Below are positions 1-64,000 of a stretch of DNA of 64,000 nt, one piece after another. This DNA is from Spirochaetota bacterium. GTDB taxonomy: Bacteria > Spirochaetota > UBA4802 > UBA5550. Positions within the stretch are counted from its first letter, which is position 1, and the number at the start of each line of letters is the position of its first letter. The DNA lies in NCBI GenBank assembly GCA_017999915.1, contig JAGNKX010000012.1, positions 1-64,000 on the forward strand, given 5' to 3'. The notes under the pieces are model-generated. The model was not told the origin of the DNA and searched no databases. It saw only the letters and a list, made by a program, of their open reading frames with translations. The position numbers and the translations under genes were made by a program.

Positions 1-128
1 GCTATATCAAGGAATTCCCGGTGGAGCGCCTCTACCGCGACGCGAAGCTGGGCGAGATCGGCGAGGGCACCTCGGAGATCCAGCGGGTGCTGATCGCCAA
101 GGATCTGATCAAGAAGTACGCATCGTAA
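1..128 (+). CDS. Acyl-CoA dehydrogenase, C-terminal end (partial)
   Basis: The reading frame enters from the left edge (first full codon at base 3) and stops with TAA at 126-128, giving about 41 residues. It contains the ERLYRDAK and EGTSEIQR signatures that close the C-terminal helical domain of FAD-dependent acyl-CoA dehydrogenases. This end supports tetramer contacts and FAD binding. The enzyme would catalyse the first oxidation of acyl-CoA beta-oxidation in the cytoplasm. A MaoC hydratase and an acyl-CoA ligase follow on the same strand, which fits one acyl-CoA degradation module. Substrate range cannot be judged from this fragment. Confidence 0.93.
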   Translation, partial: YIKEFPVERLYRDAKLGEIGEGTSEIQRVLIAKDLIKKYAS

Positions 129-146
129 TGCCCTCACCCCCAACGC

Positions 147-224
147 GCCGAGTGTTTTTTGGACATCCTGTCCACACTCGGCACTGCGACCTCCTGTCGG
201 GAGCCTCTCCCGATAGGGGAGAGG
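147..224. repeat. Hairpin cluster with nested GGA-loop element
   Basis: Three hairpins fill the spacer between the acyl-CoA dehydrogenase and MaoC genes. The first is nested: an outer 8-bp stem (147-154 with 175-182) encloses a T6 run and an inner GGAC/GTCC stem (161-173) with loop ATCCT. The second is CGAC/GTCG with loop CTCCT (187-199). The third pairs 204-211 with 217-224. On the minus strand the first two loops read AGGAT and AGGAG. None is followed by a T run on the plus strand, so an intrinsic terminator is unlikely. The same loop type recurs in many spacers of this window. Confidence 0.7.
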
Positions 225-287
225 GGAGGGAATATATGTCTGGGCATGGCATGCCCTGCCTAGACTAAAACCAACAAGGAGACATGC

Positions 288-722
288 ATGGATTACGAAC
301 TCGGTAAATCATACGACGAAATCAACGTAGGGGACAAGGCGTCTTTTTCAAAGACCATCACGGAGACCGACATCGCGCTGTTCGCGGCCATAACCGGCGA
401 CTTCAACCCGATGCACATGAACGAGGAGTTTGCGAAGAAGACCCCGTTCAAGACACGGATAGCCCATGGCGGCCTGCCCCACGGCCTTATCGCGCCGGTC
501 TGGGGAACGAAGCTTCCGGGCCTGGGCACCATAGCCCTGGAGATCAAGACCCGCTTCAAGGCTCCCACCTATCCGGGCGACACGATAACCGCCACGACCG
601 AGGTTATCGAGAAGCTTGAGGAGAGGAAGTGGCTCAGGATGAAGCTGACCTGGACGAACCAGAAAGGCGAGATCGTGGGGACCGGCGAAGGCCTGGTAAT
701 GCCGCCCCCGAAGCTCAAATAA
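288..722 (+). CDS. MaoC-like (R)-specific enoyl-CoA hydratase
   Basis: A 144-residue single hot-dog-fold protein. The hydratase-2 motif is clear at residues 32-43 (FAAITGDFNPMH), with Asp38 and His43 as the expected catalytic pair. Members of this family hydrate trans-2-enoyl-CoA to (R)-3-hydroxyacyl-CoA. A good ribosome-binding site (AAGGAG) lies just upstream of the ATG. It sits between an acyl-CoA dehydrogenase and an acyl-CoA ligase on the same strand, supporting a role in fatty-acid or related acyl-CoA turnover. Length matches short MaoC proteins. Chain-length preference is unknown. Confidence 0.9.
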   Translation: MDYELGKSYDEINVGDKASFSKTITETDIALFAAITGDFNPMHMNEEFAKKTPFKTRIAHGGLPHGLIAPVWGTKLPGLGTIALEIKTRFKAPTYPGDTITATTEVIEKLEERKWLRMKLTWTNQKGEIVGTGEGLVMPPPKLK

Positions 723-854
723 TGCAATCACAGGCGCGGTATGTTGTGCTCCAACAAAACTGCGATCCGACGAAAACGCGCCTATAGTAAGGGCACGGCA
801 TGCCGTGCCCCAGAGAGTAAATCCATTAAAATAAACGCTTACAGGGGGGCCTTT

Positions 855-2450
855 ATGACGAACAAATCTTCGCTAGAGATGAACCTGCTGCACAGGATGA
901 ACATCGGCGACCTCGCCAAGAGGACGGCGTCAAAATATCCGTCGAGGACCGCCATTGTCTTCAAGGACCAGCGGATTTCCTTCAAGGAGCTGAACGAGCG
1001 ATGCTGCGGCTTCGCCCATTATTTCGAGGAGGCCGGCATCCGCAAGGGCGACCGTGTCGCCTTCATGACGCACAACTGCCTGCAATACATCTACGCCTGG
1101 CTCGGCCTCGCAAAGATCGGCGCCATCATCAACCCGCTCAACTTCATGCTGAAGGGCCAGGAGGTCGAAACGATCATAAGCAATTCCGAGCCGAAGATGT
1201 TCTTCATCGAAGACGCCCTGATCCCACAGTTGGGGGACTCCATAAAGAACATGAAGTCCGTGAAAACCTTCGGCTATATTCCCATATGGGGAAACGCGAA
1301 GCCCGAGGGATGGGTCAACATCAGCGACTACCTCAAGCCGAACCGCTGCTCCGAGGAGCCGGAGGTGGAAATAGAGGACGATGACCCGGCGACGCTGATC
1401 TATACGAGCGGGACCGAATCCCTTCCCAAGGGCGTCATGAACACCCACAAGAATTTCTTCATCACCGTCATGAGCGGCCTGGCCGACCTGGACGTCAACA
1501 GCGCGGACACGATCATACTTTCCATTCCCCTGTTCCACGTGGCGGCGAAGTTCCTCTTCCTCGAGGCGATAAGCATCGGCGCGAGGGTGGTGCTGGAGTA
1601 CGCGCCGAACCCGGTGGAGATACTGGAGCTTACCCAGAATGAAAAGATAACCTACTGGGTGTACCCGCCGGCGCTGTACCAGTTCATAGCCGCCATGCCG
1701 AACTACACGAGCTATGACATCTCGTCCCTGAAGAAATGCATATCCTTCGGCGCCATGATGCCCCCTGTGCTGTATGAAAAATGGAAGACCATCGCCCCGG
1801 GGGCTGAGTGGAGGAACTACTACGGCATGACCGAGTCGTCTCCCCTCGGCTCGACCCTGCTGCCGAAGGATTTCGAGAGGAAGATAAACACCATCGGCGT
1901 TCCCCACGCGGGCATAGAGATCAGGATCGTCGACGACCAGGACCGCGAGCTCCCGGCCGGAGAGGCGGGAGAGATCCTCATGCGGGGGCCCTCGGTGATG
2001 AAGGGATATTTCCGGAATGAAGAGAAGACGGCGGAGGCGCTGCGCGGCGGCTGGCTCCATACCGGCGACATCGGCATGTTCGACGACGAGGGGTTCCTTT
2101 CCTTCATCGACCGCAAGAAGGACATCATCAAGTCCGGCGGCGAGAACGTTTCCTCACAGGAGGTCGAAGGCGTCCTCTACCGCCATGACAAGGTCGCCCA
2201 GGCGGCGGTCATCGGTCTTCCCCATGAATACTGGGGCGAGGTCGTCTCGGCCGTTATCGTGCCTAAGCCGGGAGCGGCCGTCACCAGCGAGGAGATCATC
2301 GCGTACTGCAAGGAAAATCTCGCCGGGTACAAGGTCCCGAAACGCGTGATCGTCATCGAAAAAATGCCGGTGAGCCCCACGGGTAAAATCCTCAAGCGGC
2401 TGTTAAAGGCCGAGTTCCTGAAAGAAGAGTCAGCGGGCAATGTCAACTGA
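855..2450 (+). CDS. AMP-dependent acyl-CoA synthetase (acyl-CoA ligase)
   Basis: A 531-residue ANL-superfamily adenylate-forming ligase that activates a carboxylic acid to its CoA thioester at the cost of ATP. The P-loop motif YTSGTESLPKG lies at residues 183-193 and lacks the usual second T of TSGTT. Further on are the YGMTE motif, the HTGD and DRKKDIIKSGGENV hinge region, and the C-terminal catalytic lysine in PTGK (Lys511). The ATG at 855 is chosen because it follows a purine-rich GGGGGG site and gives a family-typical N-terminus. An in-frame extension to 741 has no recognisable homology. It likely feeds the neighbouring hydratase and dehydrogenase. Exact substrate (medium or long chain, or aromatic) is not determinable. 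Confidence 0.92.
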   Translation: MTNKSSLEMNLLHRMNIGDLAKRTASKYPSRTAIVFKDQRISFKELNERCCGFAHYFEEAGIRKGDRVAFMTHNCLQYIYAWLGLAKIGAIINPLNFMLKGQEVETIISNSEPKMFFIEDALIPQLGDSIKNMKSVKTFGYIPIWGNAKPEGWVNISDYLKPNRCSEEPEVEIEDDDPATLIYTSGTESLPKGVMNTHKNFFITVMSGLADLDVNSADTIILSIPLFHVAAKFLFLEAISIGARVVLEYAPNPVEILELTQNEKITYWVYPPALYQFIAAMPNYTSYDISSLKKCISFGAMMPPVLYEKWKTIAPGAEWRNYYGMTESSPLGSTLLPKDFERKINTIGVPHAGIEIRIVDDQDRELPAGEAGEILMRGPSVMKGYFRNEEKTAEALRGGWLHTGDIGMFDDEGFLSFIDRKKDIIKSGGENVSSQEVEGVLYRHDKVAQAAVIGLPHEYWGEVVSAVIVPKPGAAVTSEEIIAYCKENLAGYKVPKRVIVIEKMPVSPTGKILKRLLKAEFLKEESAGNVN

Positions 2451-2862
2451 CATTCGTTAAAATTCCGAAGTCTCCTGGTTTGTCGGATAACGTTGTTGGA
2501 AGATAAGGCCCTGTATCCAGACGGCCCTGCCTTTTTGCCGCAGAGCAAATGGGCAGGGCTTGTTTTTATCTCATTAAACCGTGTCCAATGTTATGTACAC
2601 TATGTGGATATTTTACAGATAATTTATTGATATTTGTATTGTGTACAATCAAAATAATATTGACTTATACATGCCGCAAAATAGTCTTATGTATTATCAT
2701 ATAACAGATAGCCAACGCGCCTGGACCCTATTTCATGGATCATCGATACCTGCCGCATAACATGTCTCATTGTGAATCCTTTCCCTGTAGACCGGTTATC
2801 ATTACGACTATTTCCGAACATATACAGCCTGTTATATCCACTGCTCCCGCCGGAGGTATGTT
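2451..2862. other. 412-bp spacer between acyl-CoA ligase and chemoreceptor
   Basis: No gene is seen here. The left part holds the ligase terminator. The rest turns A+T-rich from about 2580, with a TTGACT-like -35 element near 2660 that could serve the chemoreceptor, and short TGTACA-type inverted sequences near 2593 and 2640 that could bind a regulator. A GGAGG site lies just before the ATG at 2863. Confidence 0.5.
2524..2568 (+). terminator. Intrinsic terminator after acyl-CoA ligase
   Basis: An 8-bp G+C-rich stem (GCCCTGCC at 2524-2531 with GGCAGGGC at 2552-2559) is followed directly by a T-rich run. It lies 74 bases after the ligase stop codon and would end the acyl-CoA module transcript. 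Confidence 0.75.
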
Positions 2863-5397
2863 ATGGCCGCTGCCAAGATAGACCGGGAAACCGTAAATAG
2901 CACCTTTAAAAAGCTGTACCTCTACACCGATGGGGCCAATTACCTGTTCATCATCCCGTGCTTCACGGTTTACCTGGTCTTCCTCCTTGACATAAACAGA
3001 TCGGGACTGCCGATTTTTTTCGCCATAGTCATCGTAGGGTGTGTTCTTTCATTTATCTTGTCCCGCCACATGTTCTACAACAAGCTCATCAAGCCCATTA
3101 CGGTTTATCTGGACAAGCTGATCGACGGCCAGGAATTTTCCGAGGAGGAATATGACAGCGCGCGGGAGGCGATATTTTCGCTGCCGCGGAAGCACTCCGT
3201 ATCCGCCATCGGGCGCTGGATCATCGCCCTTATCGGCGTTTTCGCGGCCGTTAACCTCGCTTTCGACGTGGACTTCCACCAGAATTTCAACAGCGTGGTG
3301 ATCCTGCTCATCAACTGCATCCTCAGCGGCGTGCTCTTCTATGTAGCCCCGGACCTGCTCCTTGACACCATTTACCGTCACGGCGTGTTTGACAGGAGAA
3401 TCGAGAAAACCTCCTACAAGGGAAGGCTTGCTATGCGGATATCCGTCATCGTGATGGCGGTCACCTCGATGCTTCTTATAGTCATAGCAACCGTGGTCTT
3501 CAACAGCGGCTACCGGTCCCTCAAGCAATCTTATACAAACCAGATGCGCAACATCGCCGGGATAATCAACGAGGACCTCGACCGCTTCTTGGGCGAGCGG
3601 GTCAGCGACGCCGAGATACTGGCCGGCAACAGGATCGTCATCAACGGCGCGGCCGGCGGGGACGGGGAATCCCTGGCCCTGCTGAAGAAGATCCACGGCT
3701 CCTATGGCGTGTACGAGAACGTCTTCATCGCCACGCCCTATTACGATTCGTCGATCATCGTCGGGACGGCCGCCGGGTCCGCCGGCGTCAGGTACCGACA
3801 GGCGGGATTCGGCGACAACATCGACGCGAGCCTGGAGGGGAACACCCGCGTTAGCGGCGGCGGGAAGTCGCCCATCACGGGACGTCCCATAATAATGATA
3901 ACCGCGCCGATCAAGAACGGCGGACGGATTGTGGGCATCTTCGGGTTCATGATAGAGCTCGATAAGTTCGCCGACAAGATGATCAAGAACATTAAGATAG
4001 GCGAGACCGGGTATCCCTTTATTACGGACGGCAGGGTGATTCTGGCCCATCCCAATAAAAAAATGATCCTTACGCCCCTCAAGGGATACGCCTGGGGCAA
4101 GAGCGTTCTGTCTTTGAAGAGCAAGTCATCCTTTTCCTACCGCTGGAACGGTGAGAAGAAATTCCTTTACTTCCTGAAAAATGAAAAAAACGGCTTCAAC
4201 GTGATATCCACCGCGAACCTTGCGGACATAAACAGCGAGGTCTGGTCGTCGCAGCTCTACATGCTGGTCATGAGCATTTTCGGCCTGGCCCTCGTGGGCT
4301 CCTTAATGTACTTCCTCGTAAACCGCAAGCTCCGTCCCCTCGTGACCTATCGGGAGATAATCGAGGGTGTTTCCCACGGGAACCTTGACCAGGATATCGT
4401 AATCGTGTCCGACGATGAGATCGGCCACATGTCGGCCATGCTCATCCTTTTCATCTCGCGGCTGAAGGATTCGATCAGGAACATCAAGGCCATATCCACG
4501 GAGATGGCGACCTCTTCGGGCGAGATGTCGGCGACGACGGTGTCGTTTTCCGATAACGCCCAGAGCCAGGCGGCCTCCGCGGAAGAAGTGACCGCGACGG
4601 TGGAGGAGGTGTCGGCGGGGGTCGAGAACATCGCCCACAACGCCTCAGCCCAGTACATGAACCTGACGGCCCTTATCGACATGCTGACCCGGCTTTCCGA
4701 CATGATCAACTCAATGGGCGCCCGCCTGAAGGAGGCCTTCGCCCAGACCGACACCATAGCGGGGAAGGCGCGCATCGGCGAGGAGCTCATCCGCGAGATG
4801 GACACCAGCATGTCCAAGATAATATCGAGCTCGGCGGAAATGGCCAATATCGTCGGCATCATCAACGACATCTCCGACCGGATAAACCTCCTCTCCCTCA
4901 ACGCCGCCATCGAGGCGGCCCGGGCCGGCGAACAGGGCCGGGGCTTCGCCGTGGTCGCGGACGAGATCTCGAAGCTCGCGGACCAGACCGCCCAGTCGAT
5001 CAAGGATATCGACACGCATATCAGGAACAATAACGACGAGATCGGCCGCGGCATCGAAAACTCGAGGAAGACCGTGGAAACCATAAGCACGATCATCGAC
5101 GGGGTTTCCGCGATCAACAACCTGATGAATTCGCTCCTTTCCTCCATGAAGGACCAGCTCGAGATCAACAGCACGGTCAACGCCAAGGCCGGCGACGTGA
5201 AGATCGGGGCCGACCAGATACGCGGCGCCACGGAGGAGCAGAAAACGGCGGTAAGCGAGATAGTGCGCTCCGTGTCCAATATCAACGAGCTGACCCAGTC
5301 GAACGCTTCGGGAGCGGAGCAGATGGCCAGCACCGCCGAAAACCTCGCCGGCATGGCCGAAACCCTGAAGCAGGCGACGGATTTTTTCAAGGTGTAG
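2863..5397 (+). CDS. Methyl-accepting chemotaxis protein with extra N-terminal membrane segments
   Basis: An 844-residue chemoreceptor. It starts with about four hydrophobic segments (residues 25-70 and 115-165), an unusual lead for this class. A further membrane helix (about 190-215), a periplasmic dCache-like sensor (about 220-450), a closing helix, HAMP (about 480-540) and the long cytoplasmic signalling coil follow. The hairpin tip carries the conserved [18 protein letters not shown] signature near residue 680, which contacts CheA and CheW. No C-terminal CheR/CheB-tethering pentapeptide is obvious. It is a stand-alone gene, convergent with the MATE gene. The ligand is unknown; the dCache fold commonly binds amino acids or carboxylates. 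Confidence 0.93.
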
Positions 5398-5402
5398 AAG
5401 AC

Positions 5403-5428
5403 GCCGCCGTCCCATGGCGTCCGGCGGC
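5403..5428. terminator. Possible hairpin between convergent genes
   Basis: GCCGCCG at 5403-5409 pairs with CGGCGGC at 5422-5428 in the short gap between the convergent chemoreceptor and MATE genes. There is no T run on either side, so termination here is only suggested by position. Confidence 0.35.
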
Positions 5429-5447
5429 ACCGGACGGACGCGCCGGG

Positions 5448-6842
5448 TCAGAGGATATCCTCCTGCGGGAAGCCGCTCGGCGGCTGCACGGGGGCGGAGC
5501 CGATCAATCGTTTCTCACGCCACTTGCCCTTCTTGTAATACGCGAACATCAGGCCGAGACTGACCAGCGTGGAGAGGAAGATCCCCAGCCATATGCCCGT
5601 CTCCTTCAGGGCGGTGTGCCGTCCCAGAGCGTAGGCGAGGACTATCCTGGATGCAATAGATACTACCGAGAAGAGGAGCGGCGCCTTCATGGCGCCGGCG
5701 CCCCTCACGGCCGACTGCAGTATGAAAAACAGGGAGAGATCAAGATAGGCCCAGCACATGATCCTGAGATAGAGGGCCGCGTGATCGAGGACGGCGGGTT
5801 CGCCGGTAAACAGGGACGTGATCTGCCGCGGCAGGAAGGTGCACAGGATGATGACGGCGATCGATATCGCCAGGGTGAACCGCGAGGCGGAGCCGGTTAT
5901 CTCCCTGACCCGCTCGAACTTTCCCGCGCCGATGCTCTGGGCCACCATGGTCGACACCGCCATGCCGATGGACATCGCGGGAAGAACCGCGAAGTTCTCC
6001 ACGCGGAGGCCGATGCCGTACGCCGCGATCACGTTTTCGCCGAAGAGATTGACCAGTCCCATGAGCACGATGCCGCCGAAGGAAACGATGAGCATCTGGA
6101 GCGAGGTCGGGAGCCCCAGCGCCGCTATTTTCGCGATGATCGCCCGGTCAAAGCCCCATTCCCACCGGCCGATGTTCAGGAACTTGTTCTTCCGTGAAAG
6201 ATAGAAATAACCCGCCGCTGTCGTCATCATGTTGGCAAGAACCGTCGCCAGGGCAGAGCCCTTCACCCCAAGGGGAGGGACGGGGCCCGCTCCCTTTATG
6301 AGAAAAGGGAGAAAGATGACGTTGAGGAGCACCGAGAGTCCGGTCAGGAACATCGGCGTGCGGGAATCTCCCAGGCCGCGCAGCACTCCCATGAGCCAGT
6401 TGTTGATGACCAGGAAGACAAAGCCGGCGGAGAACCAGGAGAGGAAGGCATAGGCGTCTTCCATGAGGTCATCGGGCGTGTTGATCAGGGCGAGCATGCC
6501 CCGGCCCCAGAGGATGATCGACGCCGTTATGACGACGCTCACCGACACGTTAAGTGAGAACGAATTCACCAGTATCCGGGAGAGGAGGCCGTGGTCCTTC
6601 GCGCCGTAGGCCTGCCCCACCAGGATGACGGCGGCCATGCCGAGACCGATGAGAACGGCGACGAGGAAGAAGATGAGGGGCGTGCTGATCGAGACGGCCG
6701 CCAGGGCCCGGGCGCCGATGATCCTGCCGACAAAGATACCGTCGATGATGCTGTAGGCCGACTGGAACATGTTCCCCACGATCATCGGGACGGAGAACGA
6801 TATCAGCAGCTTGAATACATGTCCTTCCGAAAGGTCTCTCAT
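5448..6842 (-). CDS. MATE family efflux transporter
   Basis: A 464-residue membrane protein with about twelve hydrophobic helices in two repeats, the layout of multidrug and toxic compound extrusion carriers. The opening PMIVGNMFQSAYSIIDGIFVG and the AYGAKD segment at the end of the second helix are typical of the bacterial DinF/NorM-related group. Such carriers export drugs or metabolites against a sodium or proton gradient at the inner membrane. It is monocistronic and convergent with the chemoreceptor. No clear ribosome-binding site precedes the ATG at 6842, but the start matches family length. Substrate is unknown. Confidence 0.93.
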   Translation of the reverse strand: MRDLSEGHVFKLLISFSVPMIVGNMFQSAYSIIDGIFVGRIIGARALAAVSISTPLIFFLVAVLIGLGMAAVILVGQAYGAKDHGLLSRILVNSFSLNVSVSVVITASIILWGRGMLALINTPDDLMEDAYAFLSWFSAGFVFLVINNWLMGVLRGLGDSRTPMFLTGLSVLLNVIFLPFLIKGAGPVPPLGVKGSALATVLANMMTTAAGYFYLSRKNKFLNIGRWEWGFDRAIIAKIAALGLPTSLQMLIVSFGGIVLMGLVNLFGENVIAAYGIGLRVENFAVLPAMSIGMAVSTMVAQSIGAGKFERVREITGSASRFTLAISIAVIILCTFLPRQITSLFTGEPAVLDHAALYLRIMCWAYLDLSLFFILQSAVRGAGAMKAPLLFSVVSIASRIVLAYALGRHTALKETGIWLGIFLSTLVSLGLMFAYYKKGKWREKRLIGSAPVQPPSGFPQEDIL

Positions 6843-7052
6843 GGCGCTTGTTGTCCGATTTCGTCACTATTGCGATGTGGAAAGATTATAACAAGAAGTT
6901 TTTTGCGATGGTCTGATTACCGAGCGGTTTATTGAATGAAATACTATTAATAAGTAGTAAAACAATTTTAAGTATCAAGGTTATTTATTTGTTTTCATAT
7001 AATAATTATATTGGTTGAATAGTATTGATATTTATGTATATTAGATAAAACC

Positions 7053-7730
7053 ATGAGTCCATCAATTGCCATTCTAAAGCGTAACCTTCTGCGGCTCGCG
7101 CCGATTTTGCCTCTCGCGTTATTCCTTGCCGGCATGCCGGGGTGCGCGAGTTTTTCGGTCGTTGCTCAAAACGATCCCTACAAAGGGGTAACGGATGTCA
7201 CCGTGGACATGTGGCATACGGTCGTGGACAGCAGGATCGACAACGTCCGGGCCCTGTATCACAAGCAGATCTCCGGCGACAGGGTGTCCGATCCGACGGT
7301 CACCTTCGTGTTCGTGGCCGCCGTCGATCCCTACTATTATAATTACCAGGGCGAAAGCCTGAGCCGCGAGGCGTACCTCATGGTCGATTCCGAGCGGTTC
7401 CCGGTGACCCTGGTCGACAGCACCAATGTGCCCATGAAGCGCAATTCAGCGGTCTATGATTACTATTTTTACGGGTACAGCCATTTCTTCTATTATCCCG
7501 GCGTTATAATATGGAAAGAAACAAACAGCCGCGTCCTCACGGCGAAGATCAGGCTGGCCTCGGAGATCCGGAAGGCCCTGGCGGGCGCCTCATCGTATAC
7601 CATGCGGTTCTATTGCGGCGATATGCCCATCACCCTCGAGGCCACGCAACAGCAGCTTGATGCCTTGAAGAAATTCCTGGCCTACGAAAAGCAGGCCGGT
7701 CCTCCACGGAAGAACCAGCCCGCGGAATGA
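7053..7730 (+). CDS. Putative lipoprotein of unknown function
   Basis: A 225-residue protein with a basic N-terminus, a hydrophobic stretch (residues 11-27) and a cysteine at position 31 after MPG. This is a relaxed lipobox of the kind accepted in spirochaetes, so export and lipidation are likely. The mature part has no recognised catalytic motif. It contains runs of tyrosines (YYYNY near residue 93, YDYYFYGY near 137), suggesting a beta-rich envelope protein. The 210-bp upstream region is very A+T-rich and could hold the promoter. The gene is convergent with the DUF362 remnant. Function not recognised. Confidence 0.7.
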   Translation: MSPSIAILKRNLLRLAPILPLALFLAGMPGCASFSVVAQNDPYKGVTDVTVDMWHTVVDSRIDNVRALYHKQISGDRVSDPTVTFVFVAAVDPYYYNYQGESLSREAYLMVDSERFPVTLVDSTNVPMKRNSAVYDYYFYGYSHFFYYPGVIIWKETNSRVLTAKIRLASEIRKALAGASSYTMRFYCGDMPITLEATQQQLDALKKFLAYEKQAGPPRKNQPAE

Positions 7731-7747
7731 GGGTAAACCCATTCCGG

Positions 7748-8170
7748 CTACTTCAGGGTGATCGCCTTTTCAGGGCACAGTTCCTGGCAGCAGAAGCAGG
7801 CTATGCACGCCGAAGGATCGACCAGGGGAAGGGCGTCCGCCATGGACAGAGCTTCAATTCACCGATGATTTCCATCCTGCCGATATCATGATCCCCCAGG
7901 CCGTATTCCTTCGCCTTCTGCAGAAAGCGGAGCTTCGCCGGGTCGCACCCCATCATGGTCGCGACCACGGCGTCCATGGCGACGGCATTATCCGAGGCAA
8001 TGACGAGCCCGATCTCCCTGAGGTCCGGGGAGGCCGGCCCGTTCCCCTCCATGCCAACCACTGCGTCCATGATGAAGAGGTCACAGGTCCAGCGGGAACA
8101 GCTCGAAAACCCGGTCAACGGACTGGCGGATGCCTTCATAACCGGTGGGAGCTATCAGTACGCGCGCCAT
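7748..8170 (-). pseudogene. DUF362 iron-sulfur protein remnant
   Basis: Three pieces of one gene are visible in different frames. From an ATG at 8170 about 29 codons read MARVLIAPTGYEGIRQ and onward to a stop. A second frame carries the DUF362 core (MDAVVGMEGNGP, then VIASDNAVAMDAVV). The last frame ends at 7748 with a ferredoxin-like motif, CIACFCCQELCPEKAI, that would bind a 4Fe-4S cluster. An intact DUF362-ferredoxin protein is several hundred residues, so a large internal deletion plus two frame changes have destroyed it. A sequencing error could explain one frame change but not the missing middle. Confidence 0.8.
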
Positions 8171-8191
8171 GAGCTTATTATCTTCCTTGTT

Positions 8192-9316
8192 TCAGATTAA
8201 CGAGACACCGATGAGGTGCCCGATGGAATAAGTGATCGCGGCCGTGACCAGGCCGAAAAGGACCTGGCGCATTCCGGATATGAGGGGATTGCGTCCCGTC
8301 ATGAGAGTAATAATGGCGCCGATCACGAAAAGTCCCAGGGCGCTGCAGGCCGCGCTTGCGACGATCCCGCTTACGCCGGAAAGGAAAATATAGGGCGTCA
8401 CCGGGATCATGGCGCCGAAAACGAAAAGGGCAAGGGATGTGAAGGCCGCCTCCCAGGCGGACCCCCCGAGCTCATTCGGATCTATTCCCAGCTCTTCCCG
8501 AGCCAGGGTGTCCAGCGCGGTGGAAGGGTCGGATATAAGCCTGTCCGCCATGGCGCGGGCCGTTTCCGCGTCAATGCCCTTGGCCTGGTAGATGAGCGCC
8601 AACTCTTCCTTTTCCTCCTCAGGTATCGTGGCCAGCTCGTTCTTTTCCACGTCCAGCTGGTGCTGAAACAGCTCCCGGGAGCTCTGCACGGAAAGCCACT
8701 CCCCCAGGGCCATTGAAAAAGCCCCGGCCAGCATGCCGGCCAGCCCGGTCAGCAGGATGGTCTTCGAGGGAATTCCCGCTCCGGCCACTCCCATGACAAG
8801 GCAGAATACGGACACCAGGCCGTCGTTGGCGCCGAGGACCGCGGCGCGAAGGGCGTTTCCCCCGGCCGCTCGGTGCCGGCCCTCGAAGCGGGCCAGGTCG
8901 CTCCCCTGCAGGCCCCGGGACGTGCTGGCCAGGTAGCCGAAGACGCGGGCGTGGGATTGCTCATCGGAGGGCATGTTGGCTGATTCCGCGTCCTGCTGGC
9001 CCGCGTAGCTGGACGCGGCCGACGTTTCGATGGAGGCGAGGGTCGGAATAATGAAGGCCGTTCCGAAGATGCGCGCGAGCCATCCGAAGATCCTGGTGCG
9101 CCAGCCGGGCCTGAATTCAGGTATGGCGGCTCCGGCCTCGCGGAGCTTGCCGGTCCAGAATTCAGCGTGCTTTTTTTCAGTCTCGGCAAGCTTCAGGTAG
9201 ACTGACGCCAGGTCAGGTATTTTCTCAGCTCCCGCCATCCGGGTGTACAGGGCGATGGCTTCCCGTTCCGCCTGGAGGTTCTGCCTGTATCTTTTTATGT
9301 CGTCCGATTCCGCCAT
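8192..9316 (-). CDS. Ferritin-like domain fused to VIT1/CCC1 family transporter
   Basis: A 374-residue two-domain protein. Residues 1-110 form a rubrerythrin/ferritin-like helical bundle with acidic and histidine motifs (EREAIALYTRM, ETEKKHAEFW, then DEQSHARVFG) expected to bind iron. From about 130 on, AALRAAVLGANDGLVSVFCLVMG begins a VIT1/CCC1 transporter domain with about five membrane helices. VIT1 relatives move ferrous iron or manganese across membranes; the ferritin-like part probably loads or senses metal. The ATG at 9316 follows an AGGAT site and removes a 20-residue non-homologous extension. It is monocistronic; a decayed DUF362 gene lies downstream. Confidence 0.9.
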   Translation of the reverse strand: MAESDDIKRYRQNLQAEREAIALYTRMAGAEKIPDLASVYLKLAETEKKHAEFWTGKLREAGAAIPEFRPGWRTRIFGWLARIFGTAFIIPTLASIETSAASSYAGQQDAESANMPSDEQSHARVFGYLASTSRGLQGSDLARFEGRHRAAGGNALRAAVLGANDGLVSVFCLVMGVAGAGIPSKTILLTGLAGMLAGAFSMALGEWLSVQSSRELFQHQLDVEKNELATIPEEEKEELALIYQAKGIDAETARAMADRLISDPSTALDTLAREELGIDPNELGGSAWEAAFTSLALFVFGAMIPVTPYIFLSGVSGIVASAACSALGLFVIGAIITLMTGRNPLISGMRQVLFGLVTAAITYSIGHLIGVSLI

Positions 9317-9541
9317 GGTATAATCCTTAACTTTGGCACTGCCGCCCCGGCAGAGCGGTATATCCCGCCATGCCAATGCCTGTGATATTAAGCAATACTA
9401 TACCCTCGTAATGAAACCAGGGCAAGAAAAAAATGGCCGCCTCTGATCAATCAAAAAAAGTATTTACAAAAGCCCCGGTGAGGGGTAGTGGTATAATGCC
9501 GATTGTCTATATGCCGATATTCCCGAGAGGCTGTCAAGCGA

Positions 9542-12238
9542 ATGAGTATATGTATCAGGAGCCTTGCCGCCGTCATTATGCTGTCTCTGTGCGCTGCGGG
9601 TTGCGGCGCGTCGTACTCGGGAAAAAAATCTCCCGCCGCCTCATCGGGAATACTGGACCTCCGTGATTGGAATTTTGACAGGGACGGCTCTGTCCGCCTC
9701 TCCGGGGAATGGGAGTTTTACTGGAAACAGCTTCTCGGCCCCGATGATTTCGATCGTTTCGGGACCCCCCGATTGACAGCCTATATCACCCTTCCCGGAT
9801 ACTGGAATGAGCTTTCTGTAGGGGGGAAGGCACTCCCTGTAATGGGCTACGCGACGCACCGCTTGAAGATACTCCTCCCCGAACATACCGGCGCCCTTGC
9901 CGTGCGGAACACGGCCATGGCGACGTCATTCCGGCTCTTCGTCGACGGCAGGCAGGTCAGGAGCGCCGGCGTGGTCGGAACGGACGCCGGGTCCTCCAGG
10001 CCTGAATATGAACCGGGGGTCTTTCCGGTCGCCGGGGGCGGACGGGAGATAACCTTTATCATGCAGGTTTCGAACTTCCATCATTATCATGGCGGAGCCG
10101 GAGAAGCGCTTATTCTGGGAAAGGAGGACCAGCTGCTTTCCCAGTGGAAGAAGCTGGTATTTTTTGAGCTCTTTCTGTTCGGGAGCATTATCATCATCGG
10201 CCTCTATCACTTCGGCGTTTTTTTGCTGATGCGAAAGGACAAATCCCCGCTATTCTTCGGCTTGTTATGCTTCTGCATAGCTTTTTTCAACCAGTTTTCC
10301 GGCGAGCTTTTTTTCTATAAATTATTTCTTGACGACCTGGGATGGTCTTTCCGCTTCCTTGTCATAAACCTGTGCGTCTATTTCATGGTGCCGAGCCTGC
10401 TCATGTTCATCTCCTACCTGTTCCCCGAAGAGGTCCATAAGAGAATAATACCGGCGGCCTGGATCATCGCGGCCTGTTTTTCCGCGGTCGCGCTGGTCAC
10501 CCCGACGCATATATATGCATGGGGATTCGCCCTGTTCCAGATTCTCATGATCATCGGGTTCACCTACTGCTTCATTTCGCTCCTGCGCGCTTCTTACAGG
10601 AGGCGCCATGGCGCCCTGATCATGCTCGCCGGGTTCGCCTGTTTTTTCATTACCGCCATAATAGACGCCTTGAGCTTTAACAATATCATTCCCTTCTACG
10701 TCATGAGCTCCGCCGTGGGTCTTTTTATTTTCATTTTTTCGCAGGCCTATCTTCTCTCGGACAGATACGCTTTCGCGTTCCGCGCCGAGGAGCGCCTTGC
10801 GCGGGATCTCCACAGCGTCATAGAGAACATCCAGGATGTTTTCTATCGCAGCGACGCCCGGGGCAATCTCATCATGGCAAGTCAGAGCTTCTTACTGTTG
10901 CTGGGATATGAATCACTTGATGAATGCCTGGGGAAGCCCATTGCCGAAACCTTCTACTTTGATCCGTCCAGGCGCGAGGAATTCCTCAGGAACGTCACGA
11001 ATGCGGGAAGGGTCACTGATTATGAAGTTGTTTTAAAGCGAAAGGACGGCGCTCCCGTTCTCGTGGAAACGAACAGCCACCTCTTCTATGACGATTCGGG
11101 CGCAGTCGCCGGGGTCGAGGGAGTATTCAGGGATATTACCGAGCGGAAGCGGGCGGCCGAGGCCCTGCTCGCAAGCCAGCGCAAGATGAAGGCGATTGTC
11201 GACGGTTCCCCTGTCCCGCAGTTCGTCATCGACAGGAGCCACACTGTCATACACTGGAACCGCGCCCTGGCGGAATACAGCGGCATCAGTGAGGAGGATG
11301 TCGTCGGCACGAACCGTCAGTGGCGCGCCTTCTATGGAAGCGAGCGTCCCTGCATGGCCGACCTGCTGGTGGACGGGCTCACGGATGATATCCCCCGGTG
11401 GTATGCCGGGAAGTACAGCCGCTCCAGGCTTCTCAAGGACGCCTTCGAGGCCACCGATTTTTTCCCGGACATGCGGGGAGGGACCTGGCTCTTCTTTACC
11501 GCGGCCCCGCTTTATGACGAAGAGGGCGGAATCCTCGGCGCCGTGGAGACCCTTGTCGATATCAGCGAGCGCAAGGGTGCCGAAAAAAGGCTTGAGGTTT
11601 CCCTCAGCGAAAAGGAGACGCTGCTGCGCGAGCTGTACCACCGGACGAAAAACACGATGCAGGTGATCCGCTCAATGCTTTTCCTTCAGGCGGCGAAAAG
11701 CCCGGCCAACGGCGAGCTCCAGAAAATGGTCAAGGACATGGAAAACAGGATCCTGGCCATGTCCCTGGTCCATGAAAAATTGTATCAATCGGGCGATCTT
11801 TCGCGGATCGATATGCGGGATTATATCGACGGCCTGGCCCACCTGATCCTGGAGAGCTATAGCCTCACGGAAGAAAAGATCAGCCTGAAGCTGGACGTTC
11901 AGCCCATCAACATGCTCCTTGATACGGCCATTCCCTGCGGCTTGATCCTGAACGAGCTGCTCACCAACGCGATAAAGTACGCCTTTCCCGGGAGAGAACG
12001 GGGTGAAATATCGATACGATTGTTTCGGAATGAATCGAACAATCTGGAGCTGCGCCTGGCTGATAATGGCGTGGGGGTTCCTGAAGGCTTCGATTTCAGG
12101 ATACAGGAAACCCTGGGGCTTCAATCGATCATCGCCATCGCCGAGCATCAAATGCAGGGGCGCGTCTCATTCACGGCGGACCATGGGGTGGCATGCGTGA
12201 TAGAATTCCCTGATACGCTGTACAAGGAGAGAGTATAG
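9542..12238 (+). CDS. 7TMR-DISM sensor histidine kinase with PAS and HisKA_2 domains
   Basis: An 898-residue membrane kinase. A lipoprotein-like signal ends at Cys21. It is followed by an extracellular DISM-type jelly-roll sensor (LSGEWEFYW motif near residue 55) and seven hydrophobic helices (about 210-410). Two PAS/PAC regions (about 430-550 and 560-680), a HisKA_2 dimerisation domain and a HATPase_c domain (about 790-895) complete it. The phosphoacceptor is expected to be His700 in LYHRTKNTMQ, with N and G boxes in LILNELLTNAIKYAFP and LADNGVGVP. The ATG at 9542 is preferred over an upstream TTG. The stop is one base from the start of a response regulator, its presumed partner. Confidence 0.92.
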   Translation: MSICIRSLAAVIMLSLCAAGCGASYSGKKSPAASSGILDLRDWNFDRDGSVRLSGEWEFYWKQLLGPDDFDRFGTPRLTAYITLPGYWNELSVGGKALPVMGYATHRLKILLPEHTGALAVRNTAMATSFRLFVDGRQVRSAGVVGTDAGSSRPEYEPGVFPVAGGGREITFIMQVSNFHHYHGGAGEALILGKEDQLLSQWKKLVFFELFLFGSIIIIGLYHFGVFLLMRKDKSPLFFGLLCFCIAFFNQFSGELFFYKLFLDDLGWSFRFLVINLCVYFMVPSLLMFISYLFPEEVHKRIIPAAWIIAACFSAVALVTPTHIYAWGFALFQILMIIGFTYCFISLLRASYRRRHGALIMLAGFACFFITAIIDALSFNNIIPFYVMSSAVGLFIFIFSQAYLLSDRYAFAFRAEERLARDLHSVIENIQDVFYRSDARGNLIMASQSFLLLLGYESLDECLGKPIAETFYFDPSRREEFLRNVTNAGRVTDYEVVLKRKDGAPVLVETNSHLFYDDSGAVAGVEGVFRDITERKRAAEALLASQRKMKAIVDGSPVPQFVIDRSHTVIHWNRALAEYSGISEEDVVGTNRQWRAFYGSERPCMADLLVDGLTDDIPRWYAGKYSRSRLLKDAFEATDFFPDMRGGTWLFFTAAPLYDEEGGILGAVETLVDISERKGAEKRLEVSLSEKETLLRELYHRTKNTMQVIRSMLFLQAAKSPANGELQKMVKDMENRILAMSLVHEKLYQSGDLSRIDMRDYIDGLAHLILESYSLTEEKISLKLDVQPINMLLDTAIPCGLILNELLTNAIKYAFPGRERGEISIRLFRNESNNLELRLADNGVGVPEGFDFRIQETLGLQSIIAIAEHQMQGRVSFTADHGVACVIEFPDTLYKERV

Positions 12239-12239
12239 C

Positions 12240-12605
12240 ATGGCCCAATCGATTCGGGTGCTCATTGTCGAGGATGAAATATTCATCGCCATGTCCCTTG
12301 AAATGGAGCTCAAACAGGAGCGGTACGGCGTATGCAGGCGCGTAGCCACCGGGGAAGAGGCGGTGGCGATAGCGCAGGAAGAATCCCCCGATGTCATCCT
12401 GATGGATATCCGCCTGGCCGGCGCGATTGACGGCATTGAAGCGGCGAAACGGATCCGGGCATTCTCCGATATCCCTATTATTTTCATGACCGGGTATCAG
12501 AGCAAGGCCATCGAGGAACGGGCGAAAGCGCTTCACCCTCTCGGATTTTTCGTCAAGCCTGTCCAGGTCAACAAGCTCAAACCCCTCATTGATTCAACCG
12601 CATAA
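12240..12605 (+). CDS. Single-domain response regulator (CheY-like receiver)
   Basis: A 121-residue receiver without output domain. Acidic residues Glu11-Asp12 and the phosphorylation site Asp56 (DVILMDIRLAG) are present, as are the conserved Thr (MTGYQ) and Lys (FVKPV). The start codon lies one base after the stop of the preceding HisKA_2 kinase, so the two are almost certainly translationally coupled partners. With no DNA-binding domain it must signal through protein contact, as partners of HisKA_2/HWE kinases often do. A related kinase-receiver pair lies at 14701-17749. Confidence 0.93.
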   Translation: MAQSIRVLIVEDEIFIAMSLEMELKQERYGVCRRVATGEEAVAIAQEESPDVILMDIRLAGAIDGIEAAKRIRAFSDIPIIFMTGYQSKAIEERAKALHPLGFFVKPVQVNKLKPLIDSTA

Positions 12606-12716
12606 TCACTTGACATGCAGGGAACGACACGGTCATGATATCTCCCGCGGGACCGCTTTGCTGCAACGCCCATGGGGCGCGACGCCAGCGCCTGGGCCCG
12701 CGCGGGGAGGCTGACA

Positions 12717-13520
12717 ATGAAAATCATTCGCTATCTGGACGCCGAAGGCCGCATAGGCCATGGCGCGCTCCAGGAAGACGGAACGGCCCTTGTCATCGAC
12801 GGGGATGTTTTCGGCGATTATTCCGTTACGCGGGAAAAGGCCCGGGTGCTGAAGGTCCTGGCCCCTGTCGCGCCTCCCGCCATCCTCTGCATCGGGCTGA
12901 ATTACAGGCACCACGCGGCTGAGACCGGCGTAAAGGTCCCGGAGCAGCCCGTGCTGTTCATGAAATCCCCCGGGGCGCTGCAGAACCCGGGGGACCCCAT
13001 CGAGATCCCGACGCGCCTGAAGAGCGGGATGGTGGATTACGAGGGGGAGCTCGCGGCGGTGATCGGGAAGGCCTGCAAGAACGCGCCGCGCCACAGGGCG
13101 CTGGAGTACGTGCTCGGATACACCTGCGCCAACGACGTCAGCGCGCGGGACTGGCAGATACAGCACGGCGGCGGCCAGTGGTGCAGGGGGAAGACCTTCG
13201 ACACCTTCGCGCCCCTGGGTCCCTGCCTGGTCACCCCCAATGAGATCCCCGACCCCAACCGCCTGGCCCTCAGGACCATTCTTAACGGCGAGACGGTCCA
13301 GGACTGGAACACCAACGACATGATCTTCGATGTGCCGGCCCTCATCGAGTTCCTGAGCGGCAGCACGACCCTCCTTCCGGGCACCGTCATCATGACCGGC
13401 ACGCCCCAGGGCGTGGGCATGGCTCGCAAACCGCCCCTCTGGCTCAAGGCCGGCGACAGCGTCAGTGTCGAGATCGAGGGGATCGGCGTTCTCACCAACC
13501 CGGTCGTCGATGAGGCGTGA
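12717..13520 (+). CDS. Fumarylacetoacetate hydrolase family protein
   Basis: A 267-residue FAH-superfamily enzyme. Hallmarks are GLNYRHHAAE, the metal-binding E-x-E in DYEGELA with the aspartate of NDVSARD, and the C-terminal TGTPQGVG loop. Members hydrolyse, decarboxylate or isomerise 2-oxo acid intermediates such as acylpyruvates and aromatic-degradation products, using Mg or Mn. Start ATG 12717 follows GGGAGG; an upstream in-frame start adds 15 residues without homology. The stop overlaps the start of the next hydrolase gene by four bases, indicating co-translation. The exact reaction is not deducible. Confidence 0.9.
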   Translation: MKIIRYLDAEGRIGHGALQEDGTALVIDGDVFGDYSVTREKARVLKVLAPVAPPAILCIGLNYRHHAAETGVKVPEQPVLFMKSPGALQNPGDPIEIPTRLKSGMVDYEGELAAVIGKACKNAPRHRALEYVLGYTCANDVSARDWQIQHGGGQWCRGKTFDTFAPLGPCLVTPNEIPDPNRLALRTILNGETVQDWNTNDMIFDVPALIEFLSGSTTLLPGTVIMTGTPQGVGMARKPPLWLKAGDSVSVEIEGIGVLTNPVVDEA

Positions 13521-14290
13521 CGGCGCCCATGAATATGATCTCATTGCAATCGGGCAGCAACGGCAACTGCGTCTATGTCGAGGCCGGGGACGTGAGGCTT
13601 CTCTTTGACGCGGGCATCAGCGGTAAGCGGGCCGCGGAGCGGCTTTCCCTGGCCGGCCGGGACATGGCCGGCATCGACGCATTGATCATCTCCCACGACC
13701 ACGCCGACCATGTCCGGTGCGCGGGAATTTACCAGCGAAAGTTCGGCATGCCGATCTGGATCAGCGAAAGGACCCTGGGGGCGGCGCGCTCGTCCCATGA
13801 CCTGGGCGCCCTTCGGGAGGTATGCCATTTCAGGGCAGGCTGCTCCATGCGCTTCGGCGATGTGGTGGTCGAGACCATCCCCACGCCCCATGACGGCGCC
13901 GACGGCTCGGTCTTTATCGTCGACGACGGCCGATCGAGGCTCGGCATCTTCACGGACCTGGGCCATGTCTTCGACGACCTGAAGGGAGCCCTCGCCACGG
14001 TGGACGCGGCGCTGGTGGAAAGCAATTATGATCCTGAGATGCTGCGCGTCGGCCCCTACCCGCGGCATATTAAAAACAGGATAGCCGGCCCCGGGGGACA
14101 CCTGTCGAACATGGAGTCCGCCGAGCTCATTGCCCGGTACGGAACGCGGCTCCGCTGGGCCTGCCTGGGGCACCTCTCCGGAGAGAATAACACACCGGGA
14201 ATCGCGCTTCAGACCCACCGGCATATTAACGGGACCTTGACCTGCCACATGGCCGGGCGCCACTCCGCCGGTGACCTGCTGACGGTATAG
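13517..14290 (+). CDS. MBL-fold metallohydrolase (YycJ/WalJ-like)
   Basis: A 257-residue metallo-beta-lactamase-fold protein. It opens with SLQSGSNGNCVYVE, characteristic of the YycJ/WalJ-like exonuclease group, and has the zinc motif SHDHADH. A further metal aspartate lies in the GIFTDLGH segment and a histidine in LGHLSGENN. The first possible start is a GTG overlapping the preceding FAH stop; an ATG at 13529 gives the usual family N-terminus and may be the true start. It is probably translated with the FAH gene, though the functional link between a nuclease-like fold and an FAH enzyme is unclear. Confidence 0.87.
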   Translation: MTAPMNMISLQSGSNGNCVYVEAGDVRLLFDAGISGKRAAERLSLAGRDMAGIDALIISHDHADHVRCAGIYQRKFGMPIWISERTLGAARSSHDLGALREVCHFRAGCSMRFGDVVVETIPTPHDGADGSVFIVDDGRSRLGIFTDLGHVFDDLKGALATVDAALVESNYDPEMLRVGPYPRHIKNRIAGPGGHLSNMESAELIARYGTRLRWACLGHLSGENNTPGIALQTHRHINGTLTCHMAGRHSAGDLLTV

Positions 14291-14700
14291 ACGCTAATCC
14301 TCCTGAAAAAAAATAGAGTATCCGCTGATGCTATTGGAATTCCTCTGTAGTCCAAAGGATTACACCTGATATGTTATCCGGTGTGATGGTTTGGGTCATA
14401 GTCTTACATATAACAGGGTAGCGGATCTCGTTTAAGAATTCAGAATCAAAAAAAAATTGAATTTTGGAAAAATAATTTTTAAAATATATTGTTTGTTCCA
14501 TGAAAGTGTTACATTTTATAATTACACACTGGCTTCATTATCAAAGAAGAAAATAACCATGAGACCATATATACATATAAAAACACATTCATCCAATTCT
14601 AATTCTGGGCGACTTCTATGATGTATACGAACTAGTAGCCCATAGTAAAAACAGTTGATGCGTCTCACGTATCAGCGCCATTAAATCATGGGGCTATCCT
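14291..14700. other. 410-bp A+T-rich spacer, promoter region of CHASE kinase
   Basis: No coding potential is apparent. The stretch becomes strongly A+T-rich from about 14430. A weak inverted sequence (ATTACACC near 14365 with GGTGTGAT near 14384) is the only structure noticed. It presumably holds the promoter for the kinase starting at 14701. No terminator with a T run was found after the MBL hydrolase. Confidence 0.45.
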
Positions 14701-17367
14701 ATGAAAGCGATAAAACATTATATCAATGTGATATATGTTTTATATAACAGTGCGCTATCGGGATTCAGGGCGCTGCTTGAGAAGCGGTCCTATGAAACTC
14801 TCATCGGGATAATAGCGACCGGGTTCCTCCTCACGGTGATCCCCTTTTTCCAGGTGAGAAATTCCGCCCTGGATGCCTTCCATACAAGATTTGACCACAA
14901 CACTTCCATGCGTGCCCACCTCGTCAAGGAGAGACTTGAAGAGTGCCTCCTTGCGCCTAGGACATTGAGACATTACATAAGCACGACGGGACAGATCCGG
15001 CAGCGGGCTTTTACCGCGATCATCAGGTCGTTTATCGCCGAACATGTGGAATTGAAGTTGGTTCAGTGGGTCCAGGGCCTGCCGGACCGGGAGCGGGCAT
15101 CGTTTGAGCAGATAGCGCGGATGACGGACAACCCGGGATTCTTTATTTTTGAACATGATTCGAATAAGAACATGGTGCCGGCCAAAAAGCGAGATTACTA
15201 TTACCCCGTGCTGTACGCCGAACCCGGGGATACAAAGATCATGTCGGTCCCGGGATTTGATATAGGTTCCACGAAGAGACGTTTCGACGCCCTTAAGCAG
15301 GCCCGTGATTCCGGCGAGACGACGGCCAGCGAACGAATACCACTGGCGGAAAAAGAAGGCCGCTTCGGGATCGTCGTGTTCGTGCCGGTGTACCGGAACG
15401 GGATGCCGGCGGTGACCATTGAAGACAGGCGGGCCTCCCTGATGGGATTCGTGATGAGCGTATTCTGGGTTGATCCGCTCATACGGTCCACCCTGGAAAA
15501 AACAGAGCCGCTGGGCATAAACTTCGATCTTATCGATTTTTCCGCGCCCCGGGATAAACGCCTCCTCAGCCGATGGACCGCCAGGCTGCAGACGATACCA
15601 GCCTGGACCTCGGTTCTTATCCCGTCGCCGCCGACGAAGCTGAAAAAATTCACCTTTGCCGGACGCACCTGGGGCATGGATTTTACCGCGACCCGGGGCT
15701 ACATGGTGCGAAACTATCCGCTGGCCCACTGGCTCATACTGCCCTTCGGTTTTATCCTGACGGCGATCATCGCTTTCTATTTCCATCATATCTCCACGCA
15801 GCGCAGGGAGTTGGAGCACCTTGTCACGGTCAGGACAGGAAGGCTCAGGGAAAGCGAGGAGCGGTATCACCGCATCACCAACTCCATCACGGATTATATC
15901 TACACCGTTCATGTCGTCAACGGCCATGCGGTCAGGACGGTCCATGGAGACGCCTGCGAGATGATCACCGGGTACAGGTCGAAGGAGTACGACGATGATC
16001 CGTATCTCTGGTTCCGCATGATCCATGAGGATGACCGCGCCGCCGTGATGAGTCACCTGAACAGCGTCCTGGCCGGGGAACAGCCGCAGATACTGGAGCA
16101 CCGCATCGTGCATAAGGACGGATCTATCCGGTGGGTGAGAAACACCCAGGTCCCGCACCGCAACGCCGACGGCGCCCTCGTATCCTGTGACGGGCTTATC
16201 AACGACATCACCGAGCGGAAGCGGGCCGAGGAGGCTCTGGCGAAAAGCGAGCAGAAATACCGCACGATGGTCGATTTCACCTATGACTGGGAATTCTGGA
16301 TCGATCCGGCAGGCTCCTACGTATATGTGTCTCCCTCGTGCGAGCGGATCACCGGACACAGGGCGGAGGAGTTCATTAACGACCCGGCCATGTTCGAGAA
16401 AATCGTGGACCCCGAAGACCGCATGGCGGTCCACAGGCACATGGCTGAAAGCCAGAATGCCTGCGGGAATAATACCCTCGCGTTCCGCATACATACGCTT
16501 TCCGGCGAAACGCGGTGGATAGAGCACCAGTGCCAGACCGTGTACGATGACAGGGGCACGGTGCTGGGAAGGCGGGGAAGCAACCGCGATATCACGGACC
16601 GCAGGGAGGCGGAATGCAAGCTTGAGGAGAGCTACCGGCAGATGGAAGAGCTGCTTTCCGAGCGGACGGAGTCCCTCAAGGAAAAGGAAATGCTCCTCAA
16701 AGAGGTCCATCACCGCGTCAAGAACAACATGCAGATCATCATAAGCCTCATCAACATGAAATCCTCGCATATCGATAACGACGTTGTGGCCCGTATTCTC
16801 CATGATTGCCAGTGCAGGATCTACTCGATGGCCCTTATCCATGAGCAGCTGTACCGGTCGGAAAACTTCGGGAAGATCGATTTCGAAAAATATATTGTGC
16901 AGCTCCTCGACGAGCTTTTCAGGATGCTGGGCGTGGACCGCGGCAGGATAAAAGTCGATCTCGCCACGAAGGAAATCTATCTCGGCCTTGACCAGGCGAT
17001 CCCCTTCGGCATCGTGCTCAATGAGCTCCTTACCAATTCAATCAAGTATGCCTTTCCACCCGATGTGGGCCGGGAAGGGAACATCAGCATTTCAATTCGA
17101 GAAAACGGGGAGACCCTGGAGGCGGTCGTGTCGGATAACGGGATAGGCGTCGGTGAACGGAGGGATGACATGCTTTCCGGAACCTTCGGGCTCACCATGG
17201 CCGCCATGATAATAGAAAAACAGCTCAAGGGGACCATGAGCATGTCCAATTCCCAGGGGACTACCTTCATCATAAGGATACCCATTGACGCCAATGCCGA
17301 CAGCTTCAGAATGCGGAAACTAAGGAGTGCGAGAAGGGATGAAAACTTTGAGACTGCTGATCGTTGA
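14701..17367 (+). CDS. CHASE-domain sensor histidine kinase with two PAS and HisKA_2 domains
   Basis: An 888-residue kinase. A membrane helix (about 34-52) leads to an extracytoplasmic CHASE domain (about 75-310; note YYYPVLYAEP and GFDIGSTKRR), then a second helix (about 340-362). Two PAS/PAC sensors (about 385-515 and 520-640), a coiled linker, HisKA_2 and HATPase_c follow. The phosphoacceptor is His671 in VHHRVKNNMQ, and ATP-binding motifs are IVLNELLTNSIKYAFP and VSDNGIGVG. CHASE domains sense small extracellular ligands; the ligand here is unknown. The 3' end overlaps a receiver gene. The cytoplasmic half is clearly related to the kinase at 9542. Confidence 0.93.
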   Translation: MKAIKHYINVIYVLYNSALSGFRALLEKRSYETLIGIIATGFLLTVIPFFQVRNSALDAFHTRFDHNTSMRAHLVKERLEECLLAPRTLRHYISTTGQIRQRAFTAIIRSFIAEHVELKLVQWVQGLPDRERASFEQIARMTDNPGFFIFEHDSNKNMVPAKKRDYYYPVLYAEPGDTKIMSVPGFDIGSTKRRFDALKQARDSGETTASERIPLAEKEGRFGIVVFVPVYRNGMPAVTIEDRRASLMGFVMSVFWVDPLIRSTLEKTEPLGINFDLIDFSAPRDKRLLSRWTARLQTIPAWTSVLIPSPPTKLKKFTFAGRTWGMDFTATRGYMVRNYPLAHWLILPFGFILTAIIAFYFHHISTQRRELEHLVTVRTGRLRESEERYHRITNSITDYIYTVHVVNGHAVRTVHGDACEMITGYRSKEYDDDPYLWFRMIHEDDRAAVMSHLNSVLAGEQPQILEHRIVHKDGSIRWVRNTQVPHRNADGALVSCDGLINDITERKRAEEALAKSEQKYRTMVDFTYDWEFWIDPAGSYVYVSPSCERITGHRAEEFINDPAMFEKIVDPEDRMAVHRHMAESQNACGNNTLAFRIHTLSGETRWIEHQCQTVYDDRGTVLGRRGSNRDITDRREAECKLEESYRQMEELLSERTESLKEKEMLLKEVHHRVKNNMQIIISLINMKSSHIDNDVVARILHDCQCRIYSMALIHEQLYRSENFGKIDFEKYIVQLLDELFRMLGVDRGRIKVDLATKEIYLGLDQAIPFGIVLNELLTNSIKYAFPPDVGREGNISISIRENGETLEAVVSDNGIGVGERRDDMLSGTFGLTMAAMIIEKQLKGTMSMSNSQGTTFIIRIPIDANADSFRMRKLRSARRDENFETADR

Positions 17368-17749
17368 AGATGAGATGATAATCGCCAGCATGCTGGCGGA
17401 AATTCTGACCGGCAGGGGACACGAGGTTATCGGCATTGCCGGCACGGGTGACGAAGCCATCGCGCTTATTGAAGCGCTGGGGCCCGATCTGGTCTTCATG
17501 GATATCAAGCTCAAGGGCAAAAAAGACGGCATTGAAACCGCGGAGGAGATTTACCTGCGGTATCGGGTGCCGGTAATATACATGACGGCGCACAGTGATA
17601 ACGAGACGGTGCGGCGCGCGGAGACCACCGTTTCGTACGGCTATGTCATGAAGCCGTTCAGGGAAAACGAGATATTTACTTCTCTTGATGAAGCCCTGGT
17701 CAGGATAAAGTCCGAGCGGAAAAATCAGAAGGATTTTTTCGGAAAATAG
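17339..17749 (+). CDS. Single-domain response regulator
   Basis: A 136-residue receiver domain with phosphorylation site Asp55 (LVFMDIKLKG), acidic pair Glu10-Asp11, MTAHSD threonine and VMKPF lysine, plus a short C-terminal tail. The ATG at 17339 lies inside the end of the CHASE kinase gene (29-base overlap); an in-frame GTG at 17327 is an alternative. The overlap marks it as the kinase's partner. It lacks an output domain. It repeats the organisation at 9542-12605, suggesting that a kinase-receiver cassette was duplicated and given a new sensor. Confidence 0.92.
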   Translation: MKTLRLLIVEDEMIIASMLAEILTGRGHEVIGIAGTGDEAIALIEALGPDLVFMDIKLKGKKDGIETAEEIYLRYRVPVIYMTAHSDNETVRRAETTVSYGYVMKPFRENEIFTSLDEALVRIKSERKNQKDFFGK

Positions 17750-17863
17750 GGTGGCACCGCGCCCGTTACGGCGGTGAGGGGAAGCAGGGGTGATGGGAAT
17801 GGGACATTGCTTCCCGTGACTTTCGTCGATGGTTTTTTATTTTGTTAATGATGGAGGTGAGCC

Positions 17864-19636
17864 ATGAAATGGTTCAACAATCTCAGGGTGGGTATAAAGG
17901 TCCTTTCCGCATGCATGGTGTTTCTTTTCCTCCTGGTGGTGATGGCGGTATTCGGCATTATTACCATTAATAGCAGCCAGAATGATTTTGACAATTTTTA
18001 CGAAAACAAGTTTAAGGCGGTCGTTCAGCTCAATGATATCATGAAGCACATGCTTCAGATACGGATCAACATGGCCGTCGAGGAACAGGCGGCCAAGAAC
18101 GGGGATATCAAGGAAGCCCTGAAAAGGCACGAGGATTCGAAAAAGCGCGCCAAGGAGTATCTCGGCATATGGGGAAATTACAAATCCTCAAAGCTGACCC
18201 CCGAGGAGACCAAGCTGGCCGAGGGATGGGTGAAGATGGGAGAGGGCTGCAGGGACGCCAGGGAGCGCTTTGCCAGGGCCATTGAGGCGAGAAATTTCCG
18301 AGAGACCGAGGCGGCGCTGAATGATTGGGTCGAAGGATACAGGCTGCTGCGCGACCAGACCGATAAGCTGATCCAATTGCAGAAGAGCGTGGGCGCCCAA
18401 ATAAGCAGGGACCAGAAGGCCTCGTCGTTCAACATGAGGGTGCTGACCATATTGATCCTCGGTTTTGCCATAGCCATGGGGATCATGATCACAATGGTGC
18501 TGGCCCGTTCGGTGTCCCGGCCCGTAGTAAAGGGGCTGGAATTCTCCCGCAGACTCGCTGACGGCGACCTGACCGCCCGCATCGATATGAATCAGAAGGA
18601 CGAGCTGGGGCAGCTTGCCGACGCCCTCAATACGGCGGCGGGAAGCCTGGACGGCCTCATCTCAAGCGTGACGATCGCTTCGCAGAACCTCTCCCAGGCC
18701 GTGGACCAGATCTCCAGCGGGAACCAGAACCTGTCGCAGCGCACCAGCCAGCAGGCCTCTTCCCTGGAGGAGATCGCGTCCACCATCGAGGAGGCTTCCG
18801 CCACGATCAACCAGAACGCGGAAAACTCGATCAAGGCCCAGGACCTCACCGAGGCGGGCTCAGCCAAGTCCATAGAGGGGAACAAGATCGCCCTGGAAGC
18901 CGTCGCCTCCATCGTCGATATGAATGAATCGAGCAAAAAGGTGGCCGACATCATCGCGGTGATCAATGAGATAGCCTTCCAGACCAACCTGCTCGCGCTT
19001 AACGCCGTGGTCGAGGCGGCCCGGGCCGGCGAGCAGGGCCGGGGCTTCGCGGTGGTCGCCGGCGAGGTGCGGAACCTGGCCCAGCGGTCGGGGAACGCCG
19101 CAAAGGAGATCGAGGCCCTCATCAAGGACACGGTGAGCAAGGTCTCGAAGAGCACCGATCTGGTGAACCGCACCGGCGAGTCCCTCAATGAAATAGCGGA
19201 AGCGTCGAAGACCACGGCCAGGATCATCACGGAGATCGCGGCGGCGAGCCAGGAGCAGAAGCAGGGCATGAACCAGATCAACACCGCCATTTCGGAGATG
19301 GACTCCATGACCCAGCAGAACGCGTCCCTGGTGGAGGAAACCGCTTCCGCCAGCGAGGAAATGGCGAACCAGGCCCTGGAGCTCTTGAGCATGGTGGAGA
19401 AGTTCAAGATCACCGGCGGCACGGTTGCCGACACCCGGCGTCACCGCGAGATCCATGTGAAGGCGGCCCATGCCCAAGAGAAAGCCCTGCCCGAGCCGCA
19501 GGCGCAGCGGATCAAGGACGACGGCAATGGAAGAAAGAAAGAGGCCGCCGCTCCTCGCGCGCCGCTGTTGCCGCACGACGCCAAGGAAGACAACCTCAAG
19601 GACCAGATGAAGATGGACGGGTTCGAGGAGTTCTGA
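17864..19636 (+). CDS. Methyl-accepting chemotaxis protein (4HB sensor)
   Basis: A 590-residue receptor of classical Tsr/Tar layout. A membrane helix (about 12-35), a four-helix-bundle sensor (about 36-188), a second helix (about 190-212), HAMP (about 213-265) and a signalling coil follow. The hairpin tip reads [20 protein letters not shown] near residue 370, with Val replacing the common Ala. Q/E-rich methylation segments such as [16 protein letters not shown] are visible. A Lys/Glu/Ala-rich tail (about 520-590) extends past the coil. A GGAGG site precedes the ATG. Its position directly after a kinase-receiver pair may be coincidental. Confidence 0.94.
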
Positions 19637-19648
19637 CAGGGTCCCGCC

Positions 19649-19669
19649 AAGGGGCGGCGGACGCCCCTT
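19649..19669. terminator. Hairpin between convergent genes
   Basis: AAGGGGCG (19649-19656) pairs with CGCCCCTT (19662-19669). It sits exactly between the convergent chemoreceptor and racemase-like genes and covers the first bases of the latter's stop codon. It could act for both strands, though T runs are short. Confidence 0.5.
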
Positions 19670-20969
19670 AGCGCGGGAAGGCGGTCCATCGGTCTATGAC
19701 CTTCCCGCCGCGGACTATTGTTATCTCCCCGAATTCCCGCATGATCCCCTCGCTCTGGCCCGGCCTCAGGAAGATATAATCGTCGACGCCGATGGCGGTG
19801 CGAGCCGAGCCGTTGACAATGGACTGGTTCGTGCTCCTGCCATAGAGAGAATTGTCCTCGAGACCGGCCGGGGAGCGGTAAGAGGCGCGCCATCCTCCGC
19901 CGTAAATAAAGAATGTCTTCTCCTTGTTCGGGTCCCATAGCCGCCAGGGCCCGGAAAGGAACTCCAGGAAGGGAATGGCGGTCCCGTCAAGCTTCTTCAG
20001 CACGGGCGTGGCGATAAAGAGCGCCTCCTCGTGGTCCCTCAGCAGGGGCGCGTCAAAATCAACGGGCATCACCAGGCCCGAACCCACGGCGATATCGTTG
20101 ATCGGCTCCCGGCCCCGGAAGAGCCGGTAGGTCTGGCTCCCGCCGCTGTTGAAGGTGAGGGCGCCCCGGAAGAGCCCGGGATACTTTTCCCGCCCGTGTT
20201 TATGGAAGCCGCGGTACCGTTCGAGCATCTCCTTGAATGCCGAGGCGACGGCCCTTTCCCTGGTGGTGAGGAACGGCGGCGCCGACGCGGTGTAGACATC
20301 ATACCCCATAAAACCGCTGAAGAGCAGGGCGCCGCCGCTCGAAGCTATGGCGCCGAGCATAGCGTCAAGGTCGGCGTAGTTTGTCACGCCGCCGCGGTGG
20401 AGTCCCACGTCCAGCTCGACATTGATCTTCATCGATATTCTTTTTTCCCTGGCGAAGGCAAGATACTGCTTCAGCCGTTCGGGGGTGTCAACGAGCCATT
20501 GAATCTGCGCGGCGGGGTTGAATCCGGACCTGCCGGTAAAGGTGCGGTAAAATTCCCGTACGGCGTTTATCGGCATCGGTTTCCCGAAGAGAATGTCGAC
20601 GCCGCCGCCGAGCTGTTCGGCCAGGAGAGAGCAATCCGGCTGATGGAATACCATGAGACTTCCCGTGCCGGTGTTATCCATGATGTAACGGACCAGCCGG
20701 GCGGAAGGCAGGGACTTGACCACGATACGGTACCTCAGGGGCGGCCTGATGACCGATCTGAGGATGGCGAGGTTTTTGTCAAGGCGGTCCAGGTCCACGA
20801 TGACGCAGGGCCTCCCGGTCCCATTATTTTTCAGATCGGCATTCAACGCGGCGAAATAGGGCCTGTGGGGAGCGCCATGATCAGCGGGCTTTGCCAGGAT
20901 TAATAACAGTACTGCCGCAATGATAAGGCCTGGGGCCAGGTATTTCCTGCGGATATGTTTTTTATTCAT
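19668..20969 (-). CDS. Membrane-anchored alanine racemase N-domain-like PLP protein
   Basis: A 433-residue protein. Residues 9-27 form a membrane anchor or signal. The rest resembles fold-type III PLP enzymes of the alanine racemase / D-threonine aldolase (DSD1-like) group: VIVDLDRLDKN, then the expected PLP lysine in RIVVKSLPSARL, and a barrel with NVELDVGLHRGG. The C-terminal part has PGQSEG and GEITIVRGG. Soluble relatives act on D-amino acids or D-hydroxy-amino acids. Here the active domain is probably outside the cytoplasmic membrane, where PLP supply is uncertain, so the role is unclear. A GGAGG site precedes the start. Confidence 0.8.
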   Translation of the reverse strand: MNKKHIRRKYLAPGLIIAAVLLLILAKPADHGAPHRPYFAALNADLKNNGTGRPCVIVDLDRLDKNLAILRSVIRPPLRYRIVVKSLPSARLVRYIMDNTGTGSLMVFHQPDCSLLAEQLGGGVDILFGKPMPINAVREFYRTFTGRSGFNPAAQIQWLVDTPERLKQYLAFAREKRISMKINVELDVGLHRGGVTNYADLDAMLGAIASSGGALLFSGFMGYDVYTASAPPFLTTRERAVASAFKEMLERYRGFHKHGREKYPGLFRGALTFNSGGSQTYRLFRGREPINDIAVGSGLVMPVDFDAPLLRDHEEALFIATPVLKKLDGTAIPFLEFLSGPWRLWDPNKEKTFFIYGGGWRASYRSPAGLEDNSLYGRSTNQSIVNGSARTAIGVDDYIFLRPGQSEGIMREFGEITIVRGGKVIDRWTAFPR

Positions 20970-21244
20970 GGATGCGGTCCTCCACGGGTATTTGCCTTAG
21001 GGTGCGTCCCAATTTTTGGACGCGCTCTGACTATCGCGGATAAATCGCCCTGTGTCAATTCTTTTGCCGCTCCCTCTGATGCGCGAGGGCCTGGCCGGAA
21101 ATATTCCAGCCGCCGGATTGAAAATATTCCCATTGACAAATAGTCGGCGGGGGATTATCTTTAAACAGCATTGATTTGTTCCACTTTCCAGCATCATGCC
21201 TATGGCTTATTTGCGGAGACCATGCCGGACCTGTTGAAGGGATA

Positions 21245-23131
21245 ATGGATACGCAGCTGATAACCATACCATTGATAATGTCACTATCCGCCCTGTGCGG
21301 CATACTCCTCGTGGCGAGCGGACTCTACGTGGGCGTCTTCACCTTCACCAGGACCACGATCTACCTGTCGGTGGCGCTCCTCGGCTTCACCGGGTATTGC
21401 TTCGTGGGGTCCGAGACGGCGGTTATCACCTGCGGCCTCCTGGGCCATCCCCGCGTGGGAATGGAATTTCACCGCATCCAGGCCCTTGCCGCCGCCTTTT
21501 TCCTCTTTGCCCTGCCGCTTTATCTCGGGTACCTCGTTAACCTCGGACCGGGGTTCAAAAAAGTAAACCGGGTCATCACCTTTGCCGGCGCCGCCATCTT
21601 CGCTATCATGGCCGCTGCCGCCTTTGCCTCGCCGGAATGGTTCATCGGCTTTGCGGACCGGCCGGGCGCGGCGGAAATGCCCTGGCGGGCCGGGAGGGGA
21701 AACCCCGGCCACCTCTACCGCCTGCGGGACATCCTGATAACGCTGGTCTGTCTTTATAGCGCGTCGGCGATGGCCGTAGACATCAAGCTGCACCGCCGCT
21801 TCAACTACGTCCTCTATTCGTTGATCGGCGCCCTGTTCGGCATAGCCTCGGGGATCGTCGATTTCATCCTGGCCATCCGGGAAATGCCGACCGGGCTGTT
21901 CAGCATCAGGATATTTTCATTTTTCAGCCTGGGAATCATGGTCTTCATCCTGATGTCGATGTTCGGCGTCATGAAGTGGTTCATCGATCAGAACAGGATG
22001 ATAGATCGCATGAACAGGGTCGAGTCCCTCGGCATCATGGCGGGCGGCATCGCCCATGACTTCAACAACCTCCTGGCCGGCATACTGGGCAACGCGAGCC
22101 TGATGAAGGAGGGGAGCGCCCTTGATCCCGGCGGGAGGCGCCTCCTGAGCGAGATAGAAAAGGCCGCCCTGCGCGCGAAAAGCCTTTCCTGCCAGCTCCT
22201 TACCTTCGCGCAGGGAGGCACGCCGATACGCAATACAGCCTCACTGGCGCAGCTCGTCTATGATACGGTCGATTTCATCATGCGGGGATCCAACATCAAG
22301 GTGCGCTATGACATAGCCCGGGAACTGGGCTCCATCTCGGCCGATGAGAACCAGATAAGCCAGGTCGTGCAGAACATCATGATCAACGCCAAGCAGGCGA
22401 TGCCCGACGGGGGCGTCATTGACATCATGCTGGACAACTGCACGCAGTCGTTGAACACGGTTCACCTCGCCGCGGGAGAGTATGTGCGCCTCAGGGTGAG
22501 GGACTACGGCGAGGGGATGAGGCCCGAGGTTCTGGCGTCGGTCTTCGATCCCTATTTCACCACCAAGGGGGCCGGAACGGGCCTGGGCCTCGCCATATCC
22601 CTTTCCATAGTGAAGCAGCACGGCGGCTGGATCGACGCTGACTCATGGCCGGGGAAGGGATCGGAGTTCACGGTGATGCTCCCCCGGGCGGCCGGGACGC
22701 CGGACAGGTCTCCGGCGGAAACGATGACTGCCGGCGTGCTCGCCGGCAGGGTCCTCGTGATGGACGACGAAGAGATCATCTGCAGCCTCTGCTGCAACAT
22801 GCTCGCCGCCATGGGGCTCCAGTGCGATACCGTGCAGACCGGCGAAGAGGCGGTCGAGGCCTACCGCGCGGCGGCGCGCTCCGGAAGGCCCTATGACGCG
22901 GTCATCATGGACCTCACGATCAAGGGCGGCATGGGAGGGCGCGAAGCGGTGGGCAAGATCATCGAATTCGATCCCGCGGTGAGGGCGGTGGTATCCAGCG
23001 GTTATTCCGATTCGAACGAGATGGCCCATTACCGGAGGTACGGCTTCGCCGCGGTCATCCCCAAGCCCTATACCTTCGCGGAGCTTAAAAATGTGATGGC
23101 CCAGGTGCTAGGTGGTGACCGGGATGGCTAA
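21245..23131 (+). CDS. Hybrid sensor histidine kinase with C-terminal receiver
   Basis: A 628-residue hybrid kinase. About seven hydrophobic helices (residues 10-250) form the membrane input module. A HisKA domain follows with phosphoacceptor His271 in GIAHDFNNLLAG, then HATPase_c (N box QNIMINAKQAMP, G boxes near 420-445). A receiver occupies about 500-620 with Asp556 (AVIMDLTIKGG). The His-Asp-Phe-Asn-Asn-Leu motif is the NtrB-related type common in hybrid kinases. ATG 21245 follows a GAAGGG site; a longer in-frame version lacks homology. No response-regulator gene adjoins it, so phosphotransfer beyond the built-in receiver is unknown. Confidence 0.92.
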   Translation: MDTQLITIPLIMSLSALCGILLVASGLYVGVFTFTRTTIYLSVALLGFTGYCFVGSETAVITCGLLGHPRVGMEFHRIQALAAAFFLFALPLYLGYLVNLGPGFKKVNRVITFAGAAIFAIMAAAAFASPEWFIGFADRPGAAEMPWRAGRGNPGHLYRLRDILITLVCLYSASAMAVDIKLHRRFNYVLYSLIGALFGIASGIVDFILAIREMPTGLFSIRIFSFFSLGIMVFILMSMFGVMKWFIDQNRMIDRMNRVESLGIMAGGIAHDFNNLLAGILGNASLMKEGSALDPGGRRLLSEIEKAALRAKSLSCQLLTFAQGGTPIRNTASLAQLVYDTVDFIMRGSNIKVRYDIARELGSISADENQISQVVQNIMINAKQAMPDGGVIDIMLDNCTQSLNTVHLAAGEYVRLRVRDYGEGMRPEVLASVFDPYFTTKGAGTGLGLAISLSIVKQHGGWIDADSWPGKGSEFTVMLPRAAGTPDRSPAETMTAGVLAGRVLVMDDEEIICSLCCNMLAAMGLQCDTVQTGEEAVEAYRAAARSGRPYDAVIMDLTIKGGMGGREAVGKIIEFDPAVRAVVSSGYSDSNEMAHYRRYGFAAVIPKPYTFAELKNVMAQVLGGDRDG

Positions 23132-23159
23132 TACGATCCCGCTTTCCGCTCAGGGGGGG

Positions 23160-23300
23160 GTCGGAGCACCCGCCAGGGCCGATAGTTATCGGTAGAGGGG
23201 GGGTCAGAGCACCTGCCAGGGCCGATAGTTATCGGCAGAAGGGGGGGCAGAGCACCCGCCAGGGCCGATAGTTATCGGTACAAAAGGGGTCAGAGCCCCC
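23160..23300. repeat. Three-unit 43-bp tandem repeat with internal hairpins
   Basis: Three near-identical 43-bp units (23160-23202, 23203-23245, 23246-23288) and the start of a fourth lie between convergent genes. Each carries the inverted repeat CCGATAGTTATCGG at 23179, 23222 and 23265, plus a G-run. The array may terminate transcription from both sides or be a minisatellite. It does not share sequence with the other repeats in this window. Confidence 0.85.
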
Positions 23301-23308
23301 ATCGGCCC

Positions 23309-24697
23309 CTACACGAACTTCGCCCGGTATGCCTTCAGGGCGATCAGGTTGTTGCTGATGATCTCCTCCTGGTACCGGTAGGCCATCTCCGTGCCCATGG
23401 GCACCAGCATAGACTGGGACTGGGTGCGGCACCGCGCTTCCACCTCCGCGAGGCGGGCGATGAGTGAGTCGAGGGCCTCCCGCTGGTTCGCGGTGCCGTG
23501 GTCGTTCCGCGGCTGCAGGCTCGATATTTCCCCCGGGAGCAGGTTCTCGCCGAAGTACACTCTCATCTCGTCCTCTATCTCGAGGCGGTTTGCGTCGATG
23601 CGCCAGAGGCGGTACCGGTTGGCCAGGCCCATGGCGTTGAAGAATACGCTCACGATCATGACGAGCTGGACGACGCTCGAGAAGGGTATGAAGTCCATGA
23701 ACAGCGGCGCGTACCGGTCCAGGACCTCTATGCCCTGGTTGTTGAAGTAATCCATGGCGGCCGTCGATCCCGGGAGCCCTGTGGTGTTGGAGAAGAAGCG
23801 GTTGTAGTTGATGAACCCCGGGCTCATCTCGGTCATGACCGACAGGAGGCCCATCACCTGGGAGCGCCGCGGCTTCCCGTTGGTGACGATGAGGGTGTCC
23901 ACCTTCAGGACGAACCTGTCCGATGAGGGGATGTTCTTCACCGGGTCATAGAGGCCCTCCCGGATCACGCCGGTGCGCAGGAAGGGGAGTCGCTGGGCCA
24001 CGCTGTCTCCCTGGCGGAGGCTGGCGATCTGCATTCCCTCCCGGCACAGGGCGTTCTCGATGAAGGTCGATTGCTCGCTGATGACGAAGACCCCCAGGTC
24101 GAGCTTCCTATCTTTTAAAAGCCGCATCTGCTCCTCCGTGGAATGGTTCGACAGGGAGATTCCCAGGGCCTTCAGCTGGGGTATGGAGAAGATCGTTTCC
24201 GCCAGGTGGGCGGTGCCGCTTCCCTTCGGCCCGATGCCGATGCGGGCGTTCCGGAGGTCGCTCACCGACCGTATCCGGTCCGCGCCGGGTCCGATCAGGA
24301 AAAAGGTCTCCGGCGTGGTGAGGAAGGCCACGAATTCGAGTCCTTCGGGCCAGGGCATGCCGTTCTGCGCCAGGGCGAAGAGGGGCCCCGCGTCCGGGGC
24401 GCTGAGGCGCTTGATGTTGTCCATGGAGCCGTTGGTGGAGATGTTTTCAATGACGCCCTTTTTCTTCTTCGCGATCTTCGCCGCCTTGCCTATGACGGAG
24501 TAATAGTTGCCGGAGGACGATCCGGAGAGCACCTTCAGGCCGACGTGGGACAGGTCGGGCACGAACTTGATGAAGAAGAGGGCCACGATGAGGGCCACGA
24601 TCATGAGCACGCTCGCCCCGATCTTGAAGTAGTGCTGGTCGAATATGGACTTCGATGAGACTGGACCCATGGTTTTCGGCTTCAGTGATTCAAGCAT
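23309..24697 (-). CDS. TAXI-family solute-binding protein with two membrane anchors
   Basis: A 462-residue protein. A membrane helix (about 26-46) precedes a TAXI-type TRAP solute-binding domain (about 50-330), recognisable by SGSSSGNYYSVIGKAAK, NGSMDNIKRL and GIGPKGSGT. A second hydrophobic segment (about 350-372) leads to a charged, possibly coiled C-terminal region (about 385-450). Typical TAXI receptors are soluble and end after the binding domain, so the second anchor and cytoplasmic tail are unusual and suggest a sensory role. No TRAP permease gene is nearby. The ATG at 24697 follows GGGGAGGA; an upstream in-frame start is less likely. Confidence 0.82.
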   Translation of the reverse strand: MLESLKPKTMGPVSSKSIFDQHYFKIGASVLMIVALIVALFFIKFVPDLSHVGLKVLSGSSSGNYYSVIGKAAKIAKKKKGVIENISTNGSMDNIKRLSAPDAGPLFALAQNGMPWPEGLEFVAFLTTPETFFLIGPGADRIRSVSDLRNARIGIGPKGSGTAHLAETIFSIPQLKALGISLSNHSTEEQMRLLKDRKLDLGVFVISEQSTFIENALCREGMQIASLRQGDSVAQRLPFLRTGVIREGLYDPVKNIPSSDRFVLKVDTLIVTNGKPRRSQVMGLLSVMTEMSPGFINYNRFFSNTTGLPGSTAAMDYFNNQGIEVLDRYAPLFMDFIPFSSVVQLVMIVSVFFNAMGLANRYRLWRIDANRLEIEDEMRVYFGENLLPGEISSLQPRNDHGTANQREALDSLIARLAEVEARCRTQSQSMLVPMGTEMAYRYQEEIISNNLIALKAYRAKFV

Positions 24698-25320
24698 ACC
24701 GTCGTCCTCCCCGGAGATTAAAATGCGATGTATGATTATTGTACACCCCGCGCGGTTGCGCGTCAACCGGTTTTCATGGACTGTTTTGTGCGTCAATGTG
24801 GGGAGCAGTATAATTTTAGAGGGGGCATGTAGCCATCCCGGCGAGGTCGCTCACGGGCATCCGTGCCCTTCGCGACACTCCTGCCATCCTGGCAGTAGCA
24901 GCGACATGGATGTCGCCGATTCCGCCGAGTCAACATGGTGCGCTGGCCAGGAGGGCCGAGTGCAGAGCCGCGACAGGAGGTCGCATTTGGCTCTGCTTAT
25001 ACAAGGCGGACGAGCGGGATGGCCCTTGCCCCCTAATTTACGACTGCTACTGTCAATGTGGGATGCGGCGATTTCCAGGAAAAAATAAAAAAGGACCCTT
25101 CCCCTTTTCAGGGGGAGGGTCTCCAATTGGAGGGTTCATGAAAAAAAATTTTTCATTGATTGTGAAGGTACGCTTTTTTTTGAATAGAATCGACCAGCCC
25201 GCTAAGATTGGACTGTTTTTAGTGATTTTCTGACGTAAAAGTGTCATTTTGTCGCGCCTGAACCGCGACCGGAATGGAGATTTAACGGGTTTAGAAGGGA
25301 ACGGGACGGTTGATTATCCG
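24698..25320. other. 623-bp spacer with hairpin array, no gene
   Basis: The first 140 bases are the promoter side of the TAXI gene. A hairpin array fills 24846-24996. From 25060 to 25250 the sequence is A- and T-rich with several homopolymer runs, including a long A run near 25141 and a T run near 25170. Short open frames here show no homology or plausible start sites. Confidence 0.5.
24846..24996. repeat. Array of five GGA-loop hairpins
   Basis: Five hairpins follow one another. GGGCA/TGCCC with loop TCCG (24855-24868) lies inside an outer GTCGC/GCGAC stem. TGCC/GGCA has loop ATCCT (24882-24894). GCGACA/TGTCGC has loop TGGA (24901-24916). GGCC/GGCC has loop AGGAG (24945-24957). The last is nested: outer stem 24962-24969 with 24989-24996, inner GCGAC/GTCGC with loop AGGAG. 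The first two read GGA on the minus strand and the last three on the plus strand. Stems differ fully between copies while the loops stay alike. Confidence 0.75.
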
Positions 25321-26550
25321 CTACCGCAAAGCTTTCAGGTCTTCCACTGTTTTGGCGATCGCTTTCCCAAAAGAAACCAGGTCGTCTATGGTACTCACGA
25401 GACCGCCGGCGATCTTGGGTATCTTCAGCGCATTCATGCCGGTGAAGTCCGATTTGATCGACGCAGACAGCTCCTGGCCCCTCTTGATCAGGTCCTTGAC
25501 CCTGTCGATCATGTCCGGGATCGCGGCGAGGAGGGCCACTACGGCCGCCGTTTCCAGCGACGTGTCCAGGTTTTTCGATTTTTTCGCCTTGAAGCTCCCT
25601 ATCACGGCCTGGGCGAAATTCATCGTGATGAGGATCCTCTTGGAGGCGTCGAAGAAGGTATCGTATTTCTGCATACCGGTGTTGATCCTTTCAACCTTTT
25701 TCTTTTTCAGGGGATCGAGGTCGGTGTTTTGAAAGGTCGTGAACGCGCCGGACGCTTCGCAGAGGGCGTAGACCTTCGATGAAGGATCGGCCGAGCAGGG
25801 CGGCGATGTTTCCTCGATCGCGCGGGACGAGCCGCCTCTGTTATCAGCCGGGACGGTGTCCTGGCCGAACCGCTCCCGGGCAGACTCCTCCCTTCCGGGT
25901 TTGTCCGGGAGGTCGGAGGATAGATCGTTGGACCCCGATGCCCTGGCATAGGAGAGCGCGGAGGAGCCTTCGCTGTCCTTGATAGTCGCGTCGGCCCCCC
26001 CGGCGATGAGCCGCTTCGCCACGTCGCCGCGGGAACGCGATAGCTCCGGGGACCCGGCCGGATACTTCGCGGTGTAGATCAGCGCTGTCATGCCCAGGAC
26101 GTTCCTCCTGTCCACGGCCGCGCCCTTCTCGATGAGGAGGCTCACCGTTTCAGTCATGCCGTTATAGGAGGCGAACATCAGGGCCGTAATCAGCAGGTCG
26201 TCCCGGGCGTTCACGTCCGCGCCCTCGTCCACGAGGAGCCGCGCCGTGTCCGCGTGCTTCCCGGCCACGGCCAGGATGAGAGGGGTCCTGCCGTCACGGC
26301 GCTTCGCGTCCAGGTCGGCGCCGCCGCGGATGAGGATCCGCGCCGTGTTGGTGTAGCCCCTGGCGGAGGCGTAGTGGAGGGCGGTGCTTCCGTCCCTGGC
26401 GGCCGCGTTCACGCCGGCGCCCCGGCTCAGGGCGCTGCGCACGCCCTTGAGGCTGCCCTGTTTCGCCGCTGTGCGCAGGTCCCCGTCCGGTCCCGCCATT
26501 GAGGCCGTGACAGGGAGGATGAATATCAGCGAAAAAAGGAGTTTCTTCAT
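25321..26550 (-). CDS. Secreted ankyrin-repeat protein
   Basis: A 409-residue protein with a Sec signal peptide (cleavage likely after SMA, residue 19). About five ankyrin repeats span residues 22-205, with canonical units such as DGSTALHYASARGYTNTARILIR broken across helices, DGRTPLILAVAGKHADTARLL and a partial one ending near 205. A low-complexity charged linker (about 210-260) follows. A helical C-terminal domain (about 275-409) of unknown family has an Ala-rich hydrophobic stretch (AAVVALLAAIPDMI). Ankyrin repeats bind proteins; an envelope scaffold role is likely. An AAGGAAGG site precedes the start. Confidence 0.85.
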   Translation of the reverse strand: MKKLLFSLIFILPVTASMAGPDGDLRTAAKQGSLKGVRSALSRGAGVNAAARDGSTALHYASARGYTNTARILIRGGADLDAKRRDGRTPLILAVAGKHADTARLLVDEGADVNARDDLLITALMFASYNGMTETVSLLIEKGAAVDRRNVLGMTALIYTAKYPAGSPELSRSRGDVAKRLIAGGADATIKDSEGSSALSYARASGSNDLSSDLPDKPGREESARERFGQDTVPADNRGGSSRAIEETSPPCSADPSSKVYALCEASGAFTTFQNTDLDPLKKKKVERINTGMQKYDTFFDASKRILITMNFAQAVIGSFKAKKSKNLDTSLETAAVVALLAAIPDMIDRVKDLIKRGQELSASIKSDFTGMNALKIPKIAGGLVSTIDDLVSFGKAIAKTVEDLKALR

Positions 26551-26775
26551 GGCGCGGACCTTCCTTTGCCGGGATAAAGCCTGATCATGGAATAACGGGC
26601 AAAAAGGGAACTGTCAAGCCCTTTATCAGGACAGGGGATGAGGGATCCGGGCGGCCCGGGAGCAATAATTTTCCGTTTCATGGCTTCGGCATTTTCATCT
26701 GAAAGGGGGCGCTGCGGAAAAAGGCCTTTACAGATAAGGATTATTATAGCACAGTTCCGGAAACAACATCTCCCC

Positions 26776-27306
26776 ATGGAAACGACAGCGCTCGAAACGG
26801 ACCGCCTCATACTGGCAAAGCCCCTCCTGGAAGACGCGGAGGCGATATACCGCAACTATGCCCGCGACCCGGATGTGACGCGGTACGTTATGTGGAAACC
26901 CCACGTGTCCGTTGATGAGACGATCATCTTTGTCAACCTTTGCCTCAACAACTGGGAGATGGGAAATCATCTGACCTGGTGCATCCGTGAAAAGGAAAGC
27001 GGCGGGCTGATAGGCATGATCCATTTGATCATGGACGCGACAAAGGCCGATTTCGGTTATGTCCTGATGAAGAGCCGGTGGGGCAGGGGCCTCATGACGG
27101 AGGCGTTGAGAAGGGTCGTTGAATTCGCCTTCACCCATGACGCCATATACAGGGTCTGGGGCATTTGCGACGTCGACAATGCCGCGTCGGCCAGGGTAAT
27201 GGAAAAAACGGGATTGACCAGGGAAGGAGTGCTGAGAAAGTTCGCCGTCCATCCCAATATTTCAGACGTTCCCAGGGACGTGTACGTGTACTCGATCGTA
27301 CGATGA
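26776..27306 (+). CDS. GNAT acetyltransferase (RimJ/RimL type)
   Basis: A 176-residue GNAT protein of the RimJ/RimL N-acetyltransferase branch: TDRLILAKPLLEDAEAIY at the start, GYVLMKSRWGRGLMTEAL as the acetyl-CoA pyrophosphate loop, and NAASARVMEKTGLTREG near the end. It transfers an acetyl group from acetyl-CoA to an amine, perhaps a ribosomal protein N-terminus, an antibiotic or a small metabolite. The ATG at 26776 is chosen from family alignment; there is no clear ribosome-binding site, and a longer frame from 26638 looks like non-coding leader. It begins a forward run of small genes. Confidence 0.9.
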   Translation: METTALETDRLILAKPLLEDAEAIYRNYARDPDVTRYVMWKPHVSVDETIIFVNLCLNNWEMGNHLTWCIREKESGGLIGMIHLIMDATKADFGYVLMKSRWGRGLMTEALRRVVEFAFTHDAIYRVWGICDVDNAASARVMEKTGLTREGVLRKFAVHPNISDVPRDVYVYSIVR

Positions 27307-27347
27307 AATAATCCTTGCAGGGCATGGTAAAAGGAGCTTCATATCCG

Positions 27348-27935
27348 ATGGATCGACCCATGAAAAAAGTGTTATTGCTTCTGGCCAACGGCTTCGAGAT
27401 GTATGAGGCAAGCGTCTTCATTGATGTCATCGGCTGGAACCTTGCCAAGGGGGACGGCACGACAAAACTGGCTACCTGCGGGATGAGCAGGCAGGTGAAA
27501 AGCTCCTTCGATCAATGCGTCAATGTCGATCTGACCATTGACGAGGCGGCCGTCGGCGATTATGACGCCCTTGCGATTCCCGGCGGGTTTGAGGTTTACG
27601 GGTATTATCGGGACGCCTACAGCGATAAATTTCTTGCATTAATACAAGAATTCCATATAATGAATAAAATTATCGCGTCGGTATGCGTGGGCGCGCTCCC
27701 AGTCGGTAAAAGCGGCATATTGAAAGGCAAAAAAGGAACAACCTATGGCGGCGAACGTCAGGATCAGCTCAGGGCCTTTGGCGTTGAAGTAGTGGATGAA
27801 CCGATAGTGGTCGACGGTTCCATCATAACATCATGGGACCCCTCAACGGCCATCGATGTGGCCTTGTTGGTGCTTGAATTACTGACATCGCCTGGGCAGT
27901 CCATGCGTATCAGAACGAAGATGGGGTTTAACTGA
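27348..27935 (+). CDS. DJ-1/PfpI family protein
   Basis: A 195-residue DJ-1/ThiJ/PfpI-superfamily protein. The nucleophile elbow carries Cys113 in IIASVCVGALPVGKSGIL, and the acidic partner Glu20 is in GFEMYEAS. PGGFEVYG and the late DPSTAIDVALLVLELL segment also fit the fold. The group includes glyoxalase III, deglycase-like proteins, isonitrile hydratases and chaperones, so the activity is not fixed. AAGGAG at 27331-27336 supports ATG 27348, with a second ATG at 27360 possible. It lies 41 bases after the GNAT gene and may be co-transcribed. Confidence 0.9.
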   Translation: MDRPMKKVLLLLANGFEMYEASVFIDVIGWNLAKGDGTTKLATCGMSRQVKSSFDQCVNVDLTIDEAAVGDYDALAIPGGFEVYGYYRDAYSDKFLALIQEFHIMNKIIASVCVGALPVGKSGILKGKKGTTYGGERQDQLRAFGVEVVDEPIVVDGSIITSWDPSTAIDVALLVLELLTSPGQSMRIRTKMGFN

Positions 27936-27998
27936 TTCAGGAAAACAATCGTCCACGCCCGGTTTGGCGGACGGAATAAATTCACAGGAGATATGACC

Positions 27999-28250
27999 AT
28001 GAAAAGATTTATGACGATCCTTGTTGCCACGGCCGTTGTAATGACGGGGTTTGTTTTATCGACATCGGTTTCCAACGCCGCTAAAAAAAAGGACCGGGTC
28101 TGCATCAACAGGTGCATCAGCGATTACCGGTTCTGCCTGAAGAAAGCTAAAAGCAGCGCCGCCACGTACAAGGAGCGCATATCCTCCGAGAATGAATGCA
28201 TCAGGCAGAAGAACATATGCATGGGGGTGTGCCCCGACCAGCTTAATTGA
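27999..28250 (+). CDS. Small secreted protein with mirrored cysteine pattern
   Basis: An 83-residue precursor. A signal peptide (about residues 1-27, ending SNA before AKKK) leaves a mature peptide of about 56 residues. It holds six cysteines spaced C-x3-C-x6-C, 20 residues, then C-x6-C-x3-C, a mirror-image pattern that suggests two antiparallel helices joined by disulfides. The rest is rich in Lys, Arg and Ser. The ATG at 27999 is well spaced from AGGAG; an ATG six bases earlier is too close. No family recognised. Oxidative folding would need periplasmic disulfide exchange. Confidence 0.75.
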   Translation: MKRFMTILVATAVVMTGFVLSTSVSNAAKKKDRVCINRCISDYRFCLKKAKSSAATYKERISSENECIRQKNICMGVCPDQLN

Positions 28251-28310
28251 TGCCCCAACCCGAAGGGTTTGGTGGCGCCCCTTCAGAGCGGATGATGAGG
28301 TACTTGCACT

Positions 28311-28985
28311 ATGAAAAGCCCGGAGGCGCATATGGGTCCATCGGTTTCTGGCGAATCAAAGGCGAGGGTTAAATATTTCGGTTTTTATACGTCCCTGGTA
28401 TCGATGATATGTTATCTCCTTTTTGACATTGCGGCCGCGGCAGGAATGTCCGGCCTCATCTCGTCACCCTTCGTGATATCGCTCTCATGGTACGCTCCTT
28501 CATTATTGCTGGCCTATTCTTTTCTGGGAATGATCATAGCGCTGCATTTTGACGAGATAAGCGGCGTGCCGCTTTACTCCTTCTGCGCGATCGTCCTCGC
28601 CGTCGTTTACGTCACATTAAACTCATTCGTCTATATCATCCAGGTCCTGATAGTGGCTCCATCATTCATAACCGGGAATTTTGCCGATGTGGCGATGTTC
28701 GAAGTCGCCGAAGGCAAGCCGTTCTGGGCCGTCAACGGGCTGGCCTATACAATTATGGGCTTTTCAACCCTTATGGCTTCGTTTTCGATCAGGGGAACCG
28801 GATTGAACAGGGCCATAAGAATACTCCTGCTCGTTCATGGGATCGTTGCGCCCGCCGTTCTCGGGGCGGTCATGTTCAAGCCATTCTTCATATTAAGCTC
28901 CACGGTCGGTTTGACCTATCCGATTGCCGCAACCCTGGTTTCCATATACATGTGGAGGACGCGAAAAGAAATTTGCAGACAATAA
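28311..28985 (+). CDS. Multi-pass membrane protein of unknown function
   Basis: A 224-residue protein with six predicted membrane helices (about 24-46, 57-77, 85-112, 140-160, 168-190, 195-215) and a short polar N-terminus. No catalytic motif was recognised; the general look is of DUF4386-like small integral membrane proteins, without firm identity. It lies 60 bases after the cysteine-rich peptide gene and 19 bases before another membrane-protein gene, so the three may form one transcript. A GAGG site lies upstream of the ATG. Confidence 0.75.
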   Translation: MKSPEAHMGPSVSGESKARVKYFGFYTSLVSMICYLLFDIAAAAGMSGLISSPFVISLSWYAPSLLLAYSFLGMIIALHFDEISGVPLYSFCAIVLAVVYVTLNSFVYIIQVLIVAPSFITGNFADVAMFEVAEGKPFWAVNGLAYTIMGFSTLMASFSIRGTGLNRAIRILLLVHGIVAPAVLGAVMFKPFFILSSTVGLTYPIAATLVSIYMWRTRKEICRQ

Positions 28986-29004
28986 AGGACCCGGGGGCCT
29001 GCGC

Positions 29005-29646
29005 ATGGATGGCGATAAAGGAATACTCTGGTATTATTTCAGGACAATCATCCATCCTGTCCGAACCCTGTCATCGTTCATCGGCTCCAATAATCATTAT
29101 AAATACGGCTTCATCTATATCTGCATTCCGATTGTCGGATACACATTAATGTACGTCTTCCTGACCATCGGCAACGGCGCCCCCTCGGTGTTTGAGCCGT
29201 GGTTGAATATACCAAAAGAGCATTATTATCCGATAAACCGCTTTTTATTGGCCCCCAGTCTCGTCATGTGCTGGCTCCTGTCGGCCGGTACAGCGCAAGT
29301 GATCGCCAGGATCTTCGGTGGAAAGGGAACCTATGAGGAAACCCTGTCTGCTTTGGCCCTGTGTATCAGCATTGCCATGTGGGGCGGATTGGTCCACGAC
29401 CTGCCGATGAGCCTGTTAAGCGCGCTGCATGTCATTGACGCCAGGGAGCATGAAATGGCCATGAATTCGGCCACCCTATGGAGGACGCTCCTCTGGATAT
29501 GCTATTCCTTTTATTTCCTGGCGTTTCTGATTCTGTTTCCATTGTGCGTAAAGGTTGTCCATAAACTGTCCGCTTTAGCGTCAACGGGTATCGGGATTTT
29601 CAGTTTTATTGTTTTTCAGATCACATTTTTAATTTTTAACCGATAA
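29005..29646 (+). CDS. Yip1-like multi-pass membrane protein
   Basis: A 213-residue protein with about five hydrophobic helices (about 35-55, 80-100, 112-135, 155-180, 188-212). The HPVRTLSSFIG lead followed by helices resembles the Yip1 domain of small bacterial membrane proteins, but the match is by general pattern only. The ATG at 29005 gives a sensible N-terminus; the open frame extends upstream over the previous gene's end without homology. It probably shares a transcript with the preceding membrane-protein gene. Confidence 0.72.
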   Translation: MDGDKGILWYYFRTIIHPVRTLSSFIGSNNHYKYGFIYICIPIVGYTLMYVFLTIGNGAPSVFEPWLNIPKEHYYPINRFLLAPSLVMCWLLSAGTAQVIARIFGGKGTYEETLSALALCISIAMWGGLVHDLPMSLLSALHVIDAREHEMAMNSATLWRTLLWICYSFYFLAFLILFPLCVKVVHKLSALASTGIGIFSFIVFQITFLIFNR

Positions 29647-29700
29647 GATACATAGATTTGTCGCGCGAGGTCGCATTAACTTTCTTGCCGGTGGCGCCCT

Positions 29701-30213
29701 ATGGACAACAGCGAATTCACAAAGATCTATACCAGCGTATCGGTGGTCGAGAAATCCGCCATCGAGGAAGAGCTCAGCGTTAATAATATCGATTATTACT
29801 CCTCGGAAGACCTGGCCATGCTCCTCGGCCATCCGACATGCCATTTTTATGTAAAGACCGCCGATGCCCTTCCGGCCGTTGAGATATTGAAGAAATTATA
29901 CGTAAGAGGCTCCCTGTCGATTGAATGCGACAGCGCCAAGCTCGATGAAATATACAGGAAATTGAGGTCGGAGCAATCGGTCCGCGCCGACGGGGAAACC
30001 GGGTCTTTTATGCGGCAGTTTTTCAAAATGTTTGTCCGTCCCTTTTCGAGGTCGATCGCCTTCGGCGTCTTTTCCATCGCGGCCTATGCGGCAAATATCC
30101 GGGTATTTGACAAAAGCGATATTCCTAAAATAATTGGGGCGCTATCGTTACTTGTATTGATAATATCCCTGGCCATCGACATGTATTTCAAAAAAAATAA
30201 AACGGAACATTGA
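29701..30213 (+). CDS. DUF2007-like signal-transducing domain protein with membrane tail
   Basis: A 170-residue protein. Residues 1-75 resemble the DUF2007 (putative prokaryotic signal-transducing) ferredoxin-like fold: KIYTSVSVVEKSAIEEELSV, a middle strand ending in FYVKTADALPAVEIL. A linker follows, then two hydrophobic segments (about 116-132 and 143-162) and a Lys-rich end. The domain's function is unknown. Twelve bases separate it from the next gene, so co-transcription is likely. Confidence 0.75.
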   Translation: MDNSEFTKIYTSVSVVEKSAIEEELSVNNIDYYSSEDLAMLLGHPTCHFYVKTADALPAVEILKKLYVRGSLSIECDSAKLDEIYRKLRSEQSVRADGETGSFMRQFFKMFVRPFSRSIAFGVFSIAAYAANIRVFDKSDIPKIIGALSLLVLIISLAIDMYFKKNKTEH

Positions 30214-30225
30214 CGCGGCTCGACC

Positions 30226-30636
30226 ATGGAAAAGAAAAGCGTTATTTATCACATCGTCACCCTGGATGATCTTGTCTCAAACATAATGGGTGAGTATTAC
30301 ACCCCGGCCGGTTTTGACAAAGACGGCTTTATTCACTGCACGGCGGAACGATCCACGACTCTCCTTGTGCTGGAAGATTATTTTTCCGCTGTGGCGGATC
30401 AAAAGGATATCCTCGTGCTGGAAATTGATGTTGCCAGTGTGGGATCGGAAGTTAAATATGAGGCTCCGGCGCCCATCGAGGGAGGGGGAACAAGCCATAT
30501 AAAGGAAGGAGCGCTGTTTCCCCACATCTACGGGAACCTGAACCTTGATGCCGTTACCGGGGCCGGGAAGGTTGAATGGTCCGGGGGACGGTTCCTGTGG
30601 CCCTCGCTGTTTCAGGATATAAAAAAGTATTTGTAA
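30226..30636 (+). CDS. DUF952 family protein
   Basis: A 136-residue DUF952 protein, showing the family's hallmarks: VIYHIVTLDD at the start, GFIHCTAERS in the middle and FPHIYGNLNLDAV near the end. DUF952 members are small cytoplasmic proteins with an ADP-ribosyltransferase-like fold, but no biochemical role is firmly known. The full family length is present. It is packed closely behind the DUF2007-like gene, in the same direction. Confidence 0.92.
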   Translation: MEKKSVIYHIVTLDDLVSNIMGEYYTPAGFDKDGFIHCTAERSTTLLVLEDYFSAVADQKDILVLEIDVASVGSEVKYEAPAPIEGGGTSHIKEGALFPHIYGNLNLDAVTGAGKVEWSGGRFLWPSLFQDIKKYL

Positions 30637-30681
30637 CATCGCATACATTGAGTATTAACCTGAACCAAGGAAGTGAAGACC

Positions 30682-31104
30682 ATGAGGCAGAAACTGAACC
30701 TGATCACCCTCGGAGTGAATGATTTTGAACGGTCCCTGGACTTCTACGAGAAAGGCCTGGGCTGGAAAAAGTCGGCGGCAAGCATGGATGAGCTCGCCCT
30801 GTTCCCCCTCGGAGGAATCACTCTGGCGCTGTACCCGCGCAGGGCCCTGGCTGAAGACGCCATGGCGGATGATGAAAAAACGGGATTTTCCGGTATAACC
30901 CTTTCTTATAACGCCAAATCCGAAAAAGAAGTGGACGATGTGATGCGTGAAGTGTCGAAATTGGGGGCCACCATCGTCAAGCCGGCCCGGAAGGTTTTCT
31001 GGGGCGGCTACAGCGGCTATTTCAGGGACCCTGACGGACACCTCTTTGAAGTGGCCCATAATCCCTTCTGGGAATTCGATGACAGGGACAATCTGAAATT
31101 ATAA
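30682..31104 (+). CDS. VOC-family (glyoxalase-like) protein
   Basis: A 140-residue vicinal-oxygen-chelate protein with two beta-alpha-beta-beta-beta modules: NLITLGVNDFERSLDFYEKGLGW opens the first, split here by family convention after VNDFERS, and GYSGYFRDPDGHLFEVAHNP closes the second, with the metal-ligand Glu in LFEVA. The substrate could be a glyoxal adduct, an antibiotic or a dioxygenase substrate. ATG 30682 is well spaced from AAGGAA; an in-frame GTG nine bases earlier is possible. It belongs to the co-directional run of small genes. Confidence 0.9.
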   Translation: MRQKLNLITLGVNDFERSLDFYEKGLGWKKSAASMDELALFPLGGITLALYPRRALAEDAMADDEKTGFSGITLSYNAKSEKEVDDVMREVSKLGATIVKPARKVFWGGYSGYFRDPDGHLFEVAHNPFWEFDDRDNLKL

Positions 31105-31130
31105 CGGCCATACATAGAAAGGAGCATGTT

Positions 31131-31610
31131 ATGAAATATCAGCAATTGCTGAACACATACGCGGGTGGCGTCGAAGCTCTGGACTCGAAATTGAGGGGCC
31201 TCACCGGCAGGGAGTACGATTACCGCCCCCACAGGGACGACGCCTGGACGATAAAAGAGCATATTATCCACCTGGTTGACAGCGAGGTGAACGGCTTTAT
31301 CCGGTGCAAGTCCATCATTGCCCAGCCCGGTTCAGAGTGCTATGTCATGGACGAAGACGTCTGGACAAAGAACATCAGGCGCAAGGACGAGGATATCTAT
31401 AAGTATATCCGGCTCTTCGGCCTGGTCCGGACAATTGTATGCGACCTGGTCAAAGACGAGCCGGAGGAGAACTGGAGGGGGGATTACTTCATCCGGAAAT
31501 ACAAGGGGGAGACCGTCCAGGTGACCCTGGAAAAATGCATTGAGATCTACTGCAATCATCTCCAGTTCCACCTTGAATACATAGACGCCATACTGGCGGA
31601 GCTTGGGTAG
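31131..31610 (+). CDS. DinB family protein
   Basis: A 159-residue four-helix DinB/YfiT-like protein. The three expected metal-ligand histidines are in IKEHIIHLVDSE and CNHLQFHLEYID. The family includes mycothiol- or bacillithiol-dependent transferases and proteins of unknown role induced by damage. An AAGGAG site precedes the ATG. It is followed 26 bases later by a QueG-like gene. Confidence 0.9.
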   Translation: MKYQQLLNTYAGGVEALDSKLRGLTGREYDYRPHRDDAWTIKEHIIHLVDSEVNGFIRCKSIIAQPGSECYVMDEDVWTKNIRRKDEDIYKYIRLFGLVRTIVCDLVKDEPEENWRGDYFIRKYKGETVQVTLEKCIEIYCNHLQFHLEYIDAILAELG

Positions 31611-31636
31611 CGCCGGTACGGCGCGGAGGAAAGGCC

Positions 31637-32341
31637 ATGGCATTGAACAAAAAGATAATCAGGCTGCTCGCGCCGCACCAGGTCGATTACATAGGCTTCG
31701 CCGATATCAGGCCCTATGAAGATGAGCTGGCGCGCCAGGGCGGCTCCATTGTGGCCGGTTACGGAAGCGCTGTCTCTATCGGAATGGCCATCCCCGATTC
31801 CATCGCAGACTTCCTGCCGCAGCGGGACGATGTGAACGTGTCGTGCCAGTACCGGACCCATGGGTACGACGTGCTGAATGAGCGCCTGAACATGGCTGCC
31901 TCGGTCCTTTCATCCTGGCTGAACCGGTCGGGCCACAGGACCCTTCCCATTGCCGTGGCGAACAGGACCGACATGGAGAACGCCGTTCCCACGGTATCCC
32001 ACAAGACCGTCGCCCACATCGCCGGCCTCGGATGGATCGGGAAGAACTGCCTCCTGGTCACCGAAGATCACGGCCCAAGGGTCAGGTTCATCTCCGTGCT
32101 GACCAGAGCGCCGCTCAGGACCGTGAACAACCCCCTGGAGCAGCGGTGCGGCGACTGCCGGGAATGCGTCACTGCCTGTCCGGTCAAGGCAATTAAAGGA
32201 AGGAATTACGTGGCAGGGGAGGCCCGGGAGGAGCGCTTGGATTTCATCAAGTGCCATAACTACTTCGAGGGCCTGAAGAAAAGCCGCGCCTACCCGGTGT
32301 GCGGCCTCTGCCTGCACGCCTGTCCCTATGGTAAGCATTGA
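31637..32341 (+). CDS. QueG-like 4Fe-4S protein
   Basis: A 234-residue protein related to epoxyqueuosine reductase (QueG) and the reductive-dehalogenase-like Fe-S family. It has GLGWIGKNCLLVTEDHGPRV broken by one turn, the first cluster motif CGDCRECVTACP, an isolated Cys (KCHNYF) and the second motif CGLCLHACPYG. It is shorter than true QueG, lacking the C-terminal HEAT-like region, so tRNA modification should not be assumed. It could be a corrinoid- or flavin-dependent reductase. It is the last gene of the forward run that begins at 26776. Confidence 0.85.
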   Translation: MALNKKIIRLLAPHQVDYIGFADIRPYEDELARQGGSIVAGYGSAVSIGMAIPDSIADFLPQRDDVNVSCQYRTHGYDVLNERLNMAASVLSSWLNRSGHRTLPIAVANRTDMENAVPTVSHKTVAHIAGLGWIGKNCLLVTEDHGPRVRFISVLTRAPLRTVNNPLEQRCGDCRECVTACPVKAIKGRNYVAGEAREERLDFIKCHNYFEGLKKSRAYPVCGLCLHACPYGKH

Positions 32342-32619
32342 CAGTCGGTTTTCAGCGCCATAAAACCGCGCCGGGGTTTCATTCATTCCTCATTTGTGTC
32401 GTTCATTCCCACCGCTATTGACAAAAAGCCAGTCCCGGGCTTATAATTTCATGAATATTTTAAAAATATTTAATCTTTTCCATATCATTGCCGGTCTAAT
32501 ATGTTGCATGTCAAGACCCGGGTCCCTGTGGGACGCGATAGACATAACATTCGTTCAGTTATACGAAAAGACTTGCAAATAATTATCCGGGATTTATCAA
32601 TGGTTTCACTGGTTTACTG

Positions 32620-32970
32620 ATGGAATACAGAATATACACATCCAACGGCAAGGAGTTGGCGGAGATCATCTCCGGCAACTTCCTCATCAGAACGCCCCAG
32701 GACCTGCTGGATATCATGACCAGGGTAAAATCCTCCACGCTTATTTTCAAAAAGGAGATGCTACCCGAGTCGTTTTTTGATCTGAAGTCCGGCCTGGCCG
32801 GGGAAATCATGCAGAAAATAAGCAATTACCGCCTTAAAATGGCCGTGGTGGGCGATTTCTCCGGCTACGCCGGCACGAGCCTCCGCGATTTTATCCGCGA
32901 GTGCAACAGGTCTAATAATGTCGTGTTTGTCGACGATGTGAACACGGCCATTCAGAAGCTTTCAGTTTAA
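32620..32970 (+). CDS. DUF4180 family protein
   Basis: A 116-residue DUF4180 protein. The conserved core is clear: FFDLKSGLAGEIMQKISNY, then VVGDFSGY and LRDFIRECNR, with FVDDVNTAIQKL at the end. The fold resembles STAS-type domains, which take part in protein-protein signalling. A 278-bp spacer separates it from the QueG-like gene. No strong ribosome-binding site precedes the ATG at 32620. Confidence 0.9.
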   Translation: MEYRIYTSNGKELAEIISGNFLIRTPQDLLDIMTRVKSSTLIFKKEMLPESFFDLKSGLAGEIMQKISNYRLKMAVVGDFSGYAGTSLRDFIRECNRSNNVVFVDDVNTAIQKLSV

Positions 32971-33025
32971 TTTGGGCCTATGGCCCGGCTCTGTTTTTAT
33001 ACCCCTGTCCGGGGTAAAGGATTTT

Positions 33026-33322
33026 GACCCGGAGCGGGTCGTACAATTGTGCGAGGGGGTAAGGGAGGCTTCCCTTTCCCCCTCGCGCTCCCCCTATCCC
33101 CGGTCGCTCAGGCGCCGCGACGGGCTATCGGGTGAACTCGTCGAACCGACTTCGCCGGATTCGACTCAGACATCCACCCTTGTTAGGTTTGTCCGCCTTT
33201 CGGCGGACGTTTTGAGGTCTGGCTGGAAAGAGAATACGGATCTTTGCACATTTGACTTGTATTGTCATCGTACTGGCAAAGATGATTGCAATAAGGTCTT
33301 TTTCGACTTTCGCTCCGGAAGG
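33026..33322 (+). repeat. Structured 300-bp repeat, copy A
   Basis: About 300 bp, closely similar to 38812-39115. Shared blocks include ACAATTGTGCGAGG-like sequence, TCCCCGGTCGCTCAGGCGCC, GGTGAACTCGTCGA, a GTCCGCC...GGCGGAC hairpin and the tail TTTCGCTCCGGAAG. Several stems are conserved although their bases differ: GCGAGGGGG with CCCCCTCGC, and TCGAACCG with CGGATTCGA. This pattern suggests a selected structure, as RNA or single-stranded DNA. Confidence 0.75.
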
Positions 33323-33330
33323 CCCATCTG

Positions 33331-33387
33331 CTAACCACAGGATGTGGTTAGTGCCGGCGGAGACAGGATGTCTAAAAAACCGCCGGC
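33331..33387 (+). repeat. GGA-loop hairpin pair, one nested
   Basis: CTAACCAC (33331-33338) pairs with GTGGTTAG (33344-33351) around loop AGGAT. Directly after it, an outer stem GCCGGCGG (33353-33360) with CCGCCGGC (33380-33387) encloses AGAC/GTCT with loop AGGAT and an A6 linker (33374-33379). The second has the same layout as the inverted element at 147-182. Confidence 0.85.
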
Positions 33388-33390
33388 GGC

Positions 33391-33452
33391 CATCCTCGCA
33401 AGTTTATCCTGCTTGTGCTGAGCCTGTCGAAGCAAGCCTGTCGAAGGGCCGG
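33391..33452 (-). repeat. TTCGACAGGCTCAG / ACTTGCGAGGATG repeat, inverted copy
   Basis: On the minus strand this reads CTTCGACAGGCTCAGCACA followed by a short A+T-rich link and AAACTTGCGAGGATG. Nearly the same sequence occurs on the plus strand at 43530-43580, and a shortened form at 42491-42530. Confidence 0.8.
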
Positions 33453-33549
33453 GCCACCTGTCCGATGAAAGATTTCATTCGGTCCAATCCCCCATCGTTG
33501 TTTCAAATAATATACATCAAAACATGTTCGTATTTTTGTTATATATGTA

Positions 33550-33579
33550 TTGACATATGGTAAATTATATGTATATATT
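33550..33579 (+). promoter_or_regulatory. Candidate brnT promoter
   Basis: TTGACA at 33550-33555 and TATATT at 33574-33579 are 18 bases apart, ending only five bases before the brnT ATG, so the transcript would be nearly leaderless. A direct repeat of TATATGTAT (33542 and 33568) flanks the promoter and could be the antitoxin's operator. Confidence 0.5.
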
Positions 33580-33584
33580 TACTT

Positions 33585-33863
33585 ATGGAATTTGAGTGGG
33601 ATGAGATAAAAAACAGTAAAAACTTGGAGAAGCATGACGTTTCGTTTTTTGAGGATCAAGCGGCTTTTTACGATCCTGTCAGGGTCATTGCCGTTGATAT
33701 CAAGCATTCAACCAAAAATGAAAAACGCTATTTTTGTTTTGGCAACGTCGATGACGTCATTATGACCGTCAGGTTTACCGTGCGATCCGATAAGATTCGG
33801 ATTATTGGAGCAGGTTACTGGAGAGAAGGGAGAAAGAAATATGAAGAAAAAAATAACGTATAA
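33585..33863 (+). CDS. brnT: BrnT family toxin
   Basis: A 92-residue BrnT-type ribonuclease toxin. The family pattern is clear: FEWDEIKNSKNLEKHDVSF opening, DPVRV, then KRYFCFGNVDD and the closing IRIIGAGYWREGRKKYEE. BrnT adopts an RNase-like fold and cleaves cellular RNA unless bound by BrnA. No ribosome-binding site is visible and a promoter-like TTGACA/TATATT lies just upstream. The 3' end overlaps the antitoxin gene, the usual order for this type II system. Surrounding DNA is rich in repeats. Confidence 0.9.
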   Translation: MEFEWDEIKNSKNLEKHDVSFFEDQAAFYDPVRVIAVDIKHSTKNEKRYFCFGNVDDVIMTVRFTVRSDKIRIIGAGYWREGRKKYEEKNNV

Positions 33864-34098
33864 ATCCGCGCCGAAAGACATATCCGATGCGATTATTTCT
33901 TCCAGAGTGATAGATGATTTTATACCGGCCCCTGAACAGCTAATAAAAAAAGAAGAGAATGTAAAAGTCACCATTCACTTAAGCAAGAATAGCGTCGATT
34001 TTTTTAAGGCAAAGGCTAAAAAAATAGGCGTTCCCTATCAGACGATGATAAAAACCATTCTTGATAAATACACCTCTCATTATCAGAATGATAAATAA
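33841..34098 (+). CDS. brnA: BrnA family antitoxin
   Basis: An 85-residue BrnA-type antitoxin. The C-terminal ribbon-helix-helix-like part reads VTIHLSKNSVDFFKAKAKK and IGVPYQTMIKTILDKY. It would bind and neutralise BrnT and repress their shared promoter. The ATG at 33841 is preceded by GGGAG and lies inside the end of the toxin gene (23-base overlap); a longer frame from 33805 is improbable. High Lys and Ile content matches the A+T-rich local base use. Confidence 0.88.
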   Translation: MKKKITYKSAPKDISDAIISSRVIDDFIPAPEQLIKKEENVKVTIHLSKNSVDFFKAKAKKIGVPYQTMIKTILDKYTSHYQNDK

Positions 34099-34208
34099 CG
34101 ATGCAACCTGGCAGGGGTTTTCCCAACCAGTAGAAATTCGTCATCAATCTCTTCAGTTCACAGGTATCGCCTTTGCCGATCCATATCGCCTGTGATGACG
34201 CTTATCCG

Positions 34209-34691
34209 TTAATCAGAGATCTTATTCTTCCGCAGCCACTCCGTCACTTCGGACCGTGCGCCTTTCACGTCCCTGCCGCGGATGGCGATGCCCTCCAGCA
34301 GGGTGGACCGGGGACACCATGTTGACAGGTCCCCGGCGCTGCGTCCCGATCCGCCCCCCTCGTGGGTGCAGAAGGGCGCGATGGTCTTTCCGGAGAGATC
34401 GTTTTCCGATAAAAAGGTCGTTATCGGCGCCGGAAAGGTGCCGCACCAGTTGGGGAAGCCCAGGATGATCAGGTCGTAAGAAGCGATATCGGCGCTTTTC
34501 GATTTCAGCCGCGGTTTGCGCCCGGATTTAAGCTCCCGGCGCGCCTGGTCCACCACGTCGTTGTACTCCTCCGGATAGGGCTCGGCCGCCTGTATTTCCA
34601 TAATATCGCCGCCGGCGATCTCATGGATCTGCTCGGCGATGATGCGGGTGTTGCCGCTGTAGGAAAAATACACTGTCAGTATCTTTTTCAT
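34209..34691 (-). CDS. Flavodoxin
   Basis: A 160-residue flavodoxin-fold protein. The FMN phosphate loop is YFSYSGNTRIIAEQI near the N-terminus, followed by DLIILGFPNWCGTFPAPI for the flavin ring and GGGSGRSAGDL near the C-terminus. It belongs to the flavodoxin_4 type often annotated as flavodoxin or NAD(P)H-dependent reductase. It would carry electrons in the cytoplasm. The ATG at 34691 follows GAGG; a GTG six bases upstream is an alternative. It is isolated, on the opposite strand to its neighbours. Confidence 0.93.
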   Translation of the reverse strand: MKKILTVYFSYSGNTRIIAEQIHEIAGGDIMEIQAAEPYPEEYNDVVDQARRELKSGRKPRLKSKSADIASYDLIILGFPNWCGTFPAPITTFLSENDLSGKTIAPFCTHEGGGSGRSAGDLSTWCPRSTLLEGIAIRGRDVKGARSEVTEWLRKNKISD

Positions 34692-35143
34692 AAACACCTC
34701 GTGTCTCAGACCATGATCAGCTCATATTGATCGCTGCCCATCTTCATCTCTTTTATGTACGACAGCTGGCGCAGGACCTTGAGTGATTCGATGCGCTCCT
34801 TCAGGTCATGCGGACGTGCCGCCCGGCGGCCGGTTCCGCCGGATATATTCTTGATGATAATGTAGCGCCGGAGGATATTTTTTGCAATATTAAATTTATT
34901 TTGCCCCGGGGTGGGGTGAGCATTTTTACCAGCGAAGGCGAGGATGTGCCGTTTTATTAAAGGGCTTGACGGGGGGCGGTTGCTGGAGTCACTTTATATG
35001 TGAAAATGGAAGTTTTCAATCAATGACTCAGCTTTTCCCGCGCTTTACGCGGCAAAGCGTTGAATGCGCCGGAGGCGCCGTGCCGCCATGAACACGGCGC
35101 AGTATATCGCTGTGAAAAATAACATGAAAAGGACAGGTGTTGT
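34692..35143. other. 452-bp spacer, mostly without genes
   Basis: A possible coding remnant (34706-34870) is listed separately. The rest is non-coding: a G+C-rich part with a short GCGCCGGAGGCGC inverted repeat near 35068, and an AGGACAGG-like site just before the NAD(P)-binding protein gene. No terminator with a T run was seen. Confidence 0.4.
34706..34870 (-). pseudogene. Possible gene remnant upstream of flavodoxin
   Basis: An open frame on the minus strand ends with a TGA at 34706 and reads about 55 codons with normal-looking amino-acid usage (DLKERIESLKVLRQLSYIKE, ending ELIMV). No start codon is found in frame. It may be the tail of a lost gene once ahead of the flavodoxin, or chance. 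No family recognised. Confidence 0.25.
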
Positions 35144-35878
35144 ATGAAAGTGATGGTGCTGGGCGCCAATGGAGCCACGGGTTTTAATGTTGTCCTCCAA
35201 TTGTTAAAACAGGGATTCAGCGTTAAAGCGGTGGCGCGAAATGTCGATGTATTTGATTCCATAAAAAGCGGCGCTCCCCTTGAGGTGATTCAGGCTGCCA
35301 TATTGGAAATGGACGATCAGCTGTTGAAGCGCCATGTGGCTGATACCGATGCGGTTATTTCCTGCCTGGGCCATAATATAACGTTAAAGGGAATATACGG
35401 GAAACCCCGTAGGCTCGTGACTGATGCGCTGAAGAGGATCGTTGGAGCGATCGGCGCCCTCGATAAAAGCAAAACCATGAAAATAATCCTGATGAATACC
35501 ACGGCGTGCCTGAATACAATACAGAATGAAAAGTTGAGCATCAAAGAGAATGCCGTGATGGGGATCATAAGACTATTGTTGCCGCCGCACCGCGACAATG
35601 AATATGCGCTTGCCTATTTGATCGACACAGTGGGCGCCCATAATGAGCGTATTGAATGGATCGCGGTGAGACCCGATTCCCTCATCAATGAATCCGAAGT
35701 TTCCGAATATACGGTTCATCCATCGACTATTAGAAGTCCAATGTTCGATCCGGGGAAAACGAGCAGGATCAATGTGGCGGATTTTATGGCGCGTCTGCTC
35801 GGTGATGTGGAGCTATGGGAAAAATGGAAATTCAAAACCCCGGTTATTTACAACAAGGAATTGAAAAATACAAAATAG
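35144..35878 (+). CDS. NAD(P)-binding atypical SDR (NmrA-like) protein
   Basis: A 244-residue Rossmann-fold protein. The dinucleotide motif GANGATG lies at residues 7-13 and is followed by VKAVARN. DAVISCLGHN marks the fourth strand, and WIAVRPDSL a late core strand. The Tyr-x-x-x-Lys catalytic pair of classical SDRs is not obvious, placing it among atypical SDRs that act as reductases or redox sensors. The gene is monocistronic with an AGGACAGG-like site upstream. Confidence 0.88.
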   Translation: MKVMVLGANGATGFNVVLQLLKQGFSVKAVARNVDVFDSIKSGAPLEVIQAAILEMDDQLLKRHVADTDAVISCLGHNITLKGIYGKPRRLVTDALKRIVGAIGALDKSKTMKIILMNTTACLNTIQNEKLSIKENAVMGIIRLLLPPHRDNEYALAYLIDTVGAHNERIEWIAVRPDSLINESEVSEYTVHPSTIRSPMFDPGKTSRINVADFMARLLGDVELWEKWKFKTPVIYNKELKNTK

Positions 35879-36026
35879 GCACCTGATACCACAGATGAAA
35901 TAACAGGCTTATTGAAAGGGCGGCACGGCCACGGTTTTCCGGCGGGGCAAGGTGGAATCCGCCTCTGCCGCCCGCTGTTCTAAAATAGTATTCGTTGAAT
36001 TATTTGCGCGCAAAACATTATGCGAC

Positions 36027-36058
36027 AAAATACCCCGTAGCTTGCTGCGTGGTATTTT
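36027..36058. repeat. AAAATACC hairpin
   Basis: AAAATACC (36027-36034) pairs with GGTATTTT (36051-36058); the interior CCGTAGC / GCTGCGT can extend the stem with mismatches. It lies between the convergent NAD(P)-binding and PD40 genes and could terminate both, since each side carries A or T runs. A looser pairing of GGGCGGCA (35918) with TGCCGCCC (35966) lies nearby. Confidence 0.5.
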
Positions 36059-36088
36059 ATCACCAATGCCCTGTTCCCTCAATCCCTC

Positions 36089-37354
36089 CTATGAGGGTTC
36101 CCACCCTTTAAAGGATGACTTGCCGTCAGTGGTCATTTGCGTGCCCGAAGCGCCGGCATTATCGATGGATTTATAATATATATTATTGTTGATCTCATAA
36201 AAAATATAATTCCCGTCCTTTGACCACTGGGGGTAATGCTCGTGCTGCGTGGTGTTGCCGGTCAGTTTGGTCCTTTCCTTTGTGGTGAGGTTCAGGGTGT
36301 AAACGAAAAAATACACATTGGCGCTGCTATACCGTGAGCTGCAGACCATCTGATAGGGATTGGTCGGGGACCACCGCAGGGAAATCAGCGACTCGTTGCC
36401 GGCGGTTGTTGTGTTCCAGCTGAACAATTCCTCGCCATAGGGGCTGGCGCTGCTGCCGTCCGCCCTGACCTTGTATATCTTTGAATTGGAATCCGTATCG
36501 AAGTGAACAAAGGCGATTTGCGCGCCGTCCGGCGACCAGGTGGGATACTTATCCATGCCGCTGGCGCAATTGGTAAGCGTAAGAGGGGTGGGGGAGGCGG
36601 TGGCGGTAATGACGCTGATATGATTATCCTCATCCACATAGGCCAGCTTCGAGCCGTCGGGGGAAAGGGCCATTGCGTAATCGCCGGAAAAGTCGAAATT
36701 GGAAGGAGTAATATCGATGGTGCCCCCTGAGTTCTTGAATTTTATATATGTATCGCCGGTGATGGAGTGAAGATACGCCAGCATTGAGCGGTCCAGGGAT
36801 GGGGACGGCTGCGCCAGTAATACCGTGGCGGCGCTGGTATCGGCGGGGACGATTTCCAAGGTGGTGATGGGCGTCGTGTCGTTCATTCTCAGGATGGCCG
36901 TATCGGTACTGGAACTGCCGTAGGCAAACACGACATCGCTTTTAGAAAGGGCGGTCGAGGCCGGAGTTCCGCCGCCGGAGGGACTGAATCCGTTTTCAAC
37001 GCCGCCGCTTATGGACTTTATCCAAACGTAATAGGGGGTGCCGTTCGTAAGGCCGGTGATGAGGCAGGCGGTGGAAGTAAAATCGCCACCGAACCTGGTC
37101 GCCGCGGCTGAATCATTCGTTGTGCCGTACCATACCTGGTAGCTCTCCGCGCCCGATACGGCGGACCATGTTACCGTCAATTGCCCGGCCGCGGCCGCCA
37201 CCGTGGGAGCTGCCGGAGCCCCCGGCGCGCCCCCCGACAGGCCCAGCAGGGCAAAAAGCCCGGCGCTTCCATCGGATCCGCCCTTGTCAGAGCACGCCAT
37301 GAGCGCGGCCAGTGCGATTATCACGGGCATTATTATCATCTTCTTCATCTTCAT
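36089..37354 (-). CDS. Lipoprotein with fibronectin III and WD40/TolB-like propeller
   Basis: A 421-residue protein with a signal peptide and lipobox cysteine at position 21 (ALMAC). A fibronectin type III domain (about 45-140; LTVTWSAVSGAESYQVWYG, split by one strand) comes first. A TolB/PD40-type beta-propeller (about 145-420) follows, with repeated SPDGSKLAYVDE, SPDGAQIAFVHFD and SKDGNYIFYEI blades. Such proteins are surface- or periplasm-exposed and bind partners. The ATG at 37354 follows AGGAGG; the longer frame to 37543 has no signal and is rejected. A terminator separates it from the upstream AraC gene. Confidence 0.9.
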   Translation of the reverse strand: MKMKKMIIMPVIIALAALMACSDKGGSDGSAGLFALLGLSGGAPGAPAAPTVAAAAGQLTVTWSAVSGAESYQVWYGTTNDSAAATRFGGDFTSTACLITGLTNGTPYYVWIKSISGGVENGFSPSGGGTPASTALSKSDVVFAYGSSSTDTAILRMNDTTPITTLEIVPADTSAATVLLAQPSPSLDRSMLAYLHSITGDTYIKFKNSGGTIDITPSNFDFSGDYAMALSPDGSKLAYVDEDNHISVITATASPTPLTLTNCASGMDKYPTWSPDGAQIAFVHFDTDSNSKIYKVRADGSSASPYGEELFSWNTTTAGNESLISLRWSPTNPYQMVCSSRYSSANVYFFVYTLNLTTKERTKLTGNTTQHEHYPQWSKDGNYIFYEINNNIYYKSIDNAGASGTQMTTDGKSSFKGWEPS

Positions 37355-37492
37355 TCTATGAAGCCTCCTGTTTTTTCCATTGTTAAAGGCGCCCCTGATA
37401 ATCCGGATTCTACAATTCGCGGGGAATCTGATATTCGAAAATACCCGGGCGCGCTTTACCCAGGTGAGGAGGGAATTCCGATCCCCTTTCCT

Positions 37493-37518
37493 CACAACAA
37501 AGCCCCTTCGCAGGGGCC
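37493..37518 (-). terminator. Intrinsic terminator after AraC gene
   Basis: On the minus strand GCCCCT pairs with AGGGGC (37502-37517) and is followed by TTTGTTGT. It lies about 50 bases beyond the stop of the AraC gene and upstream of the PD40 lipoprotein gene. Confidence 0.7.
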
Positions 37519-37568
37519 TTGTGTACAATGAAAAAGATAACATGGTCGTTTCATTCTGTCGCCCATGT

Positions 37569-38702
37569 TTATAAACCGTGACCGTTTTTTTTATGTCGCT
37601 CCTTGAATTCGGTCGGGGTCATTCCCTCCTGTTTCAGGAAGGCGTTGTTAAAGGCGTTTTTGGAATTGAACCCGCACTGATAGGCCACCCGCAATATCCG
37701 GATGGCGTCATCTTCCAGCATCATCCGTTTCGCGGCGTTTATCCTGTAGGCGTTGACCAGGGAGCGGAAACCGGTGTTGAGGCGGGTGTTTAAAATCTCG
37801 GAGAGCTGATGGGGAGTGATGGAGAGGGCTTCGCTCAGGGACCGCAGGGACAGGGTATCGTCCAGGTACAGGCGCTCACGCTCCATGAGATCCTGGATGC
37901 GCTCCACCACCGCTTCCGTGTCCATGCCCAGCACCATGGACCGCTTGTATTTCATCTCGCTGGTATCCTTCAATATGGCCATGAAAAAATCAGGATAGAG
38001 CTTTATAAAGTAGTAGAGAATGATGATGAGGCAGTTGATGAGGAACAGCGCTCCCACGAGCAGCTCCTTCTGCTTCATGACATTCGCGGCATAGAGCGCT
38101 ATGATCGCCCCTATGAATATGAGGTTGCAGGCGACGAAAGCCTTTCTCTGCATGATCAGGCCGATGCCTTTCCGGGACAATAACCTGCGCCCCTGCACAA
38201 TGGAAAGAAAAACGCAGAACACTGCCCACGGTGCCGCCCCGTATAATATCACGAGATAGATGGCCCGAAAAAATTCATTGTGGACATTGGCGAACCCCAC
38301 GGACGCGAGCTTCGCCTCCGGGCTTTGCAAAAAAAAGGGGATGAAATACAGGACAGCCAGGACCCCGGGGGTGAACAAGAGCGCGGTAAGGCGGTCGAAT
38401 TTTATTTTGCCTTCCAGCAGCACCTGGAGGCGCAAATAGAGCAGGGGGCCCAGGAAAAACTCGAAGGGCTGGTTGATATACAGGAGGTCCGGATAGAATG
38501 CATAGTAGGAGTATTCCTCCGACATCCAGAAAAGGGCGTTAACCGCCCACAAAACACAGACCGCGAACACGACAATGGTTTCGCTCCGGTCTTTTTTTTC
38601 GGTGAAAAACCCCAGGGCGATTATAATGACCGTAAAGCTGCTTCCAAATAGAAGCAAATTCAGGATAGTAGCCATAAGTTTATTCCTGTATTTTTTCGAC
38701 AT
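37569..38702 (-). CDS. AraC-family regulator with membrane-embedded sensor
   Basis: A 377-residue protein. About seven hydrophobic helices (residues 12-240) form a membrane input domain. A C-terminal AraC/XylS DNA-binding domain (about 270-377) has two helix-turn-helix units: LSLRSLSEALSITPHQLSEIL and the signature ILRVAYQCGFNSKNAFNNAF. Membrane-bound AraC regulators of this layout occur in several phyla; the signal is unknown. An ATG at 38702 follows AGGGAA, while one at 38675 after AGGAA is equally possible. The gene is followed by its own terminator. Its upstream region is the 827-bp repeat-rich spacer. Confidence 0.9.
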   Translation of the reverse strand: MSKKYRNKLMATILNLLLFGSSFTVIIIALGFFTEKKDRSETIVVFAVCVLWAVNALFWMSEEYSYYAFYPDLLYINQPFEFFLGPLLYLRLQVLLEGKIKFDRLTALLFTPGVLAVLYFIPFFLQSPEAKLASVGFANVHNEFFRAIYLVILYGAAPWAVFCVFLSIVQGRRLLSRKGIGLIMQRKAFVACNLIFIGAIIALYAANVMKQKELLVGALFLINCLIIILYYFIKLYPDFFMAILKDTSEMKYKRSMVLGMDTEAVVERIQDLMERERLYLDDTLSLRSLSEALSITPHQLSEILNTRLNTGFRSLVNAYRINAAKRMMLEDDAIRILRVAYQCGFNSKNAFNNAFLKQEGMTPTEFKERHKKNGHGL

Positions 38703-38811
38703 TTCCCTGTCAAGTTTATTTACTTTGATGCCCCGATCCGGGGCGGGGTGGTGACCGGGAGCCGGTCGGCTATCTTGCGAGGCGCAGGATGGCGCCCCGA
38801 CCCGGGGCGGG

Positions 38812-39115
38812 GGGATTCGCCCCTGAGAGGGGCGTGCAATTGTGCGAGGGCAAGAGGGCTGCGCGCCCTCTCACCCTCGCGCTCCCTCTCTCCCCGGTCG
38901 CTCAGGCGCCGCGACGGGCTAGGGGGTGAACTCGTCGATTCGGCTTCGCCGAAATCGACTCGGGCATCCACCCCCTATTGGTGTGTCCGCCCTGCGGGCG
39001 GACGTTTTGATGCCTGGTTGGCGGGAGGTTAGTTGTTTGTGGGTATTTGTCTGTATATGACATTGTCATTGTGAAGACGATGGCAATAAAAGCTTTTTCG
39101 CCTTTCGCTCCGGAA
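38812..39115 (+). repeat. Structured 300-bp repeat, copy B
   Basis: Partner of 33026-33322 in the same orientation. Identical blocks include TCCCCGGTCGCTCAGGCGCC, GGTGAACTCGTCGA and TTTCGCTCCGGAAG. Stems match in place but differ in bases: TCGATTCGGC with GCCGAAATCGA here against TCGAACCG/CGGATTCGA in copy A, and GTCCGCC/GGGCGGAC with a different loop. The tail after the element again leads into GGA-loop hairpins. Confidence 0.75.
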
Positions 39116-39119
39116 GCGC

Positions 39120-39218
39120 GCCGGCTTCTTTTCGCCATCCGTGGCGAAGCCGGCATTGCGACATCCGTGTCGGGAACATCCTGGGCCATCCTCGCGACGC
39201 CGGACTTCCTGTCCGGCG
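39120..39218 (-). repeat. Three GGA-loop hairpins, first nested
   Basis: An outer GCCGGC stem (39120 with 39149-39154) encloses TTCGCCA/TGGCGAA with loop TCCG (39131-39148). CGACA/TGTCG with loop TCCG follows (39159-39172). CGCCGGAC/GTCCGGCG with loop TTCCT ends the set (39198-39218). All three read GGA in the loop on the minus strand. The last has a covarying counterpart at 40655-40675. Confidence 0.8.
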
Positions 39219-39529
39219 CGGGAGAATGTGTAATTTCTTATTTGTGTATATAAAAATTCTATATTATATCCCGCGCAGACATGGGGTGCTATTCAATAAA
39301 TTAAGCGTCCTGTTATGCGTAAATGGCTTGACGGTAGGGGCTAAGGGGGGTGGGGTGTTTTATAGAAGGATTTCCATCCGGGGGGATGTGTAAGAAAATA
39401 ACAATTTATCAGGGACGCGCCCTGAGTCTAGACGAGGGGTCGCCATAACATGTTCAGTATAAGATCGGGCCTTTTATGCCGGTTTATTCCTTGCCATGAA
39501 TTTTGGATTAACATACTAATGAGGCGCAT

Positions 39530-40633
39530 ATGAGAATATACGGTGAAAATAACGATTATACAATGACCGATATTCCATTCCAGGTCGAATACTTCAAACA
39601 TGAAGTTGCAACGAGCAGCTCTGATTTGAACATGCACGATTATATCATCAACAACCGGGAGAAAATATTTGGCCACTATCTTTACCTGCTCCATGAAGCG
39701 AGTTTGAGCGCCGAGAGCTCCGTTGATTTGATCGGATTTAATGACGATGGGGCGGTGTTCGTAATCGAGATCAAACGCGCCGGAGATTCAAGAAACAGGC
39801 AGGAGGTCATTTCCCAGATTGGCAAATACGCCATGGATTCCATATCCATAAAGGACATCCTGAAGGACGAGGAACTTTTCAATTCCCTGGTGAACGATCC
39901 CGGCCTCAAAAACAGGGAGATGCCCTCCGGGCTTATCAGCAAGATAATCAACAACATCAATGAGGGCCTGATGAACCTATTTCTCATAACCGAGGAGGCT
40001 ACCGATGAGGTGCTTGCGTCGAGCTATTACCTCTCATACGGCAGCCAGTTCCGCAAGATTGCCATTATAGAGCTGAAAAGGGTCAGGATCGGCGAGGAAA
40101 TGTTTTGCTTCATCAGAAATTACAATAAGCAAAGTATAGCCTCGTCGACGCGGAAGGAGAAATTCGATCTATATCAGAAGCTCGATCTTATCGAAGACCA
40201 GAGAATAAAAAGTGAAATCACGCGCCAAATAGACCGGTGGTTCGAGTGGGGCTGGGAGGTTAACCCACGCACTGTTTCAACACCGGAATATATTACGTTT
40301 GAATGGAAGACCGACCAGAGTATTTGGGCCTATTTATATATTAAAAATAAAAAACAGAAAAATACATCGGATGAATACAGAAAGAATAGTATTGTCATTC
40401 ATACGAGAAAGGCTTGGGAATCGGATTACTCGGAAATAATCGAATGGTTTAACACACTGAGGAATACATATAAGGTGTATGTCCGGAATCCGGGAAAGTC
40501 AGGGGATTATCTATATTATTGTATCGATATCTCGGATTATGATTCGGATGAGATGGTTATTGTGTTTGAGAAAATGAATAAAGTGGCAGAAATAAGTAAG
40601 AAGAATCATAGAAACATGCGGAACATCATCTGA
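39530..40633 (+). CDS. PD-(D/E)XK nuclease-like protein
   Basis: A 367-residue protein of unrecognised family. Residues 60-105 contain a plausible restriction-endonuclease-like core: Asp66 in SVDLIGF, Glu80-Ile-Lys82 in VFVIEIKRAG, and a following QIGKY helix, the arrangement seen in PD-(D/E)XK and NucS-like enzymes. The C-terminal half (about 220-367) is rich in Trp, Tyr and Lys and unassigned. It is a lone gene between hairpin-rich spacers and an A+T-rich beta-lactamase. Possible roles are DNA repair or defence, but no methylase, helicase or toxin partner is present. Base use is less G+C-rich than the window average. Confidence 0.6.
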   Translation: MRIYGENNDYTMTDIPFQVEYFKHEVATSSSDLNMHDYIINNREKIFGHYLYLLHEASLSAESSVDLIGFNDDGAVFVIEIKRAGDSRNRQEVISQIGKYAMDSISIKDILKDEELFNSLVNDPGLKNREMPSGLISKIINNINEGLMNLFLITEEATDEVLASSYYLSYGSQFRKIAIIELKRVRIGEEMFCFIRNYNKQSIASSTRKEKFDLYQKLDLIEDQRIKSEITRQIDRWFEWGWEVNPRTVSTPEYITFEWKTDQSIWAYLYIKNKKQKNTSDEYRKNSIVIHTRKAWESDYSEIIEWFNTLRNTYKVYVRNPGKSGDYLYYCIDISDYDSDEMVIVFEKMNKVAEISKKNHRNMRNII

Positions 40634-40654
40634 AAAGGGAGTATCAACTGTAAT

Positions 40655-40745
40655 CGCCGAATAGGAAGTTCGGCGTCGCGAGGATGCCCCAGGATGGGGC
40701 TTCCGGAGCGAAAGGCGAAATGCTCTTATGGCCATCGCCATAATG
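40655..40745. repeat. Hairpins plus truncated tail of the structured repeat
   Basis: CGCCGAA/TTCGGCG around AGGAA (40655-40675) and GCCCC/GGGGC around AGGAT (40686-40700) read GGA on the plus strand. From 40701 to about 40745 the minus strand repeats the tail of the 300-bp element, including TTTCGCTCCGGAAG and the CGATGGC-type block. So an inverted, truncated third copy sits here. Confidence 0.75.
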
Positions 40746-40810
40746 CGACAAATTAGCACAGATTTTCAGTGACAGATAAACCTGAATTTATAAACGATAT
40801 CAAAAGTGAG

Positions 40811-40870
40811 CCCCTCGCAAAAAAGCCGACCGTCTCACGGTCAAGCCCTGCCCTGGACAGGGGCAAAATT
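40811..40870. repeat. CCCCTCGCAAAAAAGC double-hairpin repeat, copy 1
   Basis: CCCCTCGCAAAAAAGC is followed by GACCGT/ACGGTC and GCCCTG/CAGGGGC hairpins and an A-rich end. A second copy at 44393-44454 keeps the layout with changed stem bases. It lies just upstream of the beta-lactamase promoter region. Confidence 0.7.
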
Positions 40871-40930
40871 AAAAAGCGCCTTTATTTTATTGTGATAAAT
40901 AATATTTTTTAAAAGTACCGGAGAAATATT

Positions 40931-41704
40931 GTGAAGACTAAAATAATATGTATCGTATGTATTCTATCCACACCATTCCTCTGGGGAAAAAATAGAAATG
41001 ATCTATTTTTAAAAAACTACATGGAAGGAAATCATCTTAATGGCACGGTCGTAATTGAATCATTAAAAACAAAAGAAAGACATGTATATAATGAAAAACG
41101 ATCAAAAGAATATTTTTTGCCCGCATCGACGTTTAAAATAGTCAATACGCTGATTGCCCTGTGGGAAAAGGTTATACATGATGAAACTGAAATAATAAAA
41201 TGGGATGGCAAGGACAAGGGGCGCGTGGAATGGAATAAGGACCAGAATTTGAAAAGCGCCTTTGCCGTGAGTTGCGTATGGTTTTACCAGGAATTGGCAA
41301 AGAGAATTGGAAATGACAGGTACCTGATATATTTAAGGAAAATCAGATATGGAAATATGAAAACCGGAAGTGGAGTTGATTCATTCTGGCTCAATGGTGA
41401 TCTGCGAATATCCGCCGTTGGGCAAATCAGCGTTCTTAAAGACATTTATGCGAAAAACGGCCCCTTTGATGGCAGTGCCTATGAAATTCTTAAATCAATA
41501 ATGATTGTTGATAAAACTGATGATTATATTGTGCGGGCCAAAACGGGTGCTGCTTCAAATGTCGGATGGTATGTGGGTTATCTGGAAACCGGGGATGATG
41601 TTTATTTTTTTTCATGCAATATTGATATCGCTGATAACGAACAATTGAAATATCGTAAGGAAATAATATACACGGCTTTTAAAGAACTGGGAATAATCAA
41701 ATAG
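40931..41704 (+). CDS. Class D (OXA-type) beta-lactamase
   Basis: A 257-residue serine beta-lactamase of class D. Its motifs are in order and spacing: S66-T-F-K69 (nucleophile serine and carboxylatable lysine), S114-C-V, Y140-G-N and K204-T-G, plus WDGKDKGR and FWLNGDLRIS typical of OXA enzymes. A short signal peptide (about 1-18) should direct it to the periplasm, where it would hydrolyse penicillins and possibly other beta-lactams. It starts with GTG after GGAG. Its DNA is clearly A+T-rich against the rest of the window, suggesting transfer. No regulatory gene adjoins it. Spectrum cannot be predicted. Confidence 0.93.
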   Translation: MKTKIICIVCILSTPFLWGKNRNDLFLKNYMEGNHLNGTVVIESLKTKERHVYNEKRSKEYFLPASTFKIVNTLIALWEKVIHDETEIIKWDGKDKGRVEWNKDQNLKSAFAVSCVWFYQELAKRIGNDRYLIYLRKIRYGNMKTGSGVDSFWLNGDLRISAVGQISVLKDIYAKNGPFDGSAYEILKSIMIVDKTDDYIVRAKTGAASNVGWYVGYLETGDDVYFFSCNIDIADNEQLKYRKEIIYTAFKELGIIK

Positions 41705-41798
41705 TTGTTGATGAAGTGCTCGGGGGTATCAATATCTTAACTGATGCGGTTCGACGCCGGCTGTCAGGCCATAGCCGCTCCGCTCCCCGGCATCGCGC

Positions 41799-41824
41799 TT
41801 ATCCCGACGTCTGCGGCGCGGTTC
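41799..41824 (+). repeat. Direct repeat upstream of the deaminase gene
   Basis: TTATCCCG, four variable bases and CTGCGGCGCGGTT recur in the same orientation at 42435-42460 (about 22 of 26 bases identical). The two copies flank the deaminase gene, an arrangement reminiscent of a gene cassette, but no attC core sites or integrase were identified. Confidence 0.5.
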
Positions 41825-41914
41825 GGTGGAGGTGAGGGCGCGCCTACACTGCGGCGCGCTGCGGCAACCCGCTTCACGGGTTCAGATATGTTTGGAAAAC
41901 GAGAGAAGATACAT

Positions 41915-42409
41915 ATGGATATGCAGAGAATTATCGAAGAATTAATACAAAAGCAGCAGCACGCCCTCGACTGTGGCAATCCGCCCTTTGCCGCGGTTAT
42001 CGAGTGTGAGGATGAGATCCTTGCGTCTGCGGCAAATGACTCGCGTACAACCGGAAATCCCTTGCGTCATGCGGAAATGCTGGCGATTGAGTGCGTAATT
42101 GAAAAGCATGGCCCCGCAGTCCTTCTGAAATCGCATCTCTATTCGACCAATGAGCCCTGTCCAATGTGCGTTGGAGCGTGCATCTGGTCCGGTATTCCCA
42201 ATGTTACTTACTTTCTCGCGCAGGAGGATGTCGCCAGGATCAGGGGATGGGGTAGGTTTATCCCGGCAAAGACCATAGCCTCGGCGGATGACTCGGGCAT
42301 ATGTATCAATGGTCCGATTATGAATGAAGAAATGCTGCGGATGCATGAAAAATTCTGGAGCGCCGATGGCAATTCGAAGAAAAAGCATTCAATCCATTTA
42401 TCTTCTTAA
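41915..42409 (+). CDS. Nucleoside/guanine deaminase-like zinc enzyme
   Basis: A 164-residue member of the cytidine/deoxycytidylate deaminase superfamily. The zinc site is complete: His52-Ala-Glu54 (RHAEMLAIE) and Cys82-x2-Cys85 (EPCPMCVGAC). The sequence is closer to nucleoside and guanine deaminases than to tRNA adenosine deaminase, but substrate is uncertain. ATG 41915 follows GAGAAGA; the open frame to 41744 crosses a G+C-rich non-coding segment. A 26-bp direct repeat lies on each side of the gene. Confidence 0.88.
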   Translation: MDMQRIIEELIQKQQHALDCGNPPFAAVIECEDEILASAANDSRTTGNPLRHAEMLAIECVIEKHGPAVLLKSHLYSTNEPCPMCVGACIWSGIPNVTYFLAQEDVARIRGWGRFIPAKTIASADDSGICINGPIMNEEMLRMHEKFWSADGNSKKKHSIHLSS

Positions 42410-42434
42410 GACCTGACGACTCGAAGCAGGGGGC

Positions 42435-42540
42435 GTTATCCCGCCAGCTGCGGCGCGGTTTTTCACAAAGAGTCACCGGCCAGGAGGGCCGGCCCTTCGA
42501 CAGGCTCAGGATTAACTTGCGAGGATGGCCCAGGATGGGC
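42435..42540 (+). repeat. Direct repeat, GGA-loop hairpins and TTCGACAGG repeat
   Basis: The segment opens with the second copy of the 26-bp direct repeat (42435-42460). CCGGCC/GGCCGG with loop AGGAG follows (42476-42492). The repeat CTTCGACAGGCTCAGG with AACTTGCGAGGATG is at 42491-42530. GCCC/GGGC with loop AGGAT closes it (42528-42540). It separates the deaminase and methyltransferase genes. Confidence 0.7.
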
Positions 42541-42582
42541 TTTCCCGGCTAGGATAAATATCTATTAACAGGAATTCCTCCC

Positions 42583-43422
42583 ATGTTTGACCAATTGAAT
42601 AAAATCAACGCGCGGCCAAGGCCTTTTGAATATTACACCGCCCCTGAATTATGGACGGACGATCATACGTCGCATAGGATGCTGGAGTATCATTTGAACG
42701 GATCGATCGACGTCTCCTCGCGAAACATCAATTTCATCGATAGGTCGGCTCAATGGATAATAAGCCATTTCGGTCTTAATGCCGATTCCGAGATAATCGA
42801 TTTCGGGTGCGGTCCTGGACTGTACACGACTCGTTTTGCCAGGAAAGGCATCGGTGTGACCGGAATTGATTTTTCTAAGAGATCGATTGAATACGCAAGG
42901 CGGGCGGCTCTGGATGAAAAACTGGATATCAACTATATTTGCAGCAATTACCTTGATTTTGAAATATCGCGCACCTTTGATCTGATAACCATGATCATGT
43001 GCGATTTCTGCGCCCTGAGCCCGGATCAGAGAATGCTCATGCTCGGCACGTTCAAAAGCATTCTGAAGCCGCGCGGCTCCATTCTGCTTGATGTCTATTC
43101 CATGAATTCGTATAATGCGAGGGAAGAATGCTCCATGTACGAGTATAACCAGCTGTCGCATTTCTGGTCGGCCGATGATTACTATTCTTTTCAGAATACA
43201 TTTAAATATGATGATGTAAAAGTGATCCTTGATAAATATACGATCATCGAAAAATCAAGGAAGCGCGTCGTATACAACTGGCTGCACTATTACAGCGTGG
43301 ATTCCTTGAAGGAAGAATTCGAGGAAAATGGGCTGATAATTACGGAACTATTTTCTGATGTATCGGGATCGGAGTATGGACCGGAATCATTGGAGATAGC
43401 TGTTGTGGCCCAAACCCTCTGA
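42583..43422 (+). CDS. Class I SAM-dependent methyltransferase
   Basis: A 279-residue methyltransferase. Motif I is IIDFGCGPGLYTTRFA (SAM-binding Gly-rich loop), followed by GIDFSKRSIEYAR with the acidic ribose ligand, and an LITMIMCDFCALSP motif where a DLI-type strand is expected. About 65 residues precede the fold. Substrate is not deducible; small-molecule methyltransferases have this layout. The gene stands alone between hairpin-rich spacers. Confidence 0.9.
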   Translation: MFDQLNKINARPRPFEYYTAPELWTDDHTSHRMLEYHLNGSIDVSSRNINFIDRSAQWIISHFGLNADSEIIDFGCGPGLYTTRFARKGIGVTGIDFSKRSIEYARRAALDEKLDINYICSNYLDFEISRTFDLITMIMCDFCALSPDQRMLMLGTFKSILKPRGSILLDVYSMNSYNAREECSMYEYNQLSHFWSADDYYSFQNTFKYDDVKVILDKYTIIEKSRKRVVYNWLHYYSVDSLKEEFEENGLIITELFSDVSGSEYGPESLEIAVVAQTL

Positions 43423-43480
43423 CGTCTTCGGTGTTAACCTGGTCCCCGTCAGGGAAGGCGCGGGAGCCTCAACTATAGTC

Positions 43481-43580
43481 GCCGGCCATGAGGGCCGGCC
43501 CTGCGACAGGTTTATCCTGAGCGACGTCGAAGGGCTTGCTTCGACAGGCTCAGCACAGGCAGGGTAAACTTGCGAGGATG
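43481..43580 (+). repeat. GCCGGCC hairpin and TTCGACAGGCTCAG repeat
   Basis: GCCGGCC (43481-43487) pairs with GGCCGGC (43493-43499) around ATGAG, a loop that has lost the GGA. The longer repeat at 43530-43580 (GCTTCGACAGGCTCAGCACA, then TAAACTTGCGAGGATG) matches the inverted copy at 33391-33452. It lies between the convergent methyltransferase and SMR genes. Confidence 0.75.
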
Positions 43581-43586
43581 CCCGCG

Positions 43587-43916
43587 TCAGTGCGAAACGC
43601 TTTTTGAGAATAAATTGATCACTATTATTCCGGTTATAATTAAGATGATCCCGGCAATAGCCGGAATGTCAAGGCCCTGCCTGTAATAAAAATACCCGAT
43701 GATCGATATCAAGGTGATCCCCGCGCCGGACCATATGGCATAGGCTATCCCTATGGGAACATCTTTCAGCGTCAGCGATAAGAAAAAGAAAGCGATCCCA
43801 TAGCCGATGATCACGACGATCGACGGCGCCAGTTTTGTGAAACCTTCCGATGCCTTTAACGCCGATGTGGCGGTAACTTCAGCGACTATGGCGATTGATA
43901 AAAGGAGCCATTTCAT
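43587..43916 (-). CDS. Small multidrug resistance (SMR/EmrE-type) transporter
   Basis: A 109-residue protein with four membrane helices. The essential acidic residue is Glu13 in [13 protein letters not shown], equivalent to Glu14 of EmrE, and the [17 protein letters not shown] segment is typical of the QacC/EmrE branch. These dimers exchange protons for cationic toxic compounds across the inner membrane. The ATG at 43916 lies seven bases after the stop of the upstream STAS gene, so the two are co-transcribed. Confidence 0.95.
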
Positions 43917-43923
43917 ATAAACA

Positions 43924-44223
43924 TTACTCCTCGAGGAGTTCTGATAGATTGGATAATCTGATAAAATTGATGATGTCATCATTGGCTTTTCTGATGATCA
44001 GCTTTTTACCCCTTTTGCTCTGAATTTTATAAAGGCTAATCAGGACTCCAATCCCCGCGGAATCCATATAATCTACGTTTGAGAAATCAAGATCCATAAT
44101 CTTGTCTTTGGTTTGGCTGATTTCAAATAATGTATTCTTGAAGTCCTTGCTCGTGTAAAGATTTATTTCACCGATAAGGGTGATATAAATGACGTCATCA
44201 TCTTCGTTGATTTCAAATTCCAT
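43924..44223 (-). CDS. STAS-domain anti-sigma factor antagonist (paralogue 1)
   Basis: A 99-residue stand-alone STAS protein of the SpoIIAA/RsbV type. The phosphorylatable serine is Ser55 in [15 protein letters not shown], preceded by Asp54. In the unphosphorylated form such proteins bind anti-sigma kinases and free a sigma factor. No kinase or sigma gene is adjacent; instead it is followed by an SMR pump. It is a clear paralogue of the STAS gene at 44525 (both have the EDDD start and LISLYK-QSK-G-KL core), which diverges from it across a spacer holding a 50-bp palindrome. Confidence 0.93.
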
Positions 44224-44328
44224 CCTAATTCCCTCCAGGTGGTTGATTTTATAACCTTAAAAAACCGCCTGTGTCAAGTAAAATGAATATTTAAATGCTG
44301 TGATGTTGTTGAAGGTTACATGTGCTTT

Positions 44329-44347
44329 GCCGGCCAGGAGGGCCGGC
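44329..44347 (+). repeat. GGA-loop hairpin
   Basis: GCCGGCC pairs with GGCCGGC around AGGAG. It matches hairpins at 42476 and 43481 and ends four bases before the 50-bp palindrome. Confidence 0.8.
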
Positions 44348-44350
44348 ATC

Positions 44351-44400
44351 GCGAGGGGACCATAGCCCCGGGTTTAAACCCGGGGCTATGGTCCCCTCGC
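44351..44400. repeat. Perfect 50-bp palindrome
   Basis: Bases 44351-44375 are exactly complementary to 44376-44400, with no spacer and no mismatch; the centre is GGGTTTAAACCC and the ends are GCGAGGGG and CCCCTCGC. The right end overlaps a repeat that also occurs at 40811 without the left arm, so the palindrome may have formed by inverted duplication of that repeat's edge. Such long perfect palindromes are usually unstable in bacteria. Confidence 0.95.
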
Positions 44401-44454
44401 AAAAAAGCAGACCGACTCACGGTCAATTGCCCGCCCCGGCCCCGGGGCAAATAA
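44393..44454. repeat. CCCCTCGCAAAAAAGC double-hairpin repeat, copy 2
   Basis: It shares CCCCTCGCAAAAAAGC, a GACCG/CGGTC hairpin and a second G+C-rich hairpin (TTGCCC with GGGGCAA) with 40811-40870. The stems differ from copy 1 but remain paired. Confidence 0.7.
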
Positions 44455-44524
44455 TAAAAAAATCCGTTTGACTTGAATCACGTATTTTTGCATATTAAAA
44501 AGAAATCCCTGGGAGCGCTGCGGT

Positions 44525-44827
44525 ATGTCCATACAAGTAAAGGAAGATGACGATGTCGTTACCATCACGGTGCAAGGAGATATTGAAATTTATACGCTGG
44601 ATGAGTTTAAGAAAGTATTGATCAGCGTCGGCCATTCATCCGATAAAAACATTGTTATTGACGTCTCAAAGGTTAATTTTATCGATTCTTCCGGGATCGG
44701 CGCCCTGATAAGCCTGTACAAGCTCCAGAGCAAGAAGGGCAGGAAGCTGACCATCAGGAACGCAAGCCCCGATATACAGAATATCCTCAAGTTGACCACC
44801 CTGTCCGATGTCCTTGGATTGGAATAG
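44525..44827 (+). CDS. STAS-domain anti-sigma factor antagonist (paralogue 2)
   Basis: A 100-residue STAS protein with Ser55 in VNFIDSSGIGALISL as the expected phosphorylation site. It aligns end to end with the divergent STAS protein at 43924, keeping the EDDD stretch at residues 7-10 and the LYKLQSKKGRKLTIR core. It would act as an anti-sigma antagonist; its kinase and phosphatase are not in the window. A GGAG site precedes the ATG. The gene is followed by a 218-bp spacer and a methyltransferase gene. Confidence 0.93.
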   Translation: MSIQVKEDDDVVTITVQGDIEIYTLDEFKKVLISVGHSSDKNIVIDVSKVNFIDSSGIGALISLYKLQSKKGRKLTIRNASPDIQNILKLTTLSDVLGLE

Positions 44828-45045
44828 AAGGGGACGCCATGCCCTGTTCCGGCAAATCGGGAGAGGGCATGTCTTAATCATGGTCATTCTCATTCCTTCC
44901 ACCGGAATCCCCCGGGACAATGTGTAACATTCGGTTACATTCCTGAAATGAAACAGATACATTGGCATGCTATATTGAAATAGCTCAACACGGGGCTGTG
45001 TGAAATTCCCCATTCAATAATTCATATCAAAAATGGAGGTCCGCC

Positions 45046-45681
45046 ATGGGACGCATCATTGCCATTATCTCGGCATCGGTCATTGCCGCTGCCGTAATCC
45101 TCTCATTGACAGTTTTTAAGGAGAAGATCAAGTCTGCGTTTTATATAGGTCACATGGAGAGCGACAATCGAATAAGGCAGATGAATATTGATCGGATAAT
45201 GGACCGGTTAAATATCAGGAGGGGCGATCGTGTCGCCGATATCGGCGCAGGGTCAGGCCTGTTTTCGAGGAAATTATCTTCGCTGGTTTCTTCCGGGGGG
45301 AAAGTGTATTCCGTTGACATAAATAAAGAGCTTCTTATGCATATCGATGAGGTCAATGAAAAAGAAAACATAAAGAATATACAGACAGTATTGGCCGGTG
45401 AAGACGATCCTGGCATCCCCGGGCCCGTGGACCTGGTCTTTATCTGCGATACCTTTCACTACATGGACAACCAGGAACGATACATTGGAAAGTTGGTTGA
45501 TTATCTGGATAAAAACGGCAGGATAGCGATAGTAAGTTTTATTAGAACCTGGCCTCCAATGTCCAACAAGTTCACCGATAAGGATCTTACGGCATGGATG
45601 GAAAAAGCGGGGATGCAGCTGGCGGGTTATCATGACGATATCATCCAGGATCAGTACCTGGCGATCTATCGGAAGAAATAA
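45046..45681 (+). CDS. Membrane-anchored SAM-dependent methyltransferase
   Basis: A 211-residue protein. Residues 3-23 form an N-terminal membrane helix. A class I methyltransferase follows, with motif I RVADIGAGSGLFSRKL, the acidic loop VYSVDINKELL and VDLVFICDTFHYM. The layout resembles other spirochaete and proteobacterial UbiE-like enzymes with a signal anchor. Substrate is unknown; a membrane lipid or a hydrophobic metabolite is possible. A GGAGG site precedes the ATG. Confidence 0.9.
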   Translation: MGRIIAIISASVIAAAVILSLTVFKEKIKSAFYIGHMESDNRIRQMNIDRIMDRLNIRRGDRVADIGAGSGLFSRKLSSLVSSGGKVYSVDINKELLMHIDEVNEKENIKNIQTVLAGEDDPGIPGPVDLVFICDTFHYMDNQERYIGKLVDYLDKNGRIAIVSFIRTWPPMSNKFTDKDLTAWMEKAGMQLAGYHDDIIQDQYLAIYRKK

Positions 45682-45850
45682 CATCAAAAAAACGCCGTGC
45701 CGCCTTCGGCCCGGGCTGGACATCGGGCCTGGCGCCGGCAAGGATGCGCCGTTCTGCCCGGCAAGCAGTATCGCTTGGCAGATTGCTGTTTTTCAGCAAA
45801 TTGCTAATATTTATTGACACTGTATTGTTCATTTTTTACAAATCTAAAAA

Positions 45851-46501
45851 ATGAACAGCAAGGATAACATTTACTGTACCGCTCCATCCTTCTCTCCGGA
45901 AGACCGCTGGCACCTCGCATCATTGGATTCAATCCTTACCGGCCATGGTTTCGCCGCTTACGTTCCGTCACGGGACGGTATTGATAATCTGATCATCAGC
46001 TGCGCCGGAAGGGACCGCGGCGACAGGATGAAGCTGGCGCGGTCGGCCTTTGCCCTGAATGCCTTCCACCTGGTAGCCAGGAGCCGCTGCGTCATCTTTA
46101 TCATGAACGGCCGCGTCCCCGATGAGGGGGGAACGGTCACTTCAGCCATTGCCGCCATGGTCGGCATCCCCGTGATCCTCCTGAAGGAGGACCACCGGAG
46201 CGTCTTTCACGGCAACGACAACTCCATGATCACGGGCCTGAGCGATTTGACAAAGAAGGCAAGAAAGACCAATGACGTCATCGATCTGCTGGAGAGGCGC
46301 CTGTCGGGGCCGGCCTATATCCACGGCCGGGGCACCCTGCCGGCGGACCTGGAGCGCGCGGTGCGGCTCGGCGAGTCCCTCCGGCGTTTTCTCGATGAGC
46401 AGGGATATCACGGCGGCGGCGAGGCCCCCAAGGGGACCGTCGAAGGGGTCCTTTCCAGGTACGACTCCTCGGAATACGCTGCAGGGGTGATACTGATATG
46501 A
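45851..46501 (+). CDS. Nucleoside 2-deoxyribosyltransferase-like protein (paralogue 1)
   Basis: A 216-residue protein related to nucleoside 2-deoxyribosyltransferases. The family landmark MNGRVPDEGGTVTSAIAAM (about residues 85-105) holds the acidic active-site region, and the early IYCTAPSFSPEDRWH matches the substrate loop. These enzymes swap bases between deoxynucleosides. No ribosome-binding site is seen; a TTGACA at 45814 could make a short-leader transcript. Its C-terminal extension (about 150-216) differs from the next gene, a paralogue 45 bases downstream. Confidence 0.78.
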   Translation: MNSKDNIYCTAPSFSPEDRWHLASLDSILTGHGFAAYVPSRDGIDNLIISCAGRDRGDRMKLARSAFALNAFHLVARSRCVIFIMNGRVPDEGGTVTSAIAAMVGIPVILLKEDHRSVFHGNDNSMITGLSDLTKKARKTNDVIDLLERRLSGPAYIHGRGTLPADLERAVRLGESLRRFLDEQGYHGGGEAPKGTVEGVLSRYDSSEYAAGVILI

Positions 46502-46546
46502 GGGGCTTCGCATGCAGAGACGCAGATCCTTCGGGGGAGGTGCGTA

Positions 46547-47158
46547 ATGAATGACCGTCCCCTGATTTACTGCTCCGGGCCGCTCTTCTGCCGCGGGGAG
46601 ATAGACGCCATGGCGGGGATCGCCCGTGTCCTGGAGGACGCGGGGTACGAGACCTTTCTTCCCCACCGCGACGGTCTGGAGGCCTTCGTGACCGGCAAAA
46701 CCGACGATTACCTGTCAAACCTCTGTACGCCCCTGGTGAGGCTCATGCACCACCTGGCCTTCTGCGTGGACCTGTACTATATCCTGAAATGCGACTGCAT
46801 GGTCATGAACATGAACGGCCGCGTCCCCGACGAGGGGGGCGTCGCCGAGACAGGCATGGCCTTCGCGGCGGGCAAGCCGGTGGTGCTTTACTGCGACGAT
46901 ACGCGGGCGCCCTTCCAGGGTGTCCCCGATCCGATGGTGCTGGGCGTGTCTGCCCTCTGGGCCCCCGTGGACCGCATCGAGAAGATTCCCGGGGCAGTGG
47001 CGCGGTTATCCAAGGATTTCATCCCGGTCAGTGACGCGGATCCCCCGGCATGGACGGGGGGCCTCTCCCCCGATTTCAGGAAAAAGGCCCTGAGGGGCCG
47101 GCGGACCGCGCGCATCCTGAAGCGGCTGTCCTTTCTGAAGCCCGCCGATCTGTTTTGA
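46547..47158 (+). CDS. Nucleoside 2-deoxyribosyltransferase-like protein (paralogue 2)
   Basis: A 203-residue paralogue of the preceding protein: LIYCSGPLFCRGEID at the start and MNGRVPDEGGVAETGMAFA with the catalytic-type Glu. This copy has the more canonical nucleoside 2-deoxyribosyltransferase sequence. A GGGGGAGG site lies seven bases before the ATG and an intrinsic terminator follows the gene. The pair is likely one transcript; retention of two diverged copies suggests different substrates or a heteromer. Confidence 0.82.
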   Translation: MNDRPLIYCSGPLFCRGEIDAMAGIARVLEDAGYETFLPHRDGLEAFVTGKTDDYLSNLCTPLVRLMHHLAFCVDLYYILKCDCMVMNMNGRVPDEGGVAETGMAFAAGKPVVLYCDDTRAPFQGVPDPMVLGVSALWAPVDRIEKIPGAVARLSKDFIPVSDADPPAWTGGLSPDFRKKALRGRRTARILKRLSFLKPADLF

Positions 47159-47171
47159 TCGCAGCGCGAGT

Positions 47172-47202
47172 AAACCCCGGAGACCTGCCGCGGGGTTTTT
47201 TA
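47172..47202 (+). terminator. Intrinsic terminator after deoxyribosyltransferase pair
   Basis: AAACCCCG (47172-47179) pairs with CGGGGTTT (47191-47198), leading into a T6 run. It lies 14 bases beyond the stop codon. Confidence 0.85.
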
Positions 47203-47274
47203 TTGTTGCAATAAATCCGGTGATATGCTATATTCTTTATAGGCTGTGAGTTTCCGCCAGGAACACGTGAAGTC

Positions 47275-47616
47275 ATGGAAGAAAAGCGCGAATTCAAACG
47301 ATATAAAATTTTGGCGTCCGCGACGGTGAAGCATAAGCGCGGCACGGTGGATGCCGTTGCCTATGATATTTCCCAGGGCGGCATATGCTTTGTCAATCCC
47401 CAGGTATATGAAGTGGGCGATCCCTGCACGATCGTTATCAATTGCGGAGATATCGCCATAACGAAAAGCGGTGTCATTAAATGGAGAGGAATTGTCAGCT
47501 CCGTCGACGGCATGCAGAAGTATGGACTTCAATTCGACGCCATTCTCCTGGAAAACGAGCTTGAAATAATATATAAATCAACCAGTAAAACCCCGGGCAA
47601 GGCCGGAAAAAAATGA
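47275..47616 (+). CDS. PilZ-domain protein (paralogue 1)
   Basis: A 113-residue stand-alone PilZ domain. Both c-di-GMP motifs are present: Arg5-x3-Arg9 (REFKR) and Asp31-x-Ser33-x2-Gly36 (DISQGG). It would bind c-di-GMP in the cytoplasm and modulate a partner such as a motor, secretion or envelope enzyme. The C-terminal Lys-rich tail is unstructured. The next gene encodes a related PilZ protein. Its start lies about 70 bases after the terminator of the upstream pair, so it probably has its own promoter. Confidence 0.93.
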   Translation: MEEKREFKRYKILASATVKHKRGTVDAVAYDISQGGICFVNPQVYEVGDPCTIVINCGDIAITKSGVIKWRGIVSSVDGMQKYGLQFDAILLENELEIIYKSTSKTPGKAGKK

Positions 47617-47766
47617 ATATTTCTATCCGCCCGCTTCATATCCCGGCAGCCCCTGTTAATTAAAAAAGTTGGTTGCCAATCCATTATTATCCGGTAGTGT
47701 TGAATCCATGATGTACGGGGGAGCCGCTTTCCCGGTTTTGCCGGTTATGGCGGAATATGATATTAT

Positions 47767-48087
47767 ATGGAAGATAAACGCAAACATTTAAGGGTGAACA
47801 TATTCGCATTTATCGCGGTTACCCGTAATCATAAAAAGATCGATGCCATCGCCTACGATGTTTCCCTCGGCGGCATAAGCTTTGTGAACTCCCAAATATT
47901 CGAGGTGGGGGACGCCTGCTCGATAGAATTCAATTATAACGGCTTCAACCTCAAAAGAAGCGGCGCCGTCAGGTGGAGGAACATTATCAGCAAGGTCGTG
48001 GGCATGAAAAAATACGGCTTTGAATTCGAGGCCGTTCTCTCGGACAGCGACTTTGCAAGGATATGTGAATTATTCATCGAGGAATAG
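47767..48087 (+). CDS. PilZ-domain protein (paralogue 2)
   Basis: A 106-residue PilZ protein with motifs in identical positions to its neighbour: Arg5-x3-Arg9 (RKHLR) and Asp31-x-Ser33-x2-Gly36 (DVSLGG). The two share AIAYD/AVAYD and the SG-V-WR motif and arose by tandem duplication. It ends six bases before the acyltransferase gene, implying co-translation and perhaps c-di-GMP control of that enzyme. Confidence 0.93.
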   Translation: MEDKRKHLRVNIFAFIAVTRNHKKIDAIAYDVSLGGISFVNSQIFEVGDACSIEFNYNGFNLKRSGAVRWRNIISKVVGMKKYGFEFEAVLSDSDFARICELFIEE

Positions 48088-48093
48088 CCGGCC

Positions 48094-48909
48094 ATGAGCA
48101 GGGCAGCAATTCAAATGAAAGAAGAATACACAATCCATAATTATCCGAAGAGCAGGATCGGCACTTTTGACGTGGGCGCCATGAGCTCAATGAGGCACCA
48201 TGTTTTCGGCATCATGGAAGTCGACGTCACGGACGCCCGAAAAAAGATCGCGAAATTAAAGAAAGGCGGCCGCCCTGTCTCTTTTACATCCTGGCTCCTC
48301 AAATGCATCGGCGATGTCGTGAATAAGCACCCGGTCATTCATGGCGTGAAAAAGGGGAAGAGAAAGATCATCGCCTTTAATAGTGTCGACATCTCCATAA
48401 TGATTGAAAAAATGGTCGGTTCCGTTCCGGTGCCCATTCCCTATATTGTGCGCGAAGCGAATGGCAAGTCGATTGCGGATATCTATAAAGAGATCAGGGC
48501 CGCCAGGGACCAGCGTATAGAAGATGAAGGCGATTATGTTCTGGGTGAAAGCCGGGGCAGGCTCCTGATGTATCTCTATTACCTGCTCCCGGGGTTTATG
48601 AGGCGGCTCTCGTGGAAGATCATTCTGTCCAATCCGAAGCTGGTGAAGAATCTCATGGGCTCGGTCATCGTCACGTCCGTGGGCATGGTCGCCAATGTCA
48701 GGGGATGGATTATTCCCCGGAGCATTCACCCCCTCTGCTTTGCCATAGGCTCCATCAACCCCAGACCCGGTGTCGTCAATGGAGAGATATGCGTCAGGGA
48801 GTACCTGCCCATCACCGTCCTGATCGATCATGATGTGATTGACGGATCCCCTGCCGTAAGGGTGATCAACGAGCTGGTCCGGGCCCTTGAAGGGGGATAC
48901 CTGCTGTAA
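48094..48909 (+). CDS. Stand-alone 2-oxoacid dehydrogenase E2-type acyltransferase domain
   Basis: A 271-residue protein corresponding to the catalytic (chloramphenicol acetyltransferase-like) domain of E2 subunits. The active-site motif His246-x3-Asp250-Gly251 is intact (DHDVIDGSPA), and VSFTSWLLKCIGDVV matches the inner-core helix. Lipoyl and subunit-binding domains are absent, so it is not a normal complex core. Such free-standing E2-like proteins are known but poorly characterised. Internal segment 150-200 is longer and more hydrophobic than usual. It lies six bases after a PilZ gene. Confidence 0.87.
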   Translation: MSRAAIQMKEEYTIHNYPKSRIGTFDVGAMSSMRHHVFGIMEVDVTDARKKIAKLKKGGRPVSFTSWLLKCIGDVVNKHPVIHGVKKGKRKIIAFNSVDISIMIEKMVGSVPVPIPYIVREANGKSIADIYKEIRAARDQRIEDEGDYVLGESRGRLLMYLYYLLPGFMRRLSWKIILSNPKLVKNLMGSVIVTSVGMVANVRGWIIPRSIHPLCFAIGSINPRPGVVNGEICVREYLPITVLIDHDVIDGSPAVRVINELVRALEGGYLL

Positions 48910-48961
48910 GGCTTCGCCGGGCCTTGCGCCGGCATTACAATTCTCCCGGGAGTCTGCTTGA

Positions 48962-49606
48962 ATGATTAAAAAGTGTGATCTGCTGTCAACGACGGTTATA
49001 AAAGTATGTTGTGTTGTGGCGCCATTAATCATCATCGGCGCCGGCTCAGCCCTGTTCCTCTGTACCCATGACTTGAATATCTTGTCCGATGGAAAAGTCC
49101 CATGGTGGCTGGCGGCTCTTTTTTTCGCCGGTGTCGCCGGGATCTGGCTCTGCGCATTCCCATGTTGCATGCTGGCCCTGTCATACCTCAGGCGGATCAG
49201 GGACAAAAAATCTTTCGCCATTGAAGCCGAAATTCAGAAAAGCATCGAGCTGTGCGAGGCAATACTGGGCGGGGCCATCGCCGTCCGCCCTTCGGGAAAA
49301 TCTGTCTTTGACCTGAGTCTTTACAACGCCCTTGTCGCCAGGGATCCGGGGTTACCGGCCGGGGAGGCCGGGGAGTTATTCAGGTGCAACATGGGCAGGG
49401 TGCTGGCGCTTCTGGTCGATGTCGAGAGGAGGTTCGCCGAGCTGGAAAAGATGGGGAAGGACCCCTCCGCGATTTTCGGCCATGGGTATTGCCGCCATCT
49501 CATGACGGTCATGAAGTCCTGGATCGCCAGGCAGCGCGGAAACTGCGTCCTCGACACCTATGATAGCTTCGGGGATATCCTCAAGTATTTCGAGGTGAAC
49601 GTCTAG
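48962..49606 (+). CDS. Two-helix membrane protein of unknown function
   Basis: A 214-residue protein with two hydrophobic helices (about 13-34 and 45-70) and a cytoplasmic helical region (about 75-214) rich in Arg, Glu and Leu. No known motif was recognised. It follows the E2-like gene by 52 bases in the same direction and a strong terminator lies about 85 bases after it, so it may close the PilZ-acyltransferase transcript. Confidence 0.65.
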   Translation: MIKKCDLLSTTVIKVCCVVAPLIIIGAGSALFLCTHDLNILSDGKVPWWLAALFFAGVAGIWLCAFPCCMLALSYLRRIRDKKSFAIEAEIQKSIELCEAILGGAIAVRPSGKSVFDLSLYNALVARDPGLPAGEAGELFRCNMGRVLALLVDVERRFAELEKMGKDPSAIFGHGYCRHLMTVMKSWIARQRGNCVLDTYDSFGDILKYFEVNV

Positions 49607-49690
49607 GATGGAACATGCATTGAGGGACGACCTGCTGGTTATGTCGAAAAATATCAGATAGCATTGTAACCCCATCTATTAATCAAAAAA

Positions 49691-49730
49691 AAAGCGAAGG
49701 CGGGGATGATCATCTCCGCCTTCGCTTTTA
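49691..49730. terminator. Strong bidirectional terminator
   Basis: AAAGCGAAGGCGG (49691-49703) pairs with CCGCCTTCGCTTT (49716-49728), with A runs before and T runs after, giving termination signals on both strands. Confidence 0.85.
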
Positions 49731-49791
49731 TCGATCCTGGCCCTGATTCGGGGAAAGAACATCATAAATTGTAAAATAATGTAAAATATAA

Positions 49792-49840
49792 TTGACAAAA
49801 AGTATAAAAAACTATACATTATGTATTATATAATATACAT
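49792..49840 (+). promoter_or_regulatory. Promoter and candidate operators of the XRE gene
   Basis: TTGACA (49792-49797) and a TACATT-like -10 (49815-49820) are spaced 17 bases. The inverted repeat GTATA-6-TATAC (49802-49817) lies between them and a near-palindrome ATGTATTATATAATATACAT covers 49821-49840. Both are placed where an autoregulating repressor would bind. Confidence 0.55.
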
Positions 49841-49855
49841 CTAGGGGGTGACTTT

Positions 49856-50089
49856 GTGCCTCATTCAATACAAAATTTAAAAATTGTTAATAAGATCCAT
49901 GTATATCGCGCGGAAAAAAGGATAACCCAGCAGCAGCTGGCTGACGCGATCGGCGTCACGAGGGGAACCATCGTGGCGATAGAAAAAGGGAATTACAATC
50001 CTTCGCTGGAACTGGCGTTCCGCATATCGAGATATTTCGATGCAGACATCAATTCAATATTCAGGATAGAGGAGTCAACCGATGAATAA
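49856..50089 (+). CDS. XRE-family transcriptional regulator (YozG-like)
   Basis: A 77-residue helix-turn-helix protein: ITQQQLADAIGVTRGTIVAIEKG is the HTH, followed by NYNPSLELAFRISRYFD. It belongs to the small Cro/C1 regulators paired with membrane proteins. It starts with GTG after AGGGGG. The stop overlaps the start of the next gene by eight bases, so the two are translated together. Confidence 0.92.
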   Translation: MPHSIQNLKIVNKIHVYRAEKRITQQQLADAIGVTRGTIVAIEKGNYNPSLELAFRISRYFDADINSIFRIEESTDE

Positions 50090-50675
50090 GATACATTCTT
50101 TCATACTCAAATATTTGGTGCTTTCATTCCCCGCGGTCATAATCCTGCTGCTATGGGGCTTCATCCAGGACCAGCTGGATGTTTCGAATATGAATAACCC
50201 GGTTATCTACATCATAAGGGAGGTCCTGTCATGGCACCTTATGGCGTGGTTCGTCATACTTATAGGCACCCTTGTCGCGCTTCTACTGTCGCCGAATTTC
50301 CGCGACGCCGTGTTCGCGAAACTGGCGCGGATCAGGGACAGGGACGAGCGCGAAAGCCACATCATAGGCAGGGCAAGCAGATTCTCGTTTTTTTCCACCC
50401 TGGCCCTCCTCGTGTTCCTGCTGTTTTTTACGACATTGAACGTATCCGTTTCAAGGATTCCGCCCGAAAAGGCGATCGATGGGAAGCGGCACTCCCTGTC
50501 CCTGGGACTGTCCTTCAACCTGTGGGAACTAAAGAAGGGCGGGGAAGAGCCTGAATATGTGATCGCATCTACCGAGGCCTATAGCCTGTCGAAGCAGGTC
50601 GTGCTCATTCTCCTTATCGCGTGGCACATGGGGACCTTCTTTTATTGTTCTAACAAATTGAAGGCGCGGGAGTAA
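50082..50675 (+). CDS. Multi-pass membrane partner of XRE regulator
   Basis: A 197-residue protein with about four membrane helices (about 8-27, 50-70, 103-120, 170-187). The RDRDERESHIIGRASRFSF segment after helix 2 resembles the DERE-x-I motif of DUF2178/DUF3169-type membrane proteins that commonly accompany small XRE regulators. The role of such pairs is unknown; signal-controlled repression is inferred. The eight-base overlap with the regulator gene supports a fixed two-gene module. Confidence 0.78.
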   Translation: MNKIHSFILKYLVLSFPAVIILLLWGFIQDQLDVSNMNNPVIYIIREVLSWHLMAWFVILIGTLVALLLSPNFRDAVFAKLARIRDRDERESHIIGRASRFSFFSTLALLVFLLFFTTLNVSVSRIPPEKAIDGKRHSLSLGLSFNLWELKKGGEEPEYVIASTEAYSLSKQVVLILLIAWHMGTFFYCSNKLKARE

Positions 50676-50744
50676 GTTGAATGCCCGGCCTGTCGATGGA
50701 TCAGACTCCCGGCAAGATCCCGGCCCTGGAAAGGGCAATAACAA

Positions 50745-51704
50745 TTATCCATTGACCACGTTTCTCTTGATGCCGCCCAGGAAGCTCCTGATATTCTCCG
50801 CGATCTCGCCGAGGAGCCTGCGCCGCGACTCGATGCTGGCCCAGGCGATGTGGGGGGTAAGGATAAGATTGGGCGCTTTGAGGAGCGGATCGTCCGCCCG
50901 GGGAGGTTCCGTCTCCATCACGTCCAGGGCCGCGCCCGCTATGGCGCCGGTTTCAAGGGCCTCGCGCAGGGCGGCGGGATCCACGATGGGTCCCCTGGCC
51001 ATGTTGATGAGAAAGGCCCTCTTTTTCATGCGTGAAATGAACTCTCGGTTTACAAGGCCATTGGAATAGTCGCTCAGGGGCATATGGATGGTGATGAAAT
51101 CCGACTGTTCCGCCAGTTCCGTCAGCCCGGCCCGCCGATAGGGGGACGCCGATGACGTCTCCCCGCGCCTGAGGGCGATGACCTTCATATCGAGGGCCTC
51201 GCAGACCTTCGCGACCTTTGTTCCAATGGCGCCGAGACCCATGATGCCCACGGTCTTTCCCTCGAGGTCCGAGAAGGGCCATGTTCCCAGGGTGTATATA
51301 TTCGACCGGGACCAGGCGCCGTCATGGGCGGCTCTGTCGTATTTCAGGAGGTTCGTGGAAAGGGCCAGGATAAAGGTCATGGTGAGCTGCGCCACGGAGG
51401 CGGTGGAATATCCGGGGACATTGGCCACGGTGATACCGCGCCTGCGGGCCTCGGCGATGTCGATATTGTTGTAGCCCGTGGCCGCTTCCGCTATCATCTT
51501 CAGATCGGGGCAGCGGGACAGGTTGTCGGCGTTGAACACCACCTTGTTGGTGATGGCCACGGCCGCGCCGGCGCACCGGTCAGCCACCTGGTCCGGGGAT
51601 GTGAATCCATGGCACTGGAGGTCGCCGATCTCCCGGAAAGGCGAAAAATCGATATCGCCGTAGTCTATGGTGGAGGCGTCAAGAAATACTATTCCGGGCT
51701 TCAT
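50745..51704 (-). CDS. D-2-hydroxyacid dehydrogenase
   Basis: A 319-residue NAD-dependent D-2-hydroxyacid dehydrogenase. The nucleotide motif is GIMGLGAIGTKVA, the catalytic Arg is in NMARGPIVD and the catalytic His in LTPHIAWAS. It would interconvert a 2-oxo acid and a D-hydroxy acid such as glycerate, lactate or glyoxylate, but the substrate is not fixed by sequence here. The ATG at 51704 follows AGGAGTG with good spacing; a GTG nine bases upstream is less likely. Monocistronic and divergent from the outer-membrane protein gene. Confidence 0.94.
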   Translation of the reverse strand: MKPGIVFLDASTIDYGDIDFSPFREIGDLQCHGFTSPDQVADRCAGAAVAITNKVVFNADNLSRCPDLKMIAEAATGYNNIDIAEARRRGITVANVPGYSTASVAQLTMTFILALSTNLLKYDRAAHDGAWSRSNIYTLGTWPFSDLEGKTVGIMGLGAIGTKVAKVCEALDMKVIALRRGETSSASPYRRAGLTELAEQSDFITIHMPLSDYSNGLVNREFISRMKKRAFLINMARGPIVDPAALREALETGAIAGAALDVMETEPPRADDPLLKAPNLILTPHIAWASIESRRRLLGEIAENIRSFLGGIKRNVVNG

Positions 51705-51809
51705 GGTGTTCACTCCTGTTCATGATTATTGAACCGGAAGGGGGAGGGATTTTCAAGAATAAAAAAAGGAAACTAATCCTGAATATTTGTAAGGGTGGAG
51801 GGCAAAACC

Positions 51810-51841
51810 GCGAAGGCGAGTAAACGCATCCTCGCCTTCGC
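51810..51841. repeat. GCGAAGGCGAG inverted repeat
   Basis: GCGAAGGCGAG (51810-51820) pairs with CTCGCCTTCGC (51831-51841) around a 10-base loop. It lies between divergent genes, where no terminator is needed. On the minus strand it contains the GCGAGGATG block seen in other repeats of the window. Confidence 0.6.
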
Positions 51842-51984
51842 ATTACATGGGGCGTAACCAAAAACATTAAGCTGACACTCAATTAATGCTTGCTAATTTT
51901 AAGGATACCCTGTGAGCACTATATATGCCTTGCCTTATACGGCGAATAATCCGGTAAAATAAAAAATTCCTCAGGAATCGAACC

Positions 51985-52713
51985 ATGCATAATTCTCTCT
52001 CAAGCCGCATCACATGCATCTCCCTGGCGGTTCTCGCCGCGCTGGCGATCATGACGGCCCGCCCGCCCATCTCCATGGCGGACACCTACAGCGTGGGGGG
52101 CTATGTGACGACCCAGTTCGGCGGGTACAACTGGACCTTCAATAAGTCGTCCGATTACGTATATGTCGTGCAAAATCCGCCTTCCTCCAGCACGCCGGTG
52201 CTGACCGGCGGCGGCGCGGTCTGGGCCGGGGAATTCCTTGACGGAGAGTTCATGGTCAGGCAAAGCCTCGGTTTTGAGGCGCTCATCGCCGACCGGTTCT
52301 CCATGACCCGTTTTTCCTTCGTGAACACCTTCGCCTATGTTCCCTACAGGACCGAAAAGCTTTCCTTCTGGTTCGGGCCCCAGCTGAACCTGTTCTACAT
52401 CTGGGGTAATGACACGAAGAAGGGCCTCTTCCTCTACACCGATTACCTTGTCACCAATATCCCTTACTACAAGAAAAGGTCTTACAGGCTGCTCCCCGTC
52501 GGCACCGGCCTGGCCATGGGCCTGAATTACGACGTCCATCAGAACGTGCTGATGTCCTTTGAATGGGGCCTTCACCTTTCCACGTCCCTGTACGGCAAGT
52601 CCCGCGAGGTCGGCAGGGGCAAGGCATCGGTGACGGCCTACGAGGGATATATCGCCATCTCGGCCCTGTACCGCTTCGGCGAGGCATTCAAACCGTCGGA
52701 GTTCGAAGAGTAG
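51985..52713 (+). CDS. Putative outer-membrane beta-barrel protein
   Basis: A 242-residue exported protein. A signal peptide (about 1-31, ending SMA) precedes a mature part with alternating hydrophobic and polar residues, many aromatic residues and a terminal strand ending YIAISALYRFGEA, typical of small outer-membrane barrels. No named family was recognised. It sits 22 bases ahead of a sodium:solute symporter in the same direction, so a link between outer-membrane passage and symport is possible. Confidence 0.75.
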   Translation: MHNSLSSRITCISLAVLAALAIMTARPPISMADTYSVGGYVTTQFGGYNWTFNKSSDYVYVVQNPPSSSTPVLTGGGAVWAGEFLDGEFMVRQSLGFEALIADRFSMTRFSFVNTFAYVPYRTEKLSFWFGPQLNLFYIWGNDTKKGLFLYTDYLVTNIPYYKKRSYRLLPVGTGLAMGLNYDVHQNVLMSFEWGLHLSTSLYGKSREVGRGKASVTAYEGYIAISALYRFGEAFKPSEFEE

Positions 52714-52735
52714 GGCGGGGCTGATCCCGGGATAC

Positions 52736-54223
52736 ATGATGGAACGATATATCGATTATGCCATAATCGCCGCGTACCTGGTCGGCGTGACCGTTTTCGG
52801 GATCCTCGCCGGCGGGAGGCAGCGCTCCGTGAAGGACTATTTCCTCGGCGGGAAGAGCCTTCCCTGGTGGGCGGTGGGATTTTCCATCGTGGCCAGCGAG
52901 ACGAGCACCCTCACGTTCATCAGCATCCCCGGCCTGGCCTACAGTACGGACATGCGCTTTCTCCAGCTCGTCTTCGGCTATTTCATCGGAAGGATCATCG
53001 TGAGCCTGGTCTTCATCCCGGCCTACTACCGGGGCGACCTTGAGACAGCCTACGATTTTATCGGAAAGCGCTTCGGCTTTTCCCTGAGGAAATTCTCGTC
53101 GTCGGTCTTCATCATCACCAGGGTGCTGGCGTCTGGGGTGCGCCTCTTCGCCACGTCCATCCCCCTCCATATCATCACCGGCTGGAGCTACACCGCCTGC
53201 ATCCTCCTCATCGGGGCCTTCACCCTGGCCTACACCTACGTCGGCGGCCTCAAGGCCGTGGTGGCCATGGACGTTGTGCAGCTCTTCATCTACCTCGGCG
53301 GCGCGGCCCTCTCCCTGTATGTCATCCTGGGACACCTGCCGGGCGGCTGGAGCGACGTGGTCGCCCGGGCAGCGGCGGGCGGGGCCGACAAGTTCAACGT
53401 CGTCAATTGGGGCAACGGCGGCGGCATCGCCGGGTTCCTGTCGTCGCCCTATACCCTGGTGGGAGGGGTTCTGGGCGGCACCTTCCTGACCATGGCCTCC
53501 CACGGCACGGACCAGCTGCTGGTGCAGCGGCTCCTGGGGTGCCGGTCGAAGGCCGACAGCCAGAGAGCCCTCATGCTGGACGCGTCCTTCATCCTGTTGC
53601 AGTTCCTCTTTTTCCTGGTCCTGGGAATCGGCCTCTACGCCTTTTACGACGGCGCGTCCCTGGCGAAGCTTGGCCTTTCATCGTCCGACGAGGTCTTTCC
53701 CAAGTTCATAGTGGAGGAGCTCCCGGTGGGCGTCTCCGGCTTCGTCATAGCCGGGGTCCTCGCCTCGGCCATGGGGTCCCTGTCGTCGTCGATCAGCTCC
53801 CTGGCGTCGTCCACCTGCCTCGACCTCTTCGCCCTTACCGCGAAGGATAAACAGATCGATGAAAAGAAGGGGATCTTCTGGTCCCGCTTCTTCACCCTGG
53901 TCTGGGGGATCGTCCTCATCGGCGGGGCCATGCTCTTCACCGACACGAAGAACCCGGTGGTGGAGCTGGGCCTGAAGATTGCGTCCATTACCTACGGCGC
54001 CCTCCTGGGGACCTTCTTCCTGGGCCTCCTGACCAAAACCACCGGGGCCATCGACGCCTTCGCGGGATTCATCGCGGCCCTGGCGGTCATGGCGGCGGTC
54101 CTTTTTTTTACTACTATAGACTACACCTGGCACACCTTCATCGGCTGCGCCGTTTGCATCGTCACGGGCATCCTTGTTCATAGGGCCCGGGCCATCTTCA
54201 CCGGACAGGGAGATAAAAAATGA
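52736..54223 (+). CDS. Sodium:solute symporter family protein 1
   Basis: A 495-residue SSS/SSF-family carrier with about 13 membrane helices. The N-terminal YFLGGKSLPWWAVGFSIVASE and the middle SHGTDQLLVQRLL segment are typical of this family, and SMGSLSSSISSLASS supplies the conserved small residues of the sodium site. Such symporters import sugars, amino acids or carboxylates using the sodium gradient. Its last four bases overlap the start of a second symporter, showing translational coupling. The solute is not deducible. Confidence 0.93.
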   Translation: MMERYIDYAIIAAYLVGVTVFGILAGGRQRSVKDYFLGGKSLPWWAVGFSIVASETSTLTFISIPGLAYSTDMRFLQLVFGYFIGRIIVSLVFIPAYYRGDLETAYDFIGKRFGFSLRKFSSSVFIITRVLASGVRLFATSIPLHIITGWSYTACILLIGAFTLAYTYVGGLKAVVAMDVVQLFIYLGGAALSLYVILGHLPGGWSDVVARAAAGGADKFNVVNWGNGGGIAGFLSSPYTLVGGVLGGTFLTMASHGTDQLLVQRLLGCRSKADSQRALMLDASFILLQFLFFLVLGIGLYAFYDGASLAKLGLSSSDEVFPKFIVEELPVGVSGFVIAGVLASAMGSLSSSISSLASSTCLDLFALTAKDKQIDEKKGIFWSRFFTLVWGIVLIGGAMLFTDTKNPVVELGLKIASITYGALLGTFFLGLLTKTTGAIDAFAGFIAALAVMAAVLFFTTIDYTWHTFIGCAVCIVTGILVHRARAIFTGQGDKK

Positions 54224-55998
54224 AACTGACCATTATCGACGGGGCGGTCATCGGCCTTTATTTCGCCTTCAACATCGCCATCGCCCTCTGGCTCCGGAAG
54301 CGCGCCACGAAGAGCGTTGACGATTTCTTCGTGTCCGGCCGCAATGTCTCCTGGTGGCTCGCCGGCACCTCCATGGTGGCCACCACCTTCGCCGCGGACA
54401 CGCCCCTGGTGGTCACGGGCCTGGTCGCCAAGAACGGCATCGCCGGCAATTGGATCTGGTGGAGCATGGTCTTCAGCGGCATGCTCACGGTCTTTTTTTA
54501 CGCGAAGCTCTGGCGGCGGGCCGGCGTCCTCACCGATGTGGAGTTCGCCGAGATCAGGTACGCCGGGAAGCCGGCCGCCTTCCTCCGCGCCTTCCGGGCC
54601 CTCTACCTGGGGTTCCCCATCAACCTCATCATCATGGGGTGGGTGAACCTGGCCATCGTCAAGATACTGATGAACGTCCTGGGCATCGCCAAGGTGGAGG
54701 CCCTGGGGATCGTGGTGGTCATCATGGTCATCACCGCTTCAATATCCACCATATCCGGCCTCTGGGGCGTCCTCTGGACGGACCTGTTCCAGTTCGTCCT
54801 CAAGATGGGGATGGTGATCCTCCTGGCGGTCTTCGCCGTGGGCGCCAGCGGCGGCATGGATACCCTGCTGGGACGCCTCCGCGAGATAGACTCCGCGCGC
54901 AGCACCGGCTCCATCCTCTCCCTGGTGCCGGAGGCCGATTCCGCCTGGATGCCGCTGATCACCTTCTTCGTGTTCATCGCGGTGAACTGGTGGGCCTCCT
55001 GGTATCCCGGCGCGGAGCCGGGGGGAGGGGGCTACATCGCCCAGAGGATCTTCTCGGCTAAAAACGAGAAGCACTCCATCCTGGCTACCCTCTGGTTCAA
55101 CATCGCCCACTATGCCCTCCGGCCCTGGCCCTGGATCGTGGTGGCCCTGGTGGCGGTGGTACGCTTCCAGGACGATCCCCAGTTCGCGGCGGACCCGGAG
55201 TCGGGCTACATACGCATCCTCATGTCGGACCTGCCGGTCTACCTCCGGGGCCTCATGCTCGCTGCCTTCGCCGCCGCCTACATGTCCACCATCGGCACCC
55301 AGCTCAACTGGGGCGCCAGCTACATCGTAAACGACGTGTACAAGCGCCTCATGGCGAGGGACCGGGACCAGAAGCACTATGTCAGGGTCTCCCAGGGGGT
55401 GACGCTCCTCCTCATGGCGCTCTCCCTGGTCGTGACCTTTTACATGGAGTCGATAGCGGAGGCGTGGAAGGTCCTCATCGCCCTGGGGGCCGGCACCGGC
55501 CTGGTCTATATCCTGCGCTGGTTCTGGTGGCGGATAAACGCCTGGAGCGAGATCTCCGCCATGTCCGCTGCCTTCATTACATCGCTGACCCTGCAGTTCG
55601 GCTTCCATTTCAACGAGCAGGACCCCCGCGATTTCGCCTGGCTCCTCCTGGTCACGGTGGCGGTCACCACCGCGGTGTGGCTCGCCGTGACGCTCCTCAC
55701 AAAGCCGGAGCCGAAGGAGACGCTCCTCGCGTTTTACCGGAGGGTGCGGCCCAACGCGCGCCTCTGGGGTCCCATCGCCCGGGAAGCAACGGACATCGTT
55801 CCCGAGAAGGACGGCCTCTTCAACCTGGCCAACTGGCTCCTCGGCGTTGCCATGATCTATGCCTTTCTCTTCGGCACCGGGAAGGTCATACTGGGCAGCG
55901 CCGTCGTCGGCATCCTCTTCATTGCCTGCGGCATCGTTTTCGGGGCTATCATCTATTTCAACATAAACCGGCGCGGGTGGGAGAGCATCGGGAAGTGA
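54220..55998 (+). CDS. Sodium:solute symporter family protein 2
   Basis: A 592-residue SSS-family carrier, longer at its C-terminus than its neighbour. The N-terminus has DDFFVSGRNVSWWLAGTSMVATTFAAD split at the glycines, and the middle reads NWWASWYPGAEPGGGGYIAQR. About 14-15 membrane helices are visible. Sequence similarity to the first symporter is low, so this is a pairing of distinct family branches, not a recent duplication. Co-translation with a four-base ATGA overlap suggests that both are needed together, for two substrates or as a complex. Confidence 0.93.
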   Translation: MKLTIIDGAVIGLYFAFNIAIALWLRKRATKSVDDFFVSGRNVSWWLAGTSMVATTFAADTPLVVTGLVAKNGIAGNWIWWSMVFSGMLTVFFYAKLWRRAGVLTDVEFAEIRYAGKPAAFLRAFRALYLGFPINLIIMGWVNLAIVKILMNVLGIAKVEALGIVVVIMVITASISTISGLWGVLWTDLFQFVLKMGMVILLAVFAVGASGGMDTLLGRLREIDSARSTGSILSLVPEADSAWMPLITFFVFIAVNWWASWYPGAEPGGGGYIAQRIFSAKNEKHSILATLWFNIAHYALRPWPWIVVALVAVVRFQDDPQFAADPESGYIRILMSDLPVYLRGLMLAAFAAAYMSTIGTQLNWGASYIVNDVYKRLMARDRDQKHYVRVSQGVTLLLMALSLVVTFYMESIAEAWKVLIALGAGTGLVYILRWFWWRINAWSEISAMSAAFITSLTLQFGFHFNEQDPRDFAWLLLVTVAVTTAVWLAVTLLTKPEPKETLLAFYRRVRPNARLWGPIAREATDIVPEKDGLFNLANWLLGVAMIYAFLFGTGKVILGSAVVGILFIACGIVFGAIIYFNINRRGWESIGK

Positions 55999-56187
55999 CG
56001 GCCGGGGGTATCACCCCATGCCATTTTTATAACCTGGGAAAATTCTCCTTTACAGAATTTGCCGATTTTGGCTTTTTCGTATTATTACCTTGTGACGAGG
56101 TCCCTATACATACACAAGGGCCGTGACGCCCCGGGCCGCGTCGAGGGAAGCCAAGGCTTCCCGCTAAGCGAATAGGAGGTCTGCCTC

Positions 56188-57210
56188 ATGAATCCCATCA
56201 AGTACTCCCTGGCCAAAGCCATGGTCAAGCGGAGCGTCAGCCATTCCGATTTCAACGCCGCTGCAGCGGAGCGCAATTTCGACGTGGACCGCGCGGTGAG
56301 CGACTACAACAACAGCTATTACTTCGCGTGCCTCGGTGCCGACGGCACGGCCGCGATCCTGCGCCTGGCGGGGCGCGGCAGCGGGGCCTTCGAGCTCTGG
56401 TTTTCCCTGAACCTGCCGGGCCGGGGACGGCTTAATGTTCCGGTGACGCTGCAGAAAACGGTGAAGAGCTTCGAGAAGAGCCCCCTCGGAATCATCTGCC
56501 GCGAGCCTGAAAAATCATTAGCGATATCCTTTAACGGCACCGTGAAAGACGAGAACGGGAAATCCGCGAAGGTCAAGTTCAACGCGGAGCTCACATCGGA
56601 TTTCCCCATCTTCCATTTCACCAACGATGCGGACCCCGCGCCGATGGCGCGCTCCATGGCGGAGGAGAAATGGACGAAGCAATGGTTCCTCACCCTGCAG
56701 GGCATGCACCAGCATCATTACGAGCAGGGGGGCGACCTTACCGGCACCCTCTCCGTCGACGGAAAGACGCGCACCCTTAAAATGAAATTCTTCCGCGACC
56801 ACTCCTTTGGACCCCGTTCCTGGGACTCCCTGGACCGTCACCTCTGGCTCAGCATGTGCCTTGACGACGGCTCCTTCATTAACCTGAGCCTTCCGGAATA
56901 TCCCTTCATCAAGATCAGGGCCGGGTTCCACGCCAAGGACGGCCGCTACACCCCCGTCGTCGGGTCAACGAGCTTCGCCGAAATAGTGGCCGGAACGCCG
57001 CCGCCGCCATCCTTCTATTTTGTCCTGTACCTGGCCGACGGCAGGCGCCTTCGGGGTTCCTGCGTCAGGGGACCGGAGTTCACCTGGCTCATGGATGACG
57101 TGTACCGCGTCTTCGAGTGGGTGTCCTTCTATACCGTGGAACAGGTCCAGGGCAGGGGGATCTGCGAATTCGGCTACAACGTTCGCCGCTTCGATTATGG
57201 CCTCGCCTGA
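56188..57210 (+). CDS. Partner protein of the PEP-synthase-like enzyme
   Basis: A 340-residue soluble protein of unknown function. The central motif FFRDHSFGPRSWDSLDRHLW (about residues 200-220) and MHQHHYEQGGDL point to a beta-rich lipocalin-like domain, similar to an uncharacterised region I recall next to or fused with PEP-synthase-like phosphotransferases in other organisms. It overlaps the next gene, such an enzyme, by 14 bases. The conserved His and Asp residues could be catalytic. A GGAGG site precedes the ATG at 56188. Confidence 0.65.
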   Translation: MNPIKYSLAKAMVKRSVSHSDFNAAAAERNFDVDRAVSDYNNSYYFACLGADGTAAILRLAGRGSGAFELWFSLNLPGRGRLNVPVTLQKTVKSFEKSPLGIICREPEKSLAISFNGTVKDENGKSAKVKFNAELTSDFPIFHFTNDADPAPMARSMAEEKWTKQWFLTLQGMHQHHYEQGGDLTGTLSVDGKTRTLKMKFFRDHSFGPRSWDSLDRHLWLSMCLDDGSFINLSLPEYPFIKIRAGFHAKDGRYTPVVGSTSFAEIVAGTPPPPSFYFVLYLADGRRLRGSCVRGPEFTWLMDDVYRVFEWVSFYTVEQVQGRGICEFGYNVRRFDYGLA

Positions 57211-59620
57211 GATCTCCGCTGGCATACCGGCGCTGGTGCGTCTTTGCGACCTTGCCGAGGGAGAAGGGGGCGGCAAGGCGGCCGGCCTCAGGGCGCTCCA
57301 GCTTGCGGGCCTGGACGTGCCGGAAGCCCTGGTGATCCTCGACCCGGCCCGGGTCACCGGCGGCGACCTCGCGTCGGTCCCCGGCCTCATCGGCCCGGGC
57401 CCCTGGGCGGTCCGCTCCTCCGCGTCCGACGAGGACGGGGAGGGGGCGTCCTTCGCCGGGCAGTTCAGCACCTATCTTAACATCGATACAACTGGTGGCC
57501 TCGATGAGGCGGTCCGCTCCTGCGTGATGTCCGCCGCGTCGGACCGCGTCAATTCCTACCGCGGAGCCGTCGCCGAGGGCCCGGCCGCGCCCATGGCTGT
57601 GGTGGTCCAGCGCATGGTGACTCCTCGCTATGCCGGCGTCGTCTTTACGGCCGATCCCATTACCGGCGACGACGGCTATGCCGTCATCGAGGCGGTTCAC
57701 GGCCTTGGCGAGGCCCTGGTGAGCGGCGAAAGCCTCGCCAGCCGCTACCGCGTCGACGGCGGGGGCGCCATCATAGAGGAGGCCCCGGCTCCGAATGGGC
57801 CGGTCATCGACGCCGATCTCGTCCGGGAGCTGGCGCGCCAGGCGCGCATGGCGGCCGGGCGCATGGGGCGGCACCTGGACCTCGAGTGGGCCGTGGACGA
57901 AGCCGGGCATTTGTACTGGCTCCAGGCGCGGCCCATAACGACCCTGGAGGATCCCTCGGAGGGCGAGTTCGATTATCCGGCGCCGGCGGACCGGTTCTTC
58001 ACCCGCGCCAACATCGGCGAGATGATGCCCGGCGCGGTGACGCCCCTGACCATGAACGTCTTCGGCGACGCCATCGATTTCTGCATCCGCCATTTTTACA
58101 GCTTCACGGGGACCCTGACGCGGGCCACGCGGAAGGAGAGGTTCGTCGTTTCCTTCGGCGGCCATCTCTTCCTCAACCTGACCCAGATGTTCCTCATGGC
58201 GGACCGGGTCCTCGGCTCCTCGCGTAAAAGATTTGAGCAGAATCTCCTGGGCCATACACTGGACGAGGAGCCGCCGTTTTCACCGGTCCCCTTCGCGGTG
58301 AGGCTCATCAACGGCATCCGCATGGGATGGTACGTCATGATGAAGGGACCGTACCTCCGCCGCCTGGAAAGGACGGCGGCGTCCTTCACGATCGACCTGT
58401 CGGAAAGCGATCCCCTGCGGCTCTACGAGGCGATCGAGAGCCGCATCATGATCCTGAACCTGGCCTATGCCTGGCATCTCTGCGTGAGCACCCATTCGGG
58501 GGTCATGAACGGGATCTTGCAGGAAATTCTGAAAAAGGGCGGCATCCCGGAGGAAGAGCTCGATCCGGCGCTGACCTCGCTCCTGGCGGATATAGACGGG
58601 ATCGAGAGCGCGGCGGTAGTGAAGACCCTGGAGGATATCGCGGCCGCACTGGCCGGAGACGCCGCCGTCCGCGATGATTTTACCGCAATGGCCGCGGAGG
58701 ATGCGGCCCGGTGGCTCCGGGGTCCGTCAAGCGGCGTCCATGGGAAGGCCTTCGGCGCCCTCCTGGAGCGTCACGGCCACCGGTGCATCCGCGAGGCCGA
58801 GCTCAGGGAAAAGGACTGGGGCGAGGACCCGTCGCAGCTGGCGGCCATGGCGCAGCGCATGGCCGCCGCCGGCGTTTCTCCTAGGCCGAGGCATGAGGAC
58901 CCGGTGCGGGCCTTCCTCGGAGCAAACCCGGCCGTATCGGGGCGCGCCTTCAACTGGGCGGTGAAGCAGGCCCGTGCCGGCGTCTTCGGCCGCGAGCACT
59001 GCAAGTCCCTGGTGATACGGATCCAGAGCAGGTTCAAGCACGCCTACCGGCGCCTGGCCGAGATCCTGTGCGAGCGGGGCGTGCTGCTCGACGGGGACCT
59101 AGTCTTCTTCTTTACACGCCGCGAGCTCGGCGAGATCGTGCGCGCCGGGGACCGTTCCCTGGTGCGGAGGGCCCTGAAGCGGCGGCGGCTTCTCCCGGAG
59201 CAGATGTCACGGCGCTATCCCGATGTTTTCCGCGGCGCTCCGAAACCCCTGGAATCGGCACCGGCGGGCGGCGCCGGAACGGTCATACAGGGCATGCCCG
59301 TCAGCGCCGGCGTCGTGCGCGGCCCAGTCCGCCTGATACACACCGTGGACGACGCGGAAGCCCTGAGGCCCGGCGAGATCATGGTGGCCTCCTTCACGGA
59401 TATCGGCTGGACCCCCTATTACGGCATCGCCGGGGGCCTCGTGACCGAGACCGGGTGCATGCTCTCCCACGGCGCGGTCGTGGCCCGGGAATACGGATTG
59501 CCCATGATCACGGCCGTGCCCGGGGTGCTGGGAGCGGTGGCCACCGGCGACATCGTGGAGCTGGACGGCCGCCGCGGCGCAATGACGGTGATCGAGCGCG
59601 CGAAGGGTTTTGAGTCCTGA
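57197..59620 (+). CDS. PEP-synthase / rifampicin-phosphotransferase-like enzyme
   Basis: An 807-residue phosphotransferase of the PEP synthase / pyruvate phosphate dikinase superfamily. The N-terminal ATP-grasp domain (about 10-300) has GGKAAGLR, WAVRSSASDEDG, VQRMV and LEWAVD with LYWLQARPIT. A helical linker (about 310-690) follows. The C-terminal swivelling domain (about 700-805) has catalytic His758 in GCMLSHGAVVAREYG. No PEP/pyruvate-binding barrel is present, as in rifampicin phosphotransferases, so a His-phosphate is passed to an unknown acceptor. Start ATG 57197 overlaps the partner gene; the longer frame reads the wrong frame of that gene. Confidence 0.85.
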   Translation: MASPEISAGIPALVRLCDLAEGEGGGKAAGLRALQLAGLDVPEALVILDPARVTGGDLASVPGLIGPGPWAVRSSASDEDGEGASFAGQFSTYLNIDTTGGLDEAVRSCVMSAASDRVNSYRGAVAEGPAAPMAVVVQRMVTPRYAGVVFTADPITGDDGYAVIEAVHGLGEALVSGESLASRYRVDGGGAIIEEAPAPNGPVIDADLVRELARQARMAAGRMGRHLDLEWAVDEAGHLYWLQARPITTLEDPSEGEFDYPAPADRFFTRANIGEMMPGAVTPLTMNVFGDAIDFCIRHFYSFTGTLTRATRKERFVVSFGGHLFLNLTQMFLMADRVLGSSRKRFEQNLLGHTLDEEPPFSPVPFAVRLINGIRMGWYVMMKGPYLRRLERTAASFTIDLSESDPLRLYEAIESRIMILNLAYAWHLCVSTHSGVMNGILQEILKKGGIPEEELDPALTSLLADIDGIESAAVVKTLEDIAAALAGDAAVRDDFTAMAAEDAARWLRGPSSGVHGKAFGALLERHGHRCIREAELREKDWGEDPSQLAAMAQRMAAAGVSPRPRHEDPVRAFLGANPAVSGRAFNWAVKQARAGVFGREHCKSLVIRIQSRFKHAYRRLAEILCERGVLLDGDLVFFFTRRELGEIVRAGDRSLVRRALKRRRLLPEQMSRRYPDVFRGAPKPLESAPAGGAGTVIQGMPVSAGVVRGPVRLIHTVDDAEALRPGEIMVASFTDIGWTPYYGIAGGLVTETGCMLSHGAVVAREYGLPMITAVPGVLGAVATGDIVELDGRRGAMTVIERAKGFES

Positions 59621-59652
59621 CGGCAACATCGTCCGTGCTAAACCGGCAGGTG

Positions 59653-60519
59653 TTATTTCGGCTCCATCAACGCGTATCCGGCAAACTTTCCCAGTGATTC
59701 CCTCCGGCTCCGGGACATGAATAAAGCCCGAATAATTATCAATACCTTCCACGGCGCCGACAGCGGTATGGCCCGGTTGAGTTTCCGGGATTCAATGGCG
59801 AGATAGCGGATGTCCTTCATGCGCCAGCCATGGCTGCCGAAGAATCCAAACCAGTCATCGGGATGGAATTTGAACGGCGCGTTCCGCATGTATTCCCTGC
59901 TGGAACCGGCCCTCCTGTATCTGCTCATCCTGGGCGAGGAATAGTCCACGATCCACAGGCGGAGGTTGCCCATCTGCCGCAAATCGTCAGCCAGGCTGCC
60001 CGCATCCTCGTTGGTAAGATAGGGAATAACCCCTTCGGTCAAGACGAGAATGCCGCGGGAGCTTGAATTGATTTTTGAAAAAAACTTCCGCCGTTCCGCC
60101 GTGTCGGCCAGGTCCAGAGTTACCCGCTCGAGGGCGCACCTCGGTTTCTCCTTCGCCAGGCGGGTTTCTTTATACGAGATGATCGATGGATAGTCCACCT
60201 CTATCCACCGGAGCGATTTCGGGAGGTCCAGTCGATACGGGCGGGTATCGAGGCCGGCGCCCAGGTTCAGGACAGTGTCGATTCCCAGGGGCAGGGAGGT
60301 CTGGATGAAATTATCTATTATAACCGTCCTGATCGTCACGAGCCATTGAACCATCGGGCTTTTCGGATGGTCCCTGGCCGCCTTTTTGCCATGATCGCCC
60401 GCCAGCAGCTCCGCCAGGGGGTCCTGAAAGAGCGCGTCGGTCCGCCTGGTCTCATTGGCCCTGTGAGTGGCCACCATGAAGGCGGTATCGGTGACATCGT
60501 TTATCATCGTGCCTATCAT
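59653..60519 (-). CDS. Ppm1-type SAM-dependent methyltransferase (TIGR00027-like)
   Basis: A 288-residue methyltransferase of the leucine carboxyl methyltransferase / TIGR00027 group. Markers are TAFMVATHRANET near the start, the SAM motif VLNLGAGLDTRPYRLD, EVDYPSIISYKE and LTEGVIPYLT. Bacterial members are thought to O-methylate secondary metabolites or polyketides, with few known substrates. It is convergent with the PEP-synthase-like gene. A weak AGGA site lies before the ATG at 60519; an ATG at 60507 is an alternative. Confidence 0.9.
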   Translation of the reverse strand: MIGTMINDVTDTAFMVATHRANETRRTDALFQDPLAELLAGDHGKKAARDHPKSPMVQWLVTIRTVIIDNFIQTSLPLGIDTVLNLGAGLDTRPYRLDLPKSLRWIEVDYPSIISYKETRLAKEKPRCALERVTLDLADTAERRKFFSKINSSSRGILVLTEGVIPYLTNEDAGSLADDLRQMGNLRLWIVDYSSPRMSRYRRAGSSREYMRNAPFKFHPDDWFGFFGSHGWRMKDIRYLAIESRKLNRAIPLSAPWKVLIIIRALFMSRSRRESLGKFAGYALMEPK

Positions 60520-60856
60520 TGATTTGTCCTGAAGTAATAACGCTGGGATTATATAAATAATACGATGACCCTTTATTGAGTATCAATTGGGATAGTATTA
60601 TGAAAGGGCAAGCAATTTATTGCGCGGCTTAATAGCTTTATGCGTGATTGTAAAAGGATAATGAAAAAAAGCGCCCGCTGATGCGCGGGCGCCCTGGAGG
60701 ATAATGGAAAGAAGGGATGATTTTGGCTCGTCTTACAATAATGATATATTCTTATTTTTTTCGGCGCCAGAGACCATTAAAAACATTCAGGTTGCCATCA
60801 TTAGATCCATCGAAGCGGTGATATGAGGGTTGTTAAGCGAAGGCGTATTGCCTATT
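60520..60856. other. 337-bp spacer between methyltransferase and PrsW-like gene
   Basis: No gene is seen. The terminator of the PrsW-like gene lies at 60664-60692. The remainder is A+T-rich; the part nearest 60520-60600 probably holds the methyltransferase promoter. A TTATTTTTTT run lies near 60752. Confidence 0.5.
60664..60692 (-). terminator. Intrinsic terminator of PrsW-like transcript
   Basis: On the minus strand GCGCCCGC pairs with GCGGGCGC (60671-60692) and is followed by T7. It lies about 165 bases past the stop codon of the PrsW-like gene. Confidence 0.8.
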
Positions 60857-62890
60857 CTATTTTTTTGCGTCGCCCCTGACCGCAAGGGGATACTCCCTGA
60901 ATGCCGTGATGATGGCGCCCGCCGTCTCCCGGTCTATTAATTCCTCAAGGTCGGAGCCGTCCCTGCAGGATGAGATCATCTCGACGATTTTGACGGCTGT
61001 TTCCCTGTCGCAACGGATCTTTTGGGCGAGCAGATCATAATTGAAATTATTGCCGGCAGAATCTCCGCCGCTGCAGGCAAGGGTCATTTTGACAAGGGAA
61101 AGGAGAAGGGTGTTCGTCTTACCCGTGGTTGATTTCATCCGCCCGATGATATTCAGGTAATTGCGCTCCGAATCGTGGTGCCGCCTCGCGAGGGTCTCAA
61201 GAAGCTTTCGGGCGAACTCCGGATTGTGTTCGATGAGGGCGTCCAGGTTGTCGGCCCTGGCGACGGCGAGAACGCACTGGCCGCTGCATACCGCCGTGGC
61301 GAGGCGGGTCTGGTTGCCCAGGATGGCCATCTCGCCGAAAATATCCCCCCGCCCCATGGTGGTGAGGAGGACCTGCCCCCCGCGGGGGAGCTTCTTCATG
61401 ATGTTAATCTTGCCCTTCCGGATAAGGTAGAACTCATTGCCCCGCTCGCCCTGCCTGAAAACCTCGTGGCCGGAGGGAAAGGTGTACTCCTGTTCCATTA
61501 CGGATACCGGCCTGATGAAGAGCCGGCGGATGTCCCTTGAGCCGGGAAGGTTGAGGTTGTAGGCAAGGCCCCGGCTGAGGCGATACAGGTGATAGCGCAG
61601 GAGAAAAAGACCGAATCCCGGCGGCCGTGACGTGAACCTGACCAGGGTGCCGTTGAATTCGTCGTCGCCGCCGTGCCGGTCCAGGGCCACGACGCCTTCC
61701 AGCACGGGAGACGAGAACCTGGAACAGTAGAGAATGCATTTTACCGGGCTCCCGGGGGCCAGGGGGGCCGGTGTCTTGAAAAAACTGTTCTGTCCCGTGA
61801 CGTGATAGGTCACGGTGTCGACAACGTCGTCCTTGTCCGGCGAGTCCACCTCGATGTTGATGACCGCGTCAATGATTATGGGGATGCGGATGATGCTCTT
61901 TTTGAAATACTCCGGATTGATAAGGCCCACGGCCAGCAGGTTAAAGGCGTAAAGACCGGGGAGAAGGATGAACAGCATCGTCGCCTCAACCGGCGTGACG
62001 GTTGCCGGGATGATCGGCGCCCTGCTTTTCATCACCGCGAAGGCCGCGGCCGTAAGGGCTAGGGCCCCGATGATGGCCCACTTTGCCGGGGTCACGTGCA
62101 GGGCGAAAAAAGGCACATGGTCCGTGTTCCGGGTTCCCAGTGAGCGGAGGATCCACCGTTCGAACTGGGGCTCCCTGTCGATGGACCTCCAGTCCTCGAT
62201 TGCAAGACCCTTTTCCCGCAGCTCGTCCCCGGATGGAAACACCTGCGACCTGGCCAGGAGGTACTCCATCAGGACAATAAGAAAGACCAGTATCAGGGGC
62301 ACATAATAGGGCATGGTCCCGCCCCGGTATAGCAGGGAATCATAGGCGCCGTGGAGGAGAAGGGGAGCGCCAAAGCCGGCAATGACGCCCGCGGCCCTGT
62401 TTACCGCTGATTTGGACAGCTTCACCATCGACAGGAAATACCCCATGAGTCCGCAGGAGAGGATATGGAGGGGCACGGAGCTGATGAGCCGCACCGGCAG
62501 TATCGAGGAGTCGCGGGAGAGGGCGTAGATTATGTTCTCAAGGGCCGCGAAGCCGAGGCCGAGAAACATGGCGGATACGATCCCGTTCATTACGGAAAAG
62601 TCATGCTTCTTCCGGCAGATAAGAATCCCTATGACAACAAGGGCGCCCGTTTTTTCCACCAGGGCGGCCTGGACAAATCCCCTGATCAGGGCGTTGCCCG
62701 GAGGGATAAGACCACGGAAAAATAATCCGGCGGTAAAAAGAATGCAGGCGAGCAGGACCCCGTGGAAGAAAAACTCCAGGTGTCCCAGGAAATCGGACTT
62801 CACCTGGAAATGGCGGCGGTAAAAAAGATATACCGCCGCAACCGGAATAAGGCCGGCCGCCAGGGCCGGCGCTATTGAAGATGCGCTCAA
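60857..62890 (-). CDS. PrsW-like membrane protease fused to cyclic-nucleotide-binding domain
   Basis: A 677-residue membrane protein. Residues 1-220 hold about seven helices with PrsW-type features: Glu near residue 79 (ALVEKTGAL), FAALENIIYAL and the later HGAYDSLL, matching the intramembrane glutamic protease/CPBP layout. The EE pair of motif 1 is reduced to VE-K. Two more helices (about 270-345) and a soluble linker (about 350-465) follow. A cNMP-binding domain (about 470-585) has the phosphate-binding GEMAILGNQTRLATA, then a helical end. The start is taken as TTG 62890, overlapping the upstream stop by four bases, because the first ATG would remove the protease motif. Confidence 0.8.
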   Translation of the reverse strand: MSASSIAPALAAGLIPVAAVYLFYRRHFQVKSDFLGHLEFFFHGVLLACILFTAGLFFRGLIPPGNALIRGFVQAALVEKTGALVVIGILICRKKHDFSVMNGIVSAMFLGLGFAALENIIYALSRDSSILPVRLISSVPLHILSCGLMGYFLSMVKLSKSAVNRAAGVIAGFGAPLLLHGAYDSLLYRGGTMPYYVPLILVFLIVLMEYLLARSQVFPSGDELREKGLAIEDWRSIDREPQFERWILRSLGTRNTDHVPFFALHVTPAKWAIIGALALTAAAFAVMKSRAPIIPATVTPVEATMLFILLPGLYAFNLLAVGLINPEYFKKSIIRIPIIIDAVINIEVDSPDKDDVVDTVTYHVTGQNSFFKTPAPLAPGSPVKCILYCSRFSSPVLEGVVALDRHGGDDEFNGTLVRFTSRPPGFGLFLLRYHLYRLSRGLAYNLNLPGSRDIRRLFIRPVSVMEQEYTFPSGHEVFRQGERGNEFYLIRKGKINIMKKLPRGGQVLLTTMGRGDIFGEMAILGNQTRLATAVCSGQCVLAVARADNLDALIEHNPEFARKLLETLARRHHDSERNYLNIIGRMKSTTGKTNTLLLSLVKMTLACSGGDSAGNNFNYDLLAQKIRCDRETAVKIVEMISSCRDGSDLEELIDRETAGAIITAFREYPLAVRGDAKK

Positions 62891-64000
62891 ACCGTTTTCT
62901 TGTTCTTTTTCCTGATAATGTTGATCGCCATAATCGCCCCTATGCTGATAATGACGCCGCCGATTATGATGCCCCATAGAACAGCCGGACGAACCGAACC
63001 GATATGCAGGTATGCCGTCAGTCCGGAAGCCGGCTCGGGCCCGTAGGCGGCGCAGAGGAGCCACGCGTTTTGCGAGCAGTAGGTCTCCCCTTGTGAAAGC
63101 CACCCGGGGTCTGTCTGAGTCATCGATCCGGTCTGGCCCTTGAAGTAGGTAGTTTGGGCAGACATGCCGGGAATAAAAAATATATTTTTATCGGCGCTCC
63201 AACTGGATCTCGTTGCTGCTAACTTCATCATTCCTTGTGAATAAACATACACCGAATCATTTCCGCAATTCGTCTCGCTGCCTGTTATTGTATTCCCTGT
63301 TGTGTCGCAGCCGGACCAGAAGGGCGTATTTCTTCCGCTTGCATCAACCAGTGTTGCAATGGATGCCTTGAGCTTTTTGTTTACCAGATCTCCCCAGTTA
63401 TCCGCGATTATGGTCCCTCCGGCCATGGTAATGGGAATGCTTGCCGAGAATCCATATGCTTCAGGCATATTTCGAATCGATAGGCTTGCACTCTTGCAGA
63501 TAAAGGCGGTGTAGGGAGCCTCCAGCCCTGATTTGCTTCCGACGGCCGCGCATTTTGCATCAACTCCATCGGTGCCGCCCATGATGCCGGTATACTGCCC
63601 GGCGCTGTAGAGGACGACGCGGTACGAACAGAGCACGGTCACATCTGTCACGTCCTTTGTAGCTTTTCCGCTGCCATTGATGACGCGGCACGGTTTAATC
63701 CCGGCCTGTGACCTGATGGTTACATTATAATCCGAGTCCTTTACCACTGGCTCCTTGAAGGTGAAGTTCCCGTTCGCGTCCATGGAGATATCATCTCCGG
63801 CGTTGTTTTGCAGAATGATGCTTCCTTCTTTGAGGCCCTTTACCGTTCCGCCGATTTTGTATGCTATGGTGGAACAGTTCACTTCAAGATTTACGGGCCC
63901 GTCCATCGGACCTTCGGCGTTATTGACGGTGCAGGATTGTTCATTCGGCTTGGAAGCCATGGTGACCCTGTACCTTCCACCCTTCAAAATCGCCTGGTTG
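62887..64000 (-). CDS. DUF1554-like repeat surface protein (partial, N-terminus outside window)
   Basis: The frame runs out of the right edge, leaving at least 370 residues. Two tandem bacterial-Ig-like units are visible: IGGTVKGLKEGSIILQNNAG, NGNFTFKEPVV, then IKPCRVINGSG and VTVLCSY, with an earlier unit ending LEVNCS. Next comes a Cys-rich domain (about 130-320) resembling DUF1554, best known from Leptospira surface proteins: GVDAKCAAVGSKSG, then FWSGCDT. A C-terminal membrane helix and a KKNKKTV tail close the protein. It likely displays a ligand-binding domain at the cell surface or in the periplasm. It overlaps the PrsW-like gene by four bases. Confidence 0.8.
   Translation of the reverse strand, partial: NQAILKGGRYRVTMASKPNEQSCTVNNAEGPMDGPVNLEVNCSTIAYKIGGTVKGLKEGSIILQNNAGDDISMDANGNFTFKEPVVKDSDYNVTIRSQAGIKPCRVINGSGKATKDVTDVTVLCSYRVVLYSAGQYTGIMGGTDGVDAKCAAVGSKSGLEAPYTAFICKSASLSIRNMPEAYGFSASIPITMAGGTIIADNWGDLVNKKLKASIATLVDASGRNTPFWSGCDTTGNTITGSETNCGNDSVYVYSQGMMKLAATRSSWSADKNIFFIPGMSAQTTYFKGQTGSMTQTDPGWLSQGETYCSQNAWLLCAAYGPEPASGLTAYLHIGSVRPAVLWGIIIGGVIISIGAIMAINIIRKKNKKTV

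Follow-up and report, generated by a model that had tools for sequence, protein, structure and literature searches.

The window analysed here, a 64,000-nucleotide stretch of a contig from a Spirochaetota bacterium (positions 1 to 64,000 of JAGNKX010000012.1, assembly GCA_017999915.1), contains two divergently oriented STAS-domain genes, at 43924–44223 on the minus strand and at 44525–44827 on the plus strand. Midway between them, ~127 bp from the start of the left gene and ~124 bp from that of the right gene, lies a palindrome at 44351–44400. A sequence-only reading of this DNA had described a perfect, spacer-free 50-bp palindrome between divergent STAS paralogues and, indeed, positions 44351–44375 are the exact reverse complement of positions 44376–44400 (25 + 25 nt, spacer of 0 nt), and the two proteins are paralogues that share 48% identity and each match the Pfam STAS family. 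The chance expectation of such a palindrome in 64 kb is ~64000 × 4^-25 = 6e-11. Among the spacer-free palindromes of the window it is alone in having arms of at least 11 nt, and the region folds as single-stranded DNA with z = −10.7. A separate small hairpin (GCCGGCCAGGAGGGCCGGC) is located to the left of the palindrome, at 44329–44347. We found no syntenic counterpart of the divergent STAS pair in the relatives looked at. We note that just to the left of this pair (43587–43919) is a gene for a small membrane protein that, by eye only, is SMR/EmrE-efflux-like, and that an open reading frame at 40931–41704, in which an STFK motif is followed by a KTG motif, is by eye only class D beta-lactamase-like. 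We also note inverted repeats (22 nt perfect and 42 nt at 90%) at 39096–39218 and 40655–40720, ~1.5 kb apart, which flank a 367-aa open reading frame (39530–40633) and are possibly another repeat pair or an element boundary.

The palindrome is nested, with a tip at 44360–44391 (CCATAGCCCCGGGTTTAAACCCGGGGCTATGG) between a left outer stem at 44351–44359 (GCGAGGGGA) and a right outer stem at 44392–44400 (TCCCCTCGC). The 9-bp outer stem belongs to a hairpin repeat of ~150 bp that is unrelated to the tip and consists of a left module (AGCCYGTCGCGGCGCCTGAGCGACCGG...GGAGC), a hairpin of 35–38 nt (GCGAGG...CCTCGC), and a right module (AAAAATGCCGACCGTCTCACGGTC...CCCTGCCCTGG). At the window site the right module (AAAAAAGCAGACCGACTCACGGTC...CCCCGGCCCCGGGGC) follows the palindrome at 44401–44448 and contains a terminator-like minus-strand hairpin at 44424–44410; the usual left module is missing from this copy. 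We aligned 12 full copies of the GCGAGG repeat that carry no tip, two of which are in the window on the minus strand (33051–33086 and 38844–38880) and are intact, making them candidate unoccupied targets. In eight composite copies, by contrast, the hairpin has the identical 32 bp of CCATAGCCCCGGGTTTAAACCCGGGGCTATGG in place of its inner stem and loop. The apex of the host hairpin is of at least three unrelated types. The repeat at 40811 to which the sequence-only reading had drawn attention is genuine, matching over 34 nt at 94% and on to 40875 at 82%, and corresponds to the outer right stem and the sequence beyond it, the palindrome core being unmatched; specifically, the plus-strand segment 40811–40875 is the right half of a GCGAGG repeat, without the tip and without the left stem. 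The suggestion that the palindrome might mark a recombination junction is correct once modified: its arms do span the boundary of two repeat families, the tip occupying the apex of a hairpin from the GCGAGG repeat.

The tip is a member of a dispersed family. Pattern searches of the genome from which the window comes (G000; 5.46 Mb in 29 contigs) identified 13 exact copies of the inner 26 bp (TAGCCCCGGGTTTAAACCCGGGGCTA, at 44363–44388 in the window), on several contigs, together with five further copies at up to three mismatches, whereas the reversed-pattern control returned 0. Some copies of the 26-bp tip are found on stems unrelated to the GCGAGG repeat. Among 393 genomes of the phylum that were searched, the 20-bp centre of the tip is present in three, with 15 copies in G000, two in a sister species (G003), and one in a distant relative; no copy of the 26-bp tip was found in the viral contigs searched. 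All six species of the genus have palindromes of this kind that are built around other centres and follow the consensus arm (S)CCYTCTG-N-TAG-SSSSGGG-YTT. A single related palindrome (CCTGTAGCCCCGGGTTTAAACCCGGGGTTACAGG) occurs at locus L263 of genome G095, from another family of the same phylum, so the palindrome family may predate the genus. It had been remarked that long spacer-free palindromes are usually removed by SbcCD-type nucleases. Escherichia coli tolerates perfect palindromes poorly from roughly 150 bp, a length well above 50 bp, and many palindromes of 40–50 bp persist in this genome, so that the remark carries little weight here. One copy (L009 ~1513; G000:C1:757787) comes immediately after a pair of tRNA genes, by eye those for Ile and Ala, and may lie in an rRNA operon spacer. 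At L040 9593–9700 (G000:C1:794593–794700), beside tnpA, the palindrome unit CCAGGGGTTTAAATCCGGGG is present in tandem, and at C22:44 the unit TTAGCCCCG is likewise repeated, which suggests slippage at these hairpins.

Palindromes of this kind are associated with genes for IS200-class transposases. G000 contains six Y1 transposase genes, two of which (C1:794230 and C24:45258, 50% identical) belong to the IS200-class group, and each of these two lies between two such palindromes. G003 and G005 each also have one gene that is flanked on both sides, and a second tnpA in G005 has a palindrome at its 3′ side and another ~0.6 kb upstream; spacer-free palindromes of 30–50 bp adjoin all five IS200-class tnpA loci found in the genus and bracket four of them. 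The five TnpA proteins (47–58% identical to the C1 protein) contain HUH and Y---Q motifs, the C1 protein matches PF01797 and the IS200/IS605 equivalog NF033573, and a profile of the five matches solved transposases of the IS200 type, ISHp608 among them. Among database relatives of the transposase, those with names come from Spirochaetes metagenome assemblies. The stop codon of the C1 tnpA gene lies inside its right palindrome, the 22-bp centre of which is that of the window copy, and the C24 element of G000 and the C47 element of G003 both measure 518 bp from palindrome to palindrome in different flanks. Such palindrome pairs are absent from ~33 TnpA loci of other phyla that are more distant, among which L198 has one single 40-bp palindrome. 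Of the four other Y1 genes of G000, three (L026–L028) are without palindromes of this kind, and the pair found at the fourth (L029) is unrelated. These two L029 palindromes, of 57 and 49 bp (1432–1488 and 1633–1681; G000:C6 ~195.76–196.01 kb), have a 1-nt centre; one is next to a third Y1 transposase-like gene and the other is inside it. They share a tip (GGACAGAACANTGTTCTGTCC) that has only these two copies in the genome and differ in their outer arms, resembling in an unrelated palindrome the tip and stem behaviour described above.

The arms of these palindromes match within a copy far better than they match between copies. In 31 palindromes with arms of at least 14 nt, arms diverge by 35% between copies, yet only 2 of 674 positions are mismatched within copies, a count partly favoured because the arm ends were defined by matching. 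A fairer test, at positions 9–20 of copies selected only on the core, gave 84% matching within a copy and 47% between copies. Orthologous sites show different species carrying different tips: at the site following a ThDP-enzyme gene, G000, G003, G005, and G004 each have a palindrome and each a different sequence, and at the site following proS (both gene names by eye) the stems of G000 and G003 are related, with changes on both arms and a decayed centre in G003. Symmetry is not an automatic product of insertion, since some copies (C2:285, G004:C114, and G002:C56) have only one full arm and the flanks of C3:130 are non-palindromic.

To what extent the tip and its host share a history can be judged from the composites. 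The composite tips are 100% identical, whereas mean flank identity is 0.52 for the eight composites (a value lowered somewhat by two composites, the window copy included, that are without a recognisable left module) and 0.62 for the 12 tipless copies; seven of the eight composites are closest in their flanks to a tipless copy. Taken together, an identical tip, diverged flanks, and tipless nearest relatives indicate that the tip probably entered several diverged hairpins separately. When five single-site copies and one composite are compared, identity is 100% at arm positions 1–13 and 31% at positions 14–20 (20–47% from position 14); selection for identity applied to the first 13 positions and not to the sharp fall from position 14. 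Despite this low identity between copies, each copy remains symmetric at positions 14–20. Read most simply, these sequence comparisons point to a recent arrival of the tip, on more than one occasion, in hairpins that had already diverged, an alternative being the exchange of the tip among hairpins by gene conversion. Plain insertion does not account for the replacement of part of the host hairpin. Comparison of four sites (C6:29, C7:106, C22:44, and G003:C70) with relatives gave no clean pair of empty and occupied orthologues, because the relatives carry a different hairpin or diverged intergenic DNA; neither the window site nor any individual insertion yielded an exact pair, and a target tetranucleotide could not be defined. 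The outer arms of some single-site copies resemble the outer arm of the family (CCTCTGNTAG), so that a single old element could comprise both stem and tip at those sites.

We think it reasonably probable that the observed repeat family, its nesting and association with tnpA, the sharp boundary between tip and stem, the symmetry within copies, and the divergence of the host flanks reflect an IS200/REP-like palindromic unit that is placed in hairpin apices and whose arms are kept matched by template switching. The inner 26–32 bp would be a solitary copy of the unit that also forms the ends of the IS200-class elements, which have the order palindrome, tnpA, palindrome. IS200/IS605 transposases recognise hairpins on single-stranded DNA, and by analogy the Y1/HUH TnpA may mobilise the unit in trans by recognising its hairpin in that form. 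The unit would have landed in the apex of a pre-existing GCGAGG...CCTCGC hairpin, with ~18 nt of inner stem and loop replaced; since self-complementarity holds for the tip and for the host stem alike, the product would be one long perfect palindrome. Replication through the hairpin may then switch template and copy one arm onto the other, so that the arms remain matched while their sequence drifts, as in the template switching reported to create and maintain perfect stems (PMC8794818). A more general proposal, which we put forward tentatively and hold to be less likely than the foregoing, is hairpin-apex exchange, in which hairpins that already exist, whatever their sequence, receive a spreading palindromic tip in their apices in place of the inner stem and loop, such that tips become homogenised within a species and the stems below them stay site-specific.

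The same composites could instead descend from a single event, in which the tip entered the GCGAGG repeat once and the composite then spread, tipless copies representing either the ancestral state or a loss of the tip, and outer stems diverging symmetrically by template switching with no repeated targeting of apices. The junction is indeed at the same place in all eight composites, and the symmetric changes between composites (GGGGA, GGGGG, and GGAGG) are those expected from copying of one arm onto the other. We regard a single event as unlikely, however, given a tip that is 100% identical in eight copies with flanks of only ~52% identity, seven of which are closer to a tipless copy, and given the presence of the same 26-bp tip on unrelated stems.

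Still less probable, in our estimation, is that the hairpins are kept for a function in RNA, such as 3′-end stabilisation or termination, and that the symmetric changes are compensatory mutations under selection. In favour of such a function, several copies overlap a stop codon or come immediately after one, or lie after a tRNA gene; hairpins are kept with changed sequence at orthologous sites; and the host repeat has a terminator-like hairpin on its minus strand. G-T or mismatched intermediates are, however, almost absent from the tip family, whereas the host hairpins contain 11 G-T and 5 other non-pairs in 180. At the window site, moreover, no T-run follows the stem and the palindrome lies between divergent genes rather than at a 3′ end, and selection on RNA does not account for an identical tip on unrelated stems. 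The sequence-only reading had raised a recent inverted duplication and an assembly artefact. That the palindrome is such an artefact, or a recent inverted duplication of flanking DNA by fold-back synthesis, is highly improbable and as a general explanation is refuted, for although the arms outside the tip vary by site and yet match exactly within a site, the outer stem here comes from a repeat family with 12 tipless GCGAGG hairpins, the half copies and the non-palindromic flanks of C3:130 show that duplication is not automatic, and the family is dispersed over many contigs and in six species; target-site fold-back as the source of the outer arms was dropped in view of the tipless host hairpins and the half copies.

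Several established identities were also considered and rejected. The palindrome is not an intrinsic terminator, as it is not called as one and the sequence after the stem (AAAAAAGC on the plus strand, GATGCCGG on the minus strand) has no T-run. Matches to Rfam families are sub-threshold hairpin matches only (e.g. mir-607, 37.6 against a gathering threshold of 94). The unit is uninterrupted and without a core, and no consistent direct duplication is present in the flanks viewed, which is unlike a MITE. Bases at the tip edge vary (GTAG, CTAG, ATAG, TTAG, and TTCG) in a unit that is symmetric and has no spacer, unlike a classical GTAG REP. The adjacent genes are IS200-class, not RAYT (TnpA-REP), which sets the arrangement apart from a REPtron.

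The closest precedents are the ends of IS200/IS605 elements and the PATEs (palindrome-associated transposable elements) of Haloquadratum, which are transposase-free, have IS605-type palindromes, and accept insertions of small repeats into those palindromes (PMC3119063). Common to these and to the family described here are a Y1/HUH TnpA, palindromes at both ends of tnpA-containing elements, and solitary palindromic copies without a transposase; the presence of one repeat inside the palindrome of another is a further likeness to PATEs. The palindromes described here differ in being perfect and spacer-free at 30–50 bp, with solitary copies that are bare palindromes, and in that the palindrome itself is the guest within another hairpin repeat. 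As in REP/BIME and REPtron systems (PMC6006769, PMC2817692), short extragenic palindromes flank a single Y1 transposase gene and are scattered over the genome, but here a consistent GT[AG]G foot and an unpaired spacer are absent, the copy number is low, and the transposase is IS200-class (Y---Q) and not of the RAYT subclass. The arrangement thus works like a REPtron or PATE system and departs from classical GTAG REPs in two defining properties, the foot and the class of transposase. Insertion sequences are known to target REPs (PMC1525189), and the GTAG-23 REPs of T. roseum are inserted in CCGSSCC..GGSSCGG palindromes, many of these targets being unoccupied (PMC3733652). The T. roseum case resembles ours in having a REP-like unit inside target palindromes, with unoccupied targets in the same genome, and differs in its sequence and in the outcome, which in our case is a single perfect palindrome made of guest and host, with part of the host hairpin replaced. 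Because REP-like insertion in palindromes has already been published, the arrangement does not constitute a new category. Arms that remain identical while their sequence changes have precedents in the concertedly evolving perfect inverted repeats of nematomorph mitochondria (PMC6649704) and in the stems of PMC8794818, although those are local sequences and the family here is dispersed and linked to a transposase.

The palindrome between the two STAS genes is, then, a copy of a dispersed and probably mobile hairpin associated with a small transposase. The origin, target choice, and arm matching of REP-like palindromes are largely unsettled, and the family described here allows natural comparisons: within a single genome a host hairpin is present both with and without the tip, the same tip is found on stems that are unrelated to each other, and palindromes at orthologous sites have changed on both arms. 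These comparisons make two ideas directly testable, namely that hairpin apices may be targets of IS200-class transposases and that template switching may keep palindromes perfect.

Follow-up and report, generated by a model that had tools for sequence, protein, structure and literature searches.

The locus discussed here lies in the window, the whole 64-kb stretch of DNA that was analysed, and consists of two overlapping genes, one for a PEP-synthase-like phosphotransferase and one for a beta-rich partner protein. What reaction would these two proteins carry out together? The new part of the answer is the identity of the partner, which appears to belong to the superfamily of the 25-phosphosteroid lyase (25-PSL).

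The gene pair and the type of its dikinase

Gene 1 (56188..57210, plus strand) encodes a protein of 340 aa with the AttH/25-PSL fold and weak DUF7065-DUF7064 similarity, predicted to be a phosphate-eliminating lyase; the sequence has a ribosome-binding site, AGGAGG, 8 bases before its ATG (56174..56179, plus strand). Gene 2 (57197..59620, plus strand, 807 aa) encodes a dikinase resembling rifampin phosphotransferase (RPH) and PEP synthase, and is predicted to phosphorylate an organic hydroxyl. Its ATG at 57197 lies inside gene 1, is not preceded by a clear ribosome-binding site, and the two genes share 14 bp (57197..57210, plus strand). The overlapping symporter pair noticed earlier upstream was confirmed as two SSS genes (52736-54223 and 54220-55998, mutual overlap 4 bp). 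Nothing observed ties these to the gene pair: a gap of 189 bp separates them from gene 1, and the listed Bacillota homologues are surrounded by other neighbours. The identified neighbour genes code for transporters, a methyltransferase and a protease, and no substrate clue for the pair was found within the 64-kb window. A promoter and terminator scan gave counts near those of shuffled sequences and was set aside.

Gene 2 comprises an ATP-grasp domain (Pfam PPDK_N, E 1.3e-39), a helical substrate-binding region and a C-terminal swivelling His domain (PEP-utilizers mobile domain, E 2.3e-17), and no Pfam domain for a PEP/pyruvate barrel was detected in it, in agreement with the architecture originally predicted. 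The residues Lys22, Arg117, Thr136, Arg666, Glu667 and His825 of RPH are all kept, as Lys27, Arg73, Thr92, Arg599, Glu600 and His758; the importance of the first five was demonstrated by published mutagenesis. Lys27 to Arg73 span 57275..57415, Arg599-Glu600 (equivalents of the phosphate-of-product contacts) are encoded at 58991..58996 and His758 (equivalent of the phosphohistidine) at 59468..59470, all on the plus strand. The spacing between the ATP-grasp Lys and Arg is 46 residues in gene 2 as against 95 in Listeria RPH, and this shortened segment marks a clade with a tree support of 100/100, within which identity is only 32-38%. The structure model of gene 2 had a pLDDT of 33 and was left out of the analysis.

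None of the named relatives could be assigned to gene 2. Two NCBIfam models gave 233 bits (RIF_Ptrans_rph, cut-off 999) and 169.9 (cut-off 1700) for RPH. PEP synthase (TIGR01418) reached 179 bits against a cut-off of 739.75, the barrel being absent, PigC 234 bits against 1300 and RedH 239 bits against 1350.

The partner and the lyase superfamily

The RDHSFGPRSW motif was located at residues 203-212 of gene 1 (56794..56823, plus strand), and the beta-rich nature ascribed to this protein was borne out by DSSP on the predicted model, which is of low confidence (pLDDT 52.8). Arg203, Asp204, Ser206 and Gly208 correspond to the RDxS[FW]G motif of 25-PSL, where Asp204 aligns with Asp176 (PDB 9fzn; Asn in the product-bound 9g4c). 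When the profile of the gene 1 homologues was used, 25-PSL was the best PDB match, with the motif aligned, at an E of 0.06; the single-sequence PDB search with gene 1 gave no relevant match. Profile-profile comparison with the lyase-like relatives reached a probability of 90% (E 1.5e-6, 39 columns), the similarity covering only 39-66 columns.

In the fold search the same model matched 25-PSL with a Z of 15.4-15.6 over about 250 residues, and of all 14 matches scoring a Z above 15 it had the highest identity (16%). AttH was at the top (Z 18.4), and kievitone hydratase (16.0) and the Fsa2/Phm7/CghA-type pericyclases (15.2-15.9) were also found, so the modelled two-domain fold would be common to 25-PSL, hydratases and pericyclases at equal Z. 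The family scores of gene 1 were below threshold: 22.5 bits for NCBIfam Rv3169_fam (cut-off 150), and 21.7 and 15.7 for Pfam DUF7065 and DUF7064 (gathering scores 27 and 24.7). Two of its homologues, L015 and L036, exceed the DUF7064 gathering score (45.0 and 53.6). A DUF7064/7065 protein from Novosphingobium, representing the closest annotated family of gene 1, did not retrieve 25-PSL when searched against the PDB, and neither DUF was found in the literature searched. Taken from alignment and model, gene 1 seems to keep both the motif and the fold of the superfamily containing 25-PSL.

The partners in two other pairs resemble 25-PSL more closely. Two gene-2-type enzymes, one in G000:C6 and one in G007 (opposite gene order), are encoded next to full-length homologues of 25-PSL (E 3.1e-28 and 8.5e-41, respectively). 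A divergent second pair is present elsewhere in the window's own genome, where the lyase homologue belonging to the sister pair scores 338.9 bits on Rv3169_fam against the cut-off of 150. The wider superfamily, gene 1 and its lyase-type relatives, is repeatedly found beside phosphotransferases of different families, and the related lyases adjoin SDRs, SCP2-type kinases and acyl-CoA genes.

Recurrence of the pair

The partnership had been predicted to be conserved, and the pair was indeed found in several phyla, contrary to the lack of co-occurrence that would have refuted the prediction. In 200 genomes of one Bacillota order, full-length gene 1 and gene 2 occurred together in at least 4, while gene 1 without gene 2 was seen in 3 and gene 2 without gene 1 in at least 1. 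This co-occurrence is more than chance (Fisher P 2.7e-6, in a table that takes in the genome that led to that order and scores gene 1 as absent in G364, a contig-end fragment, and G448, E 6e-4). Since only 3 to 5 candidates were scored in many genomes, the counts for gene 2 are minimum values, and they omit G443 (145 bits) and the fragment L055 of G300. With the gene 1 profile, 398 Bacillota genomes yielded G296 plus a single weak match (E 1.6e-4). With the gene 2 profile at E 1e-90, 338 Bacillota genomes yielded G296 as well as at least 6 matches of the longer type, which scored 304-321 bits and were spread over 5 genomes. The longer-type matches of G070, G035, G003 and G001 were placed outside the gene 2 clade, G001 being absent from the tree. 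Among viral contigs the gene 1 profile gave 50 pattern matches with no relative among them, and a gene-2-type protein from L066 found no match in plasmids at E 1e-40.

Of the 10 full-length gene 2 clade members found, 7 lie next to a gene from the wider superfamily of gene 1, in either order, and the 3 unpaired members are stand-alone copies, all in G300. Similar pairs do exist elsewhere, as the original prediction held, while the fusions mentioned with them were not seen in the bacterial set, where each of the 10 gene 2 ORFs is 788-857 aa long; a literature search on invertebrate homologues or fusions brought nothing useful. The residue at position 204 is Asp in the 5 paired gene 1 homologues, and Asn, Thr and Asn in the 3 copies without gene 2. 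Since the loci of these three have neighbours in common, the loss of Asp204 may be a single event.

A proposed reaction and its alternatives

The original prediction knew of no reaction for such pairs. This can now be sharpened: since the partner falls by fold and motif into the superfamily containing 25-PSL, the reaction with the best support is a phosphorylation after which the phosphate is eliminated, and the pair is probably a two-enzyme ATP-dependent dehydratase. The ATP-grasp domain of gene 2 would hand the beta-phosphate of ATP to His758, and the swivelling domain would take it to the helical substrate domain, where a hydrophobic substrate resembling a lipid, isoprenoid or sterol would be phosphorylated on a hydroxyl, with release of AMP and Pi. 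Gene 1, as a two-domain lipocalin-like (AttH-fold) protein, would then bind the phosphoester and remove the phosphate to give an alkene, a step for which Asp204 is predicted to be essential. The domains, catalytic residues, linkage and superfamily come from the sequence; that an alcohol is phosphorylated and then loses its phosphate, what class of substrate is used and why a dikinase would be favourable are what we infer. In favour of the dehydratase count the RPH residues kept by gene 2, the similarity of gene 1 to 25-PSL in profile and fold, the full-length 25-PSL homologues beside two further gene-2-type enzymes, the APH-SCP2 proteins near the other lyase loci of the genus, the Asp at position 204 in the paired homologues and the frequent pairing within the well-supported gene 2 clade. 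The weak direct match between gene 1 and 25-PSL, the fold common to hydratases and pericyclases, and the unpaired copies were counted against the dehydratase.

Kievitone hydratase, the pericyclases and AttH match the fold of gene 1 as well as 25-PSL does, hence gene 1 might be a hydratase, isomerase or pericyclase acting on a lipid or polyketide-like compound, with gene 2 phosphorylating the product or the substrate for trapping or activation. We hold this to be unlikely, since a phosphate-independent reaction would need none of the phosphotransferases that repeatedly lie beside the superfamily, and since the alignment to 25-PSL includes the conserved RDxS[FW]G motif. RPH works alone, while 7 of 10 gene 2 clade members have a partner. 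It is therefore improbable that the pair, although gene 2 has the architecture and catalytic residues of RPH, serves like RPH to modify or inactivate an antibiotic or some other xenobiotic, with gene 1 as a binding or delivery protein; the scores far below the RPH cut-offs and the SDR, SCP2-type kinase and acyl-CoA genes around related lyases also oppose this. Gene 2 could also be a PigC/RedH-like ligase, in which phosphorylation activates one substrate for condensation with a second and gene 1 binds or prepares one of them. Its RedH and PigC scores equal the RPH score, but both lie far under their cut-offs, no pyrrole-pathway gene is among the identified neighbours and the lyase-type partners of the sister pairs point to elimination, which leaves the ligase very improbable.

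The dehydratase scheme is that of Sterolibacterium denitrificans, where 25-hydroxysteroid kinase (25-HSK) makes a phosphoester and 25-PSL, whose fold and motif recur in gene 1 and whose full-length homologues occur in sister pairs, removes the phosphate. 25-HSK is a 43-kDa phosphotransferase-family kinase that makes ADP and has no lyase candidate near its gene (PMC8449060), whereas the kinase here is an RPH-type dikinase with a gene overlapping its partner's. A Keq of about 0.34 was given for the tertiary phosphoester (PMC8449060). A dikinase, spending two phosphoanhydrides, would favour this high-energy product more than an APH-type kinase and would lift that limit. The literature search on 25-PSL returned papers of 2021 and 2024 only, none on its structure, and no work was found that connects an RPH-type kinase to a lyase from this family.

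RPH shares domain order and catalytic residues with gene 2, but differs in the Lys-Arg spacing and in having no partner gene. RPH-family enzymes are small-molecule dikinases, and HpeHI phosphorylates phenols to give AMP (PMC12167813). The RPH-related HpeHI, CreHI and PpsAB, which phosphorylate organic hydroxyls, are comparable to gene 2, but there the dikinase is split in two, while gene 2 is a single chain with a lyase-fold partner. ACAD10/11 and LvaA-LvaC also remove a hydroxyl by phosphorylation and phosphate elimination (PMC11342911), with a kinase from another family and an acyl-CoA dehydrogenase as lyase. If correct, our scheme means that an unrelated dikinase has been put to use for the phosphorylate-then-eliminate chemistry known from 4-hydroxy fatty acids and, under anaerobic conditions, from sterol side chains. 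It also offers a testable reaction for an unassigned PEP-synthase-like clade and for lyase-fold proteins whose labels are mostly hypothetical or DUF.

More tentatively, one lyase superfamily (25-PSL/Rv3169/DUF7064-7065) may have recruited unrelated kinases, APH(-SCP2) and RPH-type dikinases, so that ATP-driven dehydration by kinase and lyase would be widespread. In that case many uncharacterised neighbours of the lyase family would be modules that dehydrate lipids or isoprenoids. Among them would be Rv3168-Rv3169 of M. tuberculosis, an operon (PMC5340868) containing an APH-type protein (PMC3691515), for which the family link offers a concrete hypothesis. The sister-pair lyase homologue belongs to Rv3169_fam, while the window's gene 1 is below its cut-off and the kinase of the operon is APH-type. 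All 5 other lyase loci found in the genus have an APH-SCP2 protein no more than about 1.3 kb away, and that of L078 has the APH-like protein 9fsg and 3ats as its best PDB matches and, lower, ACAD11.

The gene pair and its conservation

The window lies on contig 12 of the 29 contigs of a 5.46 Mb genome. The original prediction of a gene pair, including an ATP-grasp/His-domain enzyme without a PEP barrel, was confirmed by the gene calls and the domain matches. Gene 1 (56188-57210, + strand, 340 aa) is preceded by a strong ribosome-binding site and the start codon of gene 2 (57197-59620, + strand, 807 aa) is located within it. The domain scan of the gene 2 product detected PPDK_N, together with a PEP-utilizers mobile domain at the C-terminus, but did not detect a PEP barrel; gene 1 gave weak matches to DUF7065/DUF7064 only, all under the cut-off. 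Two SSS symporter genes (52736-55998, + strand, 4-bp overlap) are indeed present upstream, as had been suggested; paired transporters of this type may form one system. Gene 2 is followed by a convergent gene of a TIGR00027-type methyltransferase. A 748-aa protein encoded at 60857-63103 (- strand) carries a PrsW-type intramembrane protease domain and a C-terminal cyclic-nucleotide-binding domain.

When gene 1 was used as a single-sequence query, matches were obtained in 2 of 59 and in 2 of 296 genomes, and these were only the gene of the window and one decayed remnant. The remnant (L014, about 3488-3830, - strand, in G016, a genome of the same family) has an internal deletion and a frameshift, and gene 2 was not found near it. 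The named genome contig scan yielded one gene 1 relative, at the L015 locus of a Bacillota MAG, where the gene 2 homologue starts one base after that of gene 1. Among 200 genomes of the order of this MAG, gene 1 was full-length in 7, gene 2 was present in at least 5 (threshold >500 bits) and the two were adjacent in 4, with a spacing of -4 to +14 bp (-14 bp in the window). The pair is real and conserved, and the predicted conservation of the partner gene alongside the enzyme holds. Three gene 1 copies in the same 200 genomes lack gene 2, while gene 1 is missing from the genome G300 (L052-L055), in which gene 2 is present as three full copies and one fragment. In the RDHSFG motif, Asp is kept in all five paired gene 1 proteins and is replaced by Asn, Thr and Asn in the three unpaired ones (Fisher P 0.018); since the unpaired loci share neighbours, these changes may represent one loss event. 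An AraC-type regulator is found near the pair at two loci (L036, L037), and at L037 the pair is followed by a corrinoid-binding-like and a methyltransferase-like protein, as read by eye.

Gene 2 and its clade

The PDB relatives of gene 2 are rifampin phosphotransferase (RPH, E 5.6e-51) and PEP synthases. The RPH entries, labelled phosphoenolpyruvate synthase in the match list, are 5fbs-5fbu, which we take to be the Listeria enzyme from the residue numbers in PMC4844700. In the PDB sequence alignment the RPH residues Lys22, Arg117, Thr136, Arg666, Glu667 and His825, whose roles are given in PMC4844700, correspond to Lys27, Arg73, Thr92, Arg599, Glu600 and His758 of gene 2; the Lys22 equivalent falls outside the printed alignment and was placed via the GGK motif. 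Since these catalytic residues are kept, both half-reactions would be expected, from ATP to phosphohistidine and from phosphohistidine to an acceptor. As described in PMC12167813, RPH belongs to a small-molecule dikinase family, and its two-component relative HpeHI phosphorylates phenols with formation of AMP. The NCBIfam scores of gene 2 for PEP synthase, RPH, PigC and RedH were alike and all far under the cut-off, therefore none of these names was accepted. In two of the three full gene 2 copies of G300, Cys replaces the equivalent of RPH Arg666.

A gene 2 profile search in 296 genomes of the phylum revealed at least two further clade members, one in the window's own genome (G000:C6) and another in G007, a genome of the same family. 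The adjacent gene in both cases encodes an RDHSWG motif and is barely detected by the gene 1 profile (E about 0.003-0.008); in G007 the two genes stand in the opposite order, and an SDR gene lies nearby at both loci. A tree of 13 proteins placed the ten whose Lys-Arg spacing is 46-48 residues in one clade (100/100), apart from three longer proteins in which this spacing is 87-94 residues (Listeria RPH 95). Seven of these ten clade members are paired; the other three, all from one genome, form one clade. Such pairing, seen with divergent partner types and in either gene order, points to a functional link rather than to simple inheritance as an operon.

Gene 1 and the 25-phosphosteroid lyase

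As a single-sequence query, gene 1 found nothing relevant in the PDB. Foldseek matched its structure, predicted from two sequences (pLDDT 52.8, pTM 0.55), to AttH (2ich, E 7e-6); a second structural comparison gave Z 18.4 for AttH, 16.0 for kievitone hydratase, 15.2-15.9 for pericyclases and 15.4-15.6 for 25-phosphosteroid lyase (25-PSL). The lyase was the top, weak match (E 0.06) of the gene 1 family profile among PDB sequences, aligned on RDxS[FW]G; against such a link, neither gene 1 alone nor a DUF7064/7065 relative found it in the PDB. For the partners in the two divergent pairs, the match to 25-PSL was full-length (E 3.1e-28 and 8.5e-41). Profile-profile comparisons linked the two partner types in the region where the motif lies (E 2.6e-5 over 66 columns; in a second comparison, E 1.5e-6 over 39 columns), and Gln180, Gly182, Arg203, Asp204, Gly208, Arg210 and Gly246 were invariant in 11 proteins of both types, aligned without the three gene 1 proteins that lack a gene 2 partner. 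Asp176 of the 25-PSL entry 9fzn, equivalent to Asp204, is Asn in 9g4c, the title of which names phosphate and the alkene product; from this difference we infer that the Asp is catalytic. Gene 1 did not qualify as a member of the curated 25-PSL/Rv3169 family, and that it works like this family is the better supported claim.

Proposed reaction and kinases beside lyase-type genes

In Sterolibacterium a kinase is reported to phosphorylate the tertiary C25 alcohol (Keq 0.34) and a lyase then eliminates phosphate; according to the same 2021 account the lyase gene was not yet known (PMC8449060). ACAD10/11 and LvaA-LvaC are described with the same phosphorylate-then-eliminate logic (PMC11342911). The pair of the window would follow this logic with an RPH-type dikinase: gene 2 would phosphorylate an alcohol and gene 1 would then eliminate phosphate, the extra phosphoanhydride spent by the dikinase presumably favouring the phosphoester. 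A hydrophobic alcohol is suggested as substrate, only by relatives (SCP2 domains, SDR neighbours, acyl-CoA and lipid genes). The favoured reading of the pair is a module for ATP-dependent dehydration, in which the kinase is unrelated to the one already known.

Among 198 genomes of the phylum, 6 carried lyase-type genes, eight in total. Two of these genes belong to the divergent pairs; the other six occupy five loci, all with an APH + SCP2 (sterol carrier) protein within about 1.3 kb. One such protein matched an APH-like protein (9fsg), 3ats and ACAD11 in the PDB. At L078-L082, the APH-SCP2 protein near the 25-PSL-like gene amounts to a kinase that carries a sterol-carrier domain of its own. 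Rv3168, described as APH-type (PMC3691515), is reported to form an operon with Rv3169 (PMC5340868), and a lyase of the divergent pairs scored 338.9 bits with the Rv3169 family.

The lyase type also occurs on 14 plasmid records, and the neighbourhoods of the seven with an annotated match were examined. An APH-type phosphotransferase gene overlaps the lyase-type gene in two of these, a PEP-utilizers His-domain gene adjoins it in two, a phosphotransferase gene lies about 2.9 kb away in one, and no phosphotransferase was present within 3.5 kb in the remaining two. On Rhodococcus plasmids (L091, L092) several PEP-utilizers His-domain genes are clustered with lyase-type and AMP-binding genes. ATP-grasp was not detected in the scanned His-domain genes of L092, so that two-component dikinases may be involved at these loci. 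A Novosphingobium DUF7064/7065 gene likewise adjoins an APH gene.
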